A stretch of DNA of 64,000 bases from NCBI GenBank assembly GCA_013041925.1, contig JABDRB010000013.1, positions 62,001 to 126,000 on the forward strand, given 5' to 3'. The notes beneath the pieces are model-generated. The model saw nothing but the letters and a program-made list of their open reading frames with translations, ran no database searches and was not told the DNA's origin. Within the stretch, counting starts at the first letter, position 1. The number at the start of each line of letters is the position of its first letter. The position numbers and the translations under genes are program-made. This DNA is from Akkermansiaceae bacterium (GTDB taxonomy: Bacteria; Verrucomicrobiota; Verrucomicrobiia; Verrucomicrobiales; Akkermansiaceae). Below are positions 1 through 64,000 of this stretch, one piece after another.

Positions 1-255
1 TTTCCGTTGGGCAATGTGGCGGATGCTTTCAACATCATTGTCGCACACGTCTTTCCCATCGGCACCATGGGCATGAATGTCGATAAACCCAGGCATGACA
101 TAACGTCCACCCGCGTCAATCACGTCATCAACCACCGGAAGCGACTCGCTCCCCTCGTGAATAGCCGTAATGACCCCGTCATCCATATCAATCACCCCAT
201 TGTGGATTTCCACATCCGGAGAAACAATATGCGCGTTTGTTATCCGTAATTTCAT
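1..255 (-). CDS. NagA-like N-acetylglucosamine-6-phosphate deacetylase (3' part outside window)
   Basis: Only the first 85 codons are present; the gene runs off the left edge. The N-terminus is the small beta-sandwich of amidohydrolases followed by the first barrel strand with the metal-binding H-x-H in PGFIDIHAHGADG (about residues 56-68). The H-x-H-G followed by a D-V-x-D stretch resembles NagA, which deacetylates GlcNAc-6-P during amino-sugar recycling or chitin use. The ATG at 255 has a good Shine-Dalgarno (AAGGAG, 6 bases upstream). Another amidohydrolase of the superfamily cannot be excluded because the catalytic Asp region is missing. Confidence 0.65.
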   Translation of the reverse strand, partial: MKLRITNAHIVSPDVEIHNGVIDMDDGVITAIHEGSESLPVVDDVIDAGGRYVMPGFIDIHAHGADGKDVCDNDVESIRHIAQRK

Positions 256-287
256 TTTTGTCTCCTTCTCAGCATCATCCCGAAAAC

Positions 288-875
288 CTAGTCTTGATCG
301 AGGATGATACTCTTGGAACTCCAAAAATAAGACCACCCCGAGATCACAGTTAAAGCGACGGCAGGCCAGAGCGAAAGAGGAAACAAAAGATGATCCTTAT
401 TTGATAAATACTGCAACGTCGTCACTATGAAATGCGTGGATTCCACGGATTCAAACGTGAGATAAACCAAAGCCGTAATGATAAAGATGAGTTGGAAGGT
501 TGTTTTCCATTTCCCCAAACCATCCGCCGCGATCACGGTTCCTTTTTCCACCGCGATCTGCCTGATCCCGGTCACCAAAAACTCACGGCACAAAATCAGC
601 GCTGTGACCCACACTGGACACAAGCCCTTGGCCGAAAGGTAAACAAACCCCGAACAAACGAGTATTTTATCCGCCAACGGGTCAAGCAACTTCCCCAATG
701 ACGTCACGAGGTTCAACTTCCGCGCCAAATAGCCATCCAACCAGTCAGAAATCGCACCGAGGATAAAAGCGGATAAGGCAATCGCGTAACCCACCACGCC
801 TTCAGCCGACGCCGCCCCACAAAAAACAGCGGTCAAAACGAGACGAAAAAGTGTGATCGTGTTGGGTAAATTCAT
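288..875 (-). CDS. pgsA: CDP-diacylglycerol--glycerol-3-phosphate 3-phosphatidyltransferase
   Basis: Integral membrane enzyme that makes phosphatidylglycerophosphate, the committed step to phosphatidylglycerol and cardiolipin. The CDP-alcohol phosphotransferase signature DG-x2-AR-x8-G-x3-D-x3-D is complete (DGYLAR ... GKLLDPLAD), and several hydrophobic helices follow. I chose the ATG at 875 because the family normally begins MNLPNxITxxR; this gives 195 residues, close to the E. coli length. The frame stays open upstream to an ATG at 962, but that extra 29-residue segment is unlike the family. The adjacent ATG at 878 is equally possible. The gene diverges from gnd. Confidence 0.9.
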   Translation of the reverse strand: MNLPNTITLFRLVLTAVFCGAASAEGVVGYAIALSAFILGAISDWLDGYLARKLNLVTSLGKLLDPLADKILVCSGFVYLSAKGLCPVWVTALILCREFLVTGIRQIAVEKGTVIAADGLGKWKTTFQLIFIITALVYLTFESVESTHFIVTTLQYLSNKDHLLFPLSLWPAVALTVISGWSYFWSSKSIILDQD

Positions 876-1072
876 CATGAAGGTGCCTGTGACAGCCCGA
901 ATATGAACACAACACGCCCACAGGGCAATGCCCAGCTTCGCGATTCGGTGGATTTTTTTCAAAACCGCAGCCGGTCATGATAAGGAATCGTCACCGTGAC
1001 ACAAGTTCCTATTGCCTCATCGCCCGCTCCGTGAATAATGCCGCGGCATCTACCTACCCAACCCACACCACC

Positions 1073-2503
<1,431 letters not shown>

Positions 2504-2526
2504 TCGATCCCCCTTCCCCCACCAAG

Positions 2527-2559
2527 ATGGCGAAACGGCATCCCCGTTTCGCCATTTTT
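2527..2559 (+). terminator. rho-independent terminator of gnd
   Basis: Perfect 12-bp stem (ATGGCGAAACGG at 2527-2538 pairing with 2544-2555) with a 5-base loop and a run of five T. It sits 23 bases after the gnd stop, between gnd and the convergent LOG-family gene. Confidence 0.93.
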
Positions 2560-2586
2560 CATTCCGCTTTCCAGGTGTCCGTGCGG

Positions 2587-3690
2587 CTAATCGACATTGA
2601 TCGCATCGATCAATTCACGAAGCCGACCAAAATCTCTGCGTCGGTGACGAAAGATGAGCCTCGGCAATCGGTCGAGCTGAGGTTCATCCTCTTCGGCGGT
2701 CAGCGGGCCACCCTGTTTGAAATCGCCACTCTTCAGAGTATCACCAAAATTTTTGCGCAGCTTTTTCATCTGACTATCCTTCAACTCCCTCTGCATCCGG
2801 ATGACAAGCTTGTCGCCCACATAACGATAAGAATGAAAATTCGAGTAAAACCGTGTCACCTCCGCAACCGCCTCGTCCACATCATCCGTCACCTTGAAAA
2901 GAGAAAAATCACTGGGTGAAATTAAACTCAACCGGCTCAGGTGTTCCTCGACAAATTGCTGCCAGAATTTCCAGTAGGTTCCGCCCTTGGCATCGATCAG
3001 CACCAACGGATAGATCCTCGCTTTACCTGTCTGGATCAGTGTCAGGGTTTCAAAAATTTCATCCATCGTGCCAAAGCCACCCGGGAAGGCGACCACAGCA
3101 TCGGACTCTTTGACAAACGATAGCTTACGGGTGAAGAAAAAGTCGAAGTTGATCAGCTTTTCATCTCCCGCGATAAAGGCATTGGCGGCCGCTTCAAATG
3201 GCAGGTTGATGTTCAGTCCAAAACTATCTTGGCTCCCCGCCCCTTCATTACCCGCCGCCATGATCCCTGGTCCCGCCCCTGTGATCGTCATAAACCCAGC
3301 ATCACGCATCTTCATGCAAAACTCAACAGCCGCCTGATATTCCGCCTCTTCCGGGTCGGTCCGCGCCGACCCAAAAACCGACACTTTCCGGCAATCCCGA
3401 TACGGGAAAAAAACTTCATTCGCCATCCGCATCTCCTTGAGGGCTCGGTTCATGGTTCTAAAGTCACCCTCCGTCACCGCGCCACGAGAAATACGCACCG
3501 CAGAAATCAACATCTCGGATAACAGACAACTCTCCCGCTCTCCGGAAATCTCATCAGCGAGAGCCATAATCTGATCATCAAGCTCTTTCTCCCCCGTCGA
3601 TCCGATAAAGGCACAGGACTTCGATTGGATCATCCCTCCAGTAAAATCTCTTTCCTGGGGAATCTTGCTAGGTATAACGTGTGGACTCAT
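2587..3690 (-). CDS. LOG-family (TIGR00730-type) Rossmann-fold protein, long form
   Basis: A 367-residue protein. The central domain (about residues 100-285) has the LOG signature: a G-A-G-P-G-x-M-A-A-x-N-E-G-A loop and the nucleotide-handling PGGFGTMDE motif. LOG enzymes release the base from nucleoside 5'-monophosphates, which activates cytokinins in plants and acts in purine turnover in bacteria. Many relatives are mislabelled lysine decarboxylase. Extra N- and C-terminal extensions (about 95 and 80 residues) are not recognised, so the exact substrate is unknown. It lies 115 bases downstream of trpD on the same strand. An alternative start at M21 (3630) is possible. Confidence 0.8.
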   Translation of the reverse strand: MSPHVIPSKIPQERDFTGGMIQSKSCAFIGSTGEKELDDQIMALADEISGERESCLLSEMLISAVRISRGAVTEGDFRTMNRALKEMRMANEVFFPYRDCRKVSVFGSARTDPEEAEYQAAVEFCMKMRDAGFMTITGAGPGIMAAGNEGAGSQDSFGLNINLPFEAAANAFIAGDEKLINFDFFFTRKLSFVKESDAVVAFPGGFGTMDEIFETLTLIQTGKARIYPLVLIDAKGGTYWKFWQQFVEEHLSRLSLISPSDFSLFKVTDDVDEAVAEVTRFYSNFHSYRYVGDKLVIRMQRELKDSQMKKLRKNFGDTLKSGDFKQGGPLTAEEDEPQLDRLPRLIFRHRRRDFGRLRELIDAINVD

Positions 3691-3805
3691 AATGATAATT
3701 TGATTTTAAGAATGATTAACAACACCCTACACAATGTCTCATTGCCGTGACAATTCCAAACACCGCCAAGGGACAAAAAAAACGGACTCAAACCGAACTT
3801 CGAAC

Positions 3806-4897
3806 TTACTTGCAGGCCTTTTGCAAGCGATGCAATCGCTCAAGGGCTTGCCCAGAATCGATCAAATCACCAGCCAACACCACACCTGAGCCAAGATCAT
3901 CGGCCAGACCGGCACAGGCGAGCCCTGCTCCCGCATTCAGCAAAACCATCTCGCGCTTAGGCCCCGTCTCTTTCCCACTAAGGATATCTACCAAAATCTT
4001 TGCGTTCACCCCAGCGTCGCCCCCTTCGAGGTCCGCAACCTGACACGCCGACATCCCAAAATCCTCGGGTGACACCTCCTCGTCGACGAGCGACTGGTAA
4101 CGCCCAGATTTACAAATACGCGTAGAACCCAATAGGCTGACTTCATCCACGGGGCCTCCGTCTGCGGTTGATCCATGCACCACCCACGCGCTATCACGCC
4201 CTAGGCGTTGTAAAATCTCCGCGAAAACCGAATCCATTTCCTGATCACACACACCCACAAGCTGGCACTCAGGCCGGGCTGGATTTAACAACGGTCCGAT
4301 CAAATTAAAAATCGTCCGCACGCCCTCTTGGGCTAAGATTTTACGGACTCCGACAACCGCCTTGAATGCAGGATGATAGAGTGGAGCAAAGAGGAAGCCG
4401 ACACCTGCCACCTCAAGACAATGACGAAATTCCTTCGGGGAGAGCTCTAGGTTCACACCCAATGCTTCCAGCACATCGGCCCCACCACTCTTTGAGGTAA
4501 TACCACGGTTGCCGTGTTTCACCACCACCGCACCTCCAGCCGCAATGACAAACATACTCGTCGTCGAGACATTAAAAAGATTCAACTTATCTCCTCCCGT
4601 TCCGCAAACATCAATGGTCGGACCATCAAATTCCATCTGAGAAACCCCTGGGTCAACAGCCCGCTCAAGAAAGGCTTCCACAAATCCCGCCACCTCCATG
4701 GCGGTCTCACCCTTGTGGGCCAAGCCCCTCAAAAACCGCGCCTTTTTATCATCACCCACCGATTCACTCAGCAACATCTCAGCAGCCACATCGATCTCGC
4801 GTGCGCTGAGCTCCATACCATCTTCCACATGTCCAATGAGTGCGTCCATATCTGCGTAACCATAAGACTGAGATTGAGAAATAACCAGTTTTTTCAT
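3806..4897 (-). CDS. trpD: anthranilate phosphoribosyltransferase
   Basis: Transfers phosphoribose from PRPP to anthranilate, the second step of tryptophan synthesis. The PRPP-binding CGTGGD loop, the N-x-S-T-x-x-x-F-V-x-A-A segment and the KHGNRG loop are all clear, and the GPLLNPARP motif follows. Length 363 is slightly above the usual 340-350 because of about 16 extra residues before M17 (4849), which could be the real start. No other trp gene is adjacent. Neither candidate start has an obvious Shine-Dalgarno. Confidence 0.93.
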   Translation of the reverse strand: MKKLVISQSQSYGYADMDALIGHVEDGMELSAREIDVAAEMLLSESVGDDKKARFLRGLAHKGETAMEVAGFVEAFLERAVDPGVSQMEFDGPTIDVCGTGGDKLNLFNVSTTSMFVIAAGGAVVVKHGNRGITSKSGGADVLEALGVNLELSPKEFRHCLEVAGVGFLFAPLYHPAFKAVVGVRKILAQEGVRTIFNLIGPLLNPARPECQLVGVCDQEMDSVFAEILQRLGRDSAWVVHGSTADGGPVDEVSLLGSTRICKSGRYQSLVDEEVSPEDFGMSACQVADLEGGDAGVNAKILVDILSGKETGPKREMVLLNAGAGLACAGLADDLGSGVVLAGDLIDSGQALERLHRLQKACK

Positions 4898-4991
4898 GTC
4901 GCATTTTTTATCGCACCCCGCGAGACCAAGCTCGAGATTTTTTTCATCGTTTGATCAAGATTTACCGTATTTCGTCCCCATATCCAGCAAC

Positions 4992-5076
4992 GTAAGGTGT
5001 TATTCATTATATCAACTTTAAATCTTACATTGACTTTAATCTTAGAACCTGCAGATTTCGCAGGTTGTCACCTTAC
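4992..5076. promoter_or_regulatory. nested inverted and direct repeats upstream of the secreted acidic protein
   Basis: A perfect 8-bp inverted pair (GTAAGGTG at 4992-4999, CACCTTAC at 5069-5076) encloses two near-identical direct repeats (ACTTTAAATCTTA at 5015-5027, ACTTTAATCTTA at 5033-5044) and a small hairpin (AACCTGC 5046-5052, GCAGGTT 5060-5066). The region is AT-rich and lies 50-140 bases before the ATG at 5129, between divergent trpD and that gene. A regulator-binding region or structured leader is inferred; no regulator is known. Confidence 0.45.
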
Positions 5077-5128
5077 TATAAGATATCCACTTCGATAACC
5101 AAAAAACATTTATCAAACAATCAACACC

Positions 5129-5968
5129 ATGAAAACAGCCCGATACATGCTCGCCCTCGCCCTCGCCACAGCACCATCCACAACGTTCGCACAACAGAAT
5201 CAAGACGTAGTCACCGTTGCCAAAATGACATTCAAACTGACTGAAGCATATACCGATGCAGGCCTCGCCGCAAAAGACGAGGATGGCCGTAAAATCAAAG
5301 GTTCTGATCTCGTTTACGAGAACGAATATACAAAAGAAAGTTCTAAGAAAACGGTGACCACTGAGGAGTATGGAGCAAAGATGAAAGTCGAAAAAATCTC
5401 CAACAAAGAAATTCTGATGGCACTTAGCGATGCCAACGTGATTCCTGGAATCAGCGGGTGGTCGCTCGTCTACATCTCGGTAGACGACGAAGAAGAAGAG
5501 GAAGAGGTGAAGTCAAGTCAGCAGGGGCTTCAACAGCTAACTCTGCAAGATGATGATCTGGAGGGAATTGCCGTAACCGATGGCACCCAATACATCGGGA
5601 TCAATGATTACATCCGTTTCGATGAGTCAAAGGGAGAAGCCGAAGAGTATAAAGGAAAGTTTGTCACCACCACCACTGTGCAAGGTACAACTGAAAAAGG
5701 CTCCGGTAAAGCCAAGGGGAAAGAGAGTATATCTATCATCTTTGATTTCGATGATTCTTCCGCCATGCTTCATGGTATCATTAACTGGTCTGAAACGTTA
5801 AAAACCTTGGGCAAAGGTGAGGACGCTTCTTCTCTCTGGATCCCCGGAACCACAAAAATCAGCGCCCTCTCTGGACACCTTTCTGTGGACGGCAACGAAT
5901 ATCCCAGCATACTTGAGGGATCTATCTCAGCTGCTGCGGGCAAGGTGGTTGAATTTGACCAAGACTAA
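5129..5968 (+). CDS. secreted acidic protein of unknown function
   Basis: A 279-residue protein with a typical Sec signal peptide (cleavage likely after TTFA, residue 21). The mature part is acidic and rich in Thr, Ser, Lys and Glu, with an uninterrupted E/D run (DDEEEEEE, about residues 117-124). It has no transmembrane segment, no Cys and no motif I recognise. It stands alone, diverging from trpD, has a repeat-rich upstream region and ends in a strong terminator, so it is probably transcribed as a single gene. The export prediction is well supported; the role is unknown. Confidence 0.8.
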   Translation: MKTARYMLALALATAPSTTFAQQNQDVVTVAKMTFKLTEAYTDAGLAAKDEDGRKIKGSDLVYENEYTKESSKKTVTTEEYGAKMKVEKISNKEILMALSDANVIPGISGWSLVYISVDDEEEEEEVKSSQQGLQQLTLQDDDLEGIAVTDGTQYIGINDYIRFDESKGEAEEYKGKFVTTTTVQGTTEKGSGKAKGKESISIIFDFDDSSAMLHGIINWSETLKTLGKGEDASSLWIPGTTKISALSGHLSVDGNEYPSILEGSISAAAGKVVEFDQD

Positions 5969-5994
5969 ATCACTTCCCACATAGAATCATCAAG

Positions 5995-6030
5995 CCCCTC
6001 CCAGCGAATGAACTCTGGGAGGGGTTCTTT
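5995..6030 (+). terminator. rho-independent terminator after the secreted acidic protein
   Basis: Perfect 10-bp stem (CCCCTCCCAG 5995-6004 with 6015-6024), 10-base loop, followed by TTCTTTATTT. It starts 26 bases after the stop codon. Confidence 0.93.
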
Positions 6031-6077
6031 ATTTACCCGCACACTGCCATTAACGTCTCACCTATTAACTCTACTCC

Positions 6078-6611
6078 ATGAATCATCGAAAATGGCAACT
6101 CCTGAGCGGTGCTCTTGTCTTGGCAGTGGTTGCCGCGTGGTTGATCGCAAAGAAGCAACCCGACCAGCAGGACGACATCGCTCCAGCACAGGATCAACTT
6201 CCTCATCGTGCGGCAAAAAAAGAAACCCAACCACTAAGGAAACCATCACAACCGAGCGACAGGACAAACACGAAGCAAGCACTCCCGTCATCACCACAAC
6301 AATCGATCTCACAAGGTGAGACCGACCAAATTCTAGAAGATCTCCACAAAGCAGCGATCACCTATGATGCTGCTGAACTGGCAAAAATCACCCCCTATTT
6401 ACTGCATTCCCATCCTGATATCCGCAAAGCTGCCATCGACGCGATGATCACCCTCGGAGATGCTGCAGCGGCTCCCTTACTTAGGACAGCGGCTCAAAAT
6501 GCACCTACCCCTCATGAAGCCGTGGCGCTTTTAAATGCTGCCGACTACGTCGAACTCCCCTCTGCAAAGATACAGATCAAAAAAAAGGACCCACAGCGCC
6601 GTCGTAAGTAG
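6078..6611 (+). CDS. membrane-anchored HEAT-like repeat protein
   Basis: A 177-residue protein with one N-terminal hydrophobic segment (about residues 7-24) followed by a low-complexity Gln/Pro/Ser/Lys linker (25-80). A helical domain comes next (about 80-160) with at least one clear HEAT-like repeat (SHPDIRKAAIDAMITLGD). The tail is strongly basic (KKKDPQRRRK). It is probably anchored in the inner membrane with the helical domain outside, acting as a scaffold; no enzymatic motif is visible. The 3' end is 54 bases from the convergent recQ end. The function is unknown. Confidence 0.7.
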   Translation: MNHRKWQLLSGALVLAVVAAWLIAKKQPDQQDDIAPAQDQLPHRAAKKETQPLRKPSQPSDRTNTKQALPSSPQQSISQGETDQILEDLHKAAITYDAAELAKITPYLLHSHPDIRKAAIDAMITLGDAAAAPLLRTAAQNAPTPHEAVALLNAADYVELPSAKIQIKKKDPQRRRK

Positions 6612-6665
6612 TGAGGTGTTCGACCCGCAGCCTCACCCTAACTTGACCGGATCTGTCCTTCATAA

Positions 6666-8771
6666 TCAGGCTCCAGAGGCGATCTCATCAATGAAGGCCT
6701 GCAGGTATTTCTCTGCTTTCACAGCCCCCACACCTTTGACCCTCATCCCCTCCTCCATGCTCTGAGGGCGGAGGCGGGTCAACGCCTCTAATGTTTTGTT
6801 CGGAAAAATAAGATACTGAGGAACCCCCTCTTCGTCCGCTAATCTCGCACGCACATCCTTAAGCCGAGAATAAATGTGGGAATCAAAATCATACTCGGCC
6901 ACCTCAACACCCGCATCCTTCCCATAACTAGGTGCATGCCGCTCAGGCCACACCATTCGAAAAGACGCATCACCTAACATCACTTTTTCACCCAACGGTG
7001 AAAGCGTCAATAAGGGATACTCTCCTTTTTGGGTAAACACCAAGCCCGCATCGTGCATCGACCTAAAAAGCTCGTTCAGATACGCCGTCCCTAACTCCTT
7101 GAGTAACCCATACGTGCTGAGTGTATTGAGCCGCACCCGCATGATCTCCTGAGACTTACTCCCCATCAACATTTGCACGACACGACCACGCCCGAATCTC
7201 CCCTCCCAGCCGCTCGACGTCTTCCGGCTCATTCTCGCCACCCCACTTAATGCCTTCCTGACGATCAACACCTCGCCCTCATCCTTAGGCTCACGAGCAT
7301 CACCACCAAATGCATCGGTGCAAACATCGCAGGTGCCACAGGTTGCGGCGTCTTCTTCGCCAAAGTATTCGAGGATTGCCTGCTGCCGACACTGCCTACC
7401 GTAGCACATCTGCACCATCACATCGAGCTTCTCCCTGTCTCGCGATTCTTTTTCCTCCAGCGCTTTACGGTCGATGTCCAGATCCCGTGTCATCACATCT
7501 GGTCGCAGCAACCTTGTCCCCTTCCCCCTCTGACCCGGAATATCAAAGCGCTCGATGTAAGCACCGCGGGATAAGGCCGCAAGCGCCGACCCCACCGCCA
7601 TGCCATTTTTCATCTCAGCTCCCACCGATATCTCATCCATCGTCCGCCGAACTTCGAAGTTCTCATCCGCATCATTTTGCAAAAACTGATAAACCTTGCA
7701 GATGTTTGTGTATCCTGGATTGGCCCCGTCGATAAAAAATTCCTGCGTTCTCGTGTCCGCATAGTTAAAAAACAACTCGCAATACGCCGCCTCACCATCA
7801 CGCCCGGCCCGTCCAGCTTCCTGATAATAGGCCTCCACGCTCCCCGGAATTTCAAAGTGCGTCACAAAACGCACATCGGACCGGTCAATCCCCATCCCAA
7901 AAGCATTGGTCGCCACCGCCACATCGGCTTGGCGGGTGATAAAAATATTTTGCGTTTTTTCTCGGTCGGCATCACTCATCCCGCCGTGGTAGGCGATGCT
8001 CTTCACTCCCCAGTCATGAAGCATCTCGGCCACCTCATCGACACGCTTTCGTGTGGAGCAATACACAATCCCCGTTTTCCTCTCGGCAATGATCTCACGC
8101 AAGCGCGCATACTTCGCCGCATGTTTATCCACGGGGGTGATGCTCATCGACAGATTCGGCCGACTAAACCCACTGACCGTTTCAAACGGTGCCTGTAGCT
8201 TCAGCACGTCCAAAATATCCTTCCGCACCACAGGCGTGGCGGTTGCCGTCAATGCCAGCGCTTGGGGTCGACCCAACCCCTCAAGCACCCTGCCAAGTTT
8301 CATATACTCAGGCCTGAAATCATGCCCCCACTGACTCAGACAGTGGGCTTCATCAACCGCGAAAAGCGCCACATTCACGTCCGCCAATGCCGCCATAAAC
8401 GACTCCGCACGGAAACGTTCCGGGGCAATGTAAACCAGCTTAAACTCGCCCGCTTTCATCCGTTCAATCCGATCCCTCTGCTCGGGCCAACCGAGTGTCG
8501 AGTTAATCATCGTCGCTGACACTCCCCTAGCCTGAAGCGCATCCACCTGATCCTTCATCAGCGCAATCAGGGGCGACACCACCAGCGTTACGCCTTCAAG
8601 GCACATCGCAGGCAACTGATAACACAACGACTTCCCCCCACCGGTCGGCATCACCACCAATCCGTCCTGACCTGAGAGGATCTGGTCAATCACCTCCTCC
8701 TGCCCATCCAGAAAACCGTCAAAACCAAAATGCTCTTTCAGTGCTTCCAGTGGATCTCTCGCGCTCGCCAT
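6666..8771 (-). CDS. recQ: ATP-dependent DNA helicase RecQ
   Basis: A 3'-5' superfamily 2 helicase in recombinational repair and fork restart. Visible in order are Walker A (PTGGGKS, about residue 42), the motif II box DEAH followed by the RecQ aromatic loop (CLSQWGHDFRPEY), and the motif VI region EAGRAGRDG. The RQC zinc cysteines (CYGRQC ... CGTCDVC) and a C-terminal HRDC-like domain ending in a helix-hairpin-like VKGVGAVKAEKY follow. The start at 8771 (701 residues) matches the family; the frame is open to 8807. The gene diverges from pgi. Confidence 0.95.
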   Translation of the reverse strand: MASARDPLEALKEHFGFDGFLDGQEEVIDQILSGQDGLVVMPTGGGKSLCYQLPAMCLEGVTLVVSPLIALMKDQVDALQARGVSATMINSTLGWPEQRDRIERMKAGEFKLVYIAPERFRAESFMAALADVNVALFAVDEAHCLSQWGHDFRPEYMKLGRVLEGLGRPQALALTATATPVVRKDILDVLKLQAPFETVSGFSRPNLSMSITPVDKHAAKYARLREIIAERKTGIVYCSTRKRVDEVAEMLHDWGVKSIAYHGGMSDADREKTQNIFITRQADVAVATNAFGMGIDRSDVRFVTHFEIPGSVEAYYQEAGRAGRDGEAAYCELFFNYADTRTQEFFIDGANPGYTNICKVYQFLQNDADENFEVRRTMDEISVGAEMKNGMAVGSALAALSRGAYIERFDIPGQRGKGTRLLRPDVMTRDLDIDRKALEEKESRDREKLDVMVQMCYGRQCRQQAILEYFGEEDAATCGTCDVCTDAFGGDAREPKDEGEVLIVRKALSGVARMSRKTSSGWEGRFGRGRVVQMLMGSKSQEIMRVRLNTLSTYGLLKELGTAYLNELFRSMHDAGLVFTQKGEYPLLTLSPLGEKVMLGDASFRMVWPERHAPSYGKDAGVEVAEYDFDSHIYSRLKDVRARLADEEGVPQYLIFPNKTLEALTRLRPQSMEEGMRVKGVGAVKAEKYLQAFIDEIASGA

Positions 8772-8892
8772 GGCTTTATAAAAAACAAAACCCAACCAAG
8801 AGATCAACCCTCAAGCCCACGAGACGACCATTTACTTTTCGATGCCACGCCCGATGCTTGACCACCTCAACGATATCAGACTAATAGAAGTC

Positions 8893-10476
8893 ATGTCCAC
8901 GCCCGCCCATTGGAAAACATATCAAAACGCACTCACTCGCTACCCCGAACTCGGATTCACCATCGACACCTCACGTATGGACATCCCAACCGATTTTGCC
9001 GATTCCCTCTCATCCGAAGTCACCCGTGCCTTCGATGGGATCAAGGCGATCGAGGCGGGCGAAATCACCAACCCAGACGAAGGCCGCATGGTTGGCCACT
9101 ACTGGCTACGCAATGCCGAGCTTGCCCCGACCAAGGAAATCAAACAGCAAATCACCGAGCCCATCGCCGCACTCAAGGACTTTGCTCAGCAAGTCCGTCG
9201 TGGTGAAGTTGCCAACCCCAAGGGGGGGCGCTTCGAAAACCTCCTCATCATCGGCATCGGCGGCTCCGCCCTCGGTCCTCAGTTTATCTACGAAGCCCTC
9301 GGCGCAGATAGCCCGCTCAAAACGTATTTCTTTGATAATACCGATCCTGCTGGCATGGACGCCACCCTCGCTGAGATCATTTCCACCCACGGTGGCCTCA
9401 GCAAAACGCTCTCTCTCATCGTCTCCAAATCGGGTGGAACCCCCGAGACTCGCAATGGCATGCTCGAGGCACAGGCCGCCTACGAATCCATCGGCCTCGA
9501 CTTCGGCCCCCACGCCGTCGCCATCACCGGCGAGGGATCGAAACTCTCCCGCTACGCTGCCGAACACGACTTCCTCACCACCTTCCCCATGGAAGACTGG
9601 GTCGGCGGCCGCACCTCCGTCATGTCCACCGTCGGACTCGTTCCCGCCGCCCTCCAAGGGATCGATATCGACGCCCTGCTCGATGGTGCCAACGCCATGG
9701 ACCAACGCACGCGAGTGGCAAGCACCTCCGACAACGCCGCCATGCAGCTCGCCCTCGCCTGGCACCACGCCGGTAACGGCAAAGGCGAAAAAGACATGGT
9801 CGTCCTCCCATACAAGGACTCGCTCGTCCTCTTTTCAAAATACCTTCAGCAACTCGTGATGGAGTCGCTCGGCAAGGAGCTCGATCTCGATGGCCAAATC
9901 GTCCACCAAGGCATTGCCGTCTACGGCAACAAAGGGTCCACGGATCAACACGCCTACGTCCAGCAGTTGCGCGACGGCGTCGCCAACTTCTTTGCCACCT
10001 TCATCGAGGTCAGAAAAGGCCGCGATGGAGAAAGCGTCGAGGTTGACCCCGGCACCACCGCCGCCGATTACCTGCAAGGCTTCATGCGCGGCAGCCGCAC
10101 CGCCCTCTACGAAAACGGCCGCAAGTCCATCACCCTCTCCATCGAGGAGGTCAATGCCCGCACCATCGGCGCTCTGATCGCCCTGTTCGAGCGTGCCGTC
10201 TCACTCTACGCCCTGCTTGTTAACATCAACGCCTACCACCAACCTGGTGTGGAAGCGGGGAAAAAAGCCGCTGGGATATTTCTCGACCTCCTCAGTCAGG
10301 TCAAGGCGACCCTCACCAGCGACGCGCTCAGCGCCGAGCGCATCGCCAGCAAGATCGATGCCGACCCCGAGGACGTTTACCACTGCCTCAACCACCTCGC
10401 CGCGAATAGCCAGGCCTCCGTTTCCCATGGCAGCACACCCGCAGATGACACCTTCTGCAAGATCTCGAACAACTGA
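8893..10476 (+). CDS. pgi: glucose-6-phosphate isomerase
   Basis: Interconverts glucose-6-phosphate and fructose-6-phosphate. The sugar-phosphate segment IGIGGSALGPQ, the SKSGGTPET loop and the signature GNKGSTDQHAYVQQLRDG (catalytic Glu/His region) are present. The last one is closer to the cyanobacterial/plastid type than to the E. coli type. The ATG at 8893 gives 527 residues; the frame is open upstream to 8842 without family resemblance. About 110 bases separate it from carA. Confidence 0.95.
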   Translation: MSTPAHWKTYQNALTRYPELGFTIDTSRMDIPTDFADSLSSEVTRAFDGIKAIEAGEITNPDEGRMVGHYWLRNAELAPTKEIKQQITEPIAALKDFAQQVRRGEVANPKGGRFENLLIIGIGGSALGPQFIYEALGADSPLKTYFFDNTDPAGMDATLAEIISTHGGLSKTLSLIVSKSGGTPETRNGMLEAQAAYESIGLDFGPHAVAITGEGSKLSRYAAEHDFLTTFPMEDWVGGRTSVMSTVGLVPAALQGIDIDALLDGANAMDQRTRVASTSDNAAMQLALAWHHAGNGKGEKDMVVLPYKDSLVLFSKYLQQLVMESLGKELDLDGQIVHQGIAVYGNKGSTDQHAYVQQLRDGVANFFATFIEVRKGRDGESVEVDPGTTAADYLQGFMRGSRTALYENGRKSITLSIEEVNARTIGALIALFERAVSLYALLVNINAYHQPGVEAGKKAAGIFLDLLSQVKATLTSDALSAERIASKIDADPEDVYHCLNHLAANSQASVSHGSTPADDTFCKISNN

Positions 10477-10506
10477 CACCCCAGATTTTGAGGAATCTGC
10501 GCGATC

Positions 10507-10537
10507 TTCAACTTCAAACTTGAATCTTTCAATTCAA
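10507..10537 (+). promoter_or_regulatory. TTCAA/TTGAA repeat cluster upstream of carA
   Basis: Four TTCAA copies (10507, 10513, 10528, 10533) and one TTGAA (10520) form overlapping inverted repeats, including TTGAAT-N6-ATTCAA (10520-10537). They lie 51-81 bases before the carA ATG. The layout suggests an operator; the spacing does not match the classical ARG box, so no regulator is named. Confidence 0.35.
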
Positions 10538-10587
10538 AACCTAGTCTGCGCCTGCCTCCCCTCGAATGGGGAGTAAAGAAAGTTCTC

Positions 10588-11739
10588 ATGAAAGCAATCC
10601 TCGCACTCGAAGACGGACGCACATTTGAAGGTGATGCCTTCGGACACACTGGAACCACAACCGGAGAGGCTTGTTTCAATACCTCCATGACCGGCTACCA
10701 GGAGGTCATCACCGACCCCTCCTACCGGGGACAGATCGTCACTATGACCTACCCGCTAATCGGCAACTACGGAGTCAACCCGGAGGACGCCGAATCCGCC
10801 TCCCCCCACGTCAGAGGCTTTGTCATCGGCGAGCTCTCACCCATCGCCTCCAACTGGCGCTCCCGCCAGTCGCTCCCCGATTATTTTTCAGAGCACCACA
10901 TCATCGGCATCGAAGGCGTTGATACCCGCGCCCTGACCAAGCACCTGCGCACCGCCGGTGCCATGCGCGCGTGTATCTCCACCGAGCTCTCCGCCGAGGA
11001 CGCCGTCAAAGCGGCTCAGGACTCCACTCCCATGCAGGGGTCGGATTTCGTCAAAGAAGTTTCCACTCCCGTCACTTACGTCTGGGAAGGTGAGTCCCGC
11101 ATCTGGACGATCCCCAACCCGTCGACCGGACAAGTCGGCAACTACATCGAGCTTCCCGAGGTGAAATACAACATCGTCGCTTACGACTTTGGCATCAAGT
11201 GGGACATCCTACGCCACCTGCGTCAAGGTGGCTTCAACGTCACCCTCGTCAACTCCCGCACCACCGCAGAGGATGTGCTCGCCATGAACCCCGACGGTGT
11301 CTTCCTCTCCAACGGCCCAGGCGACCCCGCCGCCCTCGATTACATCCACGATGAGGTGAAAAAACTACTCGGCAAGGTTCCTCTCTTTGGTATCTGCCTC
11401 GGCCACCAGATCCTCACCCACGCCTTTGGAGGAACCACCTACAAACTCAAGTTTGGCCACCGTGGCGGTAACCAACCCGTCAAAGACCTGCGCACAGGAA
11501 AAATCTCCATCACCGCGCAAAACCACGGGTTTGCATCCGATCCCGACTCGCTCCCTGACAACATCGAGGTCACCCATATCAATTTGAACGACGAAACCGT
11601 AGAAGGATTCCGCCACAAGGACCTTCCTGCCTTTTCCGTTCAATATCACCCAGAAGCCGCCCCTGGCCCGAACGACGCAACCTATTTCTTCGCCGAATTC
11701 GCTGAGCTCATCGAGGGGTTCAGGAAACAGGAAGCCTGA
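10588..11739 (+). CDS. carA: carbamoyl-phosphate synthase small (glutaminase) subunit
   Basis: Hydrolyses glutamine and channels ammonia to CarB for carbamoyl phosphate, which feeds arginine and pyrimidine synthesis. The N-terminal CarA domain (FNTSMTGYQEVITDPSY) precedes a class I glutamine amidotransferase domain with nucleophile Cys270 in GICLGHQ and the His/Glu pair in QYHPEAAPGP. Length 383 is normal. carB is not in this window, so the two subunits are not adjacent here. purA follows 100 bases downstream. Confidence 0.96.
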   Translation: MKAILALEDGRTFEGDAFGHTGTTTGEACFNTSMTGYQEVITDPSYRGQIVTMTYPLIGNYGVNPEDAESASPHVRGFVIGELSPIASNWRSRQSLPDYFSEHHIIGIEGVDTRALTKHLRTAGAMRACISTELSAEDAVKAAQDSTPMQGSDFVKEVSTPVTYVWEGESRIWTIPNPSTGQVGNYIELPEVKYNIVAYDFGIKWDILRHLRQGGFNVTLVNSRTTAEDVLAMNPDGVFLSNGPGDPAALDYIHDEVKKLLGKVPLFGICLGHQILTHAFGGTTYKLKFGHRGGNQPVKDLRTGKISITAQNHGFASDPDSLPDNIEVTHINLNDETVEGFRHKDLPAFSVQYHPEAAPGPNDATYFFAEFAELIEGFRKQEA

Positions 11740-11767
11740 AAAAACGAATAGGTAAAAGGACGCGACA

Positions 11768-11786
11768 GCAAGCCCCCAAGGCTTGC
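11768..11786 (+). repeat. hairpin between carA and purA
   Basis: GCAAGCC (11768-11774) pairs with GGCTTGC (11780-11786) around a 5-base loop. A run of C follows rather than T, so it is not a classical terminator. It may be an mRNA-stabilising or pausing hairpin between the two genes. Confidence 0.5.
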
Positions 11787-11839
11787 CCCCCCCAATCCCT
11801 CTTTCCAACTTCCCACCCACCACCACCACTCACCATATC

Positions 11840-13108
11840 ATGAACACCATCATCTGCGGACTCCAATGGGGAGACGAAGGCAAAGGCAAAATCGTTGACT
11901 ACCTCACCGAGACGGCCGACGTCGTGGCCCGTGGTCAAGGCGGCAACAACGCCGGCCACACCGTCATCGCCAACAACACCAAATACATCCTCCACCTCGT
12001 CCCCTCAGGCATCCTCTGGGAAGGTAAAAACTGCATCATCGGCAACGGTGTGGTCATGGACCCCGTAGGACTCTGTAAGGAAATCCTCAACCTTGAAGAA
12101 GCCAACATCCCCGTCTCGTCAGAAAAACTTCTCATCTCCGACCGCGCCCACATCGTGCTCCCCTACCACCGTGAGCTCGATGCCGCCCGCGAGGCCGCAC
12201 TCGGAAAAAATAAAATAGGCACCACCAAACGCGGCATCGGGCCGACCTACGCCGATAAAGCCAACCGCAACGGACTGCGCCTCGCCGACATGCTCGATGA
12301 GGCCACCGCCCGCGAGCTCATCGAGATCCGCCTCGCCGACGCCAACGAAACCCTCGCGCGCCATAACCTCCCGACCTTCACCGTGGATCAAGTCTGGGAC
12401 GAGGTCGCCCCCGCCATCGAACGACTCCGCCCGCACGTCACCAACACCATCCCCGTCCTCCACGACGCATGGAAAAGCGGAAAAACCATCCTCTTTGAAG
12501 GCGCCCAAGGATCCTTCCTTGATGTCGACTTCGGAACCTATCCCTTTGTCACCTCATCCAACACCACTTCAGGCGGCGCCTGCACCGGCTCTGGATTACC
12601 CCCGACGGCTATCGACCGCGTCGTTGGCGTCTGTAAGGCCTACACAACCCGCGTCGGATCAGGCCCCTTTATCACCGAAAACGATGACATCTCCGCCTAC
12701 TTCCACGCCCGCGGCATGGAGTTCGGAGCGACGACCGGTCGTCCCCGCCGCTGCGGCTGGCTCGATATGGTCCTCATCCGCTACGCCTGCATGGTCAATG
12801 GGGTCACCGATCTCGCCGTCACCATCCTCGATGGCCTCGACGATCGAGAAAGCATCAAAGTCTGTGTTGCTTATGACATCGATGGCGAACGCCACGAGTT
12901 CCCCCCCGCAAACCGTGCCGCATGGGATAAGGCCACACCCGTTTACGAAGAGCACCCCGGCTGGCAATCCGATACCACCCAAGCCCGCAGTTGGGATGAA
13001 CTCCCGGAAAATGCCAAAGCCTACCTGACCCGCCTCGGCGAACTTGCAGGTGCCCCCGTTTCTTACGTCGGCAATGGCCCCGATCGCGAGCAAACCATCG
13101 TTGTGTAA
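11840..13108 (+). CDS. purA: adenylosuccinate synthetase
   Basis: First committed step from IMP to AMP: GTP-dependent joining of aspartate to IMP. The P-loop GDEGKGK and the GGNNAGHT motif lie near the N-terminus, and the IMP loop GTTKRGIGPTYADK, the FEGAQGSFLDVD segment and the GVCKAYTTRVGSGPF motif follow. The ATG at 11840 (422 residues) gives the canonical start next to the P-loop. The open frame reaches back to 11783 through a Pro/Thr-rich stretch unlike the family. Confidence 0.96.
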   Translation: MNTIICGLQWGDEGKGKIVDYLTETADVVARGQGGNNAGHTVIANNTKYILHLVPSGILWEGKNCIIGNGVVMDPVGLCKEILNLEEANIPVSSEKLLISDRAHIVLPYHRELDAAREAALGKNKIGTTKRGIGPTYADKANRNGLRLADMLDEATARELIEIRLADANETLARHNLPTFTVDQVWDEVAPAIERLRPHVTNTIPVLHDAWKSGKTILFEGAQGSFLDVDFGTYPFVTSSNTTSGGACTGSGLPPTAIDRVVGVCKAYTTRVGSGPFITENDDISAYFHARGMEFGATTGRPRRCGWLDMVLIRYACMVNGVTDLAVTILDGLDDRESIKVCVAYDIDGERHEFPPANRAAWDKATPVYEEHPGWQSDTTQARSWDELPENAKAYLTRLGELAGAPVSYVGNGPDREQTIVV

Positions 13109-13281
13109 CAACAAAAACAACTCGAGTTTCAGCCGACTTGATCACACGCCGCCGTGCTCGAGCTCCATGCCCCCCACCCCCGAGAAAACACGCAACGCCA
13201 CCCCGGAAAAAAACCGTGTGCAAATACCCCCCAATGTGATTCAATAAATTTGGAGACGCTCACGCAACTTACGCTCACCTC

Positions 13282-13560
13282 ATGGAACTCGACCTCACCG
13301 ACTCAACCCTCGATCTGAAAAATACCAAGCCTCGCGAACTCGAGGAAATTTTCGAGGACCCCTTCGCCATTCGGTTTCTTCCCGATACCGATCGCGCCGA
13401 TGGCGAATCCCGGTTCTACACCCTGGGTCGCACCGTGCAAGACCGCTACCTCTTTCTCGCCTTTTCCACCAATGGAAAAGTAGCTCGCGTAGCCGCCGCC
13501 CGCGACATGACCGAAAGCGAGACCCGCTTCTACCAACGCAACTACGGCGAAATCAAGTAA
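13282..13560 (+). CDS. BrnT-like toxin of a toxin-antitoxin pair
   Basis: A 92-residue protein. It follows the BrnT RNase-toxin pattern: an acidic E-E-I-F-E-D-P-F segment, then GESRFYTLGRT, a central beta-strand block (YLFLAFS), a basic R-V-A-A-A-R-D-M motif and a C-terminal helix. BrnT toxins cleave RNA and are neutralised by a DNA-binding antitoxin encoded next to them, as here. The usual N-terminal D-x-x-K...HGV motif is not obvious, so it is a divergent member. The downstream gene begins 22 bases after the stop. Confidence 0.68.
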   Translation: MELDLTDSTLDLKNTKPRELEEIFEDPFAIRFLPDTDRADGESRFYTLGRTVQDRYLFLAFSTNGKVARVAAARDMTESETRFYQRNYGEIK

Positions 13561-13582
13561 CCCCCCACCCCATCACCTCCCG

Positions 13583-13864
13583 ATGAACACCATTCAATCC
13601 TGGGCAGACATCCCCGCCTTTGAAGACGATGCCTCCGAAGCCGCATTCTGGCTCAAAAACGAACTCTCATCCTCACTCATGGCGAGCTCCGTCCACAAAC
13701 CGGACTCCCGTGAATCGACCACCATCACCCTGAGGTTTGACCCCCGTATGCTGGCCCGCATCAAACGGCTCGCACGCTCACGCTACCTCAACTACCAGTC
13801 GATGATGAAACAATGGCTGGCCGAAAGAATCGAAGAGGAACAAAAAAATCTACCACACGGGTAG
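13583..13864 (+). CDS. CopG/BrnA-like antitoxin
   Basis: A 93-residue protein. The N-terminal half is acidic and likely binds the toxin (IPAFEDDASEAAFWLKNEL). The C-terminal half carries a ribbon-helix-helix DNA-binding motif (TITLRFDPRMLARIKRLAR ... SMMKQWLAERI). It is cotranscribed with the BrnT-like gene, in the toxin-first order that is usual for brnTA. It probably represses its own operon. tRNA-Arg follows about 110 bases further on. Confidence 0.7.
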   Translation: MNTIQSWADIPAFEDDASEAAFWLKNELSSSLMASSVHKPDSRESTTITLRFDPRMLARIKRLARSRYLNYQSMMKQWLAERIEEEQKNLPHG

Positions 13865-13971
13865 GCCACCGTATTGAAGCTGCCATTTTCCCGTGCATCC
13901 CGTCTTGACGGATCGGCATCAGCCCATTACACCCCCCTGCACATGGCTTCTCCCATGCCCCTGCATTCAAT

Positions 13972-14045
13972 GCGCCCGTAGCTCAGCTGGATAGAGCTCC
14001 GGATTTCTAATCCGGCGGTCACAGGTTCGAATCCTGTCGGGCGTA
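13972..14045 (+). tRNA. tRNA-Arg (anticodon TCT)
   Basis: All arms of the cloverleaf form over 74 bases. The acceptor pairs GCGCCCG with CGGGCGT (first pair G-U) and leaves discriminator A; the D stem is GCTC/GAGC. The anticodon stem CCGGA/TCCGG encloses loop TTTCTAA, anticodon TCT, reading AGA. The T stem is ACAGG/CCTGT with loop TTCGAAT. CCA is not encoded. tRNA-Arg genes are common integration targets, and the sequence texture changes directly downstream. Confidence 0.97.
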
Positions 14046-14419
14046 TCTCCATCACGATGCGGGGTCTGCACCAAAGCTTAAGGACAGGGCACAATGGCAC
14101 GTGGTTAAGGCCGATTCCTCCTTATGGAGCGGGGTATTCGATGATGAAGAAACGCCTATTCTCGGAGGCGGGGAAGCTTCCGCTAGAAACCATTCTTTAG
14201 AACTTGGAATTTGCATGACTCTCCCGCGCTCAGAATACCGCGAAATACCCTACAAAGGAAATATCGATCATGCTCTTAGGTCAGTGCCATTCAGGCTTAT
14301 ACCTTTATATCGTTCTGGCTGTTTTCGGGCATCGCGGCCTGAGGCGACTCCTGATCACAGCGAATATTTCGTCTTATTTACGGATGGATAGCTACGGATG
14401 CTGGATTGGCGGGACCATT
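14046..14419. other. 374-base stretch without a recognisable gene
   Basis: Between tRNA-Arg and the sulfatase end. Short open frames exist on the plus strand (for example 14101-14391), but their translations lack a family match, regular codon bias or a ribosome binding site. No copy of the tRNA 3' end was seen here. Confidence 0.5.
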
Positions 14420-15844
14420 TCAGTTCTTCCTCTGATCCAAGGTCGTCACAATTTTTTGTTCTAGCTGTTTGACGACTTCGGGGTGCTGGCCCGCGATGTT
14501 TTGGGTTTCGCTACCATCCTCTTTGTGGTGGTAAAGTTCGATGTGAGATGTCGCACCTTCATTCGTGTGCCGAATGAGGCGGAAATCAGGAGTGCGGATT
14601 GTTTGAACGTTTTTGAAATAGGATACGGCCTCACCGCCGTTTATTGCGTCCCCATATATCAATGGCTTCAGTGAAATGCCGTGAACCTCTTTAGGCGTTA
14701 CTAGGCCCGCAAAGTCACAGAGGGTCGGATAGATATCAATGCTCTCGACGATTGTGTTGACCTCCTTTTGTTGTTTGTTCCCGGGAACATGGACGATCAG
14801 CGGCGACCTGAGAGATTCTTCAAACAATGCGTGCTTCCCCCAGATGTTGTGCTCGCCTAAATGCCAGCCATGATCGCCCCACAGCACGATGATCGTGTCA
14901 TCTGTAAGTTTTAATTTTTTAAGGTGCTCGATGAGGCGGCCGACTTGTGCATCTGCGTAGGTAACGCATGCAGCGTAGTGCTTCCTAACTTCAGTCGCGA
15001 ATACATCATCGGTGCGTGCATCATTACCCCAACTCTTGTATTTACGAAATTCCCACGATGCGTGCCATGTCGAGACGCCTTCAGGTTTTTCGGGATGAGG
15101 AATCGCGGGCAGATCGATGTCTTTGTAGGGGTCCAGAAACTTAGCAGGCGCACCAAAGGGTAAGTGAGGCCGAATAATTCCGACGGCGAGAAAAAATGGT
15201 TGCTCCTCGGTTTTACTTTTCGCCGCGAGTTGATCCAATTGCTGAATTGCCTCATTAGTGATCAAGCCGTCGGGGTAGGTCGTGTCGGGGCCTTTCGTGG
15301 CTTGATACACAGCCATGTCTTTGGCCTTCACTCGGACCTCCCCATTGGCCAAGCCATGCATTGCACCGCGTGGATGTTTCCATGGTCCGCATGGCATGAG
15401 CGATTTGGACCAAGCATTGGGCATCTCTAGCTTTGATGAGTCATCCCAATCGCGGCCACCAAAGCCGCCAGGGTGGTGCGATACCTTACCGACAGAAACG
15501 GTCGTGTAGCCATGGGACTTAAGGTAAGCGGGCAGAGATGCAGGATACTTATCACCCTCTCTGATTTTCTCAGCACGTTGGAAGAGGGCTCCGTTATCTG
15601 CTGGCCCATAGCGACCTGTGAGCATTGCGTAACGAGATGACCCGCATGTTGGCGATTGGACATAGTGATGTTGGAACAAGGTTCCTTGCGCGGCAAGTGA
15701 ATCGATATGCGGACTTTTGATGTAATCGACGCCGTAGCAATTCAGCTCAGGGCGTAGGTCATCGATGCAAAGTAGCAGGATATTTTTTTTGCCCGCCAAA
15801 GATAGGCTGGACAGAATGAGTAGCGAGATCAGTGCGCGAATCAT
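14420..15844 (-). CDS. secreted sulfatase, iduronate-2-sulfatase-like
   Basis: A 474-residue type I (formylglycine) sulfatase with a Sec signal peptide (about residues 1-18). Metal ligands are D28/D29 (IDDLRPELN). The modification site is C67-G-S-S-R71, then YAMLTGR, and a WGDHGWHLGEH segment supplies further active-site residues. Such enzymes remove sulfate esters from sulfated polysaccharides in the periplasm or outside the cell. The modification motif has Ser where C-x-P/A-x-R is usual; the rest of the active site looks intact. It is the first gene of an AT-richer minus-strand block after tRNA-Arg. Confidence 0.9.
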   Translation of the reverse strand: MIRALISLLILSSLSLAGKKNILLLCIDDLRPELNCYGVDYIKSPHIDSLAAQGTLFQHHYVQSPTCGSSRYAMLTGRYGPADNGALFQRAEKIREGDKYPASLPAYLKSHGYTTVSVGKVSHHPGGFGGRDWDDSSKLEMPNAWSKSLMPCGPWKHPRGAMHGLANGEVRVKAKDMAVYQATKGPDTTYPDGLITNEAIQQLDQLAAKSKTEEQPFFLAVGIIRPHLPFGAPAKFLDPYKDIDLPAIPHPEKPEGVSTWHASWEFRKYKSWGNDARTDDVFATEVRKHYAACVTYADAQVGRLIEHLKKLKLTDDTIIVLWGDHGWHLGEHNIWGKHALFEESLRSPLIVHVPGNKQQKEVNTIVESIDIYPTLCDFAGLVTPKEVHGISLKPLIYGDAINGGEAVSYFKNVQTIRTPDFRLIRHTNEGATSHIELYHHKEDGSETQNIAGQHPEVVKQLEQKIVTTLDQRKN

Positions 15845-16058
15845 GAGTCAAGTGGTGTTGAGTAATAGGGATAGATACGATAGTCGGGGTGGGTGGTGCT
15901 CACGCGGGCTCTCCCTCACTCTCCTACTTCTAGAAATTTTCTTTGGGGGGAAAGGTCGTCGGAGGGGATGATAGGCGGTTACATCCTATCTTTCCATGTT
16001 CTTTTTTGCGTAAATCGTGACCTCCAAAATTCTGTCCCTTTATTATTTCAGTTCGTTT

Positions 16059-16181
16059 TCAGTTGTAGAAAGTCTGCCGCCTGATGTTGGAGTCCGCGCA
16101 AACTTCCTTCATCGTGCGCCTAGGCTCCGCTTCCGCCAGCATCGCGGTGATTTGTTCTTCTTTGAATCGGCTTCTTTTCAT
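16059..16181 (-). pseudogene. IS3-family transposase OrfA, N-terminal fragment
   Basis: Forty codons read MKRSRFKEEQIT-x-ML-x-E...VC-x-x-x-x-I-R-RQTFYN, then stop. This is the characteristic N-terminal helix-turn-helix of IS3-family OrfA (MKR-x-RF-x-EEQI...TFYNW). The tail and OrfB are absent, so it is a dead remnant. It marks past IS insertion in this region. Confidence 0.75.
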
Positions 16182-16337
16182 TTGGTCCTGGTTGATTATC
16201 TCCACTCCGGCATCAATACGCCGCCAAACTTTAAGATCCTCGGAGGCCTCAAGAATCCATCCCTCCGATCCGATGATTGGCCATGGCGCGGTGATGACGC
16301 TCTCTCCTGCGCCAGGTGTTTCGGAACTGTAGCCCAC
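16182..16337 (-). pseudogene. remnant with verrucomicrobial C-terminal motif, minus strand
   Basis: The frame reads in phase into the OrfA fragment and contains GWILEASEDLKVWRR. This resembles the x-E-x-S-x-DL-x-x-W motif at the C-termini of large verrucomicrobial surface or autotransporter-like proteins. No complete gene surrounds it, so I read it as debris. Confidence 0.4.
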
Positions 16338-16364
16338 GGAGATAGTCGGAGTTGATGAGCCTGA

Positions 16365-16544
16365 GGAAGATACAGCCTACGCCAGCAACCCCTAGCCAAC
16401 GATGCCCGCGACACAGATGCTGCCGACACCTCCGCCGATGCCTCTGGGTTAGTGCCGACCAGTGATATGGAGAGCGATCTGGATTACCTCGTCTTCACCT
16501 ATCGCCGCTCAGACGATGCCCATGCGGACTCTTCTCGTTTTTGA
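16365..16544 (+). pseudogene. remnant of a verrucomicrobial surface-protein C-terminal domain, plus strand
   Basis: Open for 59 codons without a start codon of its own, ending DYLVFTYRRSDDAHADSSRF-stop. FTYRRS-x-x-A-x-AD is a motif I associate with the C-terminal region of verrucomicrobial autotransporter-like proteins. The frame is closed upstream by a stop at 16362. It overlaps antisense the last 16 codons of the hydrolase gene at 16495-17457. Confidence 0.4.
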
Positions 16545-17457
16545 GAAGTCGGATGAGGTTATCCGATATCGCAGTATATACCTTGCCCCTGCGCTTCCTA
16601 TCGATGATTATTTTACATGACATTTCCAACTCATCACAGTGCTGCTTGAGGCCAATACCATAGGCGGAAGAGTGCACTGCATGGGCGATATCATCGGGGA
16701 TCTTCCGCATACGGCCATAGATCAATATCGTCGGTGGGTCGTCTTTGCTGGCCAGCGCATAGGGTGAATAGGTTTGTATCCAAGGGAGAATCTTTTCCCG
16801 CTCCTCTAGATACTGATCAAAGCTATCCATGTTGAACGCGTGAGCTCCGTAGGATGCCTTGGGCATCCACTCCCGCACTTGCTTAGGATCCAGCGAAGTC
16901 TGTGCTTGGTCGACAACCACGCAGGCAACGCGAGTGGATTCCCGGGCGATCGGATCTGAGCTTGCGGGATCAGCCATCTCATCATGATAGGCCAGCCAAA
17001 GAGCGGTGCAGCCTCCTGCCGATGCGCCAGAGACACCGATTCTTTTTCTATCAATGTTCCATTCTTCCGCCTTGCTACGAACCAATTGGAGAGCTCTGGC
17101 AGCGTCCTGCATGGGCACTTTGACGAAAGGTTCGATATCTTCGGCATCCTTTAGCAGGCGGTAGGAAATCGCCACGACCGACACCTCGGCCTTCAGTAGA
17201 GCCTCGATGTTCAGCAGGCTTCTGGCATCAATCTTATCTCTCCCTTTCCACGCCCCACCATGGATATAAAATGCTACGGGAGTCGGCGTTTTTGAATCCG
17301 CCTTCCAGAAGTCCAGAACATGCTTTCCATGTTTGCCATAAGGCACGTTTTTCAATGTAGGTTCCGGACCATAGATCTCTGGTGCTTTCTTGGCGCTGAG
17401 CGAACCGGATAGTCCGATAATTAGGATCGCGAGGATCAATTGGATGTGTGATAGCAT
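16495..17457 (-). CDS. secreted alpha/beta hydrolase (esterase/BD-FAE-like)
   Basis: A 320-residue protein with a signal peptide (cleavage near LSA-KK, residue 22). It has the oxyanion HGGAW motif and the nucleophile elbow GASAGG, and a likely acid in KIPDD. This is the carboxylesterase group that includes bifunctional feruloyl/acetyl xylan esterases. The catalytic His expected near the C-terminus is not evident (the segment reads KVYTAISDNLIRLLK), and the final residues overlap an antisense remnant, so the 3' end may be altered. The start at 17457 was chosen for the signal peptide; the frame is open to 17592. Confidence 0.75.
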   Translation of the reverse strand: MLSHIQLILAILIIGLSGSLSAKKAPEIYGPEPTLKNVPYGKHGKHVLDFWKADSKTPTPVAFYIHGGAWKGRDKIDARSLLNIEALLKAEVSVVAISYRLLKDAEDIEPFVKVPMQDAARALQLVRSKAEEWNIDRKRIGVSGASAGGCTALWLAYHDEMADPASSDPIARESTRVACVVVDQAQTSLDPKQVREWMPKASYGAHAFNMDSFDQYLEEREKILPWIQTYSPYALASKDDPPTILIYGRMRKIPDDIAHAVHSSAYGIGLKQHCDELEMSCKIIIDRKRRGKVYTAISDNLIRLLKNEKSPHGHRLSGDR

Positions 17458-17611
17458 CGTCTGATAGGTAAGAATGGTGACCACGCCACGATAGAACTTC
17501 CTGAATGGTCGGAAAAAGCGGGGCAGTTTACTAAACAAAAAACTACCAACCCGAGTCCCCGTTCGGGGGCTGAGCTGGGCAGTATGATACATTTCTACTT
17601 TCGTTGCCTAA

Positions 17612-18331
17612 TTACTTGCGGCGACGGAGGATGAGGGCAAGCCCGCCAAGTCCGAGAAGGGCTGTCGTGGAAGGCTCGGGAATGGCCGTGCCAGAGATCA
17701 CGTATTCGACATCTAGATCGCCAGTTGAGTGAGCTGTATCACTAGTACCGAGACTGGCGAGTTCGGTGCCCCCAACATAACGCTCGAACCAGAGGATGTT
17801 ACTATCACTCGTGCCTTTGAAGCCCACGAGGAAACCATAGTCCTTGTCCCCACTCATGCTCAGGGCAGTATCAAAATTAAAATTGATGTATTGTTGATTC
17901 GTAGTGGTCACGCCATTCAGCGAAACGGAGTCGTCCACAAGGAGTGTGGTTAACCCTGTTCCATCAAAGAAATCCCCATCACCATGGCCGTCTCCGCTGG
18001 TATAGCCAGCTCCATACTCGAAAACCGAAATGCTAAGGGAATCGTTAACTCCATGAGCGGTAGTGAATCTCGATTTTATAATTGAGATGCTGGTGACGTC
18101 GAACAAATCCGACGAGGATCCTCCCAAATTGAAAACTTGTCCTCTGACGTCTCGATAGTCTTCGCCGTTGGTTCCCTCTGATCTGGAGAAAGTGAAATTA
18201 CCGTCAGAAAAATTCGTATTTTGGTCGAGTATGTTCGTTGGTGCCGTGGCGCCTACAGTTAAGGTGGTCGCTGCTGAAAGCGCACTCGTTGTAAGTGCTG
18301 CCGCTAAGGATATTATGATGATTTCTTTCAT
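17612..18331 (-). CDS. PEP-CTERM sorted exported protein
   Basis: A 239-residue protein. It has an N-terminal signal peptide (to about ALSA, residue 20) and a Thr/Ser/Gly/Asp-rich beta-type body. The C-terminal sorting signal has Pro-Glu-Pro followed by a hydrophobic helix and RRRK (residues about 218-239). PEP-CTERM proteins are processed by exosortase and usually end up in exopolysaccharide or on the surface. No exosortase lies in the window. The ligand or role is unknown; its position between the hydrolase and the regulator suggests carbohydrate-related expression. Confidence 0.85.
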   Translation of the reverse strand: MKEIIIISLAAALTTSALSAATTLTVGATAPTNILDQNTNFSDGNFTFSRSEGTNGEDYRDVRGQVFNLGGSSSDLFDVTSISIIKSRFTTAHGVNDSLSISVFEYGAGYTSGDGHGDGDFFDGTGLTTLLVDDSVSLNGVTTTNQQYINFNFDTALSMSGDKDYGFLVGFKGTSDSNILWFERYVGGTELASLGTSDTAHSTGDLDVEYVISGTAIPEPSTTALLGLGGLALILRRRK

Positions 18332-18487
18332 GGTGTCGCAAGCTTCGTGTTTAATAGTGTTGTTCTGGTTTTACCCCGCCTAAGGAGGACGCCACGTTGG
18401 TGACGAGAGCGAATAAAACAACGCTATTTACCTTATACAACTATGGCGGTTTGCAACAAGGTCAACATCGATGCGCGTCCCTCGGCT

Positions 18488-19567
18488 TCAAGCCTTAGGG
18501 GCTGGGCCTATCGTGCCGCCCTCTATGATCCTCGGTTTCGTCGAGCTTTTCTTAATATCCTTTTTGCCCATAGCTGTATTATCGGCCCACTGCACCACAC
18601 GGCGAATCCAGGGGCGTTCATCTGTATCCGTGTGCGATATGACGGGATCCGTCCAACTGAATGAACTATCCGCATCCAGACAGAAAAGAGAGACGTCTTT
18701 TACCGGTTTGATACCCTTGATTGCCAGAAACTGCATGACTGAGAGCACATGCTCCCTGTCATCGATGATCAGGGCCGTGGGCGGGGTTAATTGAAATAAA
18801 GCATTGAGGGTGCCCTGTAAACTTTCTGGTGTGCATTGCCAATACGGTGCGTTGTAGTCGCTGGCGGGGATGCCATTGGCACTTAGCGTTTCCTTATAGG
18901 CTCGGATGACAGGGCTATCTTCTTCACCCTCTCCTCGGTGCACACTTGACATTAGTAAGCAAATTCGGCGGTGATTAAGTTTAAGGAGTTTTTGCGTCAC
19001 CTCAATAAGCAACTTACCCGTGCTTGGTCCTACTGTCGGGACAGGTATGCCGATAGAGTTTCCGAAGAGGGCGAAGCAAGGGATGTCTGCATCAGCAAAC
19101 CACTTCAGTATTTCTCGCGATCCTCCTATGACGACCCAGGCATCAGCGTGCATCTTCTTGACCATTTTCTCTAGTCGGGCGAGATCGTTACTGAGTTCGG
19201 CGAGTGTTTTGGGCGCGACGATGACATTGTGTCTGGCTATACCTAATTGATGCCTCAACTCATTCGTCCTGTTTTCGGCAATGTCTGACGGATGATAAAG
19301 CAAGAGGGCGACACGTAACCCTCGCTTAGTCAGCTTTGTCAGAGGCGCGATTTTTCTAGGCTTCCCAGCACCTTGGGAGACGATCAGGCCTTCATGTTCC
19401 AGTATCCGTAAGGCCTCAACCGTGGTTGTGCGGTGAATACCCAGTTCAGAAGTGAGCCAGTTAATGCCCGGCATATTCCCCTGTAGGCGACCATGTGCGA
19501 TTTCTTGGCGTAGATAGTCAGCCACCTGCTCGGGGGCTGACAAAATTTTAATGGGATTACGGGCCAT
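18488..19567 (-). CDS. GntR-HTH / LacI-type sugar-responsive transcription regulator
   Basis: A 359-residue protein. The N-terminal winged helix-turn-helix is of GntR type (residues about 10-75, V-A-D-Y-L-R-x-E-I...E-A-L-R-I-L-E-H-E-G-L). It is joined to a periplasmic-binding-protein-like effector domain (about 85-340), the AraR-type architecture. Such proteins repress sugar-use genes until the sugar binds. It reads in the same direction as the PEP-CTERM, hydrolase and sulfatase genes that follow, and probably controls them; that is inference from position. Confidence 0.82.
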   Translation of the reverse strand: MARNPIKILSAPEQVADYLRQEIAHGRLQGNMPGINWLTSELGIHRTTTVEALRILEHEGLIVSQGAGKPRKIAPLTKLTKRGLRVALLLYHPSDIAENRTNELRHQLGIARHNVIVAPKTLAELSNDLARLEKMVKKMHADAWVVIGGSREILKWFADADIPCFALFGNSIGIPVPTVGPSTGKLLIEVTQKLLKLNHRRICLLMSSVHRGEGEEDSPVIRAYKETLSANGIPASDYNAPYWQCTPESLQGTLNALFQLTPPTALIIDDREHVLSVMQFLAIKGIKPVKDVSLFCLDADSSFSWTDPVISHTDTDERPWIRRVVQWADNTAMGKKDIKKSSTKPRIIEGGTIGPAPKA

Positions 19568-20061
19568 ATGGTGACTATCTAAATTGCTTCATACCGATGC
19601 CTGAACCTAATCCAACGGGAGGCGTTGCACAAAAGTTTAATTTTCTTAAGTCTACGGAAGAAAAAGAATCACTAAAATAAAGCATTCGTAATAAACGGAC
19701 GTTACAACGGCATCCCAAAGCAGTGGTTAAAAATGTGCTCAGATCCGATGTCGCCGCCTCTGTCAGACCGTCCACGAAGCCGGATCGTTGAGGTGACTTT
19801 CTGAGCCACCGATAACACTTAACGCTTAACCGACTGGTCTCTGAGCGAACTGGCGCAGGAGAGGACGTTTGCAGCAATCATTTTTGATCTCCCCACCTAA
19901 CAACATCATTCGCTTCTCTCTTTTCATGAGACTCGCCTAATCATGTCGCTCTGCTGTTGCTGACGAACTCGTCCGCCAGAATCCAGTCCTGCGCCCTGCA
20001 AGCTAGCTCAAACACCTATTTCACCTCCTGCTTTTGGACACCTTTGTAAGCATGCCTCCTT
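19568..20061. other. 494-base stretch without a recognisable gene
   Basis: Between the regulator start and the DUF6288-like gene end. A minus-strand open frame (19575-19877) has no recognisable motif or ribosome binding site. Base composition is AT-richer than the flanking chromosome. It must contain the promoter of the regulator, but no clear -35/-10 pair stands out. Confidence 0.45.
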
Positions 20062-22485
20062 TTATAGCGAGGAAGGGAGCTTGCTCAACTGCGGTTTATC
20101 GGTCGTGGCCTTGAGTTTCTCGATCGCTTCGCGCACAAAGCGCGCCTTATCCTTGCTAAGCTTCTTCGGAAAGTAATGCGGGATACCCGCATCAAATTCG
20201 GCGCCGAGCTTTTCAAGCATCGGTATCGTGCGTTTGGCATGCACACCATAGCTCAACAATATCTCTAGCAGTTCTGGCGTGCGTTTTTGGCTACCCCAGT
20301 GATTCTGATTGGTCAGCCAGCGCATGCATGCATCGATGCCCTCTTCGGTCTTATTTTCAGCCAGCAACTTCAATCCCTCTGTGCGACTCTGGTTCGCGAA
20401 CATGATGCCACTGGGTGATGGCTCGACGACTGAGCGATGGATGGCGGGCATCAGCGATTGAATTTCTGCCTTAGTAAGGTGTGGATAGATCTTGATGACG
20501 GTACCACGCGCCCTGCCGTCTTCATTAAGCAAACCGGCGCGCATCGCAGTCAACAATTTCTTACGATCCACTCCTTCAATCGAGTTTGAGAGGAATTTTC
20601 CAAAGAGGGCAAAGCAGAGATAGCGCTGCTCCATGGCGCGTGGGTCATCCGAGCTAGGCTTGCGGATCAGCATGTCGAGCATCTCAGGGATGGCCGGCTT
20701 CGCGGGGTCTCCAATGGCCGCTAAGGCGTCCGCCGCCTTGATACGTAGCCACATATCATTGGCCTTGAGCGTTTCGCGCAGCTTGGGGACCGCAGGGGCC
20801 GCAGGGGCGCCTCTCCCCTTGAACTGCGCCAATGCTTGGCAGGCACCGAGCCGAGTTTCCAGTGACGGGCTATCGAGCAGAGCAATGATGGGCTCAGCCT
20901 TCACGTCTTTTTTGCGAGTGAGCGCAATGGCAGCCCGTTCGCGCACGACCGGCGACCAAGAGCCGAGCCGTTCCATGAGAGCGTCAATTGGAAGACCATC
21001 GTAGACACTGTATGGGTCTGCAGGACTCCAACCTCGCCCGTCATCAATAATGGATTGCGCATCGGCTGCATCCAGTTGAGACGCCGTCGATTGCACCTTG
21101 CCAGTGATGACCAATTTTTTGAGTGGCATGGCGTAGGCCAATAGATAGAGGCCGCTGGCATCCCACTTGGAGGTCGAATCGTTCTGTGGTTGTGGTGGAC
21201 CGAGGTGACGGAAAAGGCCATCGTGCCCACGCGCTAAGTCGTAATACCATGAGCCGAACTCCTTCATCCAGGCACCGGTCGCTTGTGGCCCTGATTGATT
21301 CACACCTGGCATCGCCCACGCGATATTCCAGAAGTTTCCAGTATGGCCGGTGTCGCGTGTTGCCCCGTGCGCAGCGAGGCTCATGCGCGAGAAATACTTC
21401 GAGCCTTCTGATTCTCCTAGCAGGTTGAAGAGCACGGCGGCCATGCCACATTTCCCATTATCTTCATGTGAACGAATCCATGGGTGGTGATCACCGTAGG
21501 GGACGGCGCCTTTGCCGATGTAAAAACGCAGCAGCTTGGCGCTACGCTCGATGGCCAGAGAGATCTCGGGATCTTTCACACCGGCGCGACGGCTGAGGTC
21601 CAGAGCAATCGTCAACGGCACTCCAGGTGCGTTCATCATGCCGTAGCCAACCAGCCGTCCGTCTTTAGCCGCGAACTTATGCCCCCATGAGCCAACGTTG
21701 CTCTGCCCTTTCGCTGAATCCATCGCAAGCTCCCGCAGGTCGGGCATCACGGAGTCATCGCCAGTGGCCATGACGTATTCCGAGAGGAAGGTGATCACAT
21801 AACCGTAATACCACACGCTGAACCTCTCGACTCGGTAACTGGCAGCCCACTGGGCTTCTTTTTTGAGGATGGGCAAATAGCGTTCATCACCACTGGCCAA
21901 CAAGGCAAGGGCGTTCAGAGAGCGCGAAATGGGGTTTTGTTTGTAGCCTGGACTTACGATTCTTGCGGCAAGGGCCTTGCAGCCTTGCTCGTAGATGCGC
22001 TTCGACTTGGGGCAGTTGTAGGGGGCTGTGTCGCTGTAAGAACCAAGCACTGGGAGCTTAACCGTCACCGCCTCCTGCTTACTATCACGCCAGCGCAGCA
22101 GATTAAGTTTGCCGGCACCTGCATCCGATTCCGCAACCGTAAGGGCATGACCGAAGGCAACGCGTGGGTCAGAGCCGAATGCTTGGCTACCAAGCCCGAG
22201 AATCACATCGCCTTTTTTGAGGACACCCTCTGCAGGCGAGCCCTTGGCAACTTGGGTGATGAGGATTTGGCGAGCCTTAGCGGTGCTCATCTTATCGGTA
22301 TAGATCCAGCCACGGGCACCGGTCGCACCAAGCGTCCAATCATGAACCGCTTCTTTATGGATCTTCTCCCCCTTGGTGAAGTCGGGGTTGGGCATATTCT
22401 TAAGCCTACGGGCATCTGCCTTATGGATGAATGACAGGCCGATCGTAGCGACCAAGGCACAGGAGAGAATGGATCTTAGTTTCAT
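20062..22485 (-). CDS. secreted PDZ / DUF6288-like protein with HEAT repeats
   Basis: An 807-residue protein with a signal peptide (about residues 1-26). A PDZ-like domain follows (about 50-130, GARGWIYTD ... KGSPAEGVLKKGDVILG), then an all-helical middle region (about 170-480) rich in Trp, His and Tyr. HEAT-like repeats lie near 510-640 (VVRERAAIALTRK; LETRLGACQALAQF; LRIKAADALAAIGDPAKPA). The PNPDF-TKG...H-DW-x-LGATG start is typical of DUF6288 proteins of Verrucomicrobiota and Planctomycetota. The function is not established. It is presumably periplasmic or extracellular. The start at 22485 follows from the signal peptide; the frame is open to 22701. Confidence 0.75.
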   Translation of the reverse strand: MKLRSILSCALVATIGLSFIHKADARRLKNMPNPDFTKGEKIHKEAVHDWTLGATGARGWIYTDKMSTAKARQILITQVAKGSPAEGVLKKGDVILGLGSQAFGSDPRVAFGHALTVAESDAGAGKLNLLRWRDSKQEAVTVKLPVLGSYSDTAPYNCPKSKRIYEQGCKALAARIVSPGYKQNPISRSLNALALLASGDERYLPILKKEAQWAASYRVERFSVWYYGYVITFLSEYVMATGDDSVMPDLRELAMDSAKGQSNVGSWGHKFAAKDGRLVGYGMMNAPGVPLTIALDLSRRAGVKDPEISLAIERSAKLLRFYIGKGAVPYGDHHPWIRSHEDNGKCGMAAVLFNLLGESEGSKYFSRMSLAAHGATRDTGHTGNFWNIAWAMPGVNQSGPQATGAWMKEFGSWYYDLARGHDGLFRHLGPPQPQNDSTSKWDASGLYLLAYAMPLKKLVITGKVQSTASQLDAADAQSIIDDGRGWSPADPYSVYDGLPIDALMERLGSWSPVVRERAAIALTRKKDVKAEPIIALLDSPSLETRLGACQALAQFKGRGAPAAPAVPKLRETLKANDMWLRIKAADALAAIGDPAKPAIPEMLDMLIRKPSSDDPRAMEQRYLCFALFGKFLSNSIEGVDRKKLLTAMRAGLLNEDGRARGTVIKIYPHLTKAEIQSLMPAIHRSVVEPSPSGIMFANQSRTEGLKLLAENKTEEGIDACMRWLTNQNHWGSQKRTPELLEILLSYGVHAKRTIPMLEKLGAEFDAGIPHYFPKKLSKDKARFVREAIEKLKATTDKPQLSKLPSSL

Positions 22486-22537
22486 GTTGGTTGGATGACG
22501 GGAATTCACTTTATACACGATGCGGAAAACAACTGGG

Positions 22538-22690
22538 CAAGATGCTAGCTTAAGAGAATCCCTTACACAAGCCAAGGAGCCCGAAGCATTCGAAACATGC
22601 CAACAAACGCTGCGCCACTTCGCACGCCTGACCTTCCTTGATGCCATGGAGCAGGAAGTCAACGTAATCTGTGGGACATCCCCCTTTTCT
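22538..22690 (+). pseudogene. possible transposase N-terminal remnant
   Basis: In the divergent gap between the DUF6288-like gene and the esterase, a frame reads LRHFARLTFLDAMEQEVNVICG. This vaguely resembles the N-terminal helix of mutator/IS256-type transposases (x-A-x-x-x-L-x-x-x-x-E-x-E-V-x-x-x-x-G). The frame continues in phase into the esterase signal peptide. The similarity is weak. Confidence 0.2.
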
Positions 22691-22771
22691 TCGGTATTCA
22701 TTCTAAAACAGAAGACTTGCAGCCTCTTCGGTTCGGCTCATATTAAGCCCATCGCAAACAAGAGATTAGCT

Positions 22772-23554
22772 ATGAAATATAATCATTTACTCTATACTGC
22801 TGCATTAGTGGTGTCGTGTTTTTCTACAAACTCATTGAGGGCAGATGCTGATTTTAAAGCAAAGACCTACCAGTCACCCAAGGGCCAATCTTTGAACTAC
22901 AGGATCCACCTTCCACCCAAATCTAACACAATAAAAAAGCATCCACTCGTCCTGTTATTTCATGGTGCTGGGGAAAGAGGAAACGACAACGACAAACAAT
23001 TAACCCACGGAGCTCAGGATGTCCTCGCCTACACAAAGAAGAACCACAGCAACGCAATCATCGTTGCTCCACAATGCCCAAGTGGAGAAAAATGGGTCAA
23101 TACGCCGTGGGGAGCGGATGCGCACACCATGCCCAAAGAGCCCTCTGCTGCCATGCTGTTGACCTTGGCCCTTTTGCAGGACCTCCAAGCATCACACTCC
23201 ATTGACACGTCACGGATTTACGTAACGGGTTTGTCCATGGGCGGATTCGGAACATGGGACATCATCCAGCGCATGCCAGACACCTTTGCCGCAGCCATGC
23301 CGGTCTGCGGCGGTGGTGATACGGATATGGCCAACGCCATCAAACACGTCCCCATATGGGCCTTCCACGGTGGGGCGGACAAAGTCGTTAAAGTAAAACG
23401 ATCACAGGATATGGTCGCCGCACTTCTCAACGTTGGTGGAAATATCAAATACACCGAATACAAAGGCGTTGGGCATAACTCATGGGGCAGAACCTACGCT
23501 GATGAAAAAGCGCTGAAGTGGCTATTTGCACAAAAGAAAAACCCGTCAGAATAG
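22772..23554 (+). CDS. secreted esterase of the LpqC/phospholipase-carboxylesterase group
   Basis: A 260-residue alpha/beta hydrolase with a signal peptide (cleavage near LRA-DA, residue 25). It has oxyanion segment HGAGERG, nucleophile elbow GLSMGGFGTW, acid in GGADKVV and catalytic His in GVGHNSW, so the triad is complete. Relatives act as feruloyl or acetyl esterases or depolymerases attached to polysaccharide use. The ATG at 22772 starts the signal peptide; the longer open frame upstream (to 22520) is unlike the family. It diverges from the DUF6288-like gene. Confidence 0.88.
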   Translation: MKYNHLLYTAALVVSCFSTNSLRADADFKAKTYQSPKGQSLNYRIHLPPKSNTIKKHPLVLLFHGAGERGNDNDKQLTHGAQDVLAYTKKNHSNAIIVAPQCPSGEKWVNTPWGADAHTMPKEPSAAMLLTLALLQDLQASHSIDTSRIYVTGLSMGGFGTWDIIQRMPDTFAAAMPVCGGGDTDMANAIKHVPIWAFHGGADKVVKVKRSQDMVAALLNVGGNIKYTEYKGVGHNSWGRTYADEKALKWLFAQKKNPSE

Positions 23555-23690
23555 CTCTGCAACATCTTGCAGGCCATCGCGTGCGGCTGCTCGAAAAACA
23601 AGATACCTTTGCGACTTGAAGAAGATGAACCATGCTTGATGACCGATCTCATCAGCCAAGGTTTTCCTTCAGTAAAAAACGACGGGACGC

Positions 23691-24395
23691 TTAGGAAGCC
23701 ACCCGACCCAACAAAGCCAACATCCGTCCCGTGCTCCCTTTTTCCATGCGATAACTGTAGTAATTTTCCAAATCTCTACTGGTGCAGAGGCCCGAGTCGG
23801 TCCATTGATTTTCAGGCACCCCCTCAGCCAAGACTTGCCGGCGGATTTCCGCGGCAAAATCCACCTCATAGGCGGGTGGTCGGATACAAGGAGCCAGCGC
23901 TACCACCAGGTCTTCGGCCCGACTCCCCCATCGTTCTCGCATCATCGCGATCGCCTTGCCTGTGATATTTTGCTCGGTGCCCTTTTTTCCCGAATGCAAA
24001 AGTGCGAGTATGCCCCGCACGGGGTCACTGATATAGACCGCACCACAGTCGGCGACATAGACCCCCAATAAGACGCCGGCATCCGTCGTCATCAAACCAT
24101 CCACGCCCGACCACGTCTGTGCGGGATCGGTTTTTTCTACCATGGCGATCTCAGATCCATGCACCTGCTCCGCCCGATGAAGCTCGGCCTCGCTGAAGCC
24201 GAGCCCCCTTAGTGCCGATTGATGCGAGGGGCCGAGCCGGCGAAGTGTCGCCTCCCGATCCGTATCCACATAGACACCGGCAATGCGCCCAATAAAGCCA
24301 GAACGGACTTCAGAGGGGCGATTGATCCTTTTTAAATAATCAGGTACTTGCATCATCGGCATGACACCCAAGGCCACAAATGACCCAACCTCCAC
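23691..24395 (-). CDS. PgeF/YfiH-family (DUF152, LACC1-like) protein
   Basis: A 234-residue protein. The copper/zinc-site pattern of the family is visible: EQVHG, then ADC in YVADCGAVYISDP, then LLHSGKKG where AxHAGWRG is common, and finally the LAPCI region. The family is known for purine nucleoside phosphorylase/adenosine deaminase activity on nucleosides, and in E. coli for correcting peptidoglycan cross-link errors. The SGKKG loop is divergent. It follows the marR-like gene by 24 bases on the same strand, so the two may be cotranscribed. Confidence 0.82.
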   Translation of the reverse strand: MEVGSFVALGVMPMMQVPDYLKRINRPSEVRSGFIGRIAGVYVDTDREATLRRLGPSHQSALRGLGFSEAELHRAEQVHGSEIAMVEKTDPAQTWSGVDGLMTTDAGVLLGVYVADCGAVYISDPVRGILALLHSGKKGTEQNITGKAIAMMRERWGSRAEDLVVALAPCIRPPAYEVDFAAEIRRQVLAEGVPENQWTDSGLCTSRDLENYYSYRMEKGSTGRMLALLGRVAS

Positions 24396-24419
24396 CTTTT
24401 CAGCTAGAGGTTGACCTTT

Positions 24420-24866
24420 CTAGAGTGACCGACCCGCGAGTGCGCGGTTGGCATGATCCAAGGTATCGGACTCTTCTTCATCCATCTCTGACATGACGTC
24501 CGAGAGGCTTGATGCAATTTCACGACGCATCCGCGCCACCAGGTCGGCGCCCTTGGGGGTGATGCGAACCATGATCTTGCGGCGATCTTCAGCTGCGTGC
24601 ACACGCTCGACATAATTTAACTTCTCAATGCGGTCGACAAGGCCAGTAGCGGCCGCCGTGGAGTGGCCCATCTTCTTAGCGATATCCGACATCGTCAGGT
24701 AATCTTCACTCGCAAGATAAGCCAAAAGGAAGAACTGCGGGAAGGAAATACTTCCGCGATGCAACTCGCTGGAAAGGCTGAGTATACAAGAACGCTGCGT
24801 AAAGAGAACGAAGTCGGCAAGGCGGTCAGCATCAACCGCAAGAGCACTGGTGGGGTTTGTTTTCAT
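24420..24866 (-). CDS. MarR-family transcriptional regulator
   Basis: A 148-residue protein with the winged-helix core MSDIAKKMGHSTAAATGLVDRIEKLNYVERV and the wing AEDRRKIMVRITPKG, classic for MarR. Such dimers repress their own operon and stress or efflux genes and are released by aromatic ligands or oxidants. It precedes the PgeF/YfiH gene in the same direction. The 177-base AT-rich region upstream (24867-25043) should hold its promoter and operator. Confidence 0.9.
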   Translation of the reverse strand: MKTNPTSALAVDADRLADFVLFTQRSCILSLSSELHRGSISFPQFFLLAYLASEDYLTMSDIAKKMGHSTAAATGLVDRIEKLNYVERVHAAEDRRKIMVRITPKGADLVARMRREIASSLSDVMSEMDEEESDTLDHANRALAGRSL

Positions 24867-25043
24867 TTTAGTTTCGTTGGTTTAGTGGTTTAAGTTCAAC
24901 CTATGTTTATAGATATCGCAAAGTCAGAAATACGTAAAATATCAAGGAAACACAAGCTTATTTTTGTTATTTTTTGAGGTTTTTTGGTAAAACCACCCAG
25001 ATTCAGTCTATTTTTTTATACATTCCCGTTAAATATAAGGGCT

Positions 25044-25445
25044 TCATCGAGCATCCGCCCCATTCGATGCCTGCTCGGATTTTTCCCGTTTTCCCGATCT
25101 TTTCTCATCCTCGGAAATAAAGACCCGACGAATATAAACCCCATCACCGACTTCTACTTCACCGGAACGGATGTCGGCAGCCACATGCTCTCCAAGGCGT
25201 TCCCCGGTTGGCAACAAACTTGATGTTCGTTCCCCGCCCCTCGTTTCCACAACGTCTCCCTCACTCACTCTCCAGGGACCATAGCGGCGGATCAGGACAT
25301 AACCTGCGGATTGATCAACTTGATAAACCCGACCGGCAAGACGCACATTCCGATTGAGCTCGACGGGTTGAGGTTGCGTCCTCAACCATCCGCAACTGGG
25401 AAATAGAACCAAGGCAGCAAGCGAAAAGAATACGATCTTGAGCAT
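25044..25445 (-). CDS. small putative lipoprotein of unknown function
   Basis: A 133-residue protein. The N-terminal hydrophobic segment ends in FPSC (Cys18), a plausible though not perfect lipobox. The mature part is a short beta-rich domain (about 30-110: VRLAGRVYQVDQSAGYVLIRRYG...) followed by a charged Lys/Glu tail. I do not recognise a family. It diverges from hemH. Confidence 0.65.
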   Translation of the reverse strand: MLKIVFFSLAALVLFPSCGWLRTQPQPVELNRNVRLAGRVYQVDQSAGYVLIRRYGPWRVSEGDVVETRGGERTSSLLPTGERLGEHVAADIRSGEVEVGDGVYIRRVFISEDEKRSGKREKSEQASNGADAR

Positions 25446-25604
25446 GGCACCATTGAGTCAGAAATGACGCGGGGTAGCAAACTTTTCAGTTCGGCTTAGC
25501 GCGTGGTGGACAATTGGGGATTCGTCGTTATGCTCGCCTGCATCCACCTAGTCGACCAATCCGTCGGCCAACTGGGTTCAACAATTACCATCCCATCCTC
25601 ATTC

Positions 25605-26639
25605 ATGACCAACGCCGCCGTTCTCCTTCTCAATTTGGGATCACCCGACAGCACCCGAGTTCCCGATGTCCGCCGTTATCTCGATGAATTCCTCAGCGAT
25701 GATCGGGTCCTCGACATCCCAGCGTGGAAGCGTGCGCTCATCCTCAAGCTCTTCATCCTGCCCAAACGGCCAGCGGAATCAGCCGAGGCTTATCAAGAGG
25801 TCTGGACCGACGAAGGATCACCCCTCGTGGTCACCAGCAAGGAGCAGCAACGTCTCGTTTCCGAACAGGTCGACATCCCTGTTTTTCTCGGCATGCGTTA
25901 TGGCAACCCCTCCACAACCGATATGGTCCGTGAAATTGTCGCGGCAGGCATCACCGACCTTTTTATCATGCCGCTCTACCCGCACTATGCGATGTCCAGT
26001 TACGAGACAGCCGTGGTCAAGGCGATGGAAGAGATCAATGCACGTGCACCCAAAATGCGCACCCAATTGCTACAGCCTTTTTATCAAGATGCCGACTACA
26101 TTGACGCCCTTGTCGACAGCGCGAAGCCGCATCTTGAGGACGACGACGACCTCCTGCTCTTCAGCTACCACGGTATCCCTGAGAGGCATGTCCAGAAAAC
26201 AGACCCGTCGCACGCGCACTGCCTCGTCCGTGATGACTGCTGTGAAACACCCCACCCGTGCCACGCCACATGCTACAAACACCAATGCCTCGCCACGACC
26301 AAGGCATTCATCGAGAAATCGGGGATCGACAAGGACAAGACTGCCATTTCATTCCAATCGCGCCTCCTGCGTGACCCGTGGCTTGGACCCTACACGGACT
26401 TCGAGCTGAAACGCTTCGGTGAACAAGGGGTTAAAAAAATCAAGGTGATGTGCCCCGCATTTGTATCTGATTGTTTGGAAACTCTCGAGGAAATCGGCAT
26501 GCGTGGAGTGGAGGAGTTTACATCCACAGGGGGCGAGTCGCTGACGCTGATCCCATGTATGAATGACCACCCGAGTTGGATTCAATTCCTCTCCGGAAGA
26601 ATCAACCAATGGCAACAATCACTGACCAGCGCTCACTGA
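25605..26639 (+). CDS. hemH: ferrochelatase
   Basis: Inserts Fe2+ into protoporphyrin IX (or coproporphyrin III), the terminal metal step of heme synthesis. It has N-terminal VLLLNLGSPD, the catalytic His in SYHGIPERH, a conserved FQSRLLRDPWLGPYTD segment and CPAFVSDCLETLEEI. A Cys-rich segment (CLVRDDCCETPHPCHATCYKHQC, split here by the 20-residue limit: six or more Cys) sits where some bacterial enzymes carry a [2Fe-2S] cluster. The ATG at 25605 gives 344 residues; the longer frame to 25503 lacks resemblance. It is followed 15 bases later by acpH. Confidence 0.95.
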   Translation: MTNAAVLLLNLGSPDSTRVPDVRRYLDEFLSDDRVLDIPAWKRALILKLFILPKRPAESAEAYQEVWTDEGSPLVVTSKEQQRLVSEQVDIPVFLGMRYGNPSTTDMVREIVAAGITDLFIMPLYPHYAMSSYETAVVKAMEEINARAPKMRTQLLQPFYQDADYIDALVDSAKPHLEDDDDLLLFSYHGIPERHVQKTDPSHAHCLVRDDCCETPHPCHATCYKHQCLATTKAFIEKSGIDKDKTAISFQSRLLRDPWLGPYTDFELKRFGEQGVKKIKVMCPAFVSDCLETLEEIGMRGVEEFTSTGGESLTLIPCMNDHPSWIQFLSGRINQWQQSLTSAH

Positions 26640-26654
26640 TCACGGCTCGCCTTT

Positions 26655-27248
26655 GTGAACTACCTCGCCCATCTCCTTCTGGCCGATGATTCAGATGCCT
26701 CGCGCATCGGAAATCTACTCGGCGACTTTACCCGCGGGCCGCTCGATGACCTGGCAAAAACCTACCCTGCCGAGCTCGTGCGCGGCATCAAGATGCACCG
26801 GGCGGTGGATCGATTTACCGACTCCCATGCCGTATTCAAAGAAGCCCGAAACCTGTTAGCCCCAGAACGCAGAAGATTTGCAGGCATCATCGTCGATATC
26901 TTTTTCGACCATTACCTCTGCCTGCATTGGGAGCTATTCAGCCAACTGCCGCTTCAGGAATTCACCCATGAGGTTTATCGAGCGCTCGAGCAACATCCAG
27001 AGTGGCGGCCAGGCCGACTTGCCGATGCATTCCCGAGGATGAGAACCGAGAACTGGCTCATGACCTACGCCACGCTCGATGGTATCGAGCTCACTTTAGA
27101 GCGAGTCTCGCGCCGAAGCCCACGCATCGGCAAGGTCGCTGGAGGCATCGATGATTTACGCCATCACTACGACGCCTTCGAGCAACATTTCCACGCCTTC
27201 ATGCCCGACCTGCTGAAATTTGTCGACGCTTGGAAAAAGGACCATTAA
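26655..27248 (+). CDS. acpH: acyl carrier protein phosphodiesterase
   Basis: A 197-residue protein of the AcpH family, which removes 4'-phosphopantetheine from holo-ACP. The typical start MNYLAHLLLA, the GNLLGDF segment, GIKMHRAVDRFTDSH and the VDIFFDHYL metal/active-site region are all present. Translation begins at GTG (26655), directly at the family start. It lies 15 bases after hemH and is probably cotranscribed with it. It converges on the AsmA-like gene, with 3 bases between stops. Confidence 0.9.
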   Translation: MNYLAHLLLADDSDASRIGNLLGDFTRGPLDDLAKTYPAELVRGIKMHRAVDRFTDSHAVFKEARNLLAPERRRFAGIIVDIFFDHYLCLHWELFSQLPLQEFTHEVYRALEQHPEWRPGRLADAFPRMRTENWLMTYATLDGIELTLERVSRRSPRIGKVAGGIDDLRHHYDAFEQHFHAFMPDLLKFVDAWKKDH

Positions 27249-27251
27249 TCG

Positions 27252-28595
27252 CTATCGGCCATCATCCCCGCCGAGCAGGCCATTAAGAAAACCACTCGCC
27301 TTCTCTTTGAGTAACTTTTTAGCCGCCTCTTTGGCCGCCTCAGCCAAATCCACCACAGCGCCCACGGGCCGGATTTTAGGATCGGAAAAGTCACCCGATG
27401 ATCGGATGTTCACCAGCAACCGCTCGTCACGAAACAGCTGCTTCTCCAGATCACCCACGACCATGGACCGGACCTCCTTCGGTATCATCTCAAGCCCCTT
27501 CATGATCACCGAGCGAAAACGCACACTGGCATCCTTTGACGCTAACAACTCCGCATTGACTTCATGTTGATCGGTCTCCATTTGAAGCCATGAATCCTCC
27601 ATCGCCGCGAACTCCCAGTCACCCACCCAGATCGATAGAGGTTTACGCACCGTCAATCGCCCTAGGTGATAATGGGCGGCTATCGCCTCGCTCCGGCCGA
27701 AGCTCGCCTCATCGGGCAGAGTGGCTATATTGACCCCTACTTTCTCAAGAATCGAGAGATGCCCCCATGCCTTGGTAACGACAGGGATACGGGTATTGAG
27801 CCACGATTCCTCACTGAGACTGAAATCCCCCTCCACTTCTGGCTCCGTGCTACCCGTCTGCGGGTTAAAAAGACGAGCCGTCGATTGGCCGGATAAATAG
27901 AGGTCGCCATAGTGCCGACCCTCCGTGGAATCCATCCTGACTTTCCCGCCGATTTTCAATTTCGCCGTGTTGGTCTCCTCCAGCTTAGCGGGATCAATCC
28001 TGATCGAACTCAGCTCGATATATACATCGCTGCAGCGCAGGCGTAAGCCTGTGTTTTCAAGCGTAAGATCGACCTTGGAATTTTCAATGATCAGACCACC
28101 CAGCGTGGTGACAAATTCTTCTTGGTCGTAAACGTTGAAGCCACCTCGCCCCTTAGCACCTGACTTCCCGCGAACCGTCTCATCAGGCGATTCAAAAAGA
28201 GTGCCCAGTGTCGTGCTGCCATCTTCACGGTAGGTGGCGGTGATCTCCGCACCACGGATGGTGATATTAGTCACATCGACATGCCTGTTGAACAACCCCC
28301 ATAAACCCACACTCAGATCAACCTGCTCCAGTTGAACCGGGGGCTTGGCACCTGATACTCCCGCCCTCAGAGGAGCAAGGCTTACATCGCGGAGAGTCAC
28401 CTTCGCGGGTAGACGAAAAAGAGAAATATCCACCTCACCAATCTCAACCTGACTCGTGATGGATTTCTCAATTTCTTCGATCAGATAGTCTTTATCCATC
28501 AAACGTTGCGCGATCACGCCCGCCGCCACCGCCAGCAGGAAAAAACTTCCTCCCAAGATCATCGCGCCCACGATCAAGCGCTTTTTCCATGTCAT
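27252..28595 (-). CDS. AsmA-like inner-membrane protein
   Basis: A 447-residue protein with an N-terminal transmembrane anchor (about residues 6-30) and a long beta-rich periplasmic part. The N-terminal module resembles AsmA/DUF748 proteins (VDISLFRLPAKVTLRDVSL ... VDVTNITIRGAEI), a group linked to lipid transport and outer-membrane assembly. A C-terminal amphipathic Ala/Lys/Glu-rich helix ends in a Gly tail. I chose the ATG at 28595 because GGAGAGAG lies just upstream; 28619 is an alternative. Confidence 0.7.
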   Translation of the reverse strand: MTWKKRLIVGAMILGGSFFLLAVAAGVIAQRLMDKDYLIEEIEKSITSQVEIGEVDISLFRLPAKVTLRDVSLAPLRAGVSGAKPPVQLEQVDLSVGLWGLFNRHVDVTNITIRGAEITATYREDGSTTLGTLFESPDETVRGKSGAKGRGGFNVYDQEEFVTTLGGLIIENSKVDLTLENTGLRLRCSDVYIELSSIRIDPAKLEETNTAKLKIGGKVRMDSTEGRHYGDLYLSGQSTARLFNPQTGSTEPEVEGDFSLSEESWLNTRIPVVTKAWGHLSILEKVGVNIATLPDEASFGRSEAIAAHYHLGRLTVRKPLSIWVGDWEFAAMEDSWLQMETDQHEVNAELLASKDASVRFRSVIMKGLEMIPKEVRSMVVGDLEKQLFRDERLLVNIRSSGDFSDPKIRPVGAVVDLAEAAKEAAKKLLKEKASGFLNGLLGGDDGR

Positions 28596-28705
28596 CTTCT
28601 CTCTCCGTTTGCGTCGCATAGGCTCATATTGTAGGCGCAATCCGCAATCGCTCAACCCCTTAATCAAGCCTTGCATCCAGAGCTATCCTGACAATAAATA
28701 CGTGC

Positions 28706-29074
28706 ATGTTTCTCACAATCATGAGCGCGATCTGCCTGATCTGCCTAGGCCTGGCAGGATTCTTAGGCTGGGACCGGCTCCAAGCGGAGGGAACTCCGAT
28801 CGAAATGTTAATGCCCGTCTTCTTTGGTGGTGCCCTGCTCATCTGCGTGGCATTTAGTCGGCAGCACTATCGTCACGGCCTCTATGGAGGCATCATTATT
28901 GCTATGATGGGAGTGGTTTCTGCCGTGGTCCGGATTTACCAGTATGAACAATTCCAGAGTATCGCCGACCCCAAATCCCGACTCATTCTCGCGATGGCCG
29001 GAATCTGCGTCCTTCAAGTAATCATCTCATGGCAGGAGGTCCAAAAAGACCGCGAAGTCGCCCCCCCGATCTAA
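28706..29074 (+). CDS. small integral membrane protein
   Basis: A 122-residue protein with four predicted transmembrane helices (about 2-21, 33-49, 60-76, 93-110) and a short charged C-terminal tail. No family motif is recognised. It diverges from the AsmA-like gene, 111 bases apart from start to start. Confidence 0.65.
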   Translation: MFLTIMSAICLICLGLAGFLGWDRLQAEGTPIEMLMPVFFGGALLICVAFSRQHYRHGLYGGIIIAMMGVVSAVVRIYQYEQFQSIADPKSRLILAMAGICVLQVIISWQEVQKDREVAPPI

Positions 29075-29195
29075 TCTTTCCGGTGCAGATGGTCAGGTCG
29101 CAGCCCCCCATCACAGCCCCCCAATCACAGAGAACGACCGCCTCTCATGAAAATTTTTGCTCTTCGTGGCTCTCATTCGCTGCTATCGGTCGCGC

Positions 29196-30665
29196 ATGCC
29201 TTCCTACGACCTTCTTTGTGATAAAACCCGTGAAATCTCACTCCTAGGTAATACCGCCGGCGTTCTCAGCTGGGACCAAGAAACCCATCTAACCAACGGC
29301 GGCGTGAACTACCGCGCCCAACAAATCGCTTGGCTGGCGGGAAAAATCCATGAGCTGAGCACGGGAGACGACTACCGATCGGCACTCGAAGCCGCCGAGA
29401 ATGAACAAGGAGACGCCCCCCAGGCGGCCAATCTCCGAGAACTCCGACACCGATTCGACCGCGCCACCCAACTCCCGAAGTCGTTGGTGGAAAAAGATTC
29501 CGAGTCGTCATCGCTGGCCAAGGCCGCTTGGGCCGATGCTCGCGCCAAGTCCGACTTCTCCCTGTTCGCCCCTCACCTGAAAACCCAGCTCGATATCGCA
29601 CGGGAAAAAGCCGAACTCTGGGGCTATGAGGACGAACCCTATGACGCCCTGCTCTGCGACTACGAACGCGGCACCAAGACATCCGATATCGCCGCCATCT
29701 TCGATACCGTCGGAGACGAGCTTGCCAGCATCGCCATGGCCGCCGTGGAAAAATCCGCCACCACACCCGCCAACTTGCTTTCAGGCTGCTATCCCATCGA
29801 AAAACAACAACAACTCAACCGCGAAGTGGCCGAGGACCTCGGGTTCGATTTTAACAACGGGCGCATCGATACCACCACCCACCCCTTCTGCACCCACCTC
29901 GGCCCTGGTGATACGCGCTTGACCACACGCTACCTCGAGGAAAATTTCACCTCCTCGCTCTTTGGGGTCCTGCATGAAACTGGCCACGGTCTCTACGAGC
30001 AAGGCCTGCCCAAAGATCATCACGGACTCCCCGCCGGAGAAGCTGTCTCACTCGGCATCCACGAATCACAATCACGCCTCTGGGAAAATCACGTCGGTCG
30101 ATCCCGCGCGTTCTGGAAAAAATGGCTCCCACGCGCCCAAGAAATTTTCCCCAAGCTAGCCGACACCGACCTCGACACCTTCCTCACCGCCATTAATCGG
30201 GCGGAGAAATCCTACATCCGTGTCGAGGCCGATGAGTCCACCTACGACCTCCATATCCTGCTCCGTTTCGGATTGGAACGTCGCATGCTTAACAAGGAGA
30301 TCGACGTCGATGATATCCCCGCAGCGTGGAATGACCAGTTCCAGGCATCTTTTGGGATGACCCCACCCAACGACACCCAAGGCTGCCTTCAGGACATCCA
30401 CTGGTCGATGGGCGGACTCGGATATTTCCCCACCTACACGCTGGGGAATTTCAACGCAGCCCAACTCCACCACCACGCCCTGCAGGATCAAACCATCGCC
30501 AGCGCATGCGAGCGTGCCGATTACCAACCGCTACTCGCATGGATGCGCCAAAAAATCCACACCAAGGGAAGCTCCCATTTCCCGCAAGAACTCATGATGG
30601 CTGCTACCGGCGAAACAACCAACCCTCAGTTTCATCTCGATCACCTCAAACGTCGATTTTTGTAA
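29196..30665 (+). CDS. carboxypeptidase of family M32 (Taq type)
   Basis: A 489-residue cytosolic metallocarboxypeptidase. The zinc motif HETGH is at residues 260-264 (LHETGHGLYEQG), the third ligand lies in GIHESQSRLWEN, and the C-terminal HILLRFGLERRM segment is conserved. Length fits the family (about 490-510). The enzyme trims C-terminal residues from peptides, probably in peptide turnover. The ATG at 29196 was chosen by family start; the frame is open to 29157. Confidence 0.93.
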   Translation: MPSYDLLCDKTREISLLGNTAGVLSWDQETHLTNGGVNYRAQQIAWLAGKIHELSTGDDYRSALEAAENEQGDAPQAANLRELRHRFDRATQLPKSLVEKDSESSSLAKAAWADARAKSDFSLFAPHLKTQLDIAREKAELWGYEDEPYDALLCDYERGTKTSDIAAIFDTVGDELASIAMAAVEKSATTPANLLSGCYPIEKQQQLNREVAEDLGFDFNNGRIDTTTHPFCTHLGPGDTRLTTRYLEENFTSSLFGVLHETGHGLYEQGLPKDHHGLPAGEAVSLGIHESQSRLWENHVGRSRAFWKKWLPRAQEIFPKLADTDLDTFLTAINRAEKSYIRVEADESTYDLHILLRFGLERRMLNKEIDVDDIPAAWNDQFQASFGMTPPNDTQGCLQDIHWSMGGLGYFPTYTLGNFNAAQLHHHALQDQTIASACERADYQPLLAWMRQKIHTKGSSHFPQELMMAATGETTNPQFHLDHLKRRFL

Positions 30666-30714
30666 GGGCTCGGCGCGAGTCGTTGCCCCCTTAACCCTCT
30701 GTGATGGGTGTAAG

Positions 30715-30792
30715 TTATTCGCATCGGTTGTTCACAAGTTATTCACCGTGCTTATTCACATCAAAAAAACGGAAAATCCCCCCTGTGAATAA
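30715..30792. other. cluster of DnaA-box-like 9-mers
   Basis: Five 9-mers lie in 78 bases: TTATTCGCA (30715), TTGTTCACA (30728), TTATTCACC (30739), TTATTCACA (30752) and, inverted, TGTGAATAA (30784-30792). Two fit the relaxed DnaA consensus TTWTNCACA exactly and three miss by one base. Starts of the first four are 13, 11 and 13 bases apart, close to helical phase. The cluster lies between the convergent 3' ends of two genes, so promoter control is unlikely; origin, titration or reactivation site are the options. Confidence 0.5.
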
Positions 30793-30846
30793 AGATCATA
30801 AGTCACTGATTCAGCGAAAATTGCCACTGATTTCACGCCCCTTGCC

Positions 30847-32871
30847 TTAATCGCACGGAACCCACACCGCGATGAACGCCTGAGCTGTTATTGGATCGTT
30901 GATCACCATCGTCCGATTGTGAATATCCTGTGAGCAAAGTCTGGATAACGACGCTTCGCTCAATGTGCTTTTACGTAAAATACGGAAGGTTCCGGCGCGG
31001 CCTGGGCTCAGTTTTTTGTAGAACTCAAATGCCACACGTCCCATGGTCATACGCACGTTGAGCTCGACGATGTGACGCAATCCCAACGAGCCGTCAGCGC
31101 GTCGAAACACCATGGCGTCGACCCCGACCGGCCCCGTGTATCCGCTGAGCAACTTGGGTAATTCCATGGGGATTTTCTCACGATACCACTGCGTCACCTT
31201 CGCCTCACGGAAAAGAAATTCGGCCACCTCTGGGTCTATACCCGAAGCCCATTTGGGGTCGATGCGGGTGCCGAGAAACCGGCCTGCATCGTCATTTTCC
31301 ATCTGGGTCATCCCGATGAAGTCGGCATGAGTCGCTTGGCGACCGGGGGAATGCTTTGCCGCGTCCCCTTGAGGATGCGCTCCCGCTTTCATCTCGTAAA
31401 GAACGGAAAAGTCCATGACGCGGTTCAGCCACGGCTCGACGACGACGCCACCGTGTGCGGCGAGGGTATTTTTTAACCACGGCAGCAGCTCGTCCTCGGA
31501 GTTTCCGGCAGGCAGACGTTTGTGCCTACGCCCAGAACAGGCGTGGGCCGCCTTCAGAAGAACATCCCCACCAGCCCTACGCGCACGCACCGCCGCAAGC
31601 GCCGTTTCCTCATTATAACAAAACTCCCCACAACCATCGGTCAGGCCCAAGCTCTTTTCCAATCGCCCGCCGACCTCCTTACTCAACCACAGGGCAGGGT
31701 CGGCCTGCCTCCATGCCCACGGATGATTCTCCGGCACATCGCCAGCAAAGCGCTGGAGCGTGGCCGAGGCATCCGGCGACCATGCCCACGGACGGAGGCC
31801 ACCGAGTTTTCGATCGGCAAGCTGTTCGATTTCCAAAATTTCCGGCAGCTTGACCCCCGCTTGCTGTAAGCGTGCGAGGTGTGTATTGCTGGGCTGGTGA
31901 CGCACCAAAACAACATCGTCGGGGCGACACCACGCAAGGGCGAGCAACTCCAGATCATTTTCCAATGCGGACTCGATCTTATTGGGTGCAAATGCCCTCC
32001 CCGCAGCTTGCGCCGCCACACAGGATTCTGCATTCGGATTAAACCAATGCACCACGGGTGTCCTGCCACGCGACTGTTCGCAAACTTCCAGATGGCTGAT
32101 AAAATCCTCATCGAACCCAGCCAACCTCCGGCCCTCGGCATTAAAGGGCGCGATCCCCTTGGCCTTGGCTGGCGCCAGCGGAAAGGTCAACGATCTCTTA
32201 AAGGCATGCCAATCCGTCTCCCCCTCCGCTTTCCATTTCCGAAACCACTTCACCCCATGACCGACGTGCCCAATTTCGTCGAGGTAAATTTTTTCCAACA
32301 CAGCGGCCGTCCCAGTATCGCCGACCTGACGGAAAAGCTCCGCATAGTGCTTAGAAAAATCCAGATTCGCCTGTTCGAAGGTCAGGTTCAGGCGGGTGAC
32401 AAAATCCATCGGCGTCTCCATCGGGGCAATCAAGCGCCAGAAATAATGATTCACCGGTAACTCACCAAAGGCGATTCCGCAGTCCTTCATCCGGCGCAGA
32501 TACATCAGCGTATGCATCTGCTCCTCACGCATCGCCTCATAGACACCCCGACGGTATTCCTTGGGAGCATCGGGAAATTTCAACAACACCAACGCCATCA
32601 ACTCGGCCGCAAGTAGCTCATGATTCGCGAGGAAATGCATCATCTTTCCCCGCTCGCGATCCTCATCAAGTCGGTTCACCCCAGGAAAATCCGCCCGAAC
32701 CCCCTTGGCCACAATCTTGAGCTCATCAGGTCGACCCGGGCTATCTGGCACCAAAATCGCACGCCCAGGTGCATCATCACTCACACCCGTCCCCAGCTCG
32801 GGTGCCAGCTGGAGCTTTTCATCAAGCGACTGCGCCAACAAAATCCGCTCAGCCACTTCACGCATTTGCAT
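30847..32871 (-). CDS. DUF455 ferritin-like domain fused to an ATP-grasp-like domain
   Basis: A 674-residue protein with two distinct halves. Residues about 75-215 form a DUF455 ferritin-like four-helix unit with diiron-type ligands: E85/E90, E117-x-x-H120, E166 and E199-x-x-H202. Residues about 420-620 look like ATP-grasp: a lysine-containing strand GGDVLLKAAHACSGRRHK, the hinge VVVEPWLNRVMDFS and the metal-binding H-I-V-E-L-N-V-R-M. ATP-grasp enzymes join a carboxylate to an amine or thiol; DUF455 proteins have no settled function. The substrate is unknown. It stands alone, diverging from the PatB/MalY aminotransferase. Confidence 0.72.
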   Translation of the reverse strand: MQMREVAERILLAQSLDEKLQLAPELGTGVSDDAPGRAILVPDSPGRPDELKIVAKGVRADFPGVNRLDEDRERGKMMHFLANHELLAAELMALVLLKFPDAPKEYRRGVYEAMREEQMHTLMYLRRMKDCGIAFGELPVNHYFWRLIAPMETPMDFVTRLNLTFEQANLDFSKHYAELFRQVGDTGTAAVLEKIYLDEIGHVGHGVKWFRKWKAEGETDWHAFKRSLTFPLAPAKAKGIAPFNAEGRRLAGFDEDFISHLEVCEQSRGRTPVVHWFNPNAESCVAAQAAGRAFAPNKIESALENDLELLALAWCRPDDVVLVRHQPSNTHLARLQQAGVKLPEILEIEQLADRKLGGLRPWAWSPDASATLQRFAGDVPENHPWAWRQADPALWLSKEVGGRLEKSLGLTDGCGEFCYNEETALAAVRARRAGGDVLLKAAHACSGRRHKRLPAGNSEDELLPWLKNTLAAHGGVVVEPWLNRVMDFSVLYEMKAGAHPQGDAAKHSPGRQATHADFIGMTQMENDDAGRFLGTRIDPKWASGIDPEVAEFLFREAKVTQWYREKIPMELPKLLSGYTGPVGVDAMVFRRADGSLGLRHIVELNVRMTMGRVAFEFYKKLSPGRAGTFRILRKSTLSEASLSRLCSQDIHNRTMVINDPITAQAFIAVWVPCD

Positions 32872-33009
32872 ACGCCAAGAGGTAAGATCAACGCGCTGAG
32901 AAGCAAGGTAATTTCTCGACCGGGCACAATGCCCTCACGGAAAATACTACCCGCGCCCGAACTTGACGATGAATAATGACTGGCCACCCTCCACTGCTTG
33001 GGTTAGCAC

Positions 33010-34170
33010 ATGCGTATGGCTTCTTGCATCGATTTTGATCAAATCATCCCACGCCGGGGCACCGGATCTTTGAAATGGGATAAGTTCCCGACACTCGACC
33101 CGTTCTGGGTCGCCGACATGGATTTCACTTCGCCCGAGGTGATCATTGACGCCCTGCAAAAACGGGTGGGACATGGCGTGATGGGCTATGCGCTCCCTCA
33201 TACGGGACTCATGGATAGCCTGCTCGAATACATGCACAACCGGCATCAACTCACGATCGAGCAGGAGCAAATCGTTCACCTCGGTGGGCTCGTCCCCGCC
33301 CTCTCGCTCGCCGCCCGTGCCTTTGGCCAACCTGGCGACGCCGTGATGACCTGCACCCCCATCTACCCCCCATTCCTCGGCGTCCAACACGACGCCAAGA
33401 TGAATCTCATCAGCGTGCCCCACACCATCCACGCCGGACGCTGGGAGTTCGACTGGGACGCCATGGAAACCGCAGTCACCCCCGAGACAAAAATTTTTCT
33501 CCTCAGCAACCCACAAAACCCGCTCGGCCGCGTGTTCACCTCCAAGGAAATAGAACAACTCGCCAGCTTCTGCGATCGACACGACCTTATTCTCATCTCC
33601 GATGAAATCCACTGCGATCTCATTCTCGACGATCAAAAAACACCCCACATCTGCGCCGCTGGATTACCCGAACATTTACAAAAGCGGATCATCACCCTGC
33701 TCGCCCCCAGTAAAACCTACAACATCGCCGGACTTGGATACGCATTTGCCGTCATCCGTGACGACTCACTACGCCGCAAATTCATCGCTGCCCGCGGCCA
33801 CACACTTCCCGAGATCAACTGCCTCGCCTACTACGCCGCCGAAGCCGCCTACCGCCACGGCGAGCCTTGGCGACAGGAACTCATCGCCTACCTCGGCAAG
33901 AACCGCGACACCGTCACGGATTTCATCCGCACCCAGACCCCCGGCTTGGTCATCCCCGACATCGAAGCCACCTATCTCGCCTGGATCGACTGCCGGACAT
34001 TGGAGGTCGAAAACCCCGCCCTCTTTTTCGAAAAGGAAGCAGGCCTTTATCTCTCCGACGGAAATTACTTTGGCGCCCCCGGCCACGTCCGCTTTAACTA
34101 CGGTTGCCCGCATCGCCGTGTGCTCGAAGGATTACAAAAAATGGACCGCGCACTCGTTACCCTTGCTTAA
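33010..34170 (+). CDS. PatB/MalY-type aminotransferase (cystathionine beta-lyase-like)
   Basis: A 386-residue PLP enzyme of fold type I. It has the family start with W-V-A-D-M-D-F, the NPQNPLGRVF substrate segment, the I-S-D-E-I-H-C-D Asp that contacts the PLP nitrogen, and the Schiff-base lysine in PSKTYNIAGL. The C-terminal Arg lies in HVRFNYGCP. Members cleave cystathionine or cysteine C-S bonds, and some act as aminotransferases; sequence alone does not separate these. A second ATG two codons in (33016) is an alternative start. Confidence 0.88.
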   Translation: MRMASCIDFDQIIPRRGTGSLKWDKFPTLDPFWVADMDFTSPEVIIDALQKRVGHGVMGYALPHTGLMDSLLEYMHNRHQLTIEQEQIVHLGGLVPALSLAARAFGQPGDAVMTCTPIYPPFLGVQHDAKMNLISVPHTIHAGRWEFDWDAMETAVTPETKIFLLSNPQNPLGRVFTSKEIEQLASFCDRHDLILISDEIHCDLILDDQKTPHICAAGLPEHLQKRIITLLAPSKTYNIAGLGYAFAVIRDDSLRRKFIAARGHTLPEINCLAYYAAEAAYRHGEPWRQELIAYLGKNRDTVTDFIRTQTPGLVIPDIEATYLAWIDCRTLEVENPALFFEKEAGLYLSDGNYFGAPGHVRFNYGCPHRRVLEGLQKMDRALVTLA

Positions 34171-34200
34171 CATCCAAAACCTCATACCTTATCCACCTCC

Positions 34201-34926
34201 ATGATCAAATCAGTCCTCGCCCTCATTCTTCTCACCCTCTGCCTCCCCACCCAGACATCAGCGGAGGTGGAAGACAACATCGCTCTCGGTATCGAGGCCG
34301 TCACCGGCTACCGCAGCGGATACGTCTACCGTGGTTTTGAACTCGCCGAGAGCACCCTCGACTTCCAGATCGAGGCAGAAATCGCACTCAATAACCACAC
34401 CTTCCTCAACGTCGGAGCATGGTATGCCACCGAAACCGGCAACGGCGATTTTGACGAAGCCTCACTCTTCACGCACCTCCGTTTCGAGAAATCCGACTCA
34501 CTCACCATCGGGCTCAGTGCCTCATACCACAGCTTCAGCCACTCCACCCCGCCACTCTCCGTGATGTTTAATGACGGTGCTGATGTTGGAGCTTTCGGCA
34601 GCTGGCACTTCAGCAAAGACTTCAGCGCCACGCTCGGTGCCTACTACGACACCGGTGCCGAGGCTTGGTATGGCCACCTCGAAACCCACTGGACCAAACC
34701 CCTTTCCGAAAAATCATTTGTCTCACTCAAAACGGGTGTCAGCTATGTCAATGACTACTATGGACGAGACGGAATCAACGATGCCTACAGCAGGCTCTCG
34801 CTCACCTACCACATTTCCGACACGGTTTCCATCACTCCATTCGTCGGTGGCTCCGTGCTCCTTGATCAGGCCGACGCCGGCAACGACCAAGCCTACGGCG
34901 GCATCTGGTTCGAGGTTCGCTTCTAA
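34201..34926 (+). CDS. outer-membrane beta-barrel protein
   Basis: A 241-residue protein with a signal peptide (cleavage near TSA-EV, residue 21). The rest is a series of amphipathic beta strands rich in Tyr, Phe, Gly and Asp (YRSGYVYRGFELAE...), ending in R-F, the usual last residues recognised by the barrel assembly machinery. It resembles TIGR02001-type hypothetical barrel proteins. Ligand and role are unknown. It lies 30 bases after the aminotransferase and 33 bases before the UbiA-like gene. Confidence 0.78.
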   Translation: MIKSVLALILLTLCLPTQTSAEVEDNIALGIEAVTGYRSGYVYRGFELAESTLDFQIEAEIALNNHTFLNVGAWYATETGNGDFDEASLFTHLRFEKSDSLTIGLSASYHSFSHSTPPLSVMFNDGADVGAFGSWHFSKDFSATLGAYYDTGAEAWYGHLETHWTKPLSEKSFVSLKTGVSYVNDYYGRDGINDAYSRLSLTYHISDTVSITPFVGGSVLLDQADAGNDQAYGGIWFEVRF

Positions 34927-34959
34927 TCTCAAGCGCGACTTTTAAGCGATTTCCCATCC

Positions 34960-36036
34960 ATGGAAAAACCCACCTTCGGCGAAAAATTCCGCGCCCTGTT
35001 AGCGACAGGCCGCATCGCAAACCTGCCAACCGTATGGAGCAATGTCATCGCTGGGTTTTTTATATCCTACCCCTACCTCGACCCCCATCTCGGAAACCCT
35101 AACGGAACATCATTCTGGGTATGGCTCCTCGCCTTGCTTACCCTTGCCACCTCCATGATCTATACCGGAGGGTGCCTGTTAGGAGATGTGCGCGATATTC
35201 ATTTTGATCGAAAACATCGGCCCAACCGACCTCTCCCACAAGGTATCATCTCGATCCGTTTCACCACCTTAACGGCTTGGTCACTTTTAATCGCAGGACT
35301 CCTCACCGGAATCCTATCGTACCCCATCAGCGCCTTTGCCAGCTTTAATCACAACAAGGGAATGATTCAACCCCACGTTGCCATCATCACAATCGCCTTA
35401 GTGGCAACCGTCGTCAGCTACGCATTGACACACAAAAAAAGCCGCCTCATCGCTCTCCCGCTGATGGCATCTTGCCGCTTCCTCCTCGTCTTTCTCGCCA
35501 TCGCCACCTCCCACATTTCAATCCTCAACCAGGAGTCTGCGGGTTCCCTTGTTGTTGATCTCGACTGGATCAGCCCCTGGATGATCCTCATGGCGGGCAC
35601 CGTCGGGCTCTACACCCTGCTCCTCAGTTGGGTCGCTTCTACCGAATCCCAACCCGGCCCATTCACCTACCGCAAAATCCTTGCCGCATGCATGCTCGCC
35701 CTGCCCGTTGTCCCCTTCGTCATCATCCCCCTGATCCCGTCCCACGGCCAAACCTCAACCAATCAGCCAGAATGGGGAAGCTTTTCACTCCCCGCTCTGT
35801 TTCCAGCCCCCCATCTCGTCGCCTACGTCACCATCGCCTCCCTCTCATTCGCGTGGATCGCACTCGCCCTGAAGGCACTCCAGCAATCAAAACCTGTCTT
35901 TGTCTCACGCGCCCTCGCTGGTTTCTGTTTACTCGACGCCGCACTCATCGCCGCCCACTCGCCGCGGGCAGCCCTCGTTTGCCTCGTCCTATTCCTCTTC
36001 GCCCTTCTTCTCCAACGCGTCACGCCCGCCACCTAA
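34960..36036 (+). CDS. UbiA-family prenyltransferase
   Basis: A 358-residue integral membrane protein with about nine hydrophobic helices. The first prenyl-diphosphate motif region is clear: N-L-P-T-V-W-S-N start and GDVRDIHFDRKHRPNRPLPQG (D-x-x-D-x-x-x-D type). The second Asp-rich motif is weak, as in EboC-like relatives that move scytonemin or other precursors. The acceptor (quinone ring, heme or another aromatic) cannot be told from the sequence. No other quinone genes are adjacent. Confidence 0.8.
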   Translation: MEKPTFGEKFRALLATGRIANLPTVWSNVIAGFFISYPYLDPHLGNPNGTSFWVWLLALLTLATSMIYTGGCLLGDVRDIHFDRKHRPNRPLPQGIISIRFTTLTAWSLLIAGLLTGILSYPISAFASFNHNKGMIQPHVAIITIALVATVVSYALTHKKSRLIALPLMASCRFLLVFLAIATSHISILNQESAGSLVVDLDWISPWMILMAGTVGLYTLLLSWVASTESQPGPFTYRKILAACMLALPVVPFVIIPLIPSHGQTSTNQPEWGSFSLPALFPAPHLVAYVTIASLSFAWIALALKALQQSKPVFVSRALAGFCLLDAALIAAHSPRAALVCLVLFLFALLLQRVTPAT

Positions 36037-36122
36037 TCCCCCCCGCTCCATCAGGGAAAAGCCAGAAAAGGCACAACCAAGACGTGCATTACCCACCTCA
36101 TTCCGCTAAAACAACTCCGACC

Positions 36123-37097
36123 ATGGCCAAAAAACACACAGAAAAACGTATTTCCCACCTCACCGTTGGTGATTTTTTTGAACGTCACGGGGAGGCCCTT
36201 AAACTTGAACTTCAAGGGAGCATCGTTGGCTTTGATCGCAAAATCCTCGAACCCACGGTGAACCACCCCGGCCTCGCCCTCGCTGGATTTCTTTCATACT
36301 TCGCCCACAAGCGCATCCAGGTCTTCGGAAACTCCGAACAGTCTTATCTCAGCAAAAGGTCCGATGATGAACGCATCAGACGTTTCAAAAAGATCTGCCA
36401 ACGCGATATCCCGTGCATCGTCACATCCCGAGGTAAAAAACTCACCCCCGAACTGCTCGATGTCGCCAACGAGCTCGGCATCGCCGTTTTTAGCACTCCG
36501 ATGGTCACCATGAAGTTCGTCAACTCCGCTACCCTCCAACTCGAGAACGACTTCGCACCATCCACCACCCGCCACGGATGCATGGTCGATTACCGCGGTG
36601 TTGGCGTCCTTATCATGGGCGATAGCGGCGCAGGAAAAAGCGAAGTCGCCATCGGCTTATTAGAACGTGGTGGTGCACTCGTTGCCGATGACATGGTCAT
36701 CCTTCGCAAAGTCGGCAACGAACTCATCGCAAGCACCAAGGACTTCTCACGCGGATTTATCGAGATGCGCGGCATCGGCATCGTTAACGTCGCCAATATC
36801 TTTGGCCTCGGTAGCATCAGACCAACCAAAAGACTCGACCTCGTCGTCACCCTCAAACCCCACGCCGACCTCAACAACGTCGACCGACTCGGCGTCAACC
36901 GGAAAACCCACCGCATCCTCGATGATGCCATCCCCAATGTCGAAATCCCCGTCGCCCCCGGCCGCGATACCACCCGACTCGTCGCCATCACCTGCCTCGA
37001 TCACCAACTCCGCAGCATGGGCTACGACATGGCGGCCGAATTCAATGAGCGATTGCTCGATAAAATGACCTTAGGAAAACCAGGACTGGGACTATAA
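36123..37097 (+). CDS. hprK: HPr kinase/phosphorylase
   Basis: A 324-residue bifunctional enzyme that phosphorylates HPr on Ser46 and dephosphorylates it. It has catalytic His151 in the TTRHG loop, Walker A GDSGAGKS at 166-173, then VADD, and the HprK signature E-M-R-G-I-G-I-V-N-V (214-223). The ATG at 36123 is chosen by family start; the open frame upstream is a shadow of the UbiA-like gene. ptsH follows 97 bases on and ptsI after that, so the three work as one regulatory unit. Confidence 0.95.
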   Translation: MAKKHTEKRISHLTVGDFFERHGEALKLELQGSIVGFDRKILEPTVNHPGLALAGFLSYFAHKRIQVFGNSEQSYLSKRSDDERIRRFKKICQRDIPCIVTSRGKKLTPELLDVANELGIAVFSTPMVTMKFVNSATLQLENDFAPSTTRHGCMVDYRGVGVLIMGDSGAGKSEVAIGLLERGGALVADDMVILRKVGNELIASTKDFSRGFIEMRGIGIVNVANIFGLGSIRPTKRLDLVVTLKPHADLNNVDRLGVNRKTHRILDDAIPNVEIPVAPGRDTTRLVAITCLDHQLRSMGYDMAAEFNERLLDKMTLGKPGLGL

Positions 37098-37194
37098 TCC
37101 ATCATTCCCACCAGCCCCCCTAATAAACCTAAAAAAATCCCTTCCCCCCCGTCCATCCTGTCTCTAGACTTCCGCAACATTCCAACAAAACACG

Positions 37195-37458
37195 ATGCCT
37201 ACCCGCGAATTCACCGTTACCAATAAACTGGGAATCCACGCCCGCCCCGCTGCCCAATTCGTCAAGACGGCCAGCATGTTCTCCTCTGAGATCCAAGTCG
37301 AAAAAGATGATGAACAAGCCGACGGAAAGTCCATCATGGGCCTGATGATGCTCGCGGCTGGCCACGGATCGGTATTAAACATCACCACCGAAGGCACAGA
37401 TGCCGATGCGGCTCTGGATGCCCTAGGCGACTTGATTTCCCGTAATTTCGAGATCTAA
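37195..37458 (+). CDS. ptsH: phosphocarrier protein HPr
   Basis: An 87-residue protein. His15 in LGIHARPAAQF receives phosphate from Enzyme I, and Ser46 in DGKSIMGLMML is the HprK target; both sit at canonical positions. Presence of both sites shows that metabolic-state control through P-Ser-HPr is possible here. No EIIA, EIIB or EIIC gene is nearby, so the role may be regulatory rather than sugar import. Confidence 0.96.
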   Translation: MPTREFTVTNKLGIHARPAAQFVKTASMFSSEIQVEKDDEQADGKSIMGLMMLAAGHGSVLNITTEGTDADAALDALGDLISRNFEI

Positions 37459-37621
37459 AGCCAGCTCTCAGCTCCGGCAACGAACCCGAAAACCCTCCCC
37501 TTTTCCCTCCCCCACCACTTTTCTCCTCTCCCCCCTCACTTTTTCACCAACCCATTCCGTTCGATCGCGGTCAATGATTTAGCTTTGACCCACACGCTGC
37601 TTGTGTGCAAACTCTATCCGC

Positions 37622-39385
37622 ATGCTACCCAAAGAACAGGAAACCATCATCCAAGGCTCGCCAGGATCTCCCGGTATTGCTTTTGGTCCTGTCCATGTCG
37701 AGGCACGAGGGTTCTCGGCTCCTGACGTCTATGAGATCGACGAAGATCAAATCCCGCTCGAGGAGGAACGCTTCCGGCTATCCTTAGAAAAAACCAAACA
37801 GGAACTCGATGAACTCCGGAACCACATCGAAAAACTCTCCGGTGAGGAGGAAGGGAAAATTTTTGGTGCCCACCTCATGATCCTTGAAGATCGCACCCTG
37901 CTCACCCGCGTTAATCAAGCCATCGTCAAACGCAAACAAAATGCCGAATATGCGTTTTATGCCGTGATGCAAAATTTCCTCGAGGCCATGCGGCGCACCA
38001 ACGACCCCTACCTCAAGGAACGTGCCACCGATGTCGACGATGTATGCCAGCGTGTCCTGCGGAATTTCCAGCACGATGACGAACGCCATGACACCAACCG
38101 TCCTGAGCATCAACACATCCTCGTCGCCTACGATCTATCCCCAAGCGATACCGCATCCATCGACCGGAAACACGTGCAGGGTTTCGCCACAGAACAAGGG
38201 AGCGTCAACTCCCACACCGCCATTTTAGCCCGATCACTGGGCATCCCTGCCATCGTTGGCATCGAAGGCTCCGTCATCGACATCCAAACGCTTTCAGACT
38301 GTATTCTCGATGGATACACAGGCAAACTCATCCTCAACCCGTCGGCTCATACCGTCAGAAAATACCAAGAGCGCGCCGAACACAAAAAACTCGCAAGGAA
38401 GGAGCTCGAAAAATTACGCGAAGAGAAAACCACCACCACGGACGGTCACCGCATCACCCTCTCCGCCAATATTGAGTTCACCAACGAGCTCACCATGGTC
38501 AAAGAATCCGGAGCCGAAGGCGTCGGACTTTTTCGCACCGAATTCTATCTCCTCGATGGCAGAGAAATGCCAAGCGAGACCGATCAGGCGAGCGTCTACA
38601 CGGAGGTCGCCGAATCCACACGTCCCAACCAGGCGATTATCCGGACCCTTGATGCAGGTGGTGACAAAATCCCCATCGAACCCCTCTCCCAACCCGAACC
38701 CAACCCCTTTCTCGGCTGGCGCGGCATCCGCGTCTCTCTGACTCGCAAAACCCTGTTCAAAGAACAACTCCGAGCCATCCTACGAGCCAGCGCCCACGGC
38801 AAACTCGGGATCATGTTCCCCATGATCTCCGGACTGCGCGAGGTTCGTGCCGCCAAGGAAATCGTCAAAGAATCCATGGACGAACTCCACAAGGAGGATA
38901 TCCCCTTCGACCCCGACATCGAAATTGGTGTCATGATCGAAATCCCCTCCGCCGCGATGATGGCTGGAGAGATCGCCCGCGAAGTCGACTTTTTCTCCAT
39001 CGGAACCAACGACCTGATTCAATACACCGTCGCCGTCGACCGCGTGAACCACTACGTCGCCCACCTCTACAAACCTACCCACCCCGCAGTGATTCGATTG
39101 ATGAACATCGCCACTCGCGCCGCAAAAGAACACGGTATATGGACTGGCGTCTGCGGCGAAATGGCGGCGGACCTGATGATCACCCCACTTCTTGTCGGGC
39201 TCGGTATCGATGAACTTTCCGTAGGCACCCATAAGCTGCCCAGCATCAAAAAAGCCGTCCGATCCCTCTCCCAGAGCGAATGCTCTGAGATGATGAAGGA
39301 AATCCTCTCCGCCCCATCCAGCCCCGACATCTCCGCGCTGTCCGAAAACATGGCCAAGCTCAAATACCCTGAGCTCCTCGATTGA
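37622..39385 (+). CDS. ptsI: phosphoenolpyruvate-protein phosphotransferase (Enzyme I)
   Basis: A 587-residue enzyme that takes phosphate from PEP onto its own His198 (GSVNSHTAILARS) and passes it to HPr-His15. The PEP-binding barrel shows GVGLFRTEFYLL, GWRGIRVSL, the segment SIGTNDLIQYT and the active-site Cys in GVCGEMAAD. I chose the ATG at 37622, which begins directly before the conserved GSPGSPGIAFG; the frame is open to 37601. It lies 163 bases after ptsH, and infA follows with its own promoter. Confidence 0.96.
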   Translation: MLPKEQETIIQGSPGSPGIAFGPVHVEARGFSAPDVYEIDEDQIPLEEERFRLSLEKTKQELDELRNHIEKLSGEEEGKIFGAHLMILEDRTLLTRVNQAIVKRKQNAEYAFYAVMQNFLEAMRRTNDPYLKERATDVDDVCQRVLRNFQHDDERHDTNRPEHQHILVAYDLSPSDTASIDRKHVQGFATEQGSVNSHTAILARSLGIPAIVGIEGSVIDIQTLSDCILDGYTGKLILNPSAHTVRKYQERAEHKKLARKELEKLREEKTTTTDGHRITLSANIEFTNELTMVKESGAEGVGLFRTEFYLLDGREMPSETDQASVYTEVAESTRPNQAIIRTLDAGGDKIPIEPLSQPEPNPFLGWRGIRVSLTRKTLFKEQLRAILRASAHGKLGIMFPMISGLREVRAAKEIVKESMDELHKEDIPFDPDIEIGVMIEIPSAAMMAGEIAREVDFFSIGTNDLIQYTVAVDRVNHYVAHLYKPTHPAVIRLMNIATRAAKEHGIWTGVCGEMAADLMITPLLVGLGIDELSVGTHKLPSIKKAVRSLSQSECSEMMKEILSAPSSPDISALSENMAKLKYPELLD

Positions 39386-39470
39386 TTTCCAAGTTCGAGC
39401 CCCAAAACCGAGCCGCAACGCTGCACGTGTCAGACCTGTCCCCGTGTTGGAATATTCATATACTTTAAGG

Positions 39471-39498
39471 TTGTAACATAGCTGACCGATCGTATAAT
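39471..39498 (+). promoter_or_regulatory. sigma70-type promoter of infA
   Basis: TTGTAA (39471-39476), 16-base spacer and a perfect TATAAT (39493-39498). It lies between ptsI and infA. A predicted start near 39505 leaves a leader of about 70 bases. Confidence 0.7.
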
Positions 39499-39513
39499 AA
39501 AGGCTCAGCCGCA

Positions 39514-39533
39514 CCCAAACCGGCCCAAACCGG
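39514..39533 (+). repeat. 10-bp tandem repeat in the infA leader
   Basis: CCCAAACCGG occurs twice in perfect tandem (39514-39523 and 39524-39533) between the infA promoter and its start. It could be a protein-binding site or chance duplication. Confidence 0.6.
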
Positions 39534-39563
39534 GATTACATGGCAGCGCACAATTGAACCAAC

Positions 39564-39579
39564 AAAGGAGCATAATATC
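39564..39579 (+). promoter_or_regulatory. ribosome binding site and AUC start of infA
   Basis: AAAGGAG at 39564-39570 is the strongest Shine-Dalgarno in the leader. Six bases later an in-frame ATC is followed by GCA GGA AGA. Spacing is ideal for initiation at the ATC; no ATG, GTG or TTG lies at that spot in the frame. Confidence 0.65.
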
Positions 39580-39876
39580 GCAGGAAGACCCAAAAGAGGA
39601 GGCGGTGGCCGCCGACGCAATCGACACAATTACGGCCCACGCACACGAAAAGACAGCGACCGCGAAGACAAAGCGATCGAGGTAGAAGGTGTGATCGCAT
39701 CCGTCCTCGCGGGCACTATGTTCAAGGTCGCCCTGCCCAGTGGGCACGAAGTTCTTGCCCATATTTCGGGCAAGATGCGCAAACGCTTCATCCGCCTCGT
39801 CGTCGGAGATAAGGTGAAAATGGAAATGTCACCCTACGACACCACCAAGGCGCGTATCGTCTTCCGGGTCGGTTAA
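39577..39876 (+). CDS. infA: translation initiation factor IF-1 with N-terminal basic extension and AUC start
   Basis: The OB-fold of IF-1 is unmistakable: [50 protein letters not shown] and the tail [10 protein letters not shown]-1 binds the 30S A site and helps IF-2 and IF-3 in initiation. The only in-frame AUG/GUG/UUG after the upstream stop (39466) and before the conserved core is GTG at 39691, which would delete the first beta strand. The best start is ATC at 39577, six bases after AAAGGAG (39564-39570). It gives 99 residues with a Gly/Arg-rich tail ([15 protein letters not shown]). Usual length is about 72. Confidence 0.85.
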
Positions 39877-40033
39877 CTTTCCGGTCGATTCATACCCGCA
39901 GGCATCATTTTTTGACCGTGTGCCATGCCAACAAGACAGCCAGCACGGCTCCTTGAAAAACACATCGTATTACGCCCACATAGGCTGCGACAGTTCCCTG
40001 CCAGCACGTAAGTCACCAAGGCGGAATGTTGTC

Positions 40034-40061
40034 GAGTTTTCGAGCTAGAGTTTTCGAGCTA
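40034..40061 (+). repeat. 14-bp tandem repeat upstream of the DASS transporter
   Basis: GAGTTTTCGAGCTA is repeated exactly in tandem (40034-40047 and 40048-40061), 47-75 bases before the transporter ATG. It may be an operator or a slippage duplication. Confidence 0.65.
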
Positions 40062-40108
40062 AACTCCTCGCATCCTTCGCCTCGATCATTTAATATCGCC
40101 ACGAAACG

Positions 40109-41938
40109 ATGTTTATCTTCGAAACATGGCAACAGGCATTTCTCGCCGCTCTGGTGGTGGTGGTTTTTTTCGCCTTCGTCAAGGAGTGGATCTCAGCCGA
40201 ACTGGTCGCCCTGAGCGCCCTGCTTGCCTGCGTCATGACAGGCATCCTCAGCGTAAACACAGGCGATCCCTACAACGCCCTCAAGGTTTTCTCACACCCC
40301 GCCCCCATCACGGTCGCCTGCATGTTTGTTCTCAGCGCTGCACTTGAACGGACAGGTATTATCGAAGCCCTCGGCAGTTGGTTTGAAAAAATAGCGGGCA
40401 GCTCACCCACGCGTATGCTTATCGTAATGATGGCCATGGTTGCGCTGCTTTCCGGGTTTGCCAATAACACACCCGTGGTTGTGGTCTTCATGCCCATCGT
40501 CTTGGGGATCTGCCGCAAGCGTGACTTCATCGCCTCGAAATACCTCATCCCCCTTTCCTACGCGGCCATCGTCGGCGGAACCATGACAATCATCGGAACC
40601 TCCACCAATCTCATCGCCGTCGGCATCGCACAGAAACACGGGCTAAGTAGCTTAGGCATGTTTTCCATCACGCCTCTGGGGCTCATCTTCGTCGCCACCG
40701 CATTCATCTACATGATCACCATCGGTAAAAAACTTTTGCCGAACCGAGTCACTCTCGCCACACTGATCGATAACGAAAACTCACGCGAGTTCATCACTCA
40801 CGCCTTTGTCAAAAAAGACAGTGACCTCGACGGCATGGCCTTCCCCGACTCCCCCTTGGCCAAAATGAAAAAAGCTCGCGTCTTAGAGGTGCTACGTGAT
40901 GGTCGCCGATTACGCAGGCCCATCAACGAGGTTATTTTTACGTCGGGTGACGAAATTGTCTTTAAAGGAGTGCTCGAAGGGGTGATGGGCATTTCAAAAA
41001 CCGAGGGGATCGATGTCCGTGGCAACGCCAACCGAGGACTCGAAGGCATACGCACAGAAAGCGCCCTACTCATGGAAGGCATCATCGGCCCAGAATCATC
41101 CATGACCGGAAAAAGCCTCAAAGAACTCAACTTCAGGCAACGCTTCGGCGTGCTCATCCTCGCCGTCCACCGACGTGGCCGCAACCTGAAAGAACGCTTC
41201 GAGGACGAGAAACTTGCCTTTGGTGATACCCTCCTCGTCCAAGGCCCAACCGAAAAGATCCGCCAGCTTTTTCAGCAGCGCGACTTCATCAACCTCAGTG
41301 AACCCAAACACACCGTCCTCCGCCACAGCAAAGCACCCATCGCCATTGGCGCACTCATGCTTTTCATGATCCTTGGAGCACTCGGTGGACGCCTAGGCAT
41401 CCCTGAAATCCCCATCGTCCAACTCGCACTCACCTCCGCCATGATCGTGCTCCTCACCCGTTGTGTGCAGCCCCATGAAGCCTACCGCGCCATCGATTGG
41501 AAGGTCGTTTTCATGATCTTTGGTATGCTCGGCTTAGGCCTCGCCATCGAAAAATCAGGGCTCGCTCAGCTCATCGCCAACGGCATGACACACGGGCTCG
41601 GTATCGAGAGTCCGTGGATCATGCTCGCTTTGATGTATCTTCTCGCTGCCGTCATGACCGAAATCATTTCCAACAATGCCGTTGCCGTCCTGCTCACGCC
41701 ACTCGCCATCGTCGTCGGACAAACGCTTGGCGCCGACCCCATCCCATTCGTGATCGCGGTCATGTTTGGATCGTCAGCCAGCTTCTCAACCCCTATCGGC
41801 TACCAGACCAATACCTTTGTCTACGGTGCCGGCGGTTACAAATTTGGCGATTTTTTCCGCGTCGGTTTCCCGCTTGCCGTGATCCTCTGGCTTCTGGCCA
41901 GTTTCCTGATCCCCATCATGTGGCCATTCTACCCGTAG
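40109..41938 (+). CDS. SLC13/DASS-type anion permease with two TrkA-C (RCK_C) domains
   Basis: A 609-residue membrane transporter. Two hydrophobic halves (about residues 1-210 and 415-609) enclose a soluble middle with two TrkA-C-like units (about 225-300 and 315-400), the usual layout of SLT/YfbS-type carriers. The repeated S/T-N motifs of the family are seen as NNTPVVVVFMP with GTSTNL, and NNAVAVLLTP with SSASFSTPIGYQTN. The substrate is probably sulfate or a dicarboxylate, moved with Na+; the choice cannot be made from the sequence. Confidence 0.88.
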   Translation: MFIFETWQQAFLAALVVVVFFAFVKEWISAELVALSALLACVMTGILSVNTGDPYNALKVFSHPAPITVACMFVLSAALERTGIIEALGSWFEKIAGSSPTRMLIVMMAMVALLSGFANNTPVVVVFMPIVLGICRKRDFIASKYLIPLSYAAIVGGTMTIIGTSTNLIAVGIAQKHGLSSLGMFSITPLGLIFVATAFIYMITIGKKLLPNRVTLATLIDNENSREFITHAFVKKDSDLDGMAFPDSPLAKMKKARVLEVLRDGRRLRRPINEVIFTSGDEIVFKGVLEGVMGISKTEGIDVRGNANRGLEGIRTESALLMEGIIGPESSMTGKSLKELNFRQRFGVLILAVHRRGRNLKERFEDEKLAFGDTLLVQGPTEKIRQLFQQRDFINLSEPKHTVLRHSKAPIAIGALMLFMILGALGGRLGIPEIPIVQLALTSAMIVLLTRCVQPHEAYRAIDWKVVFMIFGMLGLGLAIEKSGLAQLIANGMTHGLGIESPWIMLALMYLLAAVMTEIISNNAVAVLLTPLAIVVGQTLGADPIPFVIAVMFGSSASFSTPIGYQTNTFVYGAGGYKFGDFFRVGFPLAVILWLLASFLIPIMWPFYP

Positions 41939-41956
41939 AGATGCTCGTCGGCTGGA

Positions 41957-44497
41957 TCATCTCCACTCGTGCCGCGGATACCTACCCGCCAGATCTTTTT
42001 TCATCTGCGGGTAACCACGCTCCCAGAAACCTTTGAGGTCACCCGTAACTTGCCATGGCCGCTGGTTCGGCCCGAGAATATGCACCAGCAGCTTCGTCCG
42101 CCCTTGAGCAATCTCCGGTAGTTCAACAACATCGTAAAGAAGTTGCATCTTCAGTCCAATCCACGGTTCACCATCGATTGTATACCTGACCTTCGCCTTA
42201 CGCCCGTTGCTCAACGTGACCTCCAAGGGGGCATACGCATCCAATACCTCCTTCTGCCCGCGTGACAACCAGTTCCCCAACACAGGCAATACGTCACGAT
42301 TTTTGATATCCTTATACGATTTCGCCCCCTGACAAACCTCTTCTAACACCATAAGCCGATCATCCTCCGCAAACCCAGGCAGGCCCATTTCAGGCATCCA
42401 TCGAGTCAAGCTCACCAATCGCGCAATCCATCGTTCGACACCCTGATCCCAACACTTCAGCTTCAGCTCACCATCCGCCACCCTCTGAGCAAGCAGCCGT
42501 GCTGATTCAGCCAACGGCGGTTCACCCCCCTCCTTCGATTCTAGCACCAGATCACGGAATCGACGCTCACGCCTCCTCACCACCCGCCGAGTCAAAGCAT
42601 CATACACAGCCTCGTCCACCTCGTGAAAATCATCAGGAAAGAGCATTAACAAGTCATCGCGACAAACCTCGGCACACCGGTTGAGGTAGACCGCAACGTC
42701 TTTCCCCTCAACTTCTGTCATCTCTGTCGCGACAAAAACCTGGGCGTCCTTAACCACGCTGTCCCCATCAAGCTTTCCCCTCCGACCATCCACCACCCTG
42801 CAGGCCAACGTGGCCTCACCTAGCCACACAGATAACCGATCACTAAAGGCAGCCAACATGACCTTCCCAACCTCACGCTTACGCACATCAAAATCCACCC
42901 CCCTCCAGTCGAGCCCGTGCCTTACCGCCATGCGTTTCACTTGCTCCAACGACTTGGCAACCTCGCGTGCACCTCGCGCCAGAATTCCCGACTGCGCACA
43001 GCGGCGTGCATCGTATCCCAGATCCCTCGCCACCTGAAACGCTCGCCACTCCGCCACAAAATCCGTGCCATCCGCCGACTCCATAAAATCTTTTCGTCCC
43101 GCCACACCACGACCACGCGCAAACACACCTTCGCCCTGCACCGCCGCCGCAATAAACCCAGCCTCCGCCACACAGCCAGCTTGCTGAGCCGCTAATAATA
43201 ATCGTGCATAACGTGGATGCAGTGAGAAGCCCGCCATCACCCGCCCTTCATCCGTGATTTCTCCCAGCGCATCCACCGCGCCCAGCTGAACTAACAACCC
43301 CTCAGCCACTTCCAATCCATGATCGTCAGGAGCATCCAACCATCGAAACCCCCTGACATCTCTCACCCCAGATGATTTCAGGGAAAGGATCACCTCTGCA
43401 AGATCGACACGTTGCACCTCAGGCAAATCAAACGCGACGCGCCTGCCTTGATCCGCCTCACTCCAAAGCCTGATACACCTCCCCGGAGCTGTCCTGCCCG
43501 CTCGACCAGTCCGTTGCTCCGCCGACGCCCGTGAAATTTTTTCAATCATCAAGGTGTCAAGACCACGCATCGCATCATACCTCGACACCCTCGCTAACCC
43601 CGCGTCAACCACCGTGCGCACGCCATCAATCGTCAGCGATGTTTCCGCCACATTGGTCGATACTATAATCCGAGGCTTCCCTCCTGCCGCCACAGCCGCA
43701 TCTTGAAGCTTAGGCGACAATCCACTGTAAAGCGGGCAAACATCCCAACCGCGCGACCACGCCGCCCGCTCGATGAGCTCGATACTACGCCGAATTTCAT
43801 GCACACCTGGAAGAAACACCAGAATATGCCCAGCATCCTCATTCGCTACGGCTTCACGGACAGCCTCCGTCACGCGGTCCCACACCTTGACATCCTGCCG
43901 ACCCCGCACGGCTGGAGCACCTGCACCACGATAACTCACCTCCACCGGATAGGCCCGACCTTCAGCCTCCAACACAGCACAGGGCTCAAGATAATCCTTC
44001 AACCCCGCCACCTCCAACGTGGCAGACATCACCACCACCTTTAATTCCGGTCGACCCCCATCCTCCGCATCTTGCAAATCAAGACACCTCGCCAGCGTCA
44101 CATCACTCGCGATCCGACGTTCATGAAACTCATCAAACACAACGGCCCCGACAGCAGACAGCGCAGGGTCGTCCTGTAACCACCTCTGCAAAACACCATC
44201 CGTCACATAAACAATACGTGTGGCGGCACTCATGCAGTTTTCAAATCTCACCACATGCCCGACCTCCGCACCCACCTTGACCTGACGTATCGCCGCGACA
44301 TGCCGCGCCAACAGACGCGCAGCAATCCGCCTCGGTTGCACCACCACAATCAAACCCTCCACCCCTCCGTCCAACATCATTGCCGGCACACAGGTCGATT
44401 TACCCGACCCCGTAGGTGCCCTCAACAGTAATCGACCAGACTCACGGATCGCACCTAACAAATCATCACGTAATGCGTGCACAGGTAATTTCATCAT
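41957..44497 (-). CDS. hrpB: ATP-dependent RNA helicase HrpB
   Basis: An 846-residue DEAH-type helicase. It has Walker A APTGSGKS near residue 28, the box D-E-F-H in VVFDEFHERR, motif III SAT, motif V STNVAETSLTIDG and the motif VI region EQRTGRAGR. The HrpB-specific C-terminal domain ends with LxxHILGPNQRPWQVTGDL. The cellular role of bacterial HrpB is not settled. Its start overlaps the stop of the AraC-type gene by one base (TAATG), so the two are translationally coupled. A second ATG follows immediately (44494). Confidence 0.94.
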   Translation of the reverse strand: MMKLPVHALRDDLLGAIRESGRLLLRAPTGSGKSTCVPAMMLDGGVEGLIVVVQPRRIAARLLARHVAAIRQVKVGAEVGHVVRFENCMSAATRIVYVTDGVLQRWLQDDPALSAVGAVVFDEFHERRIASDVTLARCLDLQDAEDGGRPELKVVVMSATLEVAGLKDYLEPCAVLEAEGRAYPVEVSYRGAGAPAVRGRQDVKVWDRVTEAVREAVANEDAGHILVFLPGVHEIRRSIELIERAAWSRGWDVCPLYSGLSPKLQDAAVAAGGKPRIIVSTNVAETSLTIDGVRTVVDAGLARVSRYDAMRGLDTLMIEKISRASAEQRTGRAGRTAPGRCIRLWSEADQGRRVAFDLPEVQRVDLAEVILSLKSSGVRDVRGFRWLDAPDDHGLEVAEGLLVQLGAVDALGEITDEGRVMAGFSLHPRYARLLLAAQQAGCVAEAGFIAAAVQGEGVFARGRGVAGRKDFMESADGTDFVAEWRAFQVARDLGYDARRCAQSGILARGAREVAKSLEQVKRMAVRHGLDWRGVDFDVRKREVGKVMLAAFSDRLSVWLGEATLACRVVDGRRGKLDGDSVVKDAQVFVATEMTEVEGKDVAVYLNRCAEVCRDDLLMLFPDDFHEVDEAVYDALTRRVVRRRERRFRDLVLESKEGGEPPLAESARLLAQRVADGELKLKCWDQGVERWIARLVSLTRWMPEMGLPGFAEDDRLMVLEEVCQGAKSYKDIKNRDVLPVLGNWLSRGQKEVLDAYAPLEVTLSNGRKAKVRYTIDGEPWIGLKMQLLYDVVELPEIAQGRTKLLVHILGPNQRPWQVTGDLKGFWERGYPQMKKDLAGRYPRHEWR

Positions 44498-45276
44498 TAT
44501 CCTTTCTTATAATGTTTCTGATAGGACCTAGGCGACATCCCCATCTCCTTGGTAAACGCGCGAGTAAAATTTGCGTGTTCATCATAACCCAAACTCACCG
44601 CAATTTCCTTAACCCGCATACCCGAGTTCAGCAATCGGTCACACGCCGCAGACATCTTCACCTGCATGATAAAACGTCGCGGTGTCGTATTCATATGCTC
44701 TTTAAACAATCGCTCCAACGTGCTCACCGAAACCGTCGCCGCCTTTGCCAAGGCCACAATACTCACCCCCTTCTCCAAATGCTGGTAAATGGCCGCCACA
44801 ATCACAGCCAATTTATGGTGCCGCGTCGGCATCGGCACCCCCTCAACATGACCCATCCGGCGCGATATCCCTGCCGTCCCCACCCAATTGCCATCCACAT
44901 CCTTCAACGGAATCTTACTCGTCGATCGCCACTCAACACCCCCAGTCCGTGTCGGAATCAATTCCGACTTGTTCCAAAAGGCCACACCCGACTCCAAGAC
45001 CTCCTCGTCCCCACGTTGATAGTTCATAGCCAAAACCGACGGAAACACATCCTCATCCTTCAACCCCACCAACTCCGAGACATCCCCCATCGCCACCTCA
45101 TGGCAAAAGGCCTTGTTCATATACATAAACCTCCCATCCTCATCCTTGATCCAAAAAAATACATCCGGCAACGCCTGAAACAACGCCGGCGCAATCTGCC
45201 CAGGCATCAAACGCGACGAAAAACCTTCAAAATCATACTCAGGAGGCGCTTCCACCTCGTCAAATTGACCCATCAC
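44497..45276 (-). CDS. AraC-family regulator with N-terminal PAS domain
   Basis: A 259-residue protein. A PAS sensor domain (about 30-140, A-L-P-D-V-F-F-W-I-K-D...G-N-W-V-G-T-A-G-I-S) is followed by two helix-turn-helix units of AraC type (about 160-257, ending in the family signature G-Y-D-E-H-A-N-F-T-R-A-F...S-P-R-S-Y-Q). It diverges from the xylA operon and is the probable activator of it, by position. The PAS ligand is unknown. It is coupled to hrpB downstream. Confidence 0.88.
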   Translation of the reverse strand: MMGQFDEVEAPPEYDFEGFSSRLMPGQIAPALFQALPDVFFWIKDEDGRFMYMNKAFCHEVAMGDVSELVGLKDEDVFPSVLAMNYQRGDEEVLESGVAFWNKSELIPTRTGGVEWRSTSKIPLKDVDGNWVGTAGISRRMGHVEGVPMPTRHHKLAVIVAAIYQHLEKGVSIVALAKAATVSVSTLERLFKEHMNTTPRRFIMQVKMSAACDRLLNSGMRVKEIAVSLGYDEHANFTRAFTKEMGMSPRSYQKHYKKG

Positions 45277-45597
45277 CCCAAATTAGCAATGACGAAAAGT
45301 GATAAGACCTTGACGGATGAGACCATCGACGAAAACCCACAACCTGATATATTCCATGTCCCCTACTCGAAAAACTGACGATCGATACCCCTTGCCATCG
45401 TAACTATCTTCTCCCCGCCCTCGGCAACAAACACGCAAACCTCAGCGACCAATAGCACACAAAACCCCAGAAATTATGAGAGGTAGTTCTTGCGTGACTC
45501 GTAATCTTTCATATAAACCATCACCAAAATAGCGAATTTCCCATTTCTTTTTTGAACGAGCATCCCTAACCCAACGAACAACAACAACCCAACTATC
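45277..45597. promoter_or_regulatory. divergent control region of the xylose operon
   Basis: A 321-base gap between the AraC-type gene and xylA. No open frame is convincing. A promoter for xylA is proposed at 45490-45517; AraC-type sites must be sought here, but I could not define a clear pair of direct repeats. Confidence 0.5.
45490..45517 (+). promoter_or_regulatory. candidate sigma70 promoter of the xylA operon
   Basis: TTGCGT (45490-45495), 16-base spacer, TATAAA (45512-45517), about 80 bases before the xylA ATG. The -35 is imperfect, which fits an activator-dependent promoter. Confidence 0.45.
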
Positions 45598-46911
45598 ATG
45601 TCCGAATACTTCCCTAACGTCCCTCAATTCCAATACGAAGGCACTGGTTCCAAAAACCCCTTCGCCTTCCGCCACTACAACCCCGATGAAATCGTCGGAG
45701 ATAAAACCATGCGCGATCACCTCCGTTTCGGCGCCGCCTACTGGCACGTGATGCGCAACGAACTCGGCGACCCCTTCGGTGCAGGCACCGCTCAGATGCC
45801 TTGGGACGATGGCTCCGACTCCCTTCAGAACGCCCTCAACCGTATCCCCGTCTTCTTCGAGTTCCTCGAGAAATCACAAATCGATTACTACTGCTTCCAC
45901 GACCGCGATATCGCGCCAGAAGGTGCAACTCTCGCAGAAACCCACCAAAACCTCGACCGTATCGTTGATGAGTTGGAAAAATTTCAAAATGAGACAGGCA
46001 AAAAACTCCTCTGGGGCACAGCCTGCCTCTTCACGCACCCACGCTACGCCCACGGTGCCGGCACTTCTCCCAACGCCGATGTCTTCGCATACGGAGCCAG
46101 CCAGATCAAACACGCACTCGAAGCCACCCACCGCCTCGGCGGTGAAGGATACACCTTCTGGGGCGGCCGCGAAGGTTACGGGTCACTCCTCAATACCGAT
46201 ATGAAACGTGAACTCGACCACCTCGCCGCCCTGCTGCACTTGGCCGTCGATCACGCTAAAAAAATCGGCTACACGGGTCAGTTCTACATCGAACCCAAAC
46301 CCCGCGAACCGTCTACCCACCAATATGACTCCGACTCCGCTGCGTGCCTCAACTTCCTCCGCGAATACGACCTCCTCGATCACTTCAAACTGAACTTGGA
46401 AACTAACCACGCCACACTCGCCGGCCACACCATGGAACACGAAATGGAAGTCGCCATCGCCGCTAACGCGCTCGGATCGATCGATGCCAACCGCGGCGAC
46501 GAACTTCTCGGTTGGGACACCGACCAGTTCCCGACCGATATCTACCTGACCACCAACATCATGTTGCGCGTCCTTAAAATGGGTGGATTCACCACGGGCG
46601 GACTCAACTTCGATGCCAAGCGTCGTCGCGAATCCCACGAACCCGAGGATCTCTTCCACGCCCACATCGGCGGCATGGACGCCATGGCCCGAGGACTGAA
46701 AAATGCCCACCAGATTCTCAAGGACGGCTGCATGCCTGGCTTTATCGCCAACCGCTACGCATCGTTCGACTCCGGCATCGGCGCCGAGATCGAAGCGGGG
46801 AAAACATCCCTCGACGCCCTCGACACCTACGCCCAAGGCATCACGCCACCCGTGCTCGCCAGCGGCCGTCAGGAAATGCTTGAAAACATCCTCAACGATT
46901 ACTTGGTTTAA
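45598..46911 (+). CDS. xylA: xylose isomerase
   Basis: Converts D-xylose to D-xylulose, the entry step of bacterial xylose use. The 437-residue protein is the class II type. It has the catalytic His in YYCFHDRD, the WGGREGY segment, the metal-binding [43 protein letters not shown] and [10 protein letters not shown]. Length and motifs are complete. It is the first gene of a five-gene operon with transporter, kinase, isomerase and oxidoreductase. Confidence 0.96.
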
Positions 46912-46968
46912 TCCGATTTTTTCTCGGTTATCCATCCAACACAAATCATCACAACATCCTATCACACT

Positions 46969-48573
46969 ATGACTACAGAACACCACACTGCCAACGACAA
47001 CCGTGTCTTTTGGGGCTGCTTTATCGCCCTGATCGCCACCGGGTTCGGCTTTATTGCCCGAATGTTCCTGATCAACACCTGGGCCGCAGAATTCGGCCTC
47101 GACCCCGCCCAAGCAGGCCGACTCGCAGGTATTGGCATCTGGCCATTCGCCGTCAGCATCATCCTTTTTAGCCTCTTCATCGACCGAATTGGCTACAAAG
47201 TCGCCATGCTTGTCGCCTTCATCGGCCACATCACGTGGGCCATCATGGGTGTCTCCGCCTACTTCATCAGCAAAGGTGGCAATCCGGATCTCGGATTCCA
47301 ACTGGTCTTCTGGGGAAGCCTCATCCTAGCCCTCGGAAACGGCTCCGTGGAGGCATTTATCAACCCGGTAGTCGCCACCATGTTTAGTAAGGAAAAAACC
47401 AAGTGGCTCAACATCCTCCACGCCGCATGGCCCGGTGGACTCGTCCTCGCTGGCCTGATTGCCATCTTCATCGATCACGTTCCATGGTCGATCAAGGTCG
47501 GTCTCATTGCCCTGCCTGCCCTTGCCTACTTTTTCATGCTCATCGGCAGCACATTCCCTAAAAACGAACGTGAAACGGCTGGCGTCAGCTACCGTGACAT
47601 GCTGCGCGAATTTGGTGTCTTTGGTGCCGTGGTTGTCTCCTTCCTGATGACCCTGCAACTGATGAACTTCTTCCCTGAAGTCAGCAAAAACATCTTCATC
47701 GCTCTGGGGGTCATCCTCGTCGTCGCCTTCGGTGCCTACACCCAACGCCTCGGCCGTGGACTCCTCTTCTTCCTCATCCTGATCATGATCCCGCTCGCGA
47801 CCACCGAGATCGGCACGGACGGATGGATCACCGGCATCATGGAGGGCGTCGTCAAATTCCACCCAGGCTGGGTGCTCGTCTACACCTCTGCCATCATGTG
47901 CGTGCTGCGCTTCTTCGCAGGCCCGATTGTGCACAAACTCTCGCCACTCGGACTTCTCTGCTTGAGCTCACTGCTTGCTATCTTTGGTCTGACCTGGCTC
48001 TCCGGAGCATCCGGTGTGATGATGATCTTTGCCGCGGCCACTCTCTACGCGCTGGGTAAAACCTTCTTCTGGCCTACCATGCTGGGTGTCGTATCCGAGC
48101 AAACACCTAAAGGTGGAGCCCTTACCCTCAATGCCGTCAGTGGCATCGGTATGCTCGCCGTCGGAACCCTCGGGTTCCCCTACATCGGCGTGCTCCAAAC
48201 CCAAGAGCAACAAAAAGCATTGGCGAGTTCAACGGAAATCGTCGAAACACTCCCTGCCCTCGTCGAGGACGGAAAATTTACCGCCGTCACCGATAAGAAG
48301 ATCTACGAGATTCTCGAGTATCAAGCAATCGACGACGATACCGTGGCCGAAACCATTGCTAAACTCCCCGAGCAAGATCAGGAAAAGGCGACGACACTGG
48401 TAAACGATACCAAAGGACATAGCAACCAAAAGGCACTCGGTAAAATGGCCGTCTTCCCAGGTATTATGTTAGCGTGTTACATCATCCTTGTCCTCTTCTT
48501 CAAATCGAAAGGCGGATACAAACCCGTGGATCTAGCGGCAAGCGATGAATTAGATGCCGCATCCGAGTATTAA
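46969..48573 (+). CDS. MFS sugar transporter
   Basis: A 534-residue major-facilitator protein with about twelve membrane helices. The helix 2-3 loop carries a reduced family motif ([12 protein letters not shown]), and a conserved acidic/His pattern is seen in the first half. A soluble helical segment of about 85 residues (about 400-485) rich in Glu, Asp and Lys is inserted before the last membrane helix. Position between xylA and xylB makes xylose or a xylo-oligosaccharide the likely substrate. The gap to xylA is 57 bases. Confidence 0.85.
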
Positions 48574-48625
48574 GACACATTAACAGGAGCTCTCCTACCC
48601 CAGATCATCTCAACCCAACGTTCCT

Positions 48626-50149
48626 ATGTTCCTCGGACTCGATTGCTCCACTCAAAGCTTTTCCGCGCTCATCATCGATGCGCGGAAAGGCACCATTGCC
48701 CACGAGGCATCGGTCAGCTTTGAAAATGACCTCCCCCATTATCAAACCTCATCCGGGTTCGTCCACGGCGACCAGCCTGGTGAGGTTTTTTCCGACCCCC
48801 TGATGTGGGTGGAAGCTCTCGACCTCCTGCTCTCGCGCTTGGTCGAAAACGGCGCCGACTTGGCATCCATCACCGCGGTTGCCGGCTCAGGCCAGCAGCA
48901 CGCAACCGTTTACCTCAACGAGAAATTCGCCACCACGCTGGCCCATCTCGATAGCACCAACTGCCTTAAAGATCAGCTCGCCCCCTGCCTCACCCGCCCC
49001 CTCTCGCCCATCTGGATGGATAGCTCGACAGGCGACGAGTGCGAGGAAATCGCCACCGCCATCGGCGGCAACGACGAACTCTGCCGACGCACCGGATCGA
49101 TCGCGATCAAACGCTTCTCCGGCGCCCAAATCCGCCGATTCTCAAAAATAGCCCCCGACGCCTGGCAGAACACCGCCACCGTCCACCTCAACAGCTCATT
49201 TTTCGCCTCCATCCTCGCCGGCAATTCCGTCAGCATCGACCACGGCGATGGAGCGGGCATGAACCTCTTAAACCTCAGCTCCGGCGACTGGGATGCCGAT
49301 GTGCTTCAGGCGACCGCCCCCCATCTCGCGGATAAACTTCCACCAGTCGCTCCCTCGTCAACCATCGTGGGGAACATCGCACCCTACTTTGTCGAGAAAT
49401 ACCAATTCAACCCAGAAGCCAAAGCCGTGCTCTGGTCAGGTGATAACCCGTGTAGCCTCGTTGGCATGGGTGCCGCCTCCCCGGGAAAAATGGTGATCAG
49501 TCTGGGCACCAGCTACACGCTTTTCGCCGCCATGGATCAACCCCTCACCGACCCCCAAGGGTTTGGCCACGTCTTCGGCAACCCCTGCGGCAAGTTCATG
49601 AGCCTGATCTGTTTCCAGAACGGCACCTTGGCCTACCAAAAAGTCAAAGAAGCCCAGTCGCTTAGCTGGCAGGATTTCGATGTCCAGGCACTCACCCCGC
49701 CCACCGCAGGCGATACCCCGACACTCCCATTCCTCGAGCCAGAAATCACACCTCTCGCCACGGCGTCCTCCCAAGAAAATACCAGCATCCGCAGCCTGCT
49801 CGATGGCCAATTCCTGAGCATGCGACAGCACTCCGACTGGATGGGCACCCCAGCCGATACGATCTACGTCACTGGGGGGGGATCCCAAAGCAAGGGGATC
49901 TGTCAAACCATCGCCAACGTCTTTAATGCCAGCGTGCAGGGGCTCGAAACCAACTCGTCCGCTGGCCTCGGTGCCGCCATGCGCGCCGCCCACGCAACCG
50001 GCGAGTTCACGCTCGAATCACTCGAAACCAATTTCTGCCAACCCACCGCAGGCTCGCGCGTCACACCGGACCCCGAAGCCGTCACCACATACCAATCATT
50101 GGCGACCACCTTCCAATCTCTCCTCAACCAACACCTATCAACAAACTAA
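48626..50149 (+). CDS. xylB: xylulokinase (FGGY family)
   Basis: Phosphorylates D-xylulose to xylulose-5-phosphate for the pentose phosphate pathway. The 507-residue protein begins with the FGGY phosphate-binding LGLDCSTQS. It has the substrate segment [19 protein letters not shown], the catalytic Asp in [13 protein letters not shown], and ADP-binding [11 protein letters not shown] and [11 protein letters not shown]. The identity rests on the operon as much as on sequence, since FGGY kinases are similar to each other. It is followed 4 bases later by the isomerase. Confidence 0.92.
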
Positions 50150-50153
50150 ATCC

Positions 50154-51191
50154 ATGTCCCGTCCCGTCACACTATTCACCGGCCAGTGGGCCGATCTCCC
50201 ACTCGAAGAACTCCTGCCCGAAGTCAAAAAAATGGGCTACGATGGCGTCGAACTCGCCTGCTGGGGTGACCACTTCGATGTTGATGCCGCCCTCAACGAC
50301 GACAACTACGTCGTCGAAAAATGGAAACTCCTCCAGTCCCACGGACTCGACTGTTTTGCCATCTCCAGCCACCTCGTCGGCCAAGCTATCTGCGATCACA
50401 TCGACGAACGCCACAAGGCGATCATCCCAGAAAGCGTCTGGGGCGATGGAGATCCAGAAGGGGTGCGCCAACGCGCCGCTCAAGAAATGGCCAACACCGC
50501 CCGTGCCTGCCGGAAATTTATCGACGCCCGCCCGTGTGGTTCCCATGATTTCACCCCCGTCGTTAATGGCTTCACCGGCTCATCCATCTGGCACGCCCTC
50601 TACGCTTTCCCCCCAACAAACCAAGAATACCTCCAAAAAGGTTTCGATGACTTCGCAAATCGCTTTGCTCCCATCCTCGAGGTCTTCGACGAGGTGAATG
50701 TCAACTTCGCCCTCGAAGTTCACCCGACCGAAATCGCCTTCGATATCGCCTCCGCCGAACGCGCCCTAGAAGCCGTCAAAAACCACCCACGCTTTGGCTT
50801 CAACTACGATCCATCCCACCTCGGCTACCAAGGGGTTGATTATGTTAAATTCATCCGCACCTTCACCGACCGCATCTACCACGTGCATATGAAAGATGCA
50901 TGGTGGGGACACGGCGACGGCACCGTCGGCGTCTTTGGTGGCCACACTGACTTCATGGACGCACGCCGATTCTGGGACTTCCGTTCCGTGGGTCGCGGTG
51001 ACGTCAATTTCGAGGATATCATCGTTGCACTCAACGACATCCGCTACGCCGGCCCACTTTCCGTAGAATGGGAAGACGGCCGCATGGACCGTATCCACGG
51101 TGGCACCGAAAGCTGCGCCTTTGTCAAGGCACTCGATTTCCCACGCAACGAGATCGCCTTCGACGCTGCCTTCGATAAAGAAAACCAGTAG
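50154..51191 (+). CDS. sugar phosphate isomerase/epimerase (xylose-isomerase-like TIM barrel)
   Basis: A 345-residue AP-endonuclease-2-type TIM barrel. Strand motifs include [32 protein letters not shown] (catalytic Glu), [20 protein letters not shown] (metal His) and [10 protein letters not shown] (second Glu). Such proteins isomerise or epimerise ketoses and often pair with Gfo/Idh/MocA dehydrogenases, as here. The start is at ATG 50154; the longer frame overlaps xylB. The substrate is unknown. Confidence 0.86.
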
Positions 51192-51241
51192 CCTTACTCA
51201 TTGTTCATCATCCATTTTCCACACTTCATTTATTAAACACC

Positions 51242-52426
51242 ATGTCTCCCACACCCTTAAAAGTTGCTATGATCGGTGGCGGCGCTGGCGCATTCATCGC
51301 CAACCCACACCAAAAAGCCATCCACTTCGATGGCACCCGCAGAGTCCACTCCGTCGCTCTCCACCCCGATCCTCAGATCGCCATGGACGAGGCGAACAAC
51401 TGGCCCTACCCCGTCAAAGGTTACACCTCCTACGACGAGCTCTTTGCCGATCAAGCGAAGCTCCCCGAGGACGAACGCGTCGATTACGTGCTCATCGTCA
51501 CCCCCAACTTTGTCCATTTCGACCCCGCCATGAAGGCGCTCGAGCTCGGCTTGCCCGTGATGTGCGAAAAACCACTCACCGTCAACCTTGAGGAGGCCGA
51601 CCTCCTCGTTGCCAAGGCAAAAGAGAAAAACGTCCCCTTCGCCGTTGCCCACACCTACCTCGGCCACTGGTCAAGCTGGTTCAGCCGATTCATCGTCCAG
51701 AGTGGTCTGCTCGGTGAAGTCCGCTGGGTTGACTCCTACTACATCCAAGGATGGCTCGCCGATAAACTCGAGGAGTCCGGACAACAACAAGCCGCATGGC
51801 GAACCGACCCGAAAAAAGCGGGCGGCAGCGGCTGCGGCGGCGACATCGGCACCCACGCCCTGATGCAGCTTCGCTTCGTCACCGGCCTGGACGTCGAAAA
51901 AGTCTCAGCCCGACTCGATAAGTTTGTCCCAGGACGCCCGATCGATGACCACTTCACCACCTACGGCGAACTCAGCAACGGCGGCAAATGCCTCGTCCGT
52001 GCCTCACAAATCTGTATCGGCCACAAAAACGACCTCGGCATCATGATCGCAGGCACCAAAGGCGCCCTCAAGTGGAGCCAGGAAGACCCTGAAAAAGTCA
52101 CCATCCTGCTTCAGGATCAACCCGACCGCACATACTGGCGCAGCGCCGTTAGCGCAAACGACGGGTTCCTCGGCGATGTCCCACAGTGGTTACTCGATGA
52201 ACCCACCATCCCGAGCGGACACGGTGAGGCATTCCACGATGCCTACGCCCGACTCCACCGTGAGTTTGAAAAAGACGTTCGCGCTTACCAAGCGGGTGAG
52301 TCATGGGACTGCGATGGAAGCAAATACGCCAACATCGATGACGGCCGCATGGGTCTCGCATTTATCGATGCTGCCATCAAATCAGACGCCGCCGACGGCG
52401 CCTGGGAGGTGGTCACCAAATCGTAA
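51242..52426 (+). CDS. Gfo/Idh/MocA-family oxidoreductase
   Basis: A 394-residue NAD(P)-dependent sugar dehydrogenase. It has an N-terminal Rossmann fold (VAMIGGGAGAFIANPHQ), the catalytic EKP motif in MCEKPLTVN and the C-terminal substrate domain with C-G-G-D-I-G-T-H. It is the last gene of the xylose operon, 50 bases after the sugar phosphate isomerase. The pair probably oxidises and isomerises a further pentose or inositol-like sugar; the substrate is unproven. Confidence 0.9.
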   Translation: MSPTPLKVAMIGGGAGAFIANPHQKAIHFDGTRRVHSVALHPDPQIAMDEANNWPYPVKGYTSYDELFADQAKLPEDERVDYVLIVTPNFVHFDPAMKALELGLPVMCEKPLTVNLEEADLLVAKAKEKNVPFAVAHTYLGHWSSWFSRFIVQSGLLGEVRWVDSYYIQGWLADKLEESGQQQAAWRTDPKKAGGSGCGGDIGTHALMQLRFVTGLDVEKVSARLDKFVPGRPIDDHFTTYGELSNGGKCLVRASQICIGHKNDLGIMIAGTKGALKWSQEDPEKVTILLQDQPDRTYWRSAVSANDGFLGDVPQWLLDEPTIPSGHGEAFHDAYARLHREFEKDVRAYQAGESWDCDGSKYANIDDGRMGLAFIDAAIKSDAADGAWEVVTKS

Positions 52427-52444
52427 ACAAAAAAAAGCCAAGGT

Positions 52445-53125
52445 CTACACACGGCGGGCATTTAACTCGCCCAGCAGGTCACGACCTGAAAGCAATCCCA
52501 ACATTTCAAGCTCGGCAGCTAATACCTGCCGAGCTTTTTTTCCGTCTGCATCCGGCCTCCCACAATGTGTGCAGGACGCAAACCCAGGATACCCCAGTGC
52601 CCGTTGCGGGTCGTTATCCGGTGAGACGAGCGTAACCAGAGGCCTCGCGCGTTCGCGGCTCGCCGACCGTATCACAATCGGGTGAATCCAGCAGGTCAGA
52701 GGTTTATCAAACCACGCCTCACGCCCCTGATCCATCGAAAGCCGCTGAATCCCACACCGTCCTTCCCTATCCAGAAATACACAGCGTGTCGGAGGGAAAT
52801 GCGCAGGGTAATCATCCGCTAACTCACCACTCCGCGCCTCTCGGGTTGCCGTTTTCAATGATCGACCGCCTCGGACCTCCACAATCGACTCGTCAGGCAG
52901 CAACAACCCATACTGCTTTAACGCCTCACCATGCTTTTCCAGCAAGGATCGAACACCCACCGCTTCCTCAGCCGAAAGATACACGCCATCATGACAACAC
53001 GTCGCACGGCATCGCGCCAACTCACAGGCTTTAATCGGCCGATCAAAGGCATCATGATCCAATACCGCCTCACGTAATTGTTCACTTAATATACCCGCTG
53101 TCTCTCGATACGCCGTGTGTGCCAT
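52445..53125 (-). CDS. Cys-rich metal-binding protein (DUF3109/YkgJ-like)
   Basis: A 226-residue protein. Cysteines are arranged as C-x3-CC near residue 38-44 (CELARCRATCC), C-x8-C (CVFLDREGRC), C-x2-H (CWIHP) and C-x2-C (CTHC), which suggests an iron-sulfur or zinc site, as in YkgJ/DUF3109 proteins. It converges on the xylose operon (18 bases between ends) and diverges from the tetR-like gene. The function is unknown. Confidence 0.72.
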   Translation of the reverse strand: MAHTAYRETAGILSEQLREAVLDHDAFDRPIKACELARCRATCCHDGVYLSAEEAVGVRSLLEKHGEALKQYGLLLPDESIVEVRGGRSLKTATREARSGELADDYPAHFPPTRCVFLDREGRCGIQRLSMDQGREAWFDKPLTCWIHPIVIRSASRERARPLVTLVSPDNDPQRALGYPGFASCTHCGRPDADGKKARQVLAAELEMLGLLSGRDLLGELNARRV

Positions 53126-53192
53126 TGATCAACATGTAAACCACTGCCACCCAACCGTCCACGATCCTTTTTCGTGATTTACCTCACCTTTT

Positions 53193-53208
53193 TTGACCTT
53201 TCGGTCAA
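53193..53208. promoter_or_regulatory. TetR-type operator, distal copy
   Basis: TTGACCTTTCGGTCAA, a 16-bp palindrome with perfect 6-bp arms, 61 bases before the tetR-like ATG and between it and the divergent Cys-rich gene. Confidence 0.75.
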
Positions 53209-53215
53209 TTCATAC

Positions 53216-53231
53216 TTGACCGCACGGTCAA
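53216..53231. promoter_or_regulatory. TetR-type operator, proximal copy
   Basis: TTGACCGCACGGTCAA, the same 6-bp arms TTGACC/GGTCAA, 23 bases centre to centre from the distal copy. It probably overlaps the promoter of the tetR-like gene. Confidence 0.75.
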
Positions 53232-53268
53232 ATTGATTATTTTACGACCGAACCCCGACAAAAAACCG

Positions 53269-53850
53269 ATGGCCGGACGCCCGAAAAATTTTGATGAATC
53301 AACCACCCTAGAAAAAGCGATGGAGCTTTTTTGGGAAAAGGGATACGACTGCACGGGCATCAGCGATTTAGAAACATCGCTCGGTCTGGGTCGACAGAGT
53401 ATTTACAATACCTTCGGCGATAAACGCAGCCTGTTTCTCAAAGCCTTTCACCACTACGCATCGACACGCAGCGGGGCAATGGTCGCTCTCTTACAGCAAC
53501 CCGGAACAGCCGAAAAAAAAATCGACCGATTCCTCACCGCCCTGATCAACATGCAGTGCCGTAACGAGCGCACAGGTTGCCTACTCGCCAACAGTGTCAG
53601 CAGCTCGATGCAGTCAGATCCAGAAGCCGCCGCCATCGTTGACGCCTCACTCAAACGACTGCACAAGGAGCTATCAAACACCCTCGTTGATATCTTCCCG
53701 CATGCGTCAGAACGTAATAAAACCGCGTGGTTACTCGTCAATACCGCACAAGGGCTTTGCATCCTCTCGAAATCAGGCCAGTCAAAAAACACTCTCACCG
53801 GTATCAAAAACCAAACCCTCACCCTGATCTCATCCGCAGCAACCCACTAA
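53269..53850 (+). CDS. TetR-family transcriptional regulator
   Basis: A 193-residue protein. The N-terminal helix-turn-helix begins GRPKNFDE and contains D-L-E-T-S-L-G-L-G-R-Q-S-I-Y-N-T-F-G-D-K, the family signature. The C-terminal ligand domain contains R-T-G-C-L-L-A-N, like the YcdC/AcrR group that senses reactive or toxic small molecules. Two palindromes precede it and a related one precedes the next gene. I start at ATG 53269; the frame is open to 53233. Confidence 0.9.
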   Translation: MAGRPKNFDESTTLEKAMELFWEKGYDCTGISDLETSLGLGRQSIYNTFGDKRSLFLKAFHHYASTRSGAMVALLQQPGTAEKKIDRFLTALINMQCRNERTGCLLANSVSSSMQSDPEAAAIVDASLKRLHKELSNTLVDIFPHASERNKTAWLLVNTAQGLCILSKSGQSKNTLTGIKNQTLTLISSAATH

Positions 53851-53867
53851 AAAAATTTCACCCATAA

Positions 53868-53883
53868 TTGACTGATCAGTCAA
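53868..53883. promoter_or_regulatory. third TetR-type operator, before the AhpD-like gene
   Basis: TTGACTGATCAGTCAA is a perfect 16-bp palindrome with the same outer TTGAC/GTCAA arms. A half-site CGGTCAA follows at 53899-53905. Both lie in the gap before the AhpD-like ATG (53937). Confidence 0.72.
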
Positions 53884-53936
53884 ACCCAACTCTCTCATCG
53901 GTCAAGTCGACCACCCAACAACACGAATAAACTAAA

Positions 53937-54512
53937 ATGAAAAACACGATCCACACCGCAGCAACCGCCCCTGAGAAAAGCCGCCCCCTTCTGGAAGGCG
54001 TGCATCAAAAAATGGGGATGATCCCGAACATCCTCGGAGGCATGGCCGAGGCCCCCGCATCCCTCCAGGCTTACCTGAGTCTGTCAGCCGCATTCGGGTC
54101 GACCTCCCTGAGTGCGACCGAGCAACAGGTCGTGGCACTCTCCATCAGCCACACTAATGGATGTGACTACTGCATGGCGGCACACACGACCATGGCGCAA
54201 GGCGCTGGCGTTTCCCAAGAGGTGCTCGATGCCTTGCGCAACAACACAGCACTGGAGCCGAAACTGGAAGCGCTCCGCACCTTTGCGCTCCGTATGCAGG
54301 ATACCAAGGGACACCTTGAGGCAGGCGAACTTGAGAGCTTTTTAGCCGCGGATTTCAGCGAGGAGCAAGCATTCGAGGTCATCACAGGCATCGCCCTGAA
54401 GGTCATCACCAACTACAGCAACCGCCTGCTCAACACCCCCGTCGATGTCGCCTTTGCGGCCAATACTTGGGAAAAATCAAGCTGCGAACCCGCCTGTGGC
54501 TGTAACATGTAA
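53937..54512 (+). CDS. AhpD/carboxymuconolactone decarboxylase-like protein
   Basis: A 191-residue protein with the AhpD core: CxxC in NGCDYCMAAHT (peroxidatic/resolving pair, with the catalytic His). Such proteins reduce hydroperoxides or handle electrophiles. The C-terminus carries an unusual cysteine patch, S-S-C-E-P-A-C-G-C-N-M. A TetR-type palindrome lies upstream, so it is probably the main target of the tetR-like gene beside it. Confidence 0.86.
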   Translation: MKNTIHTAATAPEKSRPLLEGVHQKMGMIPNILGGMAEAPASLQAYLSLSAAFGSTSLSATEQQVVALSISHTNGCDYCMAAHTTMAQGAGVSQEVLDALRNNTALEPKLEALRTFALRMQDTKGHLEAGELESFLAADFSEEQAFEVITGIALKVITNYSNRLLNTPVDVAFAANTWEKSSCEPACGCNM

Positions 54513-54557
54513 CACCCCCCCCTTTTTGAGGGGGCATGAAAGACCCGACATCGGATT

Positions 54558-54588
54558 AAGTGGCACTCGGAAACGGGAGCCACTTTTT
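54558..54588 (+). terminator. terminator after the AhpD-like gene
   Basis: AAGTGGC (54558-54564) pairs with GCCACTT (54579-54585), followed by a T run (54584-54588). Confidence 0.82.
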
Positions 54589-54644
54589 CGTGCTTGATGT
54601 CATTTGGTATTTGGCGTTTCGCCCTGGCTGATTAAGCTGCCCCC

Positions 54645-54920
54645 ATGGCCTTACCCCTTAAAAAAAGCGAAGTCATCTGTTTCTACGATATCCAATACCG
54701 ATGGGCCAAACGCAGCACCGAGCGTGGCGTCGAAATCAAAATCGAACTCAATGAAAAACCAGACGGCCAAATGATCATCGCCCAATGCCCCCGCATCTTC
54801 CGCCCCGACATGGTCGAAACCGTCATCGAGGATGGCCGCAAACTCGGTTGGCAACCCGAGACATCCGGCGACGCCATCACCGTCAGACTCACCAAACGCG
54901 GCTTGATCCCGATCACCTAG
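54645..54920 (+). CDS. small conserved-looking protein of unknown function
   Basis: A 91-residue basic protein with alternating strands and helices (VICFYDIQYRW; GVEIKIELNE; GQMIIAQCPRIF; ITVRLTKRG). There is no signal peptide or membrane helix. Codon pattern is like the neighbours, which supports a real gene. I do not recognise a family. Confidence 0.6.
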   Translation: MALPLKKSEVICFYDIQYRWAKRSTERGVEIKIELNEKPDGQMIIAQCPRIFRPDMVETVIEDGRKLGWQPETSGDAITVRLTKRGLIPIT

Positions 54921-55064
54921 TCTGCCAACCCGATCGCCCCCATTACCCGCCCTCATCAAGATCCCCCTTCTTTTGGCTTCACACACCCGTCCACGATTGA
55001 TACCCATCACCTGCGCACACGACCCTTTCGCCCCCTGTCGCGCCACCGATCCTACGTCTGCTTT

Positions 55065-56105
55065 ATGAAAAAATCCACATCCTCATTCGCCGTCGGTATC
55101 ATCGTCGGCATTATCGCTACCTGCATCGCCTTCGCCATCATCTCACGAGAACAACTCATGAATGGCGGTGGTGACTCCCAAGTGCGTAAACTCAAATTTG
55201 CCCACTCGCTCCAAACCAGCCACCCAGTCCACAAAAGCATCGAATACATGGCGAAACGACTCGATGAGCTTTCCAGTGGCAACATGGAAATCATTATCTT
55301 CCCTGGCGAACAACTCGGCAACGAAACCAAATGTATCGAGCAGGTGCAGATGGGCACCCTGGCCATGACCAAGACCAGTGCCGCCCCGATGGGCAACTTC
55401 GTAAGTATGATGAAGGTGTTCAGCCTCCCCTATCTGTTTAATGATGCCGACCACTACTGGTCGGTGCTTAATGGGAAGATTGGTGCTGACATGCTTCAGA
55501 GCCTATCGCTCCGTGACGACGGCCAACAAAGCGGCCTCATCGGACTGGGATACTTCGATTCAGGAAGCCGTAATTTTTATTCCAAGAGCCCCATCCTCGG
55601 ACTCGACGACATCAGCGGTAAAAAATTCCGCGTGATGAAAGACCCCGTGGCCATGGATCTCGTCCAAGCACTGGGCGGATCCCCGACCCCGATCCCCTTC
55701 GGCGAACTCTACACAGCCCTCAAACAAGGAGTGGTCGACGGAGCCGAAAACAACCCGCCAAGCATCCTTTCATCCAAGCATTACGAGATCTGTAAACACC
55801 TCACGCTCGACGCCCATTCACGCATCCCCGACATCATCATCATCAGTGATAAGATGTGGAACGGACTCAAGGAGCACGAGCAGGTATGGCTTAAACAAGC
55901 GATGAAAGAGGCCACCGAATACCAACGCAAACTCTGGATCGAGGCCACCTCCGATGCGCTTGATCAAATCAAAGCCTCAGGTGTCACCGTCCATCAAGTG
56001 GACACGACCCCATTCCGTCATGCCGTCCAACCTGTCGTTGATAAATATGCCACCGGCGCCATCAAAGACGTTTACGACCAGATCCAGGCCGCCGGCCAAA
56101 AGTAA
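55065..56105 (+). CDS. dctP: TRAP transporter substrate-binding protein DctP
   Basis: A 346-residue periplasmic binding protein with an N-terminal membrane or signal segment (about 8-27). The DctP family marks are FPGEQLGNE, an Arg in GKKFRVMKD that clamps the carboxylate of the substrate, and G-V-V-D-G-A-E-N-N-P. It binds an organic acid such as a sugar acid, sialic acid or dicarboxylate for the two membrane subunits that follow. It is the first gene of the TRAP operon. Confidence 0.93.
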   Translation: MKKSTSSFAVGIIVGIIATCIAFAIISREQLMNGGGDSQVRKLKFAHSLQTSHPVHKSIEYMAKRLDELSSGNMEIIIFPGEQLGNETKCIEQVQMGTLAMTKTSAAPMGNFVSMMKVFSLPYLFNDADHYWSVLNGKIGADMLQSLSLRDDGQQSGLIGLGYFDSGSRNFYSKSPILGLDDISGKKFRVMKDPVAMDLVQALGGSPTPIPFGELYTALKQGVVDGAENNPPSILSSKHYEICKHLTLDAHSRIPDIIIISDKMWNGLKEHEQVWLKQAMKEATEYQRKLWIEATSDALDQIKASGVTVHQVDTTPFRHAVQPVVDKYATGAIKDVYDQIQAAGQK

Positions 56106-56131
56106 CCCCCCCCTTTCACCCTTGCTTGATT

Positions 56132-56637
56132 ATGCGTGCGCTGAACCGACTCCTCCATCAGGTGCTTACCTGGTTTTCCATTCTTGTTTTTATCATCCTG
56201 ATCTTCGATGTCGTCATCGGTGTGGGATCTCGTTACATCTTCGGTAATCAGGTGCGCTGGACCGAAGAACTCGCGACCTTCCTGCTCGTCTGGCTCGTCT
56301 TTTGCGGAGCCGCGATCGCTTACCGTGACAAAGCCCATCTAGGGATCGATCTATTTGTCCAGAGCCTCCACCCAGAGGCACGCAAGATCGCAAGGATGCT
56401 CACCCATGTCATCATCCTTGCCTTCACCCTCGCCGTGATGGTCTGGGGGGGAGCCCAACTGACTATCGAGCGGATGGAGTCTGGTCAGATGATCTCAACC
56501 TTAGGCATCCACAAGGCGTGGCTCTACCTCTCCATCCCCTTTAACGGGCTGTTTATCGCTCTCTTTAATATCGATCAAATGATAGAAACCTTGCAAAACG
56601 CGGACATCGAATCTCACGACGAAGGGAGCTCGATCTA

Positions 56638-56638
<1 letters not shown>
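56132..56638 (+). CDS. dctQ: TRAP transporter small membrane subunit DctQ
   Basis: A 168-residue protein with four membrane helices and the DctQ motif R-Y-I-F-G...W-T-E-E-L-A-T-F-L-L-V-W. It joins DctM to form the Na+-driven carrier. I choose ATG 56132 over TTG 56126. Its TAA stop overlaps the dctM ATG (TAATG). Confidence 0.93.
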
Positions 56639-57927
<1,289 letters not shown>

Positions 57928-59064
57928 TCAACCGGTGACCGGCACGTAGCGGGTAATCACGTCGACCACTTCAGCCACGTCATCGGTGCAGTGAAGCTGG
58001 TCGGCATACGCCATCCCCTCCGCCAACTGACAGATACAGTCGAACAGCATGGTCTCGTCCTTGTAACGATTTTCACCCAAAAAAACCATCGGGCTAATCA
58101 CATCAAAGGTGACGTAATGGTTCTGCGTGGCATCCATAAAGATTTCCTGCGTCGTGCCAGCACTTCCGGGTGCGTAAATCACACCATAGGTCGCAATCGC
58201 GAGCAATCCATCTTCGCGGATGCTGTTGGAAAAATACTTGGCAATGTGACGTGAGAAAAGATTGGTCGGCTCGTGCCCGTAAAACCATGTTGGCACCGCC
58301 AGACTGGAACTTCCATTTGGGTGTAAATCAATCACCTCCTGGGCACACTGCATGTAGCCGTCATCGGTGTAGATGGGTGCGCGAGCGAGCACAGCCAATG
58401 CTTGCTCAAGCAGATCATCATCCGCATTGGCCATCCACGCGCCAAGGTTGGCGGCCTCCATCGTTCCCGGTCCACCGCCAGAGGCAATATAAAATCCTGC
58501 ACGGGTCAACGCACGGGCGATGCTGGCAATTTTCCGAAAATATGGGTCGGTTCGTGGGGTGCTATGCCCACCCATGATCCCCACAACTTTTTTCTTCCCA
58601 TCACGTTCCACCCGCCCGTCCAGCAAATCGTGCAGGGCATCATCGATCGCGTGATCGTGGATCCTCTGGGTCATCGACTCGATCACGTCAGGCCGATTCC
58701 CACCCTTGTGATGAAAATGATCATAGATCCGTTTATCCAAGCTTTCATCGACCTCCTCGGTCCACCCCTGCATCAGTTCTTCACGGGAGTAGAGGCTGTG
58801 CCGGTTCGGGTGATACGGCAGCCCGGTAACTCGTGGAAAAATCATCGCCCCCTTGAGTCGAAGTGATTCCAAATCCAGATCATCGGGAAACCGACAGCCG
58901 AGAAACACGGCACCACTACAACGCAGCGTTGCCCAGTCGATCTCTTCACGTCTCAGATCCAAGCCCTGCACCACCGCGCAGTTGAGCTGGCCGTTTTGAC
59001 GGAAAAGGGCAGAAAACGTATCAATTTCACGGATGGTCGAACAGGTGGGCATGCTGAGATTCAA
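57928..59064 (-). CDS. LOG-like Rossmann protein, second and longer type
   Basis: A 378-residue protein. The middle carries the LOG-like nucleotide loop (GGGPGTMEAANLGAW) and, instead of P-G-G-x-G-T, the variant P-G-S-A-G-T-T-Q-E at the catalytic position. An N-terminal segment of about 160 residues is not recognised. It follows hpt by 9 bases, so the two are cotranscribed, which points to nucleotide salvage. It is not the same type as the LOG-family protein at 2587-3690. Confidence 0.7.
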   Translation of the reverse strand: MNLSMPTCSTIREIDTFSALFRQNGQLNCAVVQGLDLRREEIDWATLRCSGAVFLGCRFPDDLDLESLRLKGAMIFPRVTGLPYHPNRHSLYSREELMQGWTEEVDESLDKRIYDHFHHKGGNRPDVIESMTQRIHDHAIDDALHDLLDGRVERDGKKKVVGIMGGHSTPRTDPYFRKIASIARALTRAGFYIASGGGPGTMEAANLGAWMANADDDLLEQALAVLARAPIYTDDGYMQCAQEVIDLHPNGSSSLAVPTWFYGHEPTNLFSRHIAKYFSNSIREDGLLAIATYGVIYAPGSAGTTQEIFMDATQNHYVTFDVISPMVFLGENRYKDETMLFDCICQLAEGMAYADQLHCTDDVAEVVDVITRYVPVTG

Positions 59065-59073
59065 TTTAAGATT

Positions 59074-59619
59074 TTAGCCAATGACACTCTGCTTGAGAAT
59101 GCCGACGTATGGGAGGTTACGATATCGCCCACGGTAGTCGAGACCGTAACCCACGACAAATTCATCACCGATCACAAATCCCGTGTAGTCGGCGGCCATT
59201 ACTTCTTCCCTCGGGATGTCTTTGGCTAATAAAACGCAGGTTTTCACCTCGGCCGCCCCCTGCTGCTTGAGTTTCTCCATAACGGCATCCAACGTCCGCC
59301 CCGTATCAAGGATATCATCCAGAATGAGGACATGACGCCCAGCCACGTCCGGCAGGGTATGATCGAGAAACGACACCACACCACTGCTTTCCGTCCCGCC
59401 GTGGTAGCTGGCAACATTCAAACACTCGATCTCCATGGAAAGCGGCACCCGGCGTAGTAAATCCGCCATAAAAAGAACTGCTCCTTTAAGCAAAGCCACC
59501 ACCACCATCGACTCCCCTTCAAAATCCGCCATCACTTTCTCCGCCAACACATCGAGACGCTTTTTAATCACCTCCTCGTCGATCAATACTTTTTCGATAT
59601 CCTGATGCATGTGCCCCAT
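59074..59619 (-). CDS. hpt: hypoxanthine phosphoribosyltransferase
   Basis: A 181-residue enzyme that salvages hypoxanthine and guanine to IMP and GMP. The PRPP-binding motif reads LILDDILDTGRTL, and the substrate loop V-V-A-L-L-K-G-A and C-terminal F-V-I-G-D-E-F-V-V-G-Y-G-L-D-Y are conserved. It is followed in the same direction by the LOG-like gene. It diverges from the M20 peptidase gene. Confidence 0.93.
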   Translation of the reverse strand: MGHMHQDIEKVLIDEEVIKKRLDVLAEKVMADFEGESMVVVALLKGAVLFMADLLRRVPLSMEIECLNVASYHGGTESSGVVSFLDHTLPDVAGRHVLILDDILDTGRTLDAVMEKLKQQGAAEVKTCVLLAKDIPREEVMAADYTGFVIGDEFVVGYGLDYRGRYRNLPYVGILKQSVIG

Positions 59620-59674
59620 CTAAGACCAAAGCCCGAAACACAAAAAGGTAAATATCCCTGTGATCGTCATCAGC

Positions 59675-59695
59675 ATTTAGTATTTAGTATTTAGA
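59675..59695 (+). repeat. 7-bp tandem repeat upstream of the M20 peptidase
   Basis: ATTTAGT, ATTTAGT, ATTTAGA in tandem between divergent hpt and the peptidase, AT-rich and near the peptidase start (59717). Confidence 0.6.
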
Positions 59696-59716
59696 TTTTC
59701 ACGCTTAAACTCCCGC

Positions 59717-60859
59717 ATGCCCAACGACGTCACCTCCCTGCTCCAGTCCCTGATCCGCATCCCCAGTGTGAATCCCGACTATGCCCCTGGCACCGATCAG
59801 ACCGGCGAGGCGGCGATGGCCGACTACGTCCAGCGCTACTTGGAAAAGATCGGGTTTGCGGTTACTCAGGAAGAAATCCTCCCCGGACGCCCTAATGTCA
59901 TGGCACGCGCGCCCTTTGAGGGAACGGGCCCCGACCTCCGGCCACGCATCCTGTTCGGGCCGCATCTTGATACCGTCACGATCATCGGCATGACCATCGA
60001 TCCCTTCGGAGGAGACATTTCCGATGGCAAAATTCATGGCCGTGGCGCCAGTGACACCAAGGGCCCGATGGCCGCCATGCTCCAGGCCCTGAGCCACTGC
60101 CGTGAGCTCCTCGCCACCCTGCCAGTGGCCGTCGACTTCGTCGGCTTCATGGGCGAAGAGGCATCTCAGCATGGATCAAAACACTTCGCCAAGCACCATG
60201 CCCATGAATATGCGTTTGCCCTCGTCGGCGAACCCACGTCACTCAACATCGTCCACGTCACCAAAGGCTCACTCTGGGCAACACTCACCACCACCGGCAA
60301 GGCCGCTCACGCCTCCCAACCCGAGACGGGTGAAAATGCCATCCTCAAGCTGACCCGGGCACTCGACCTCATGGACCAACACCTCGTTGCCAAACTCGCC
60401 TCCTACCAACACCCGGTGCTTGATCGAACCACCCTCAACATCGCCACCATCAAGGGAGGAACCCTCGCTAATATCGTCCCCGACCACGCCACGGCTCAGA
60501 TCGATATCCGCACCACCCCATCCATCTATCAGGCAGGCGGCGCATTGTCCGTGCTGGAAAAATTCATCTCCGACCACCATCTCCCCGTCTGCATCGAAAA
60601 ATCACATGAAAACCCGCCGATGGAAACCGCCGCAGACAACCCGTGGATTCAACAGATGCAATCAGCCAACCCCACATCAAAACCAGTAGGTGCCCCATGG
60701 TTTTCAGACGCCGCCCACCTCACCGCCGCGGGCGTCCCGTCAGTTTGCATCGGTCCGGGCGGGATCGAGCAAGCCCACACCAAAGACGAATTCATCCAAA
60801 TTGACGACCTCGAATCTGGCGTCGATCATTTCGAACGTTTCATCAGGTCGCTTGCTTAA
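59717..60859 (+). CDS. M20-family metallopeptidase (ArgE/DapE-like deacylase)
   Basis: A 380-residue zinc hydrolase. It has the first metal His in GPHLDTV, the bridging Asp in GRGASDTKGPMAAML, the catalytic Glu/metal Glu in FMGEEAS and a dimerisation lid domain with G-K-A-A-H-A-S-Q-P. The final ligand His lies near the C-terminus (EQAHTKDEFI). Relatives deacylate N-acetylornithine, succinyl-diaminopimelate or small peptides; the substrate here is not decided. Confidence 0.9.
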   Translation: MPNDVTSLLQSLIRIPSVNPDYAPGTDQTGEAAMADYVQRYLEKIGFAVTQEEILPGRPNVMARAPFEGTGPDLRPRILFGPHLDTVTIIGMTIDPFGGDISDGKIHGRGASDTKGPMAAMLQALSHCRELLATLPVAVDFVGFMGEEASQHGSKHFAKHHAHEYAFALVGEPTSLNIVHVTKGSLWATLTTTGKAAHASQPETGENAILKLTRALDLMDQHLVAKLASYQHPVLDRTTLNIATIKGGTLANIVPDHATAQIDIRTTPSIYQAGGALSVLEKFISDHHLPVCIEKSHENPPMETAADNPWIQQMQSANPTSKPVGAPWFSDAAHLTAAGVPSVCIGPGGIEQAHTKDEFIQIDDLESGVDHFERFIRSLA

Positions 60860-60869
60860 AAGACACCCC

Positions 60870-61208
60870 CTAACGTTTCTTCTTTCTCTTCCCCCGCTGA
60901 GCTTCACGCTGTTGGTGGTTTTTTTCCTGTTGGCGAAAGACAGGAAGGAGTTGATGTTCCATCCAAGCAAAGGCTTCATCAAGGCCTGACTCCTCATAGA
61001 TGCGACCAATCAGGGCCTCCACCGAGGTGGCATTGCCAATGTTACGAAGGAAATCGTTCGAGGTGCAACGGACAAACATTTCGCCATCCATCCGCCCTTG
61101 CTCATTGAGGATAAGTTTGCGCATGTAGAGGGCGAGCACGGCATCGCCGACCCAGGCTTCCTCACGTTCCTGCATCAGGTCTTTATCCAATTTTTTAGGG
61201 GCGGCCAT
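60870..61208 (-). CDS. mini-RNase III-like protein
   Basis: A 112-residue protein with the RNase III helix D-A-V-L-A-L-Y-M-R and the following F-V-R-C-T-S-N...A-T-S-V-E-A-L-I-G segment. No double-strand RNA-binding domain follows; the C-terminus is a basic tail (GKRKKKR). MrnC-type enzymes trim 23S rRNA precursors. The GGAG upstream of the ATG supports this start. It converges on the M20 gene. Confidence 0.68.
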   Translation of the reverse strand: MAAPKKLDKDLMQEREEAWVGDAVLALYMRKLILNEQGRMDGEMFVRCTSNDFLRNIGNATSVEALIGRIYEESGLDEAFAWMEHQLLPVFRQQEKNHQQREAQRGKRKKKR

Positions 61209-61317
61209 GTATTTTCTCTCCGTTTAATGTGATCATATTGATTCCCATCGATCGATCCGCTCAGCAAGCGGATCCCATGATCGACGACAGCATTTTACCG
61301 TCGTTTTTCTGCCTCGT

Positions 61318-61890
61318 TCATTCTGACTTCTCCATCTCCGCCCTCAGGGCAGACTCTGACTCGGCATCCCAGTAACCACTCCCGAGCTCCATAAAAACAG
61401 AGGAATAGGGAAGAGCCGTCCGGGTCTTAATCACCAGCACGCGGTAGGCCTTACTGGTATCATTGAGCATGCGCATCAACATCGTATTATCGAGACGTAC
61501 GACCTCACGACCATGCAGTGCCTCGTTCAACTCTTTTTGGTAGTTCTTAATGCCCGGAGCATAGTCGTAGGACACATGATCAATCTCAGAGGTCGCGTAA
61601 ATACGCGGTTTGACGTGATGTTTTTCCTCGATGAGTTGCTCGACGCCATCAAGCACATCGGGAATGTCGCCATCGATCCGAATCACCCGAAGGCCTCGAC
61701 GGCTTTGAATCGGAAATGCCGCTTCAGCGATGACAATCCAGTTGCGCGCGCCCAGATAACCCAACTCATTCCGCAGGGAGCCCAGCCATGGTTGATACGT
61801 CTGCGCACTGTCACCACAGCCTGCAATCATGGTGAACAGGAAAAGCGCAGCAAGTTGGGGGAATCGGTTCAGTCGGAGAAGATGCAGCAT
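61318..61890 (-). CDS. lipoprotein with RbsD/FucU-like fold
   Basis: A 190-residue protein. The signal peptide ends in a canonical lipobox I-A-G-C (FTMIAGCGDS, residue about 25). The mature part follows the RbsD/FucU pattern: L-G-A-R-N-W-I-V-I-A-E-A-A-F-P (cf. LGHxDxIVIADAxFP), a mid segment with V-R-L-D, then V-I-K-T-R-T-A-L-P-Y-S-S-V-F-M-E-L-G-S-G near the end. The catalytic His of the GH-D motif is replaced by Ala. The known enzymes are cytosolic pyranases or mutarotases. The start at 61890 is set by the signal peptide. Confidence 0.55.
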   Translation of the reverse strand: MLHLLRLNRFPQLAALFLFTMIAGCGDSAQTYQPWLGSLRNELGYLGARNWIVIAEAAFPIQSRRGLRVIRIDGDIPDVLDGVEQLIEEKHHVKPRIYATSEIDHVSYDYAPGIKNYQKELNEALHGREVVRLDNTMLMRMLNDTSKAYRVLVIKTRTALPYSSVFMELGSGYWDAESESALRAEMEKSE

Positions 61891-61942
61891 GACAAGCAAC
61901 AGGTTTCGGCTGCCGAAATCTAGCTCACTCAATGAATACTTC

Positions 61943-61970
61943 AATCTGATACTCGATCGAGGATCAGATT
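61943..61970. repeat. 28-bp near-perfect palindrome between phoH and the lipoprotein gene
   Basis: Arms AATCTGATACTCGA (61943-61956) and TCGAGGATCAGATT (61957-61970) pair with one mismatch. It is 52 bases before the lipoprotein start and after the end of phoH. No T run is present on the minus strand, so an operator or a bidirectional hairpin is possible. Confidence 0.6.
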
Positions 61971-62021
61971 TTATACCCTTTGATGGGTGATGTCGGCAAT
62001 CTGACGGGCTAAGTGGTATAA

Positions 62022-63548
62022 CTACATCAACTGAGCCCCAGCTTCCGCCAGCGGGCTTCGTTCACCGCGTGAGAGCGCAACATGACTCGCAAAGGGCTGA
62101 CCTTTAAGCCGATTCCGGGTAAAAACAAGTCCATTGCTTCGGCTATCGACGTATGGATTATCAATCTGTGCCGGGTCACCTACAAGCACGAGCTTGGAGC
62201 CACGTGACATACGCGTCACTACCGTTTTGGCTTCCTGAGGTGTCAACTGCTGCGCTTCATCGAGGATGAAGAAGCGGTTCGGGATCGACCGTCCACGGAT
62301 GTAACAAAGTGCCTCGATCTCAATGACGCCACGTTCGATAAGGTCATCATACGGTTTACTGACCGACTCGGCGACGCTCTCTTTTTTTTGTTTCCTCCGT
62401 GGCCCTTGCTGGGTGACTGGCTGCATCAGCAGGTCAAGCGCATCATAGATCGGCTGCAGCCATGGTTTCATCTTATCATCGAGAGATCCTGGCAAGAAAC
62501 CGAGCTGATCCCCCATAGAAATGACGGGCCGACTGATGGTCAGTCCGTTGTAGCGTCGGTTAAACATTTCGTGCAGTCCAGCGGCGACGGCCACCAGTGT
62601 TTTTCCTGTTCCGGCCTGACCGTAACAAGTGACCAAAGAGATATCAGGGTTGAGCAGGGCATCGATAAGGCATTTCTGGCCAAGATTCAAGGGTTTGAGA
62701 TGATTCCCATCGGGGATACGCAGAACCTCAGGGATCTGCAGCCTGACAAAAATACCATTGGCATCGAGACGCGCCGGCATCGTTTGTTTGTCACCCGCCT
62801 TAAGTAACACATACTGGTTCAAAATGACCTCTTTGCGCCGCGGATGCTCCATTTCAAGCTCCCCTGAACTCGCAAAACGCTGAAGTTCAGCGGGGTCAAC
62901 ATCCACACAATACATGTCATAACTACTCACCTCCGTGGGATCGACTTTATCATTCAGGTAGTCCTGACAATCGATCCCAACCGCGCGTGCCTTAAGTTGC
63001 ATGTTGAGGTCCTTGGTCACCAAAACAACAGGCGCGTCGTTGTGCTCCATGAGCAAAACCGTTGCGGCAAGAATCCGATGATCCACACGCTCGCGATCGG
63101 GAAACACACGCAGAAACTGACCCAGCTCCGCCGAGTTATTCTCACAAAAGTCAGGGTCATAAATCACCAGTCGGATCGTCCCACCCCCATCGGTAGGGAC
63201 ACCGGATGTCACCGCATCACCCGATGCAAACATCTCAATGAGCTTCCGGTGAACTTGACGGGCATTGGCGCCGCGCTCACTTTGCTCACCCTTAAATTTA
63301 TCAAGTTCGGCAAGCACATCCACAGGGATACAGAGGTGATTGTCTTTAAACCGATTCAAACACCCTGGATCGTGCAAAAGCACATTGGTATCAAGGACGT
63401 AGTTTTTAACGACTCCCGAAGGTGCTTGCAGGCCAAATTCCTGGATTCGAGACCTTCTCATACCACGGGCTTTACTGCCGTTAGTGGCTGCTCCAGATTG
63501 ACTTTCCGCGATCGTGTCGGCTTGTTCAGAGTGCTTGGGATGATTCAT
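62022..63548 (-). CDS. PhoH2-type protein (PIN domain plus PhoH ATPase)
   Basis: A 508-residue protein. The N-terminal PIN nuclease domain has acidic D-T-N-V-L-L-H-D and the following V-L-A-E-L-D-K-F. The PhoH ATPase domain has Walker A GQAGTGKT and Walker B ILDEAQQLT. The combination is known as PhoH2, an RNA helicase/RNase of the toxin-like class, here without an obvious antitoxin gene. It is upstream of the RbsD-like lipoprotein. Confidence 0.92.
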   Translation of the reverse strand: MNHPKHSEQADTIAESQSGAATNGSKARGMRRSRIQEFGLQAPSGVVKNYVLDTNVLLHDPGCLNRFKDNHLCIPVDVLAELDKFKGEQSERGANARQVHRKLIEMFASGDAVTSGVPTDGGGTIRLVIYDPDFCENNSAELGQFLRVFPDRERVDHRILAATVLLMEHNDAPVVLVTKDLNMQLKARAVGIDCQDYLNDKVDPTEVSSYDMYCVDVDPAELQRFASSGELEMEHPRRKEVILNQYVLLKAGDKQTMPARLDANGIFVRLQIPEVLRIPDGNHLKPLNLGQKCLIDALLNPDISLVTCYGQAGTGKTLVAVAAGLHEMFNRRYNGLTISRPVISMGDQLGFLPGSLDDKMKPWLQPIYDALDLLMQPVTQQGPRRKQKKESVAESVSKPYDDLIERGVIEIEALCYIRGRSIPNRFFILDEAQQLTPQEAKTVVTRMSRGSKLVLVGDPAQIDNPYVDSRSNGLVFTRNRLKGQPFASHVALSRGERSPLAEAGAQLM

Positions 63549-63637
63549 AAGTTAAATCGTTAACAACGGGTGAATGATCGTATCATTAATGATCAAGATA
63601 ACTTAAGTATCTCTGACATCGGACGATGAGGCAACTC

Positions 63638-64000
63638 TTATTTTCCATCGTTATCGGCCAACTTCATCATAACTTTCTCCCTCAACGAGGCGTAGAGCAC
63701 CTTGCCAAGCGCACTGCGCGGAATACGTCCTAACATGATGACTGATGTGATTCGGCAGACTGGGTGACATGACACATGGTGCCGATCTAGCAGGTCGCCC
63801 AAACCGATCTCGCGATCACAGCAGGCGATCAACCTCTGTCCATTCCGAGCATCAGGCACGGCAACCACCACGAGGTCGTGATTTGCCATAAACTGCGTCG
63901 GCGCGCAATCGATGATCGCGCGTTCCACCTCAGCGAGATTGACCAACTCACCCATGATCTTGACGCAGCGATCGACTCGCCCTTGAACCACGAGTGTATC
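63638..64000 (-). CDS. C-terminal part of an AMP-dependent acyl-CoA ligase/synthetase (5' part outside window)
   Basis: The last 120 codons of an adenylate-forming enzyme. It has the hinge G-R-V-D-R-C-V-K-I-M-G-E-L-V-N, the conserved E-V-E segment and the C-terminal catalytic Lys in R-S-A-L-G-K-V-L. The window cuts it at 64000. The acyl substrate cannot be told from the C-terminal domain alone. Confidence 0.78.
   Translation of the reverse strand, partial: DTLVVQGRVDRCVKIMGELVNLAEVERAIIDCAPTQFMANHDLVVVAVPDARNGQRLIACCDREIGLGDLLDRHHVSCHPVCRITSVIMLGRIPRSALGKVLYASLREKVMMKLADNDGK

Follow-up and report, generated by a model that had tools for sequence, protein, structure and literature searches.

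A conserved fusion of a ferritin-like DUF455 domain and an ATP-grasp ligase in Verrucomicrobiota

Why would a bacterium keep on one polypeptide two domains as different as a ferritin-like helical bundle and an ATP-grasp ligase, and what could the pair accomplish together? The gene that raises this question lies on the minus strand of the window (our name for the whole stretch of Akkermansiaceae DNA that was analysed, 64,000 nucleotides long), where an open frame starts with an ATG at 32871, stops at 30847-30849 and encodes a product of 674 aa. The original prediction had the coordinates right, and only the orientation has to be added to them; its central claim, that a DUF455 domain is fused to an ATP-grasp domain in one chain, is borne out by a Pfam match and by the predicted fold. 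AlphaFold models the full length at pLDDT 90 and pTM 0.85, the gene is a single copy in the window genome, and the protein has no match in NCBIfam. We divide it into two halves, joined by a short junction:

30847..32871 (including the stop codon), minus strand: the whole gene, fused DUF455/ATP-grasp, 674 aa; from the open frame, relatives, alignment and dN/dS
32077..32871, minus strand: ferritin-like domain, residues 1-265; from Pfam DUF455, the AF2 bundle and Foldseek
32056..32076, minus strand: junction QSRGRTP, residues 266-272; 93% mean column conservation
30850..32055, minus strand: ATP-grasp ligase, residues 273-674; from AF2 with Foldseek against the PDB, BLASTP and hhalign

What kind of domain is the first half? 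Pfam answers with DUF455 (PF04305) at residues 37-258 (161.7 bits, E 3e-47, the curated cut-off being 34.3 bits), as it does for 37 of 37 homologues, and an AF2 model of residues 1-267 is a four-helix bundle (pLDDT 90.9, pTM 0.91) whose long helices span residues 71-98, 104-130, 154-182 and 186-213. Foldseek finds the best folds among ferritins and bacterioferritin, XCC3681 (3hiu) and aldehyde-deformylating oxygenase, with probabilities of about 1 and TM scores of up to 0.83 on the target but an E-value of 0.06 at best, and a sequence search of the PDB with this domain gave nothing significant. Since such high probabilities go here with weak E-values, we describe the half, as modelled, as ferritin-like without a close solved relative. 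The bundle carries a set of residues that could hold two metal ions:

32617..32619, minus strand: E85, predicted diiron ligand on helix 1; invariant in 37/37 fused and in stand-alone DUF455 proteins
32512..32523, minus strand: E117-x-x-H120, predicted diiron ligands on helix 2; invariant
32374..32376, minus strand: E166, predicted diiron ligand on helix 3; invariant
32266..32277, minus strand: E199-x-x-H202, predicted diiron ligands on helix 4; invariant

Each helix bears one group of the series E / ExxH / E / ExxH, and all six residues (E85, E117, H120, E166, E199 and H202) are kept in every homologue examined, that is, in the 37 full-length proteins and in stand-alone DUF455. The original prediction had also paired E85 with E90; E85 stands, but E90 is invariant in fused proteins only and is probably not a core ligand, because N or D takes its place in the two stand-alone DUF455 proteins of the alignment. 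Those stand-alone proteins (PF04305, COG2833-type, from Neisseria, Sphingomonas and Sinorhizobium) have the same domain and ligand set, but they are single-domain proteins of ~270 aa that lack the ligase half, E90 and the SRGRTP junction, all of which the fused protein has. The literature searched, in its titles and passages, describes no function for DUF455.

Ferritin-like domains can merely store iron or scavenge peroxide, and the first half might be of that sort, an iron- or peroxide-handling or sensing domain (a ferroxidase or peroxidase) that protects the ligase or regulates it by the supply of iron or oxygen. We think this unlikely. Its nearest solved folds, the ferritins and bacterioferritins, speak for it, and so does the peroxiredoxin gene that directly precedes the stand-alone DUF455 gene in three alphaproteobacterial records (L118, L146 and L147), with an M23 peptidase gene next after DUF455 in two of them (L146 and L147); yet the ExxH pairs of helices 2 and 4, together with the conserved second-shell residues (Q118, Q167, N169, D171 and D198), would suit an enzyme site equally well or better, and ligases akin to the second half manage without any such domain in the Bacteroidales records examined.

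The second half belongs to a ligase family that is missing from Pfam: nothing there passes its cut-off (the best, DUF3182, scores 17.8 bits where 26 are needed), and PreAtp-grasp is matched by 3 of 37 homologues at E<=0.01. AF2 and Foldseek do place an ATP-grasp fold in this half. The original prediction had looked for it at residues 420-620, and there the fold was right but the extent was not, the domain covering about 273-674, with K398 and D585 in the site. Against the PDB, Foldseek ranks 8ynd, a Streptomyces ATP-grasp peptide ligase, as best (E 7e-13), and the other neighbours include PGM1 (3wvq/3wvr), PurK, BesA (8yi6), SAOUHSC_02373 (7r8q), PurT and biotin carboxylase. Profile alignments with PurD and 7r8p bring three residues onto standard ATP-grasp positions, namely K398, K440 (together with the Gly-rich loop after it) and E479, and K440 falls on the IVIKADGLAAGKG motif of PurD:

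31678..31680, minus strand: K398 ('SK'), predicted first nucleotide-binding lysine; aligns with the SK of PurD 2yrw/2xcl; 37/37
31552..31554, minus strand: K440 (LLKA), predicted second nucleotide-binding lysine, with the Gly-rich loop next; from the PurD alignment; invariant
31435..31437, minus strand: E479 (VEPW); aligns with VVIEE of PurD and LIIE of 7r8p; invariant
31117..31119, minus strand: D585, presumed Mg ligand; invariant, Bacteroidales included
31036..31065, minus strand: E603-x-N605-x-R607-x-x-M610-G611-R612, predicted Mg and phosphate motif (VELN); 37/37

The metal and ligase residues that had been quoted are real, beyond chance, being identical in all 37 full-length homologues, and the ligase set identical in 37 of 37 comprises K398, K440, E479, D487, D585, E603, N605, R607, M610, G611 and R612. 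Judged by sequence, the two ATP-binding lysines, the adenine-side Glu and the Mg-binding Asp, Glu and Asn are all present; D585, E603 and N605 we take to be the Mg-binding set expected in ATP-grasp. Residue 449 (window 31525-31527), in the Gly-rich loop, is Arg in the window protein and Gly in 32 of the 37, and it is Gly in the closest relative (L019).

Where else does such a ligase occur? A translated search of plasmid records turned up stand-alone versions of ~370-400 aa in Bacteroidales (P0002, which is WP_122246558.1; P0003, which is WP_237923076.1; and L114). BLASTP with the window's C-terminal half reaches P0002 at E 2e-16 and L114 at E 3e-18, and hhalign joins the half to the Bacteroidales ligases at 100% (E 7e-42, 377 columns), co-linear over the whole length. 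They are like the window half in their FNPxxE start and ExNxRxxMG end, but they are only 18-22% identical to it, have Arg at the position of K398, and carry DUF455 neither attached nor elsewhere in their records, which are partial genomes; against Pfam they give no match at a meaningful level. In IMG/VR there was no viral copy with the ligase-half motif, and BFVD gave distant ATP-grasp folds only. Two side observations belong to these records. In L116 and L150 (Bacteroides, Prevotella) the stand-alone ligase gene adjoins an AAA ATPase gene and nifJ, and two of the PLSDB 'plasmids', L117 and L114, are a 2.17-Mb Neisseria gonorrhoeae replicon, which looks chromosomal, and a 1.77-Mb Prevotella replicon.

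What, then, would the second half join? Its best structural neighbours, PGM1, 8ynd and BesA, match at E 7e-13 to 2e-9 with 13-16% identity, and PGM1 is the pheganomycin ligase. The sequence relationship to LdmS (7r8p/7r8q, NF047900) is weak and runs via the Bacteroidales members: NF047900 finds one of them at E 8e-8 and 31.4 bits (its equivalog cut-off is 475 bits), 4 of 23 family members match it at E<=0.1, the window protein not among them, and the ligase family matches PDB 7r8p by sequence at E 0.023. LdmS shares the ATP-grasp fold of the window half (TM 0.64 on the target), but it is without a diiron domain, the window half misses the LdmS model, and Foldseek ranks other peptide ligases above it. 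LdmS is the staphylococcal protein SAOUHSC_02373, listed as an L-aspartate-L-methionine ligase (PMC12235713). Taken together, the fold neighbours and the LdmS relationship make the joining of amino-acid-like substrates through an amide bond the likeliest chemistry of this half.

Is the fusion itself more than an accident? When one genome of each GTDB species was scanned with exact peptide patterns of the window protein, a method that finds close relatives only, 46 loci with relatives came up, all of them in Verrucomicrobiota; 289 genomes of the phylum added 13 more proteins, full-length or nearly so, down to 31% identity, and our main alignment holds 37 full-length fused proteins at 30-83% identity. 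The gene is present in ~90 of 145 genomes of the window's family, where strong DUF455 matches lie in frames of ~600-750 aa, the exceptions being frames apparently truncated at the end of a contig. Throughout the class (335 genomes) 51 of 51 strong DUF455 matches sit in frames of fused size, 632-886 aa, and across the phylum sample (289 genomes) 14 of 14 C-half profile matches are fused. The search for fusions and separated pairs that the original prediction proposed has thus met fusions throughout the class and phylum samples and no separated pairs. The junction QSRGRTP is conserved more than either domain in the 37 full-length proteins, with S267, G269, R270 and P272 in 37 of 37, and it was not seen in the stand-alone DUF455 or stand-alone ligase proteins aligned.

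One could still suppose that the two domains were joined by chance or neutrally and that just one of them works, and a few things lean that way: each half is found alone in other phyla, the ligase half is less conserved (mean identity 0.55, as against 0.71 for the N-terminal half), and the window protein departs from the usual Gly-rich loop. We rate it as most improbable. Both residue sets are invariant on a chain that holds both folds; dN/dS lies well below 1, at 0.03-0.18 in the N-terminal half and 0.09-0.29 in the C-terminal half (computable close pairs, one saturated C-half pair left out), so that purifying selection acts on either half wherever the ratio could be computed; and in neither the class nor the phylum sample are the halves seen apart. 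The fusion is ancient, and selection has kept it as a unit.

In the records examined from outside Verrucomicrobiota the partners part company, though fusions may yet occur in other phyla. The stand-alone DUF455 records (Neisseria, Sphingomonas and Sinorhizobium) have no match to the C-terminal half, the 2.17-Mb Neisseria record has no ligase partner anywhere in it, and no DUF455 was found in the partial genomes that make up the Bacteroidales ligase records. Because each half occurs alone in other phyla, the two predicted activities can exist apart, and neither half would strictly need the other. There is also a hint of oxygen in the distribution: in the family sample all carriers have a heme-copper oxidase, and the 20 genomes without the oxidase (19 of one genus and one incomplete genome) are all without the gene, while another genus has the oxidase and lacks the fused gene. 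This link agrees, weakly, with an N-terminal half that would depend on O2, and it amounts to essentially one evolutionary event.

Do its neighbours tell us the substrate? They do not. Within the window no other gene joins it: on one side lies a convergent M32 carboxypeptidase gene, on the other a divergent class I/II aminotransferase gene. Across the family, 107 neighbours were clustered and scanned with Pfam, and no conserved neighbour, operon partner or precursor peptide emerged; the search covered ORFs down to 70-80 aa, and a peptide much shorter than that could escape it. The earlier remark that no substrate gene adjoins it is true here and across many relatives, and the proposed look at neighbourhood conservation yields no partner common beyond close relatives. 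PGM1, 8ynd and BesA act in gene clusters, and conserved precursor or cluster genes would be expected of graspetide or PGM1-type biosynthesis, whereas none were found conserved around the fused gene.

Some candidates for a partner were considered and dropped. Leucyl-tRNA synthetase, which had the top count (3 of 107 neighbours), is common to few relatives only, and so are the M32 peptidase and the aminotransferase that flank the gene here; a SAM methyltransferase upstream is kept in one close marine clade that shares the whole neighbourhood. The last is a class I enzyme encoded directly upstream and co-directionally (L028:7160-7951, L040:7211-7987, L043:7208-7981 and other marine-clade loci), and in NCBIfam it comes closest to a daptide-type RiPP methyltransferase, at 98 bits with a cut-off of 175.

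A scattered single-gene context and wide retention resemble those of a housekeeping modification, and this suggests a different pair of steps, in which DUF455 would hydroxylate a tRNA or a protein side chain and the ATP-grasp half would then load that macromolecule with an amino acid. MiaE, after all, is a tRNA hydroxylase, and the Neisseria DUF455 protein matches the Pfam MiaE family weakly (E 7e-4, below the cut-off). We think this quite unlikely nonetheless: neither the window protein nor its 37 homologues match MiaE at E<=0.01, the profile search gave no solved MiaE-type chain, and no RNA-binding domain is found by Pfam or in the model.

What do we think the protein does? The two outcomes that would have told against the original prediction, a second half without the ATP-grasp fold and homologues without the metal ligands, were both looked for, and neither occurred. 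That two potentially active sites share one chain is well supported, and the original idea, an enzyme that would modify a small molecule or peptide in two steps, is plausible. In the reading that we prefer, a bifunctional oxidase-ligase would act on an amino acid, a small peptide or a similar amide, and we would bet neither for it nor against it. Both active sites are predictions from residues and models, and we infer iron as the metal, O2 as co-substrate, an amino-acid-type substrate and a coupling of the steps. The C-terminal ATP-grasp half would be a carboxylate-amine ligase of the amino-acid or peptide type, in which ATP would phosphorylate a carboxylate and coupling to an amine would give an amide (dipeptide-like) bond. 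The N-terminal half would hold two irons in its E / ExxH / E / ExxH site and use O2 as oxidant for a hydroxylation, desaturation or N-oxidation, either of a building block before ligation or of the amide after it, and the conserved junction may hold the halves together and so couple the steps on one small-molecule substrate.

Such a pairing of activities has a precedent. Heme-oxygenase-like diiron oxidases (HDOs) stand beside ATP-grasp ligases in at least 25 types of gene cluster, and in mangotoxin biosynthesis the diiron oxidase MboA has MboC and MboD as its partner ligases (PMC13185094). Those clusters pair a diiron oxidase with ATP-grasp amino-acid ligases, as we propose for the fused protein, but HDOs have a heme-oxygenase-like fold and are encoded by separate, clustered genes, whereas the window protein has a ferritin-like DUF455 domain on the same chain as its ligase and no cluster.

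Several things count against the oxidase-ligase reading. A specialised biosynthetic enzyme does not usually lack conserved neighbours, as this one would; each half lives alone elsewhere, and the gonococcal record, which is of complete size, has DUF455 without the ligase; Arg449 sits in the Gly-rich loop of the window protein; no family member, the window protein included, passes the LdmS cut-off; and the titles and passages of the literature searched offer no DUF455 protein of known activity. A narrower form of the oxidase-ligase reading, a single-protein pathway by which O2-respiring Verrucomicrobiota would turn common precursors into an oxidised dipeptide or amide metabolite, with no cluster at all, we put forward only tentatively, as a possibility that we would sooner doubt than believe.

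Two known superfamilies, with a ligase family absent from Pfam, are joined here in a conserved fusion, of which the literature searched holds no description (domain-architecture databases lay outside that check). DUF455 ranges from Neisseria to Verrucomicrobia, and no clue to its function is better than a partner carried on its own chain: the fusion indicates that the DUF455 reaction and an ATP-dependent ligation are neighbouring steps of one pathway. For its part, the second half defines a ligase family that stands alone in gut Bacteroidales and has dipeptide ligases as its nearest characterised kin. Were the single-protein pathway true, it would be the first chemistry both for DUF455 and for this Pfam-unknown ATP-grasp family, and the gene is easy to test because it is single, short and without a cluster.

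Two smaller observations concern relatives of the gene. On the Opitutaceae chromosome OX638348.1 (L064:7995-9919) the fused gene lies in two overlapping frames, divided within the ligase half, by a frameshift or an assembly error. Genomes of the class, mainly of one family, also hold a second set of proteins, ~440-510 aa long (L015-L018 and L098-L107), in which a weak DUF455-like domain (30-54 bits) occupies the C-terminal half, behind ~250 residues without a Pfam match; some genomes have up to four such matches.

Follow-up and report, generated by a model that had tools for sequence, protein, structure and literature searches.

The stretch of DNA analysed here (the window, 64,000 nucleotides of an Akkermansiaceae genome) carries near its end an open reading frame on the reverse strand, with an ATG at 61890, the last codon at 61321–61323 and the stop codon at 61318–61320 (table 1). 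We are highly confident that its product combines the RbsD/FucU fold with a lipidation signal; export, lipidation and a membrane location are predicted for it from its lipobox.

Table 1. Features of the lipoprotein gene, its product and its two neighbours in the window.
Feature	Position	Strand	Basis
RNase III-like protein, 112 aa, directly downstream	60870–61208	−	Ribonuclease_3 E 3.4e-4, below cut-off
CDS, RbsD/FucU-fold lipoprotein, 190 aa (stop included in the positions)	61318–61890	−	ORF, Pfam, family range, predicted fold
Predicted lipoprotein signal peptide, residues 1–24	61819–61890	−	hydrophobic stretch, then I-A-G-C; pattern kept across the family
Lipobox Cys25, predicted lipidated residue	61816–61818	−	Cys in 58/58 aligned members
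RbsD/FucU-fold domain, residues about 33–173 (~140 residues)	61372–61794	−	VIA ranges
Ala48, at the RbsD/FucU GH-D histidine position	61747–61749	−	alignment
Glu56, at the RbsD/FucU Asp position	61723–61725	−	alignment
Asn135, at the His position of the sister-branch LPHEE motif	61486–61488	−	alignment
Tyr162, at the RbsD/FucU YAN/YGN Tyr position	61405–61407	−	alignment
PIN-PhoH-like protein, directly upstream	62022–63548	−	PhoH E 1.6e-49, PIN_4 E 2.8e-29

The canonical lipobox read by a first-pass annotation made from the letters alone (I-A-G-C, with Cys25 behind a hydrophobic stretch) proved to be a constant of the family, the cysteine being found in all 58 aligned lipoproteins, at residue 15–36. 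It is preceded by Gly in 48 of them and by Ser in the other 10, and a stricter pattern at position −3 is also fitted by 48 of the 58. In the lipoproteins, the best 12-residue hydropathy before the cysteine goes down to 1.36, around a median of 2.34; the first 20 residues of canonical RbsD/FucU controls give 0.82–1.67, overlapping the lowest lipoprotein value, and our export call combines hydropathy with the pattern and does not come from a trained predictor. None of the 58 lipoproteins has Asp after the cysteine, which by the rule established in E. coli, one that may not hold in this host, is the mark of a destination in the outer membrane. Five lipoproteins from genus g3, taken as Akkermansia (L028, L031, L032, L090 and L094), bear a proline-rich C-terminal extension of some 60–90 residues that is missing from most other members.

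The RNase III-like gene lies on the same strand within 800 bp of the lipoprotein gene in 104 of 110 stretches compared; for PhoH the count is 48 and for a nuoC-like gene 10, these stretches including some genomes more than once and 80 named loci not checked residue by residue. All 11 family members whose genomes gave no lipoprotein match contain the RNase III-like gene too, two lipoprotein-bearing genomes serving as controls. Ten of these 11 belong to genus g3, and in nine of the ten (L293–L296, L298–L302) only 41–132 bp separate the end of a nuoC-like ORF, recognized by eye, from the RNase III-like match that follows, so that the lipoprotein gene is cleanly absent. Because it follows directly upon the nuoC-like gene in such genomes, the RNase III-like gene does not need the lipoprotein. 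We regard the RNase III-like and PhoH genes as old company of a gene that can be absent, and not as evidence of its function. Further along the window, the ORF list suggests by eye a TRAP-type transporter gene set at 55065–57927 and, nearer to the lipoprotein gene, hypoxanthine phosphoribosyltransferase-like and M20 peptidase-like genes at 59074–60859.

A role of the lipoprotein in defence or in phages was considered and dropped, with no match to support it: no relative of the window protein or of the sister alignment described below was confirmed in viral contigs, the RbsD-like protein of Phocaeicola (see below) matched nothing in phage records, and PADLOC gave no defence families at E≤1.

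Fold and distribution of the lipoprotein

The resemblance to RbsD and FucU exceeds what chance would give. The Pfam family RbsD_FucU (PF05025) matches residues 41–170 of the window protein at E 7.3e-5 and 23.7 bits, the gathering cut-off being 25, which is exceeded by some lipoprotein relatives (36.1 bits in G024, 29.2 bits in G037), and the NCBIfam model for D-ribose pyranase gives 18.5 bits, the cut-off there being 93. PF05025 is matched at E≤1 by 45 of 51 aligned members (best E 1.2e-8); Nitrate_red_del, matched at the same threshold by 12 of the 51 (best 0.0021), was taken as noise. Against the PDB, the match by sequence alone is weak: the best one of the single window protein has an E-value of 0.057 and that of the profile 0.0047, with RbsD/FucU proteins making up seven of the nine sequences at E≤10.

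The predicted structure points to the same family. The alignment used (A1) comprises 51 of 53 rows, with the window protein in place of its own copy (L001), and leaves out L005, which has no start codon on its contig, and L010, which is close to L009. AlphaFold2 with this alignment gave a monomer model of the window protein with a pLDDT of 92.2 and a pTM of 0.82. With this model, Foldseek retrieved 21 PDB chains at E≤0.001, every one of which belongs to the RbsD/FucU family; Atu2016, titled a putative sugar-binding protein, closes the list. In the VIA comparison, nine RbsD/FucU entries reached Z 12.4–14.4 (rmsd 2.5–3.9, 122–133 residues aligned, starting at residue 28–34 and ending at 171–173 of the window protein), and the next fold only 4.2, so that the unrelated fold that could have undone the original reading did not occur. 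The motif order on which that reading was based likewise holds up; the segment LGARNWIVIAEAAFP of the window protein aligns with MGHGDEIVLADANYP of the FucU structure 4a34. The protein is thus, by its modelled fold, a member of the RbsD/FucU superfamily. It should not be filed as an RbsD/FucU mutarotase, because two hallmarks of these enzymes that we tested, the GH-D histidine and the cytosolic location, are both lacking, the second to judge by the pattern of signal peptide and lipobox.

We searched 98 genomes of relatives and found a match in 53 of them, namely in 52 of the 60 that belong to its own family (taken as Akkermansiaceae) and in one of the 38 from the rest of the order; the latter, L053, is of the sister type. 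A species collection yielded 418 relatives, and the titles among the best 80 of them, which were kept, include Akkermansiaceae, Akkermansia muciniphila, Haloferula, Luteolibacter and Roseibacillus, the broader labels Verrucomicrobiaceae and Verrucomicrobia, and three cases of Prosthecobacter debontii. The genome of the window also encodes an ordinary RbsD/FucU protein elsewhere (G000:C19, 133 bits), so the cytosolic role is already filled there, and canonical, sister and lipoprotein types occur together in G317 and G188, both of genus g3. A Luteolibacter gene is annotated as rbsD in one publication, the relevant part of which does not use the word lipoprotein (PMC12632266). None of the titles listed from the open-licence literature has an exported RbsD/FucU protein or a GH116–RbsD gene pair as its subject, which is weak evidence of absence, and nothing was found there on RbsD together with Akkermansia or with polysaccharide utilization loci.

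Pocket residues and a histidine-bearing sister branch

To characterize the pocket, we aligned 58 lipoproteins with 23 proteins of the sister branch and with 29 canonical RbsD/FucU proteins drawn from the same class. The GH-D histidine at position 48, which we take to be catalytic in RbsD/FucU, is present in 29/29 canonical and 22/23 sister proteins and in none of the lipoproteins; its replacement by Ala, pointed out at the first pass for the window protein, is thus one instance of a family-wide loss (A 22, Y 21, S 5, F 4, N 3, V 2, D 1). Two further positions, 56 and 162, presumably hold the acid and the Tyr of the RbsD/FucU pocket. The former is Asp in all canonical (29/29) and sister (23/23) proteins and Glu (41), a conservative change, or Asp (17) in the lipoproteins, and the latter is Tyr in 58/58 lipoproteins, 22/23 sister and 29/29 canonical proteins. 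At position 135, His is found in 22 of the 23 sister proteins, in 11 of the 58 lipoproteins, where N, Q, Y, S, E or F occur as well, and in none of the 29 canonical rows in that alignment column. Nine residues are invariant in the 58 lipoproteins (Gly47, Asn50, Pro60, Glu102, Pro112, Gly113, Glu168, Trp174 and Glu179), of which position 168 varies in the sister branch. The dN/dS ratio of the domain is 0.00–0.12 in seven of ten pairs, the other three being saturated. The protein is therefore strongly selected, and what is selected for lies elsewhere than in the two histidines.

The sister proteins, a branch defined here that corresponds to no named family, came from searches with A1 in the phylum and with the sister alignment (A2) in both phylum and class. 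We fetched 24 such genes from 23 genomes, leaving out fragment matches in G571, G590 and G697 and seven weak matches of the phylum search (E 1e-4 to 9e-4, families f26 and f31). Their motifs are GHRNWIVIADAAYP, LPHE.II..LD and LPYTSVF.ELDCGYW, those shared with the lipoproteins being RNW and PYxSVF...GYW...E...R. Comparison of A1 with A2 by hhalign gave a probability of 100 and 36% identity over 173 columns, and a structure model of the sister type (pLDDT 85.9) reached Z 11.6–15.4 to RbsD/FucU entries, the next fold scoring 4.3. With start codons chosen by hand before the count, 18 of the 24 sister proteins have an export-like hydrophobic start (hydropathy 2.03 or more), a few of them with a lipobox-like Cys, and the other six look cytosolic (0.72 or less).

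A GH116 gene is directly adjacent on the same strand at 12 of the 24 sister genes, and a thirteenth case, L252, has a partial match lying some 3 kb upstream of its sister copy, a copy that is itself split between frames. By contrast, no GH116 gene was found at the lipoprotein loci in 31 stretches from 28 genomes, which are of unequal length (5 to 16.5 kb, plus the window), and PF04685 has no match in the genome of the window at E≤0.001. Within the sister branch, GH116 accompanies 13 of the 18 export-type and none of the six cytosolic-type genes (Fisher p 0.0034, counting L252 and uncorrected for relatedness); the cytosolic-looking L240 and L251, as well as L053, are hardly seen on one side because they lie near a contig end. 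Ten of the neighbouring proteins (926–1101 aa) show homology to one another in each of the 45 pairings. The four of them that were scanned all contain the two GH116 domains, PF12215 and PF04685, and the N-termini of these neighbours resemble, by eye, signals of the Sec or twin-arginine type. In L245, an alpha-L-fucosidase gene (E 3.2e-69) stands on the other side of the sister gene. Cytosolic-looking sisters stand near enzymes of a sugar type: L236:8502–10677 has, upstream, genes for a zinc alcohol dehydrogenase and an aldo/keto reductase (by Pfam), L240:664–2812 shows the same pair by eye, and in L238:8484–11664 a GHL6 glycosyl-hydrolase-like gene (by Pfam) is followed by one that by eye is alcohol dehydrogenase-like. 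L250:7961–8534 is an outlier, in which Lys takes the place of the His; it has a lipobox-like Cys, and GH116 is absent from its stretch.

Outside the phylum, the arrangement is found once more in a Phocaeicola massiliensis record (OY726067.1), the only match among 72,556 records. There, SusC-like (Plug, STN), SusD, GH116 and RbsD-like genes, unannotated, stand in a row (L303:465–8492), the last of them beginning 4 bases past the GH116 gene and encoding a His-bearing protein with a lipobox-like LPAC and a PF05025 score of 21.0 bits, under the cut-off. The record (140 kb) is labelled a plasmid and carries chromosomal-looking genes (electron-transfer flavoprotein-like, by eye). As a His-bearing branch with export signals adjoins GH116 genes, the export of an RbsD/FucU fold is apparently not a one-off.

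A tree was inferred from 110 rows with the pocket columns 48, 56 and 135 removed, omitting the fragment L251 and a canonical row that was a duplicate. The canonical (29) and sister (23) proteins each fall on one side of a branch, with SH-aLRT values of 98 and 99, and two changes of label are required to accommodate the lipoproteins; neither the basal forks nor the root are settled, and the stem to canonical RbsD/FucU measures 3.45 changes per column. Loss of the histidine in the lipoproteins is the simpler account, because the canonical and sister proteins share it. The earlier view of the window protein as a lipoprotein with a fold derived from RbsD/FucU thus stands as regards the fold and the lipidation signal, on which independent tools agree; the derivation itself is an argument from parsimony, since the long stem and the open basal forks leave lipoproteins and sisters unrooted relative to each other. 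In either case, the window lipoprotein belongs with a branch of the RbsD/FucU superfamily in which export signals are common.

Possible roles and comparison with known systems

We regard the window protein as probably a non-catalytic, sugar-binding lipoprotein, a reading to which we give about even chances. It fits the residue pattern, as the histidine is lost and the acid and Tyr are kept. The sister proteins may be exported mutarotases acting in the compartment of their partner glycosidase, where they would work, outside the cytoplasm, on the sugar freed by the GH116 enzyme. In the lipoproteins, both His positions would have drifted while the acid (Glu/Asp56), Tyr162 and the invariant set were held; their pocket would still bind a sugar or sugar-like ligand at the envelope and would no longer catalyse mutarotation of the RbsD type. 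Ligand binding, the loss of catalysis and the activity of the sister branch are all things that we infer. The genomic context of the lipoprotein, with RNase III-like and PhoH neighbours and GH116 in 0/31 stretches, lends no support to a sugar role.

Loss of the histidine does not prove loss of activity, for which Tyr or Glu could stand in. The lipoprotein would then still be a mutarotase or another sugar enzyme of the envelope, whose acid–base chemistry would fall to Glu56 and Tyr162, joined in part of the family by Tyr48 or His135. The acid and Tyr kept in 58/58 proteins, the strong purifying selection, and the presence of His135 in 11 and Tyr48 in 21 of the 58 speak for such an enzyme; yet positions 48 and 135 each vary among seven residues, and a newly acquired catalytic residue should have become fixed, so we consider this rather unlikely. 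Somewhat less probable still is that the fold has been reused in a lipoprotein that binds no small molecule and has a structural or partner-binding role, for instance as a ring on the membrane. This is consistent with the loss of the histidine in all 58 lipoproteins and with the invariant C-terminal Glu168, Trp174 and Glu179, the first of which is variable in the sisters, but the pocket residues Asp/Glu56 and Tyr162, which stay fixed, speak against it.

The constant company of the RNase III-like gene (104 of the 110 stretches) and the frequent one of PhoH (48) might suggest that the lipoprotein works with these neighbours in RNA metabolism. However, the lipobox places it outside the cytoplasm, and the RNase III-like gene directly follows the nuoC-like gene in nine of the ten lipoprotein-less genomes of genus g3, which makes such a partnership very improbable. 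That the resemblance to RbsD/FucU is due to chance, or that the ORF is not a gene, could be argued from the single sequence, which scores just under the Pfam cut-off, but the conserved family and the fold match already refute this, and we give it practically no credence.

Returning to the non-catalytic, sugar-binding lipoprotein, we may place it in a broader and distinctly more tentative scheme, possible though on the unlikely side. The RbsD/FucU superfamily would include an unrecognized branch outside the cytoplasm, in which an exported mutarotase next to GH116 (in Verrucomicrobiota and at least one Bacteroidota locus, once with SusC–SusD) turns the freed sugar into the transported or the non-inhibiting anomer, and of which the Akkermansiaceae member is now fixed as a non-catalytic sugar receptor of the envelope. 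Should this branch exist and be active, the RbsD/FucU fold would give some glycan-degrading bacteria a means, besides the unrelated NanM, of controlling sugar anomers ahead of uptake. The lipoprotein itself, which also occurs in records named Akkermansia muciniphila, would represent a conserved protein of the envelope whose fold is defined and whose pocket can be tested, and the relatives in which it was not detected offer natural comparisons.

To our knowledge, mutarotases of the RbsD/FucU fold are known only from the cytosol; RbsD and FucU form a decamer ring. With RbsD (D-ribose pyranase) and FucU (L-fucose mutarotase) of PF05025, the latter described as interconverting the anomers of L-fucose (PMC13406643), the window lipoprotein has in common the fold, the motif order G-x-x-x-x-I/V-V...D/E-x-x-x-P and the Tyr of the YxN motif. 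It differs from them in its lipobox, in lacking the GH-D histidine, in mostly having Glu for the Asp and, in 42 of the 58 lipoproteins, Ser for the Asn of YxN, and in a stretch near the C-terminus, E179..R183, to which nothing corresponds in any of the 29 canonical rows. Compared with the His-bearing branch, where His48, Asp56 and His135 are kept, the window protein has Ala, Glu and Asn. For the sister branch, and for it only, there is an analogy in NanM, a periplasmic sialic-acid anomerase with Kelch proteins named as its homologues, which has been suggested to supply the transported anomer and to lower the inhibition of sialidase (PMC8141875). NanM has another fold and acts on another sugar, and it provides a precedent for an anomerase working outside the cytoplasm.
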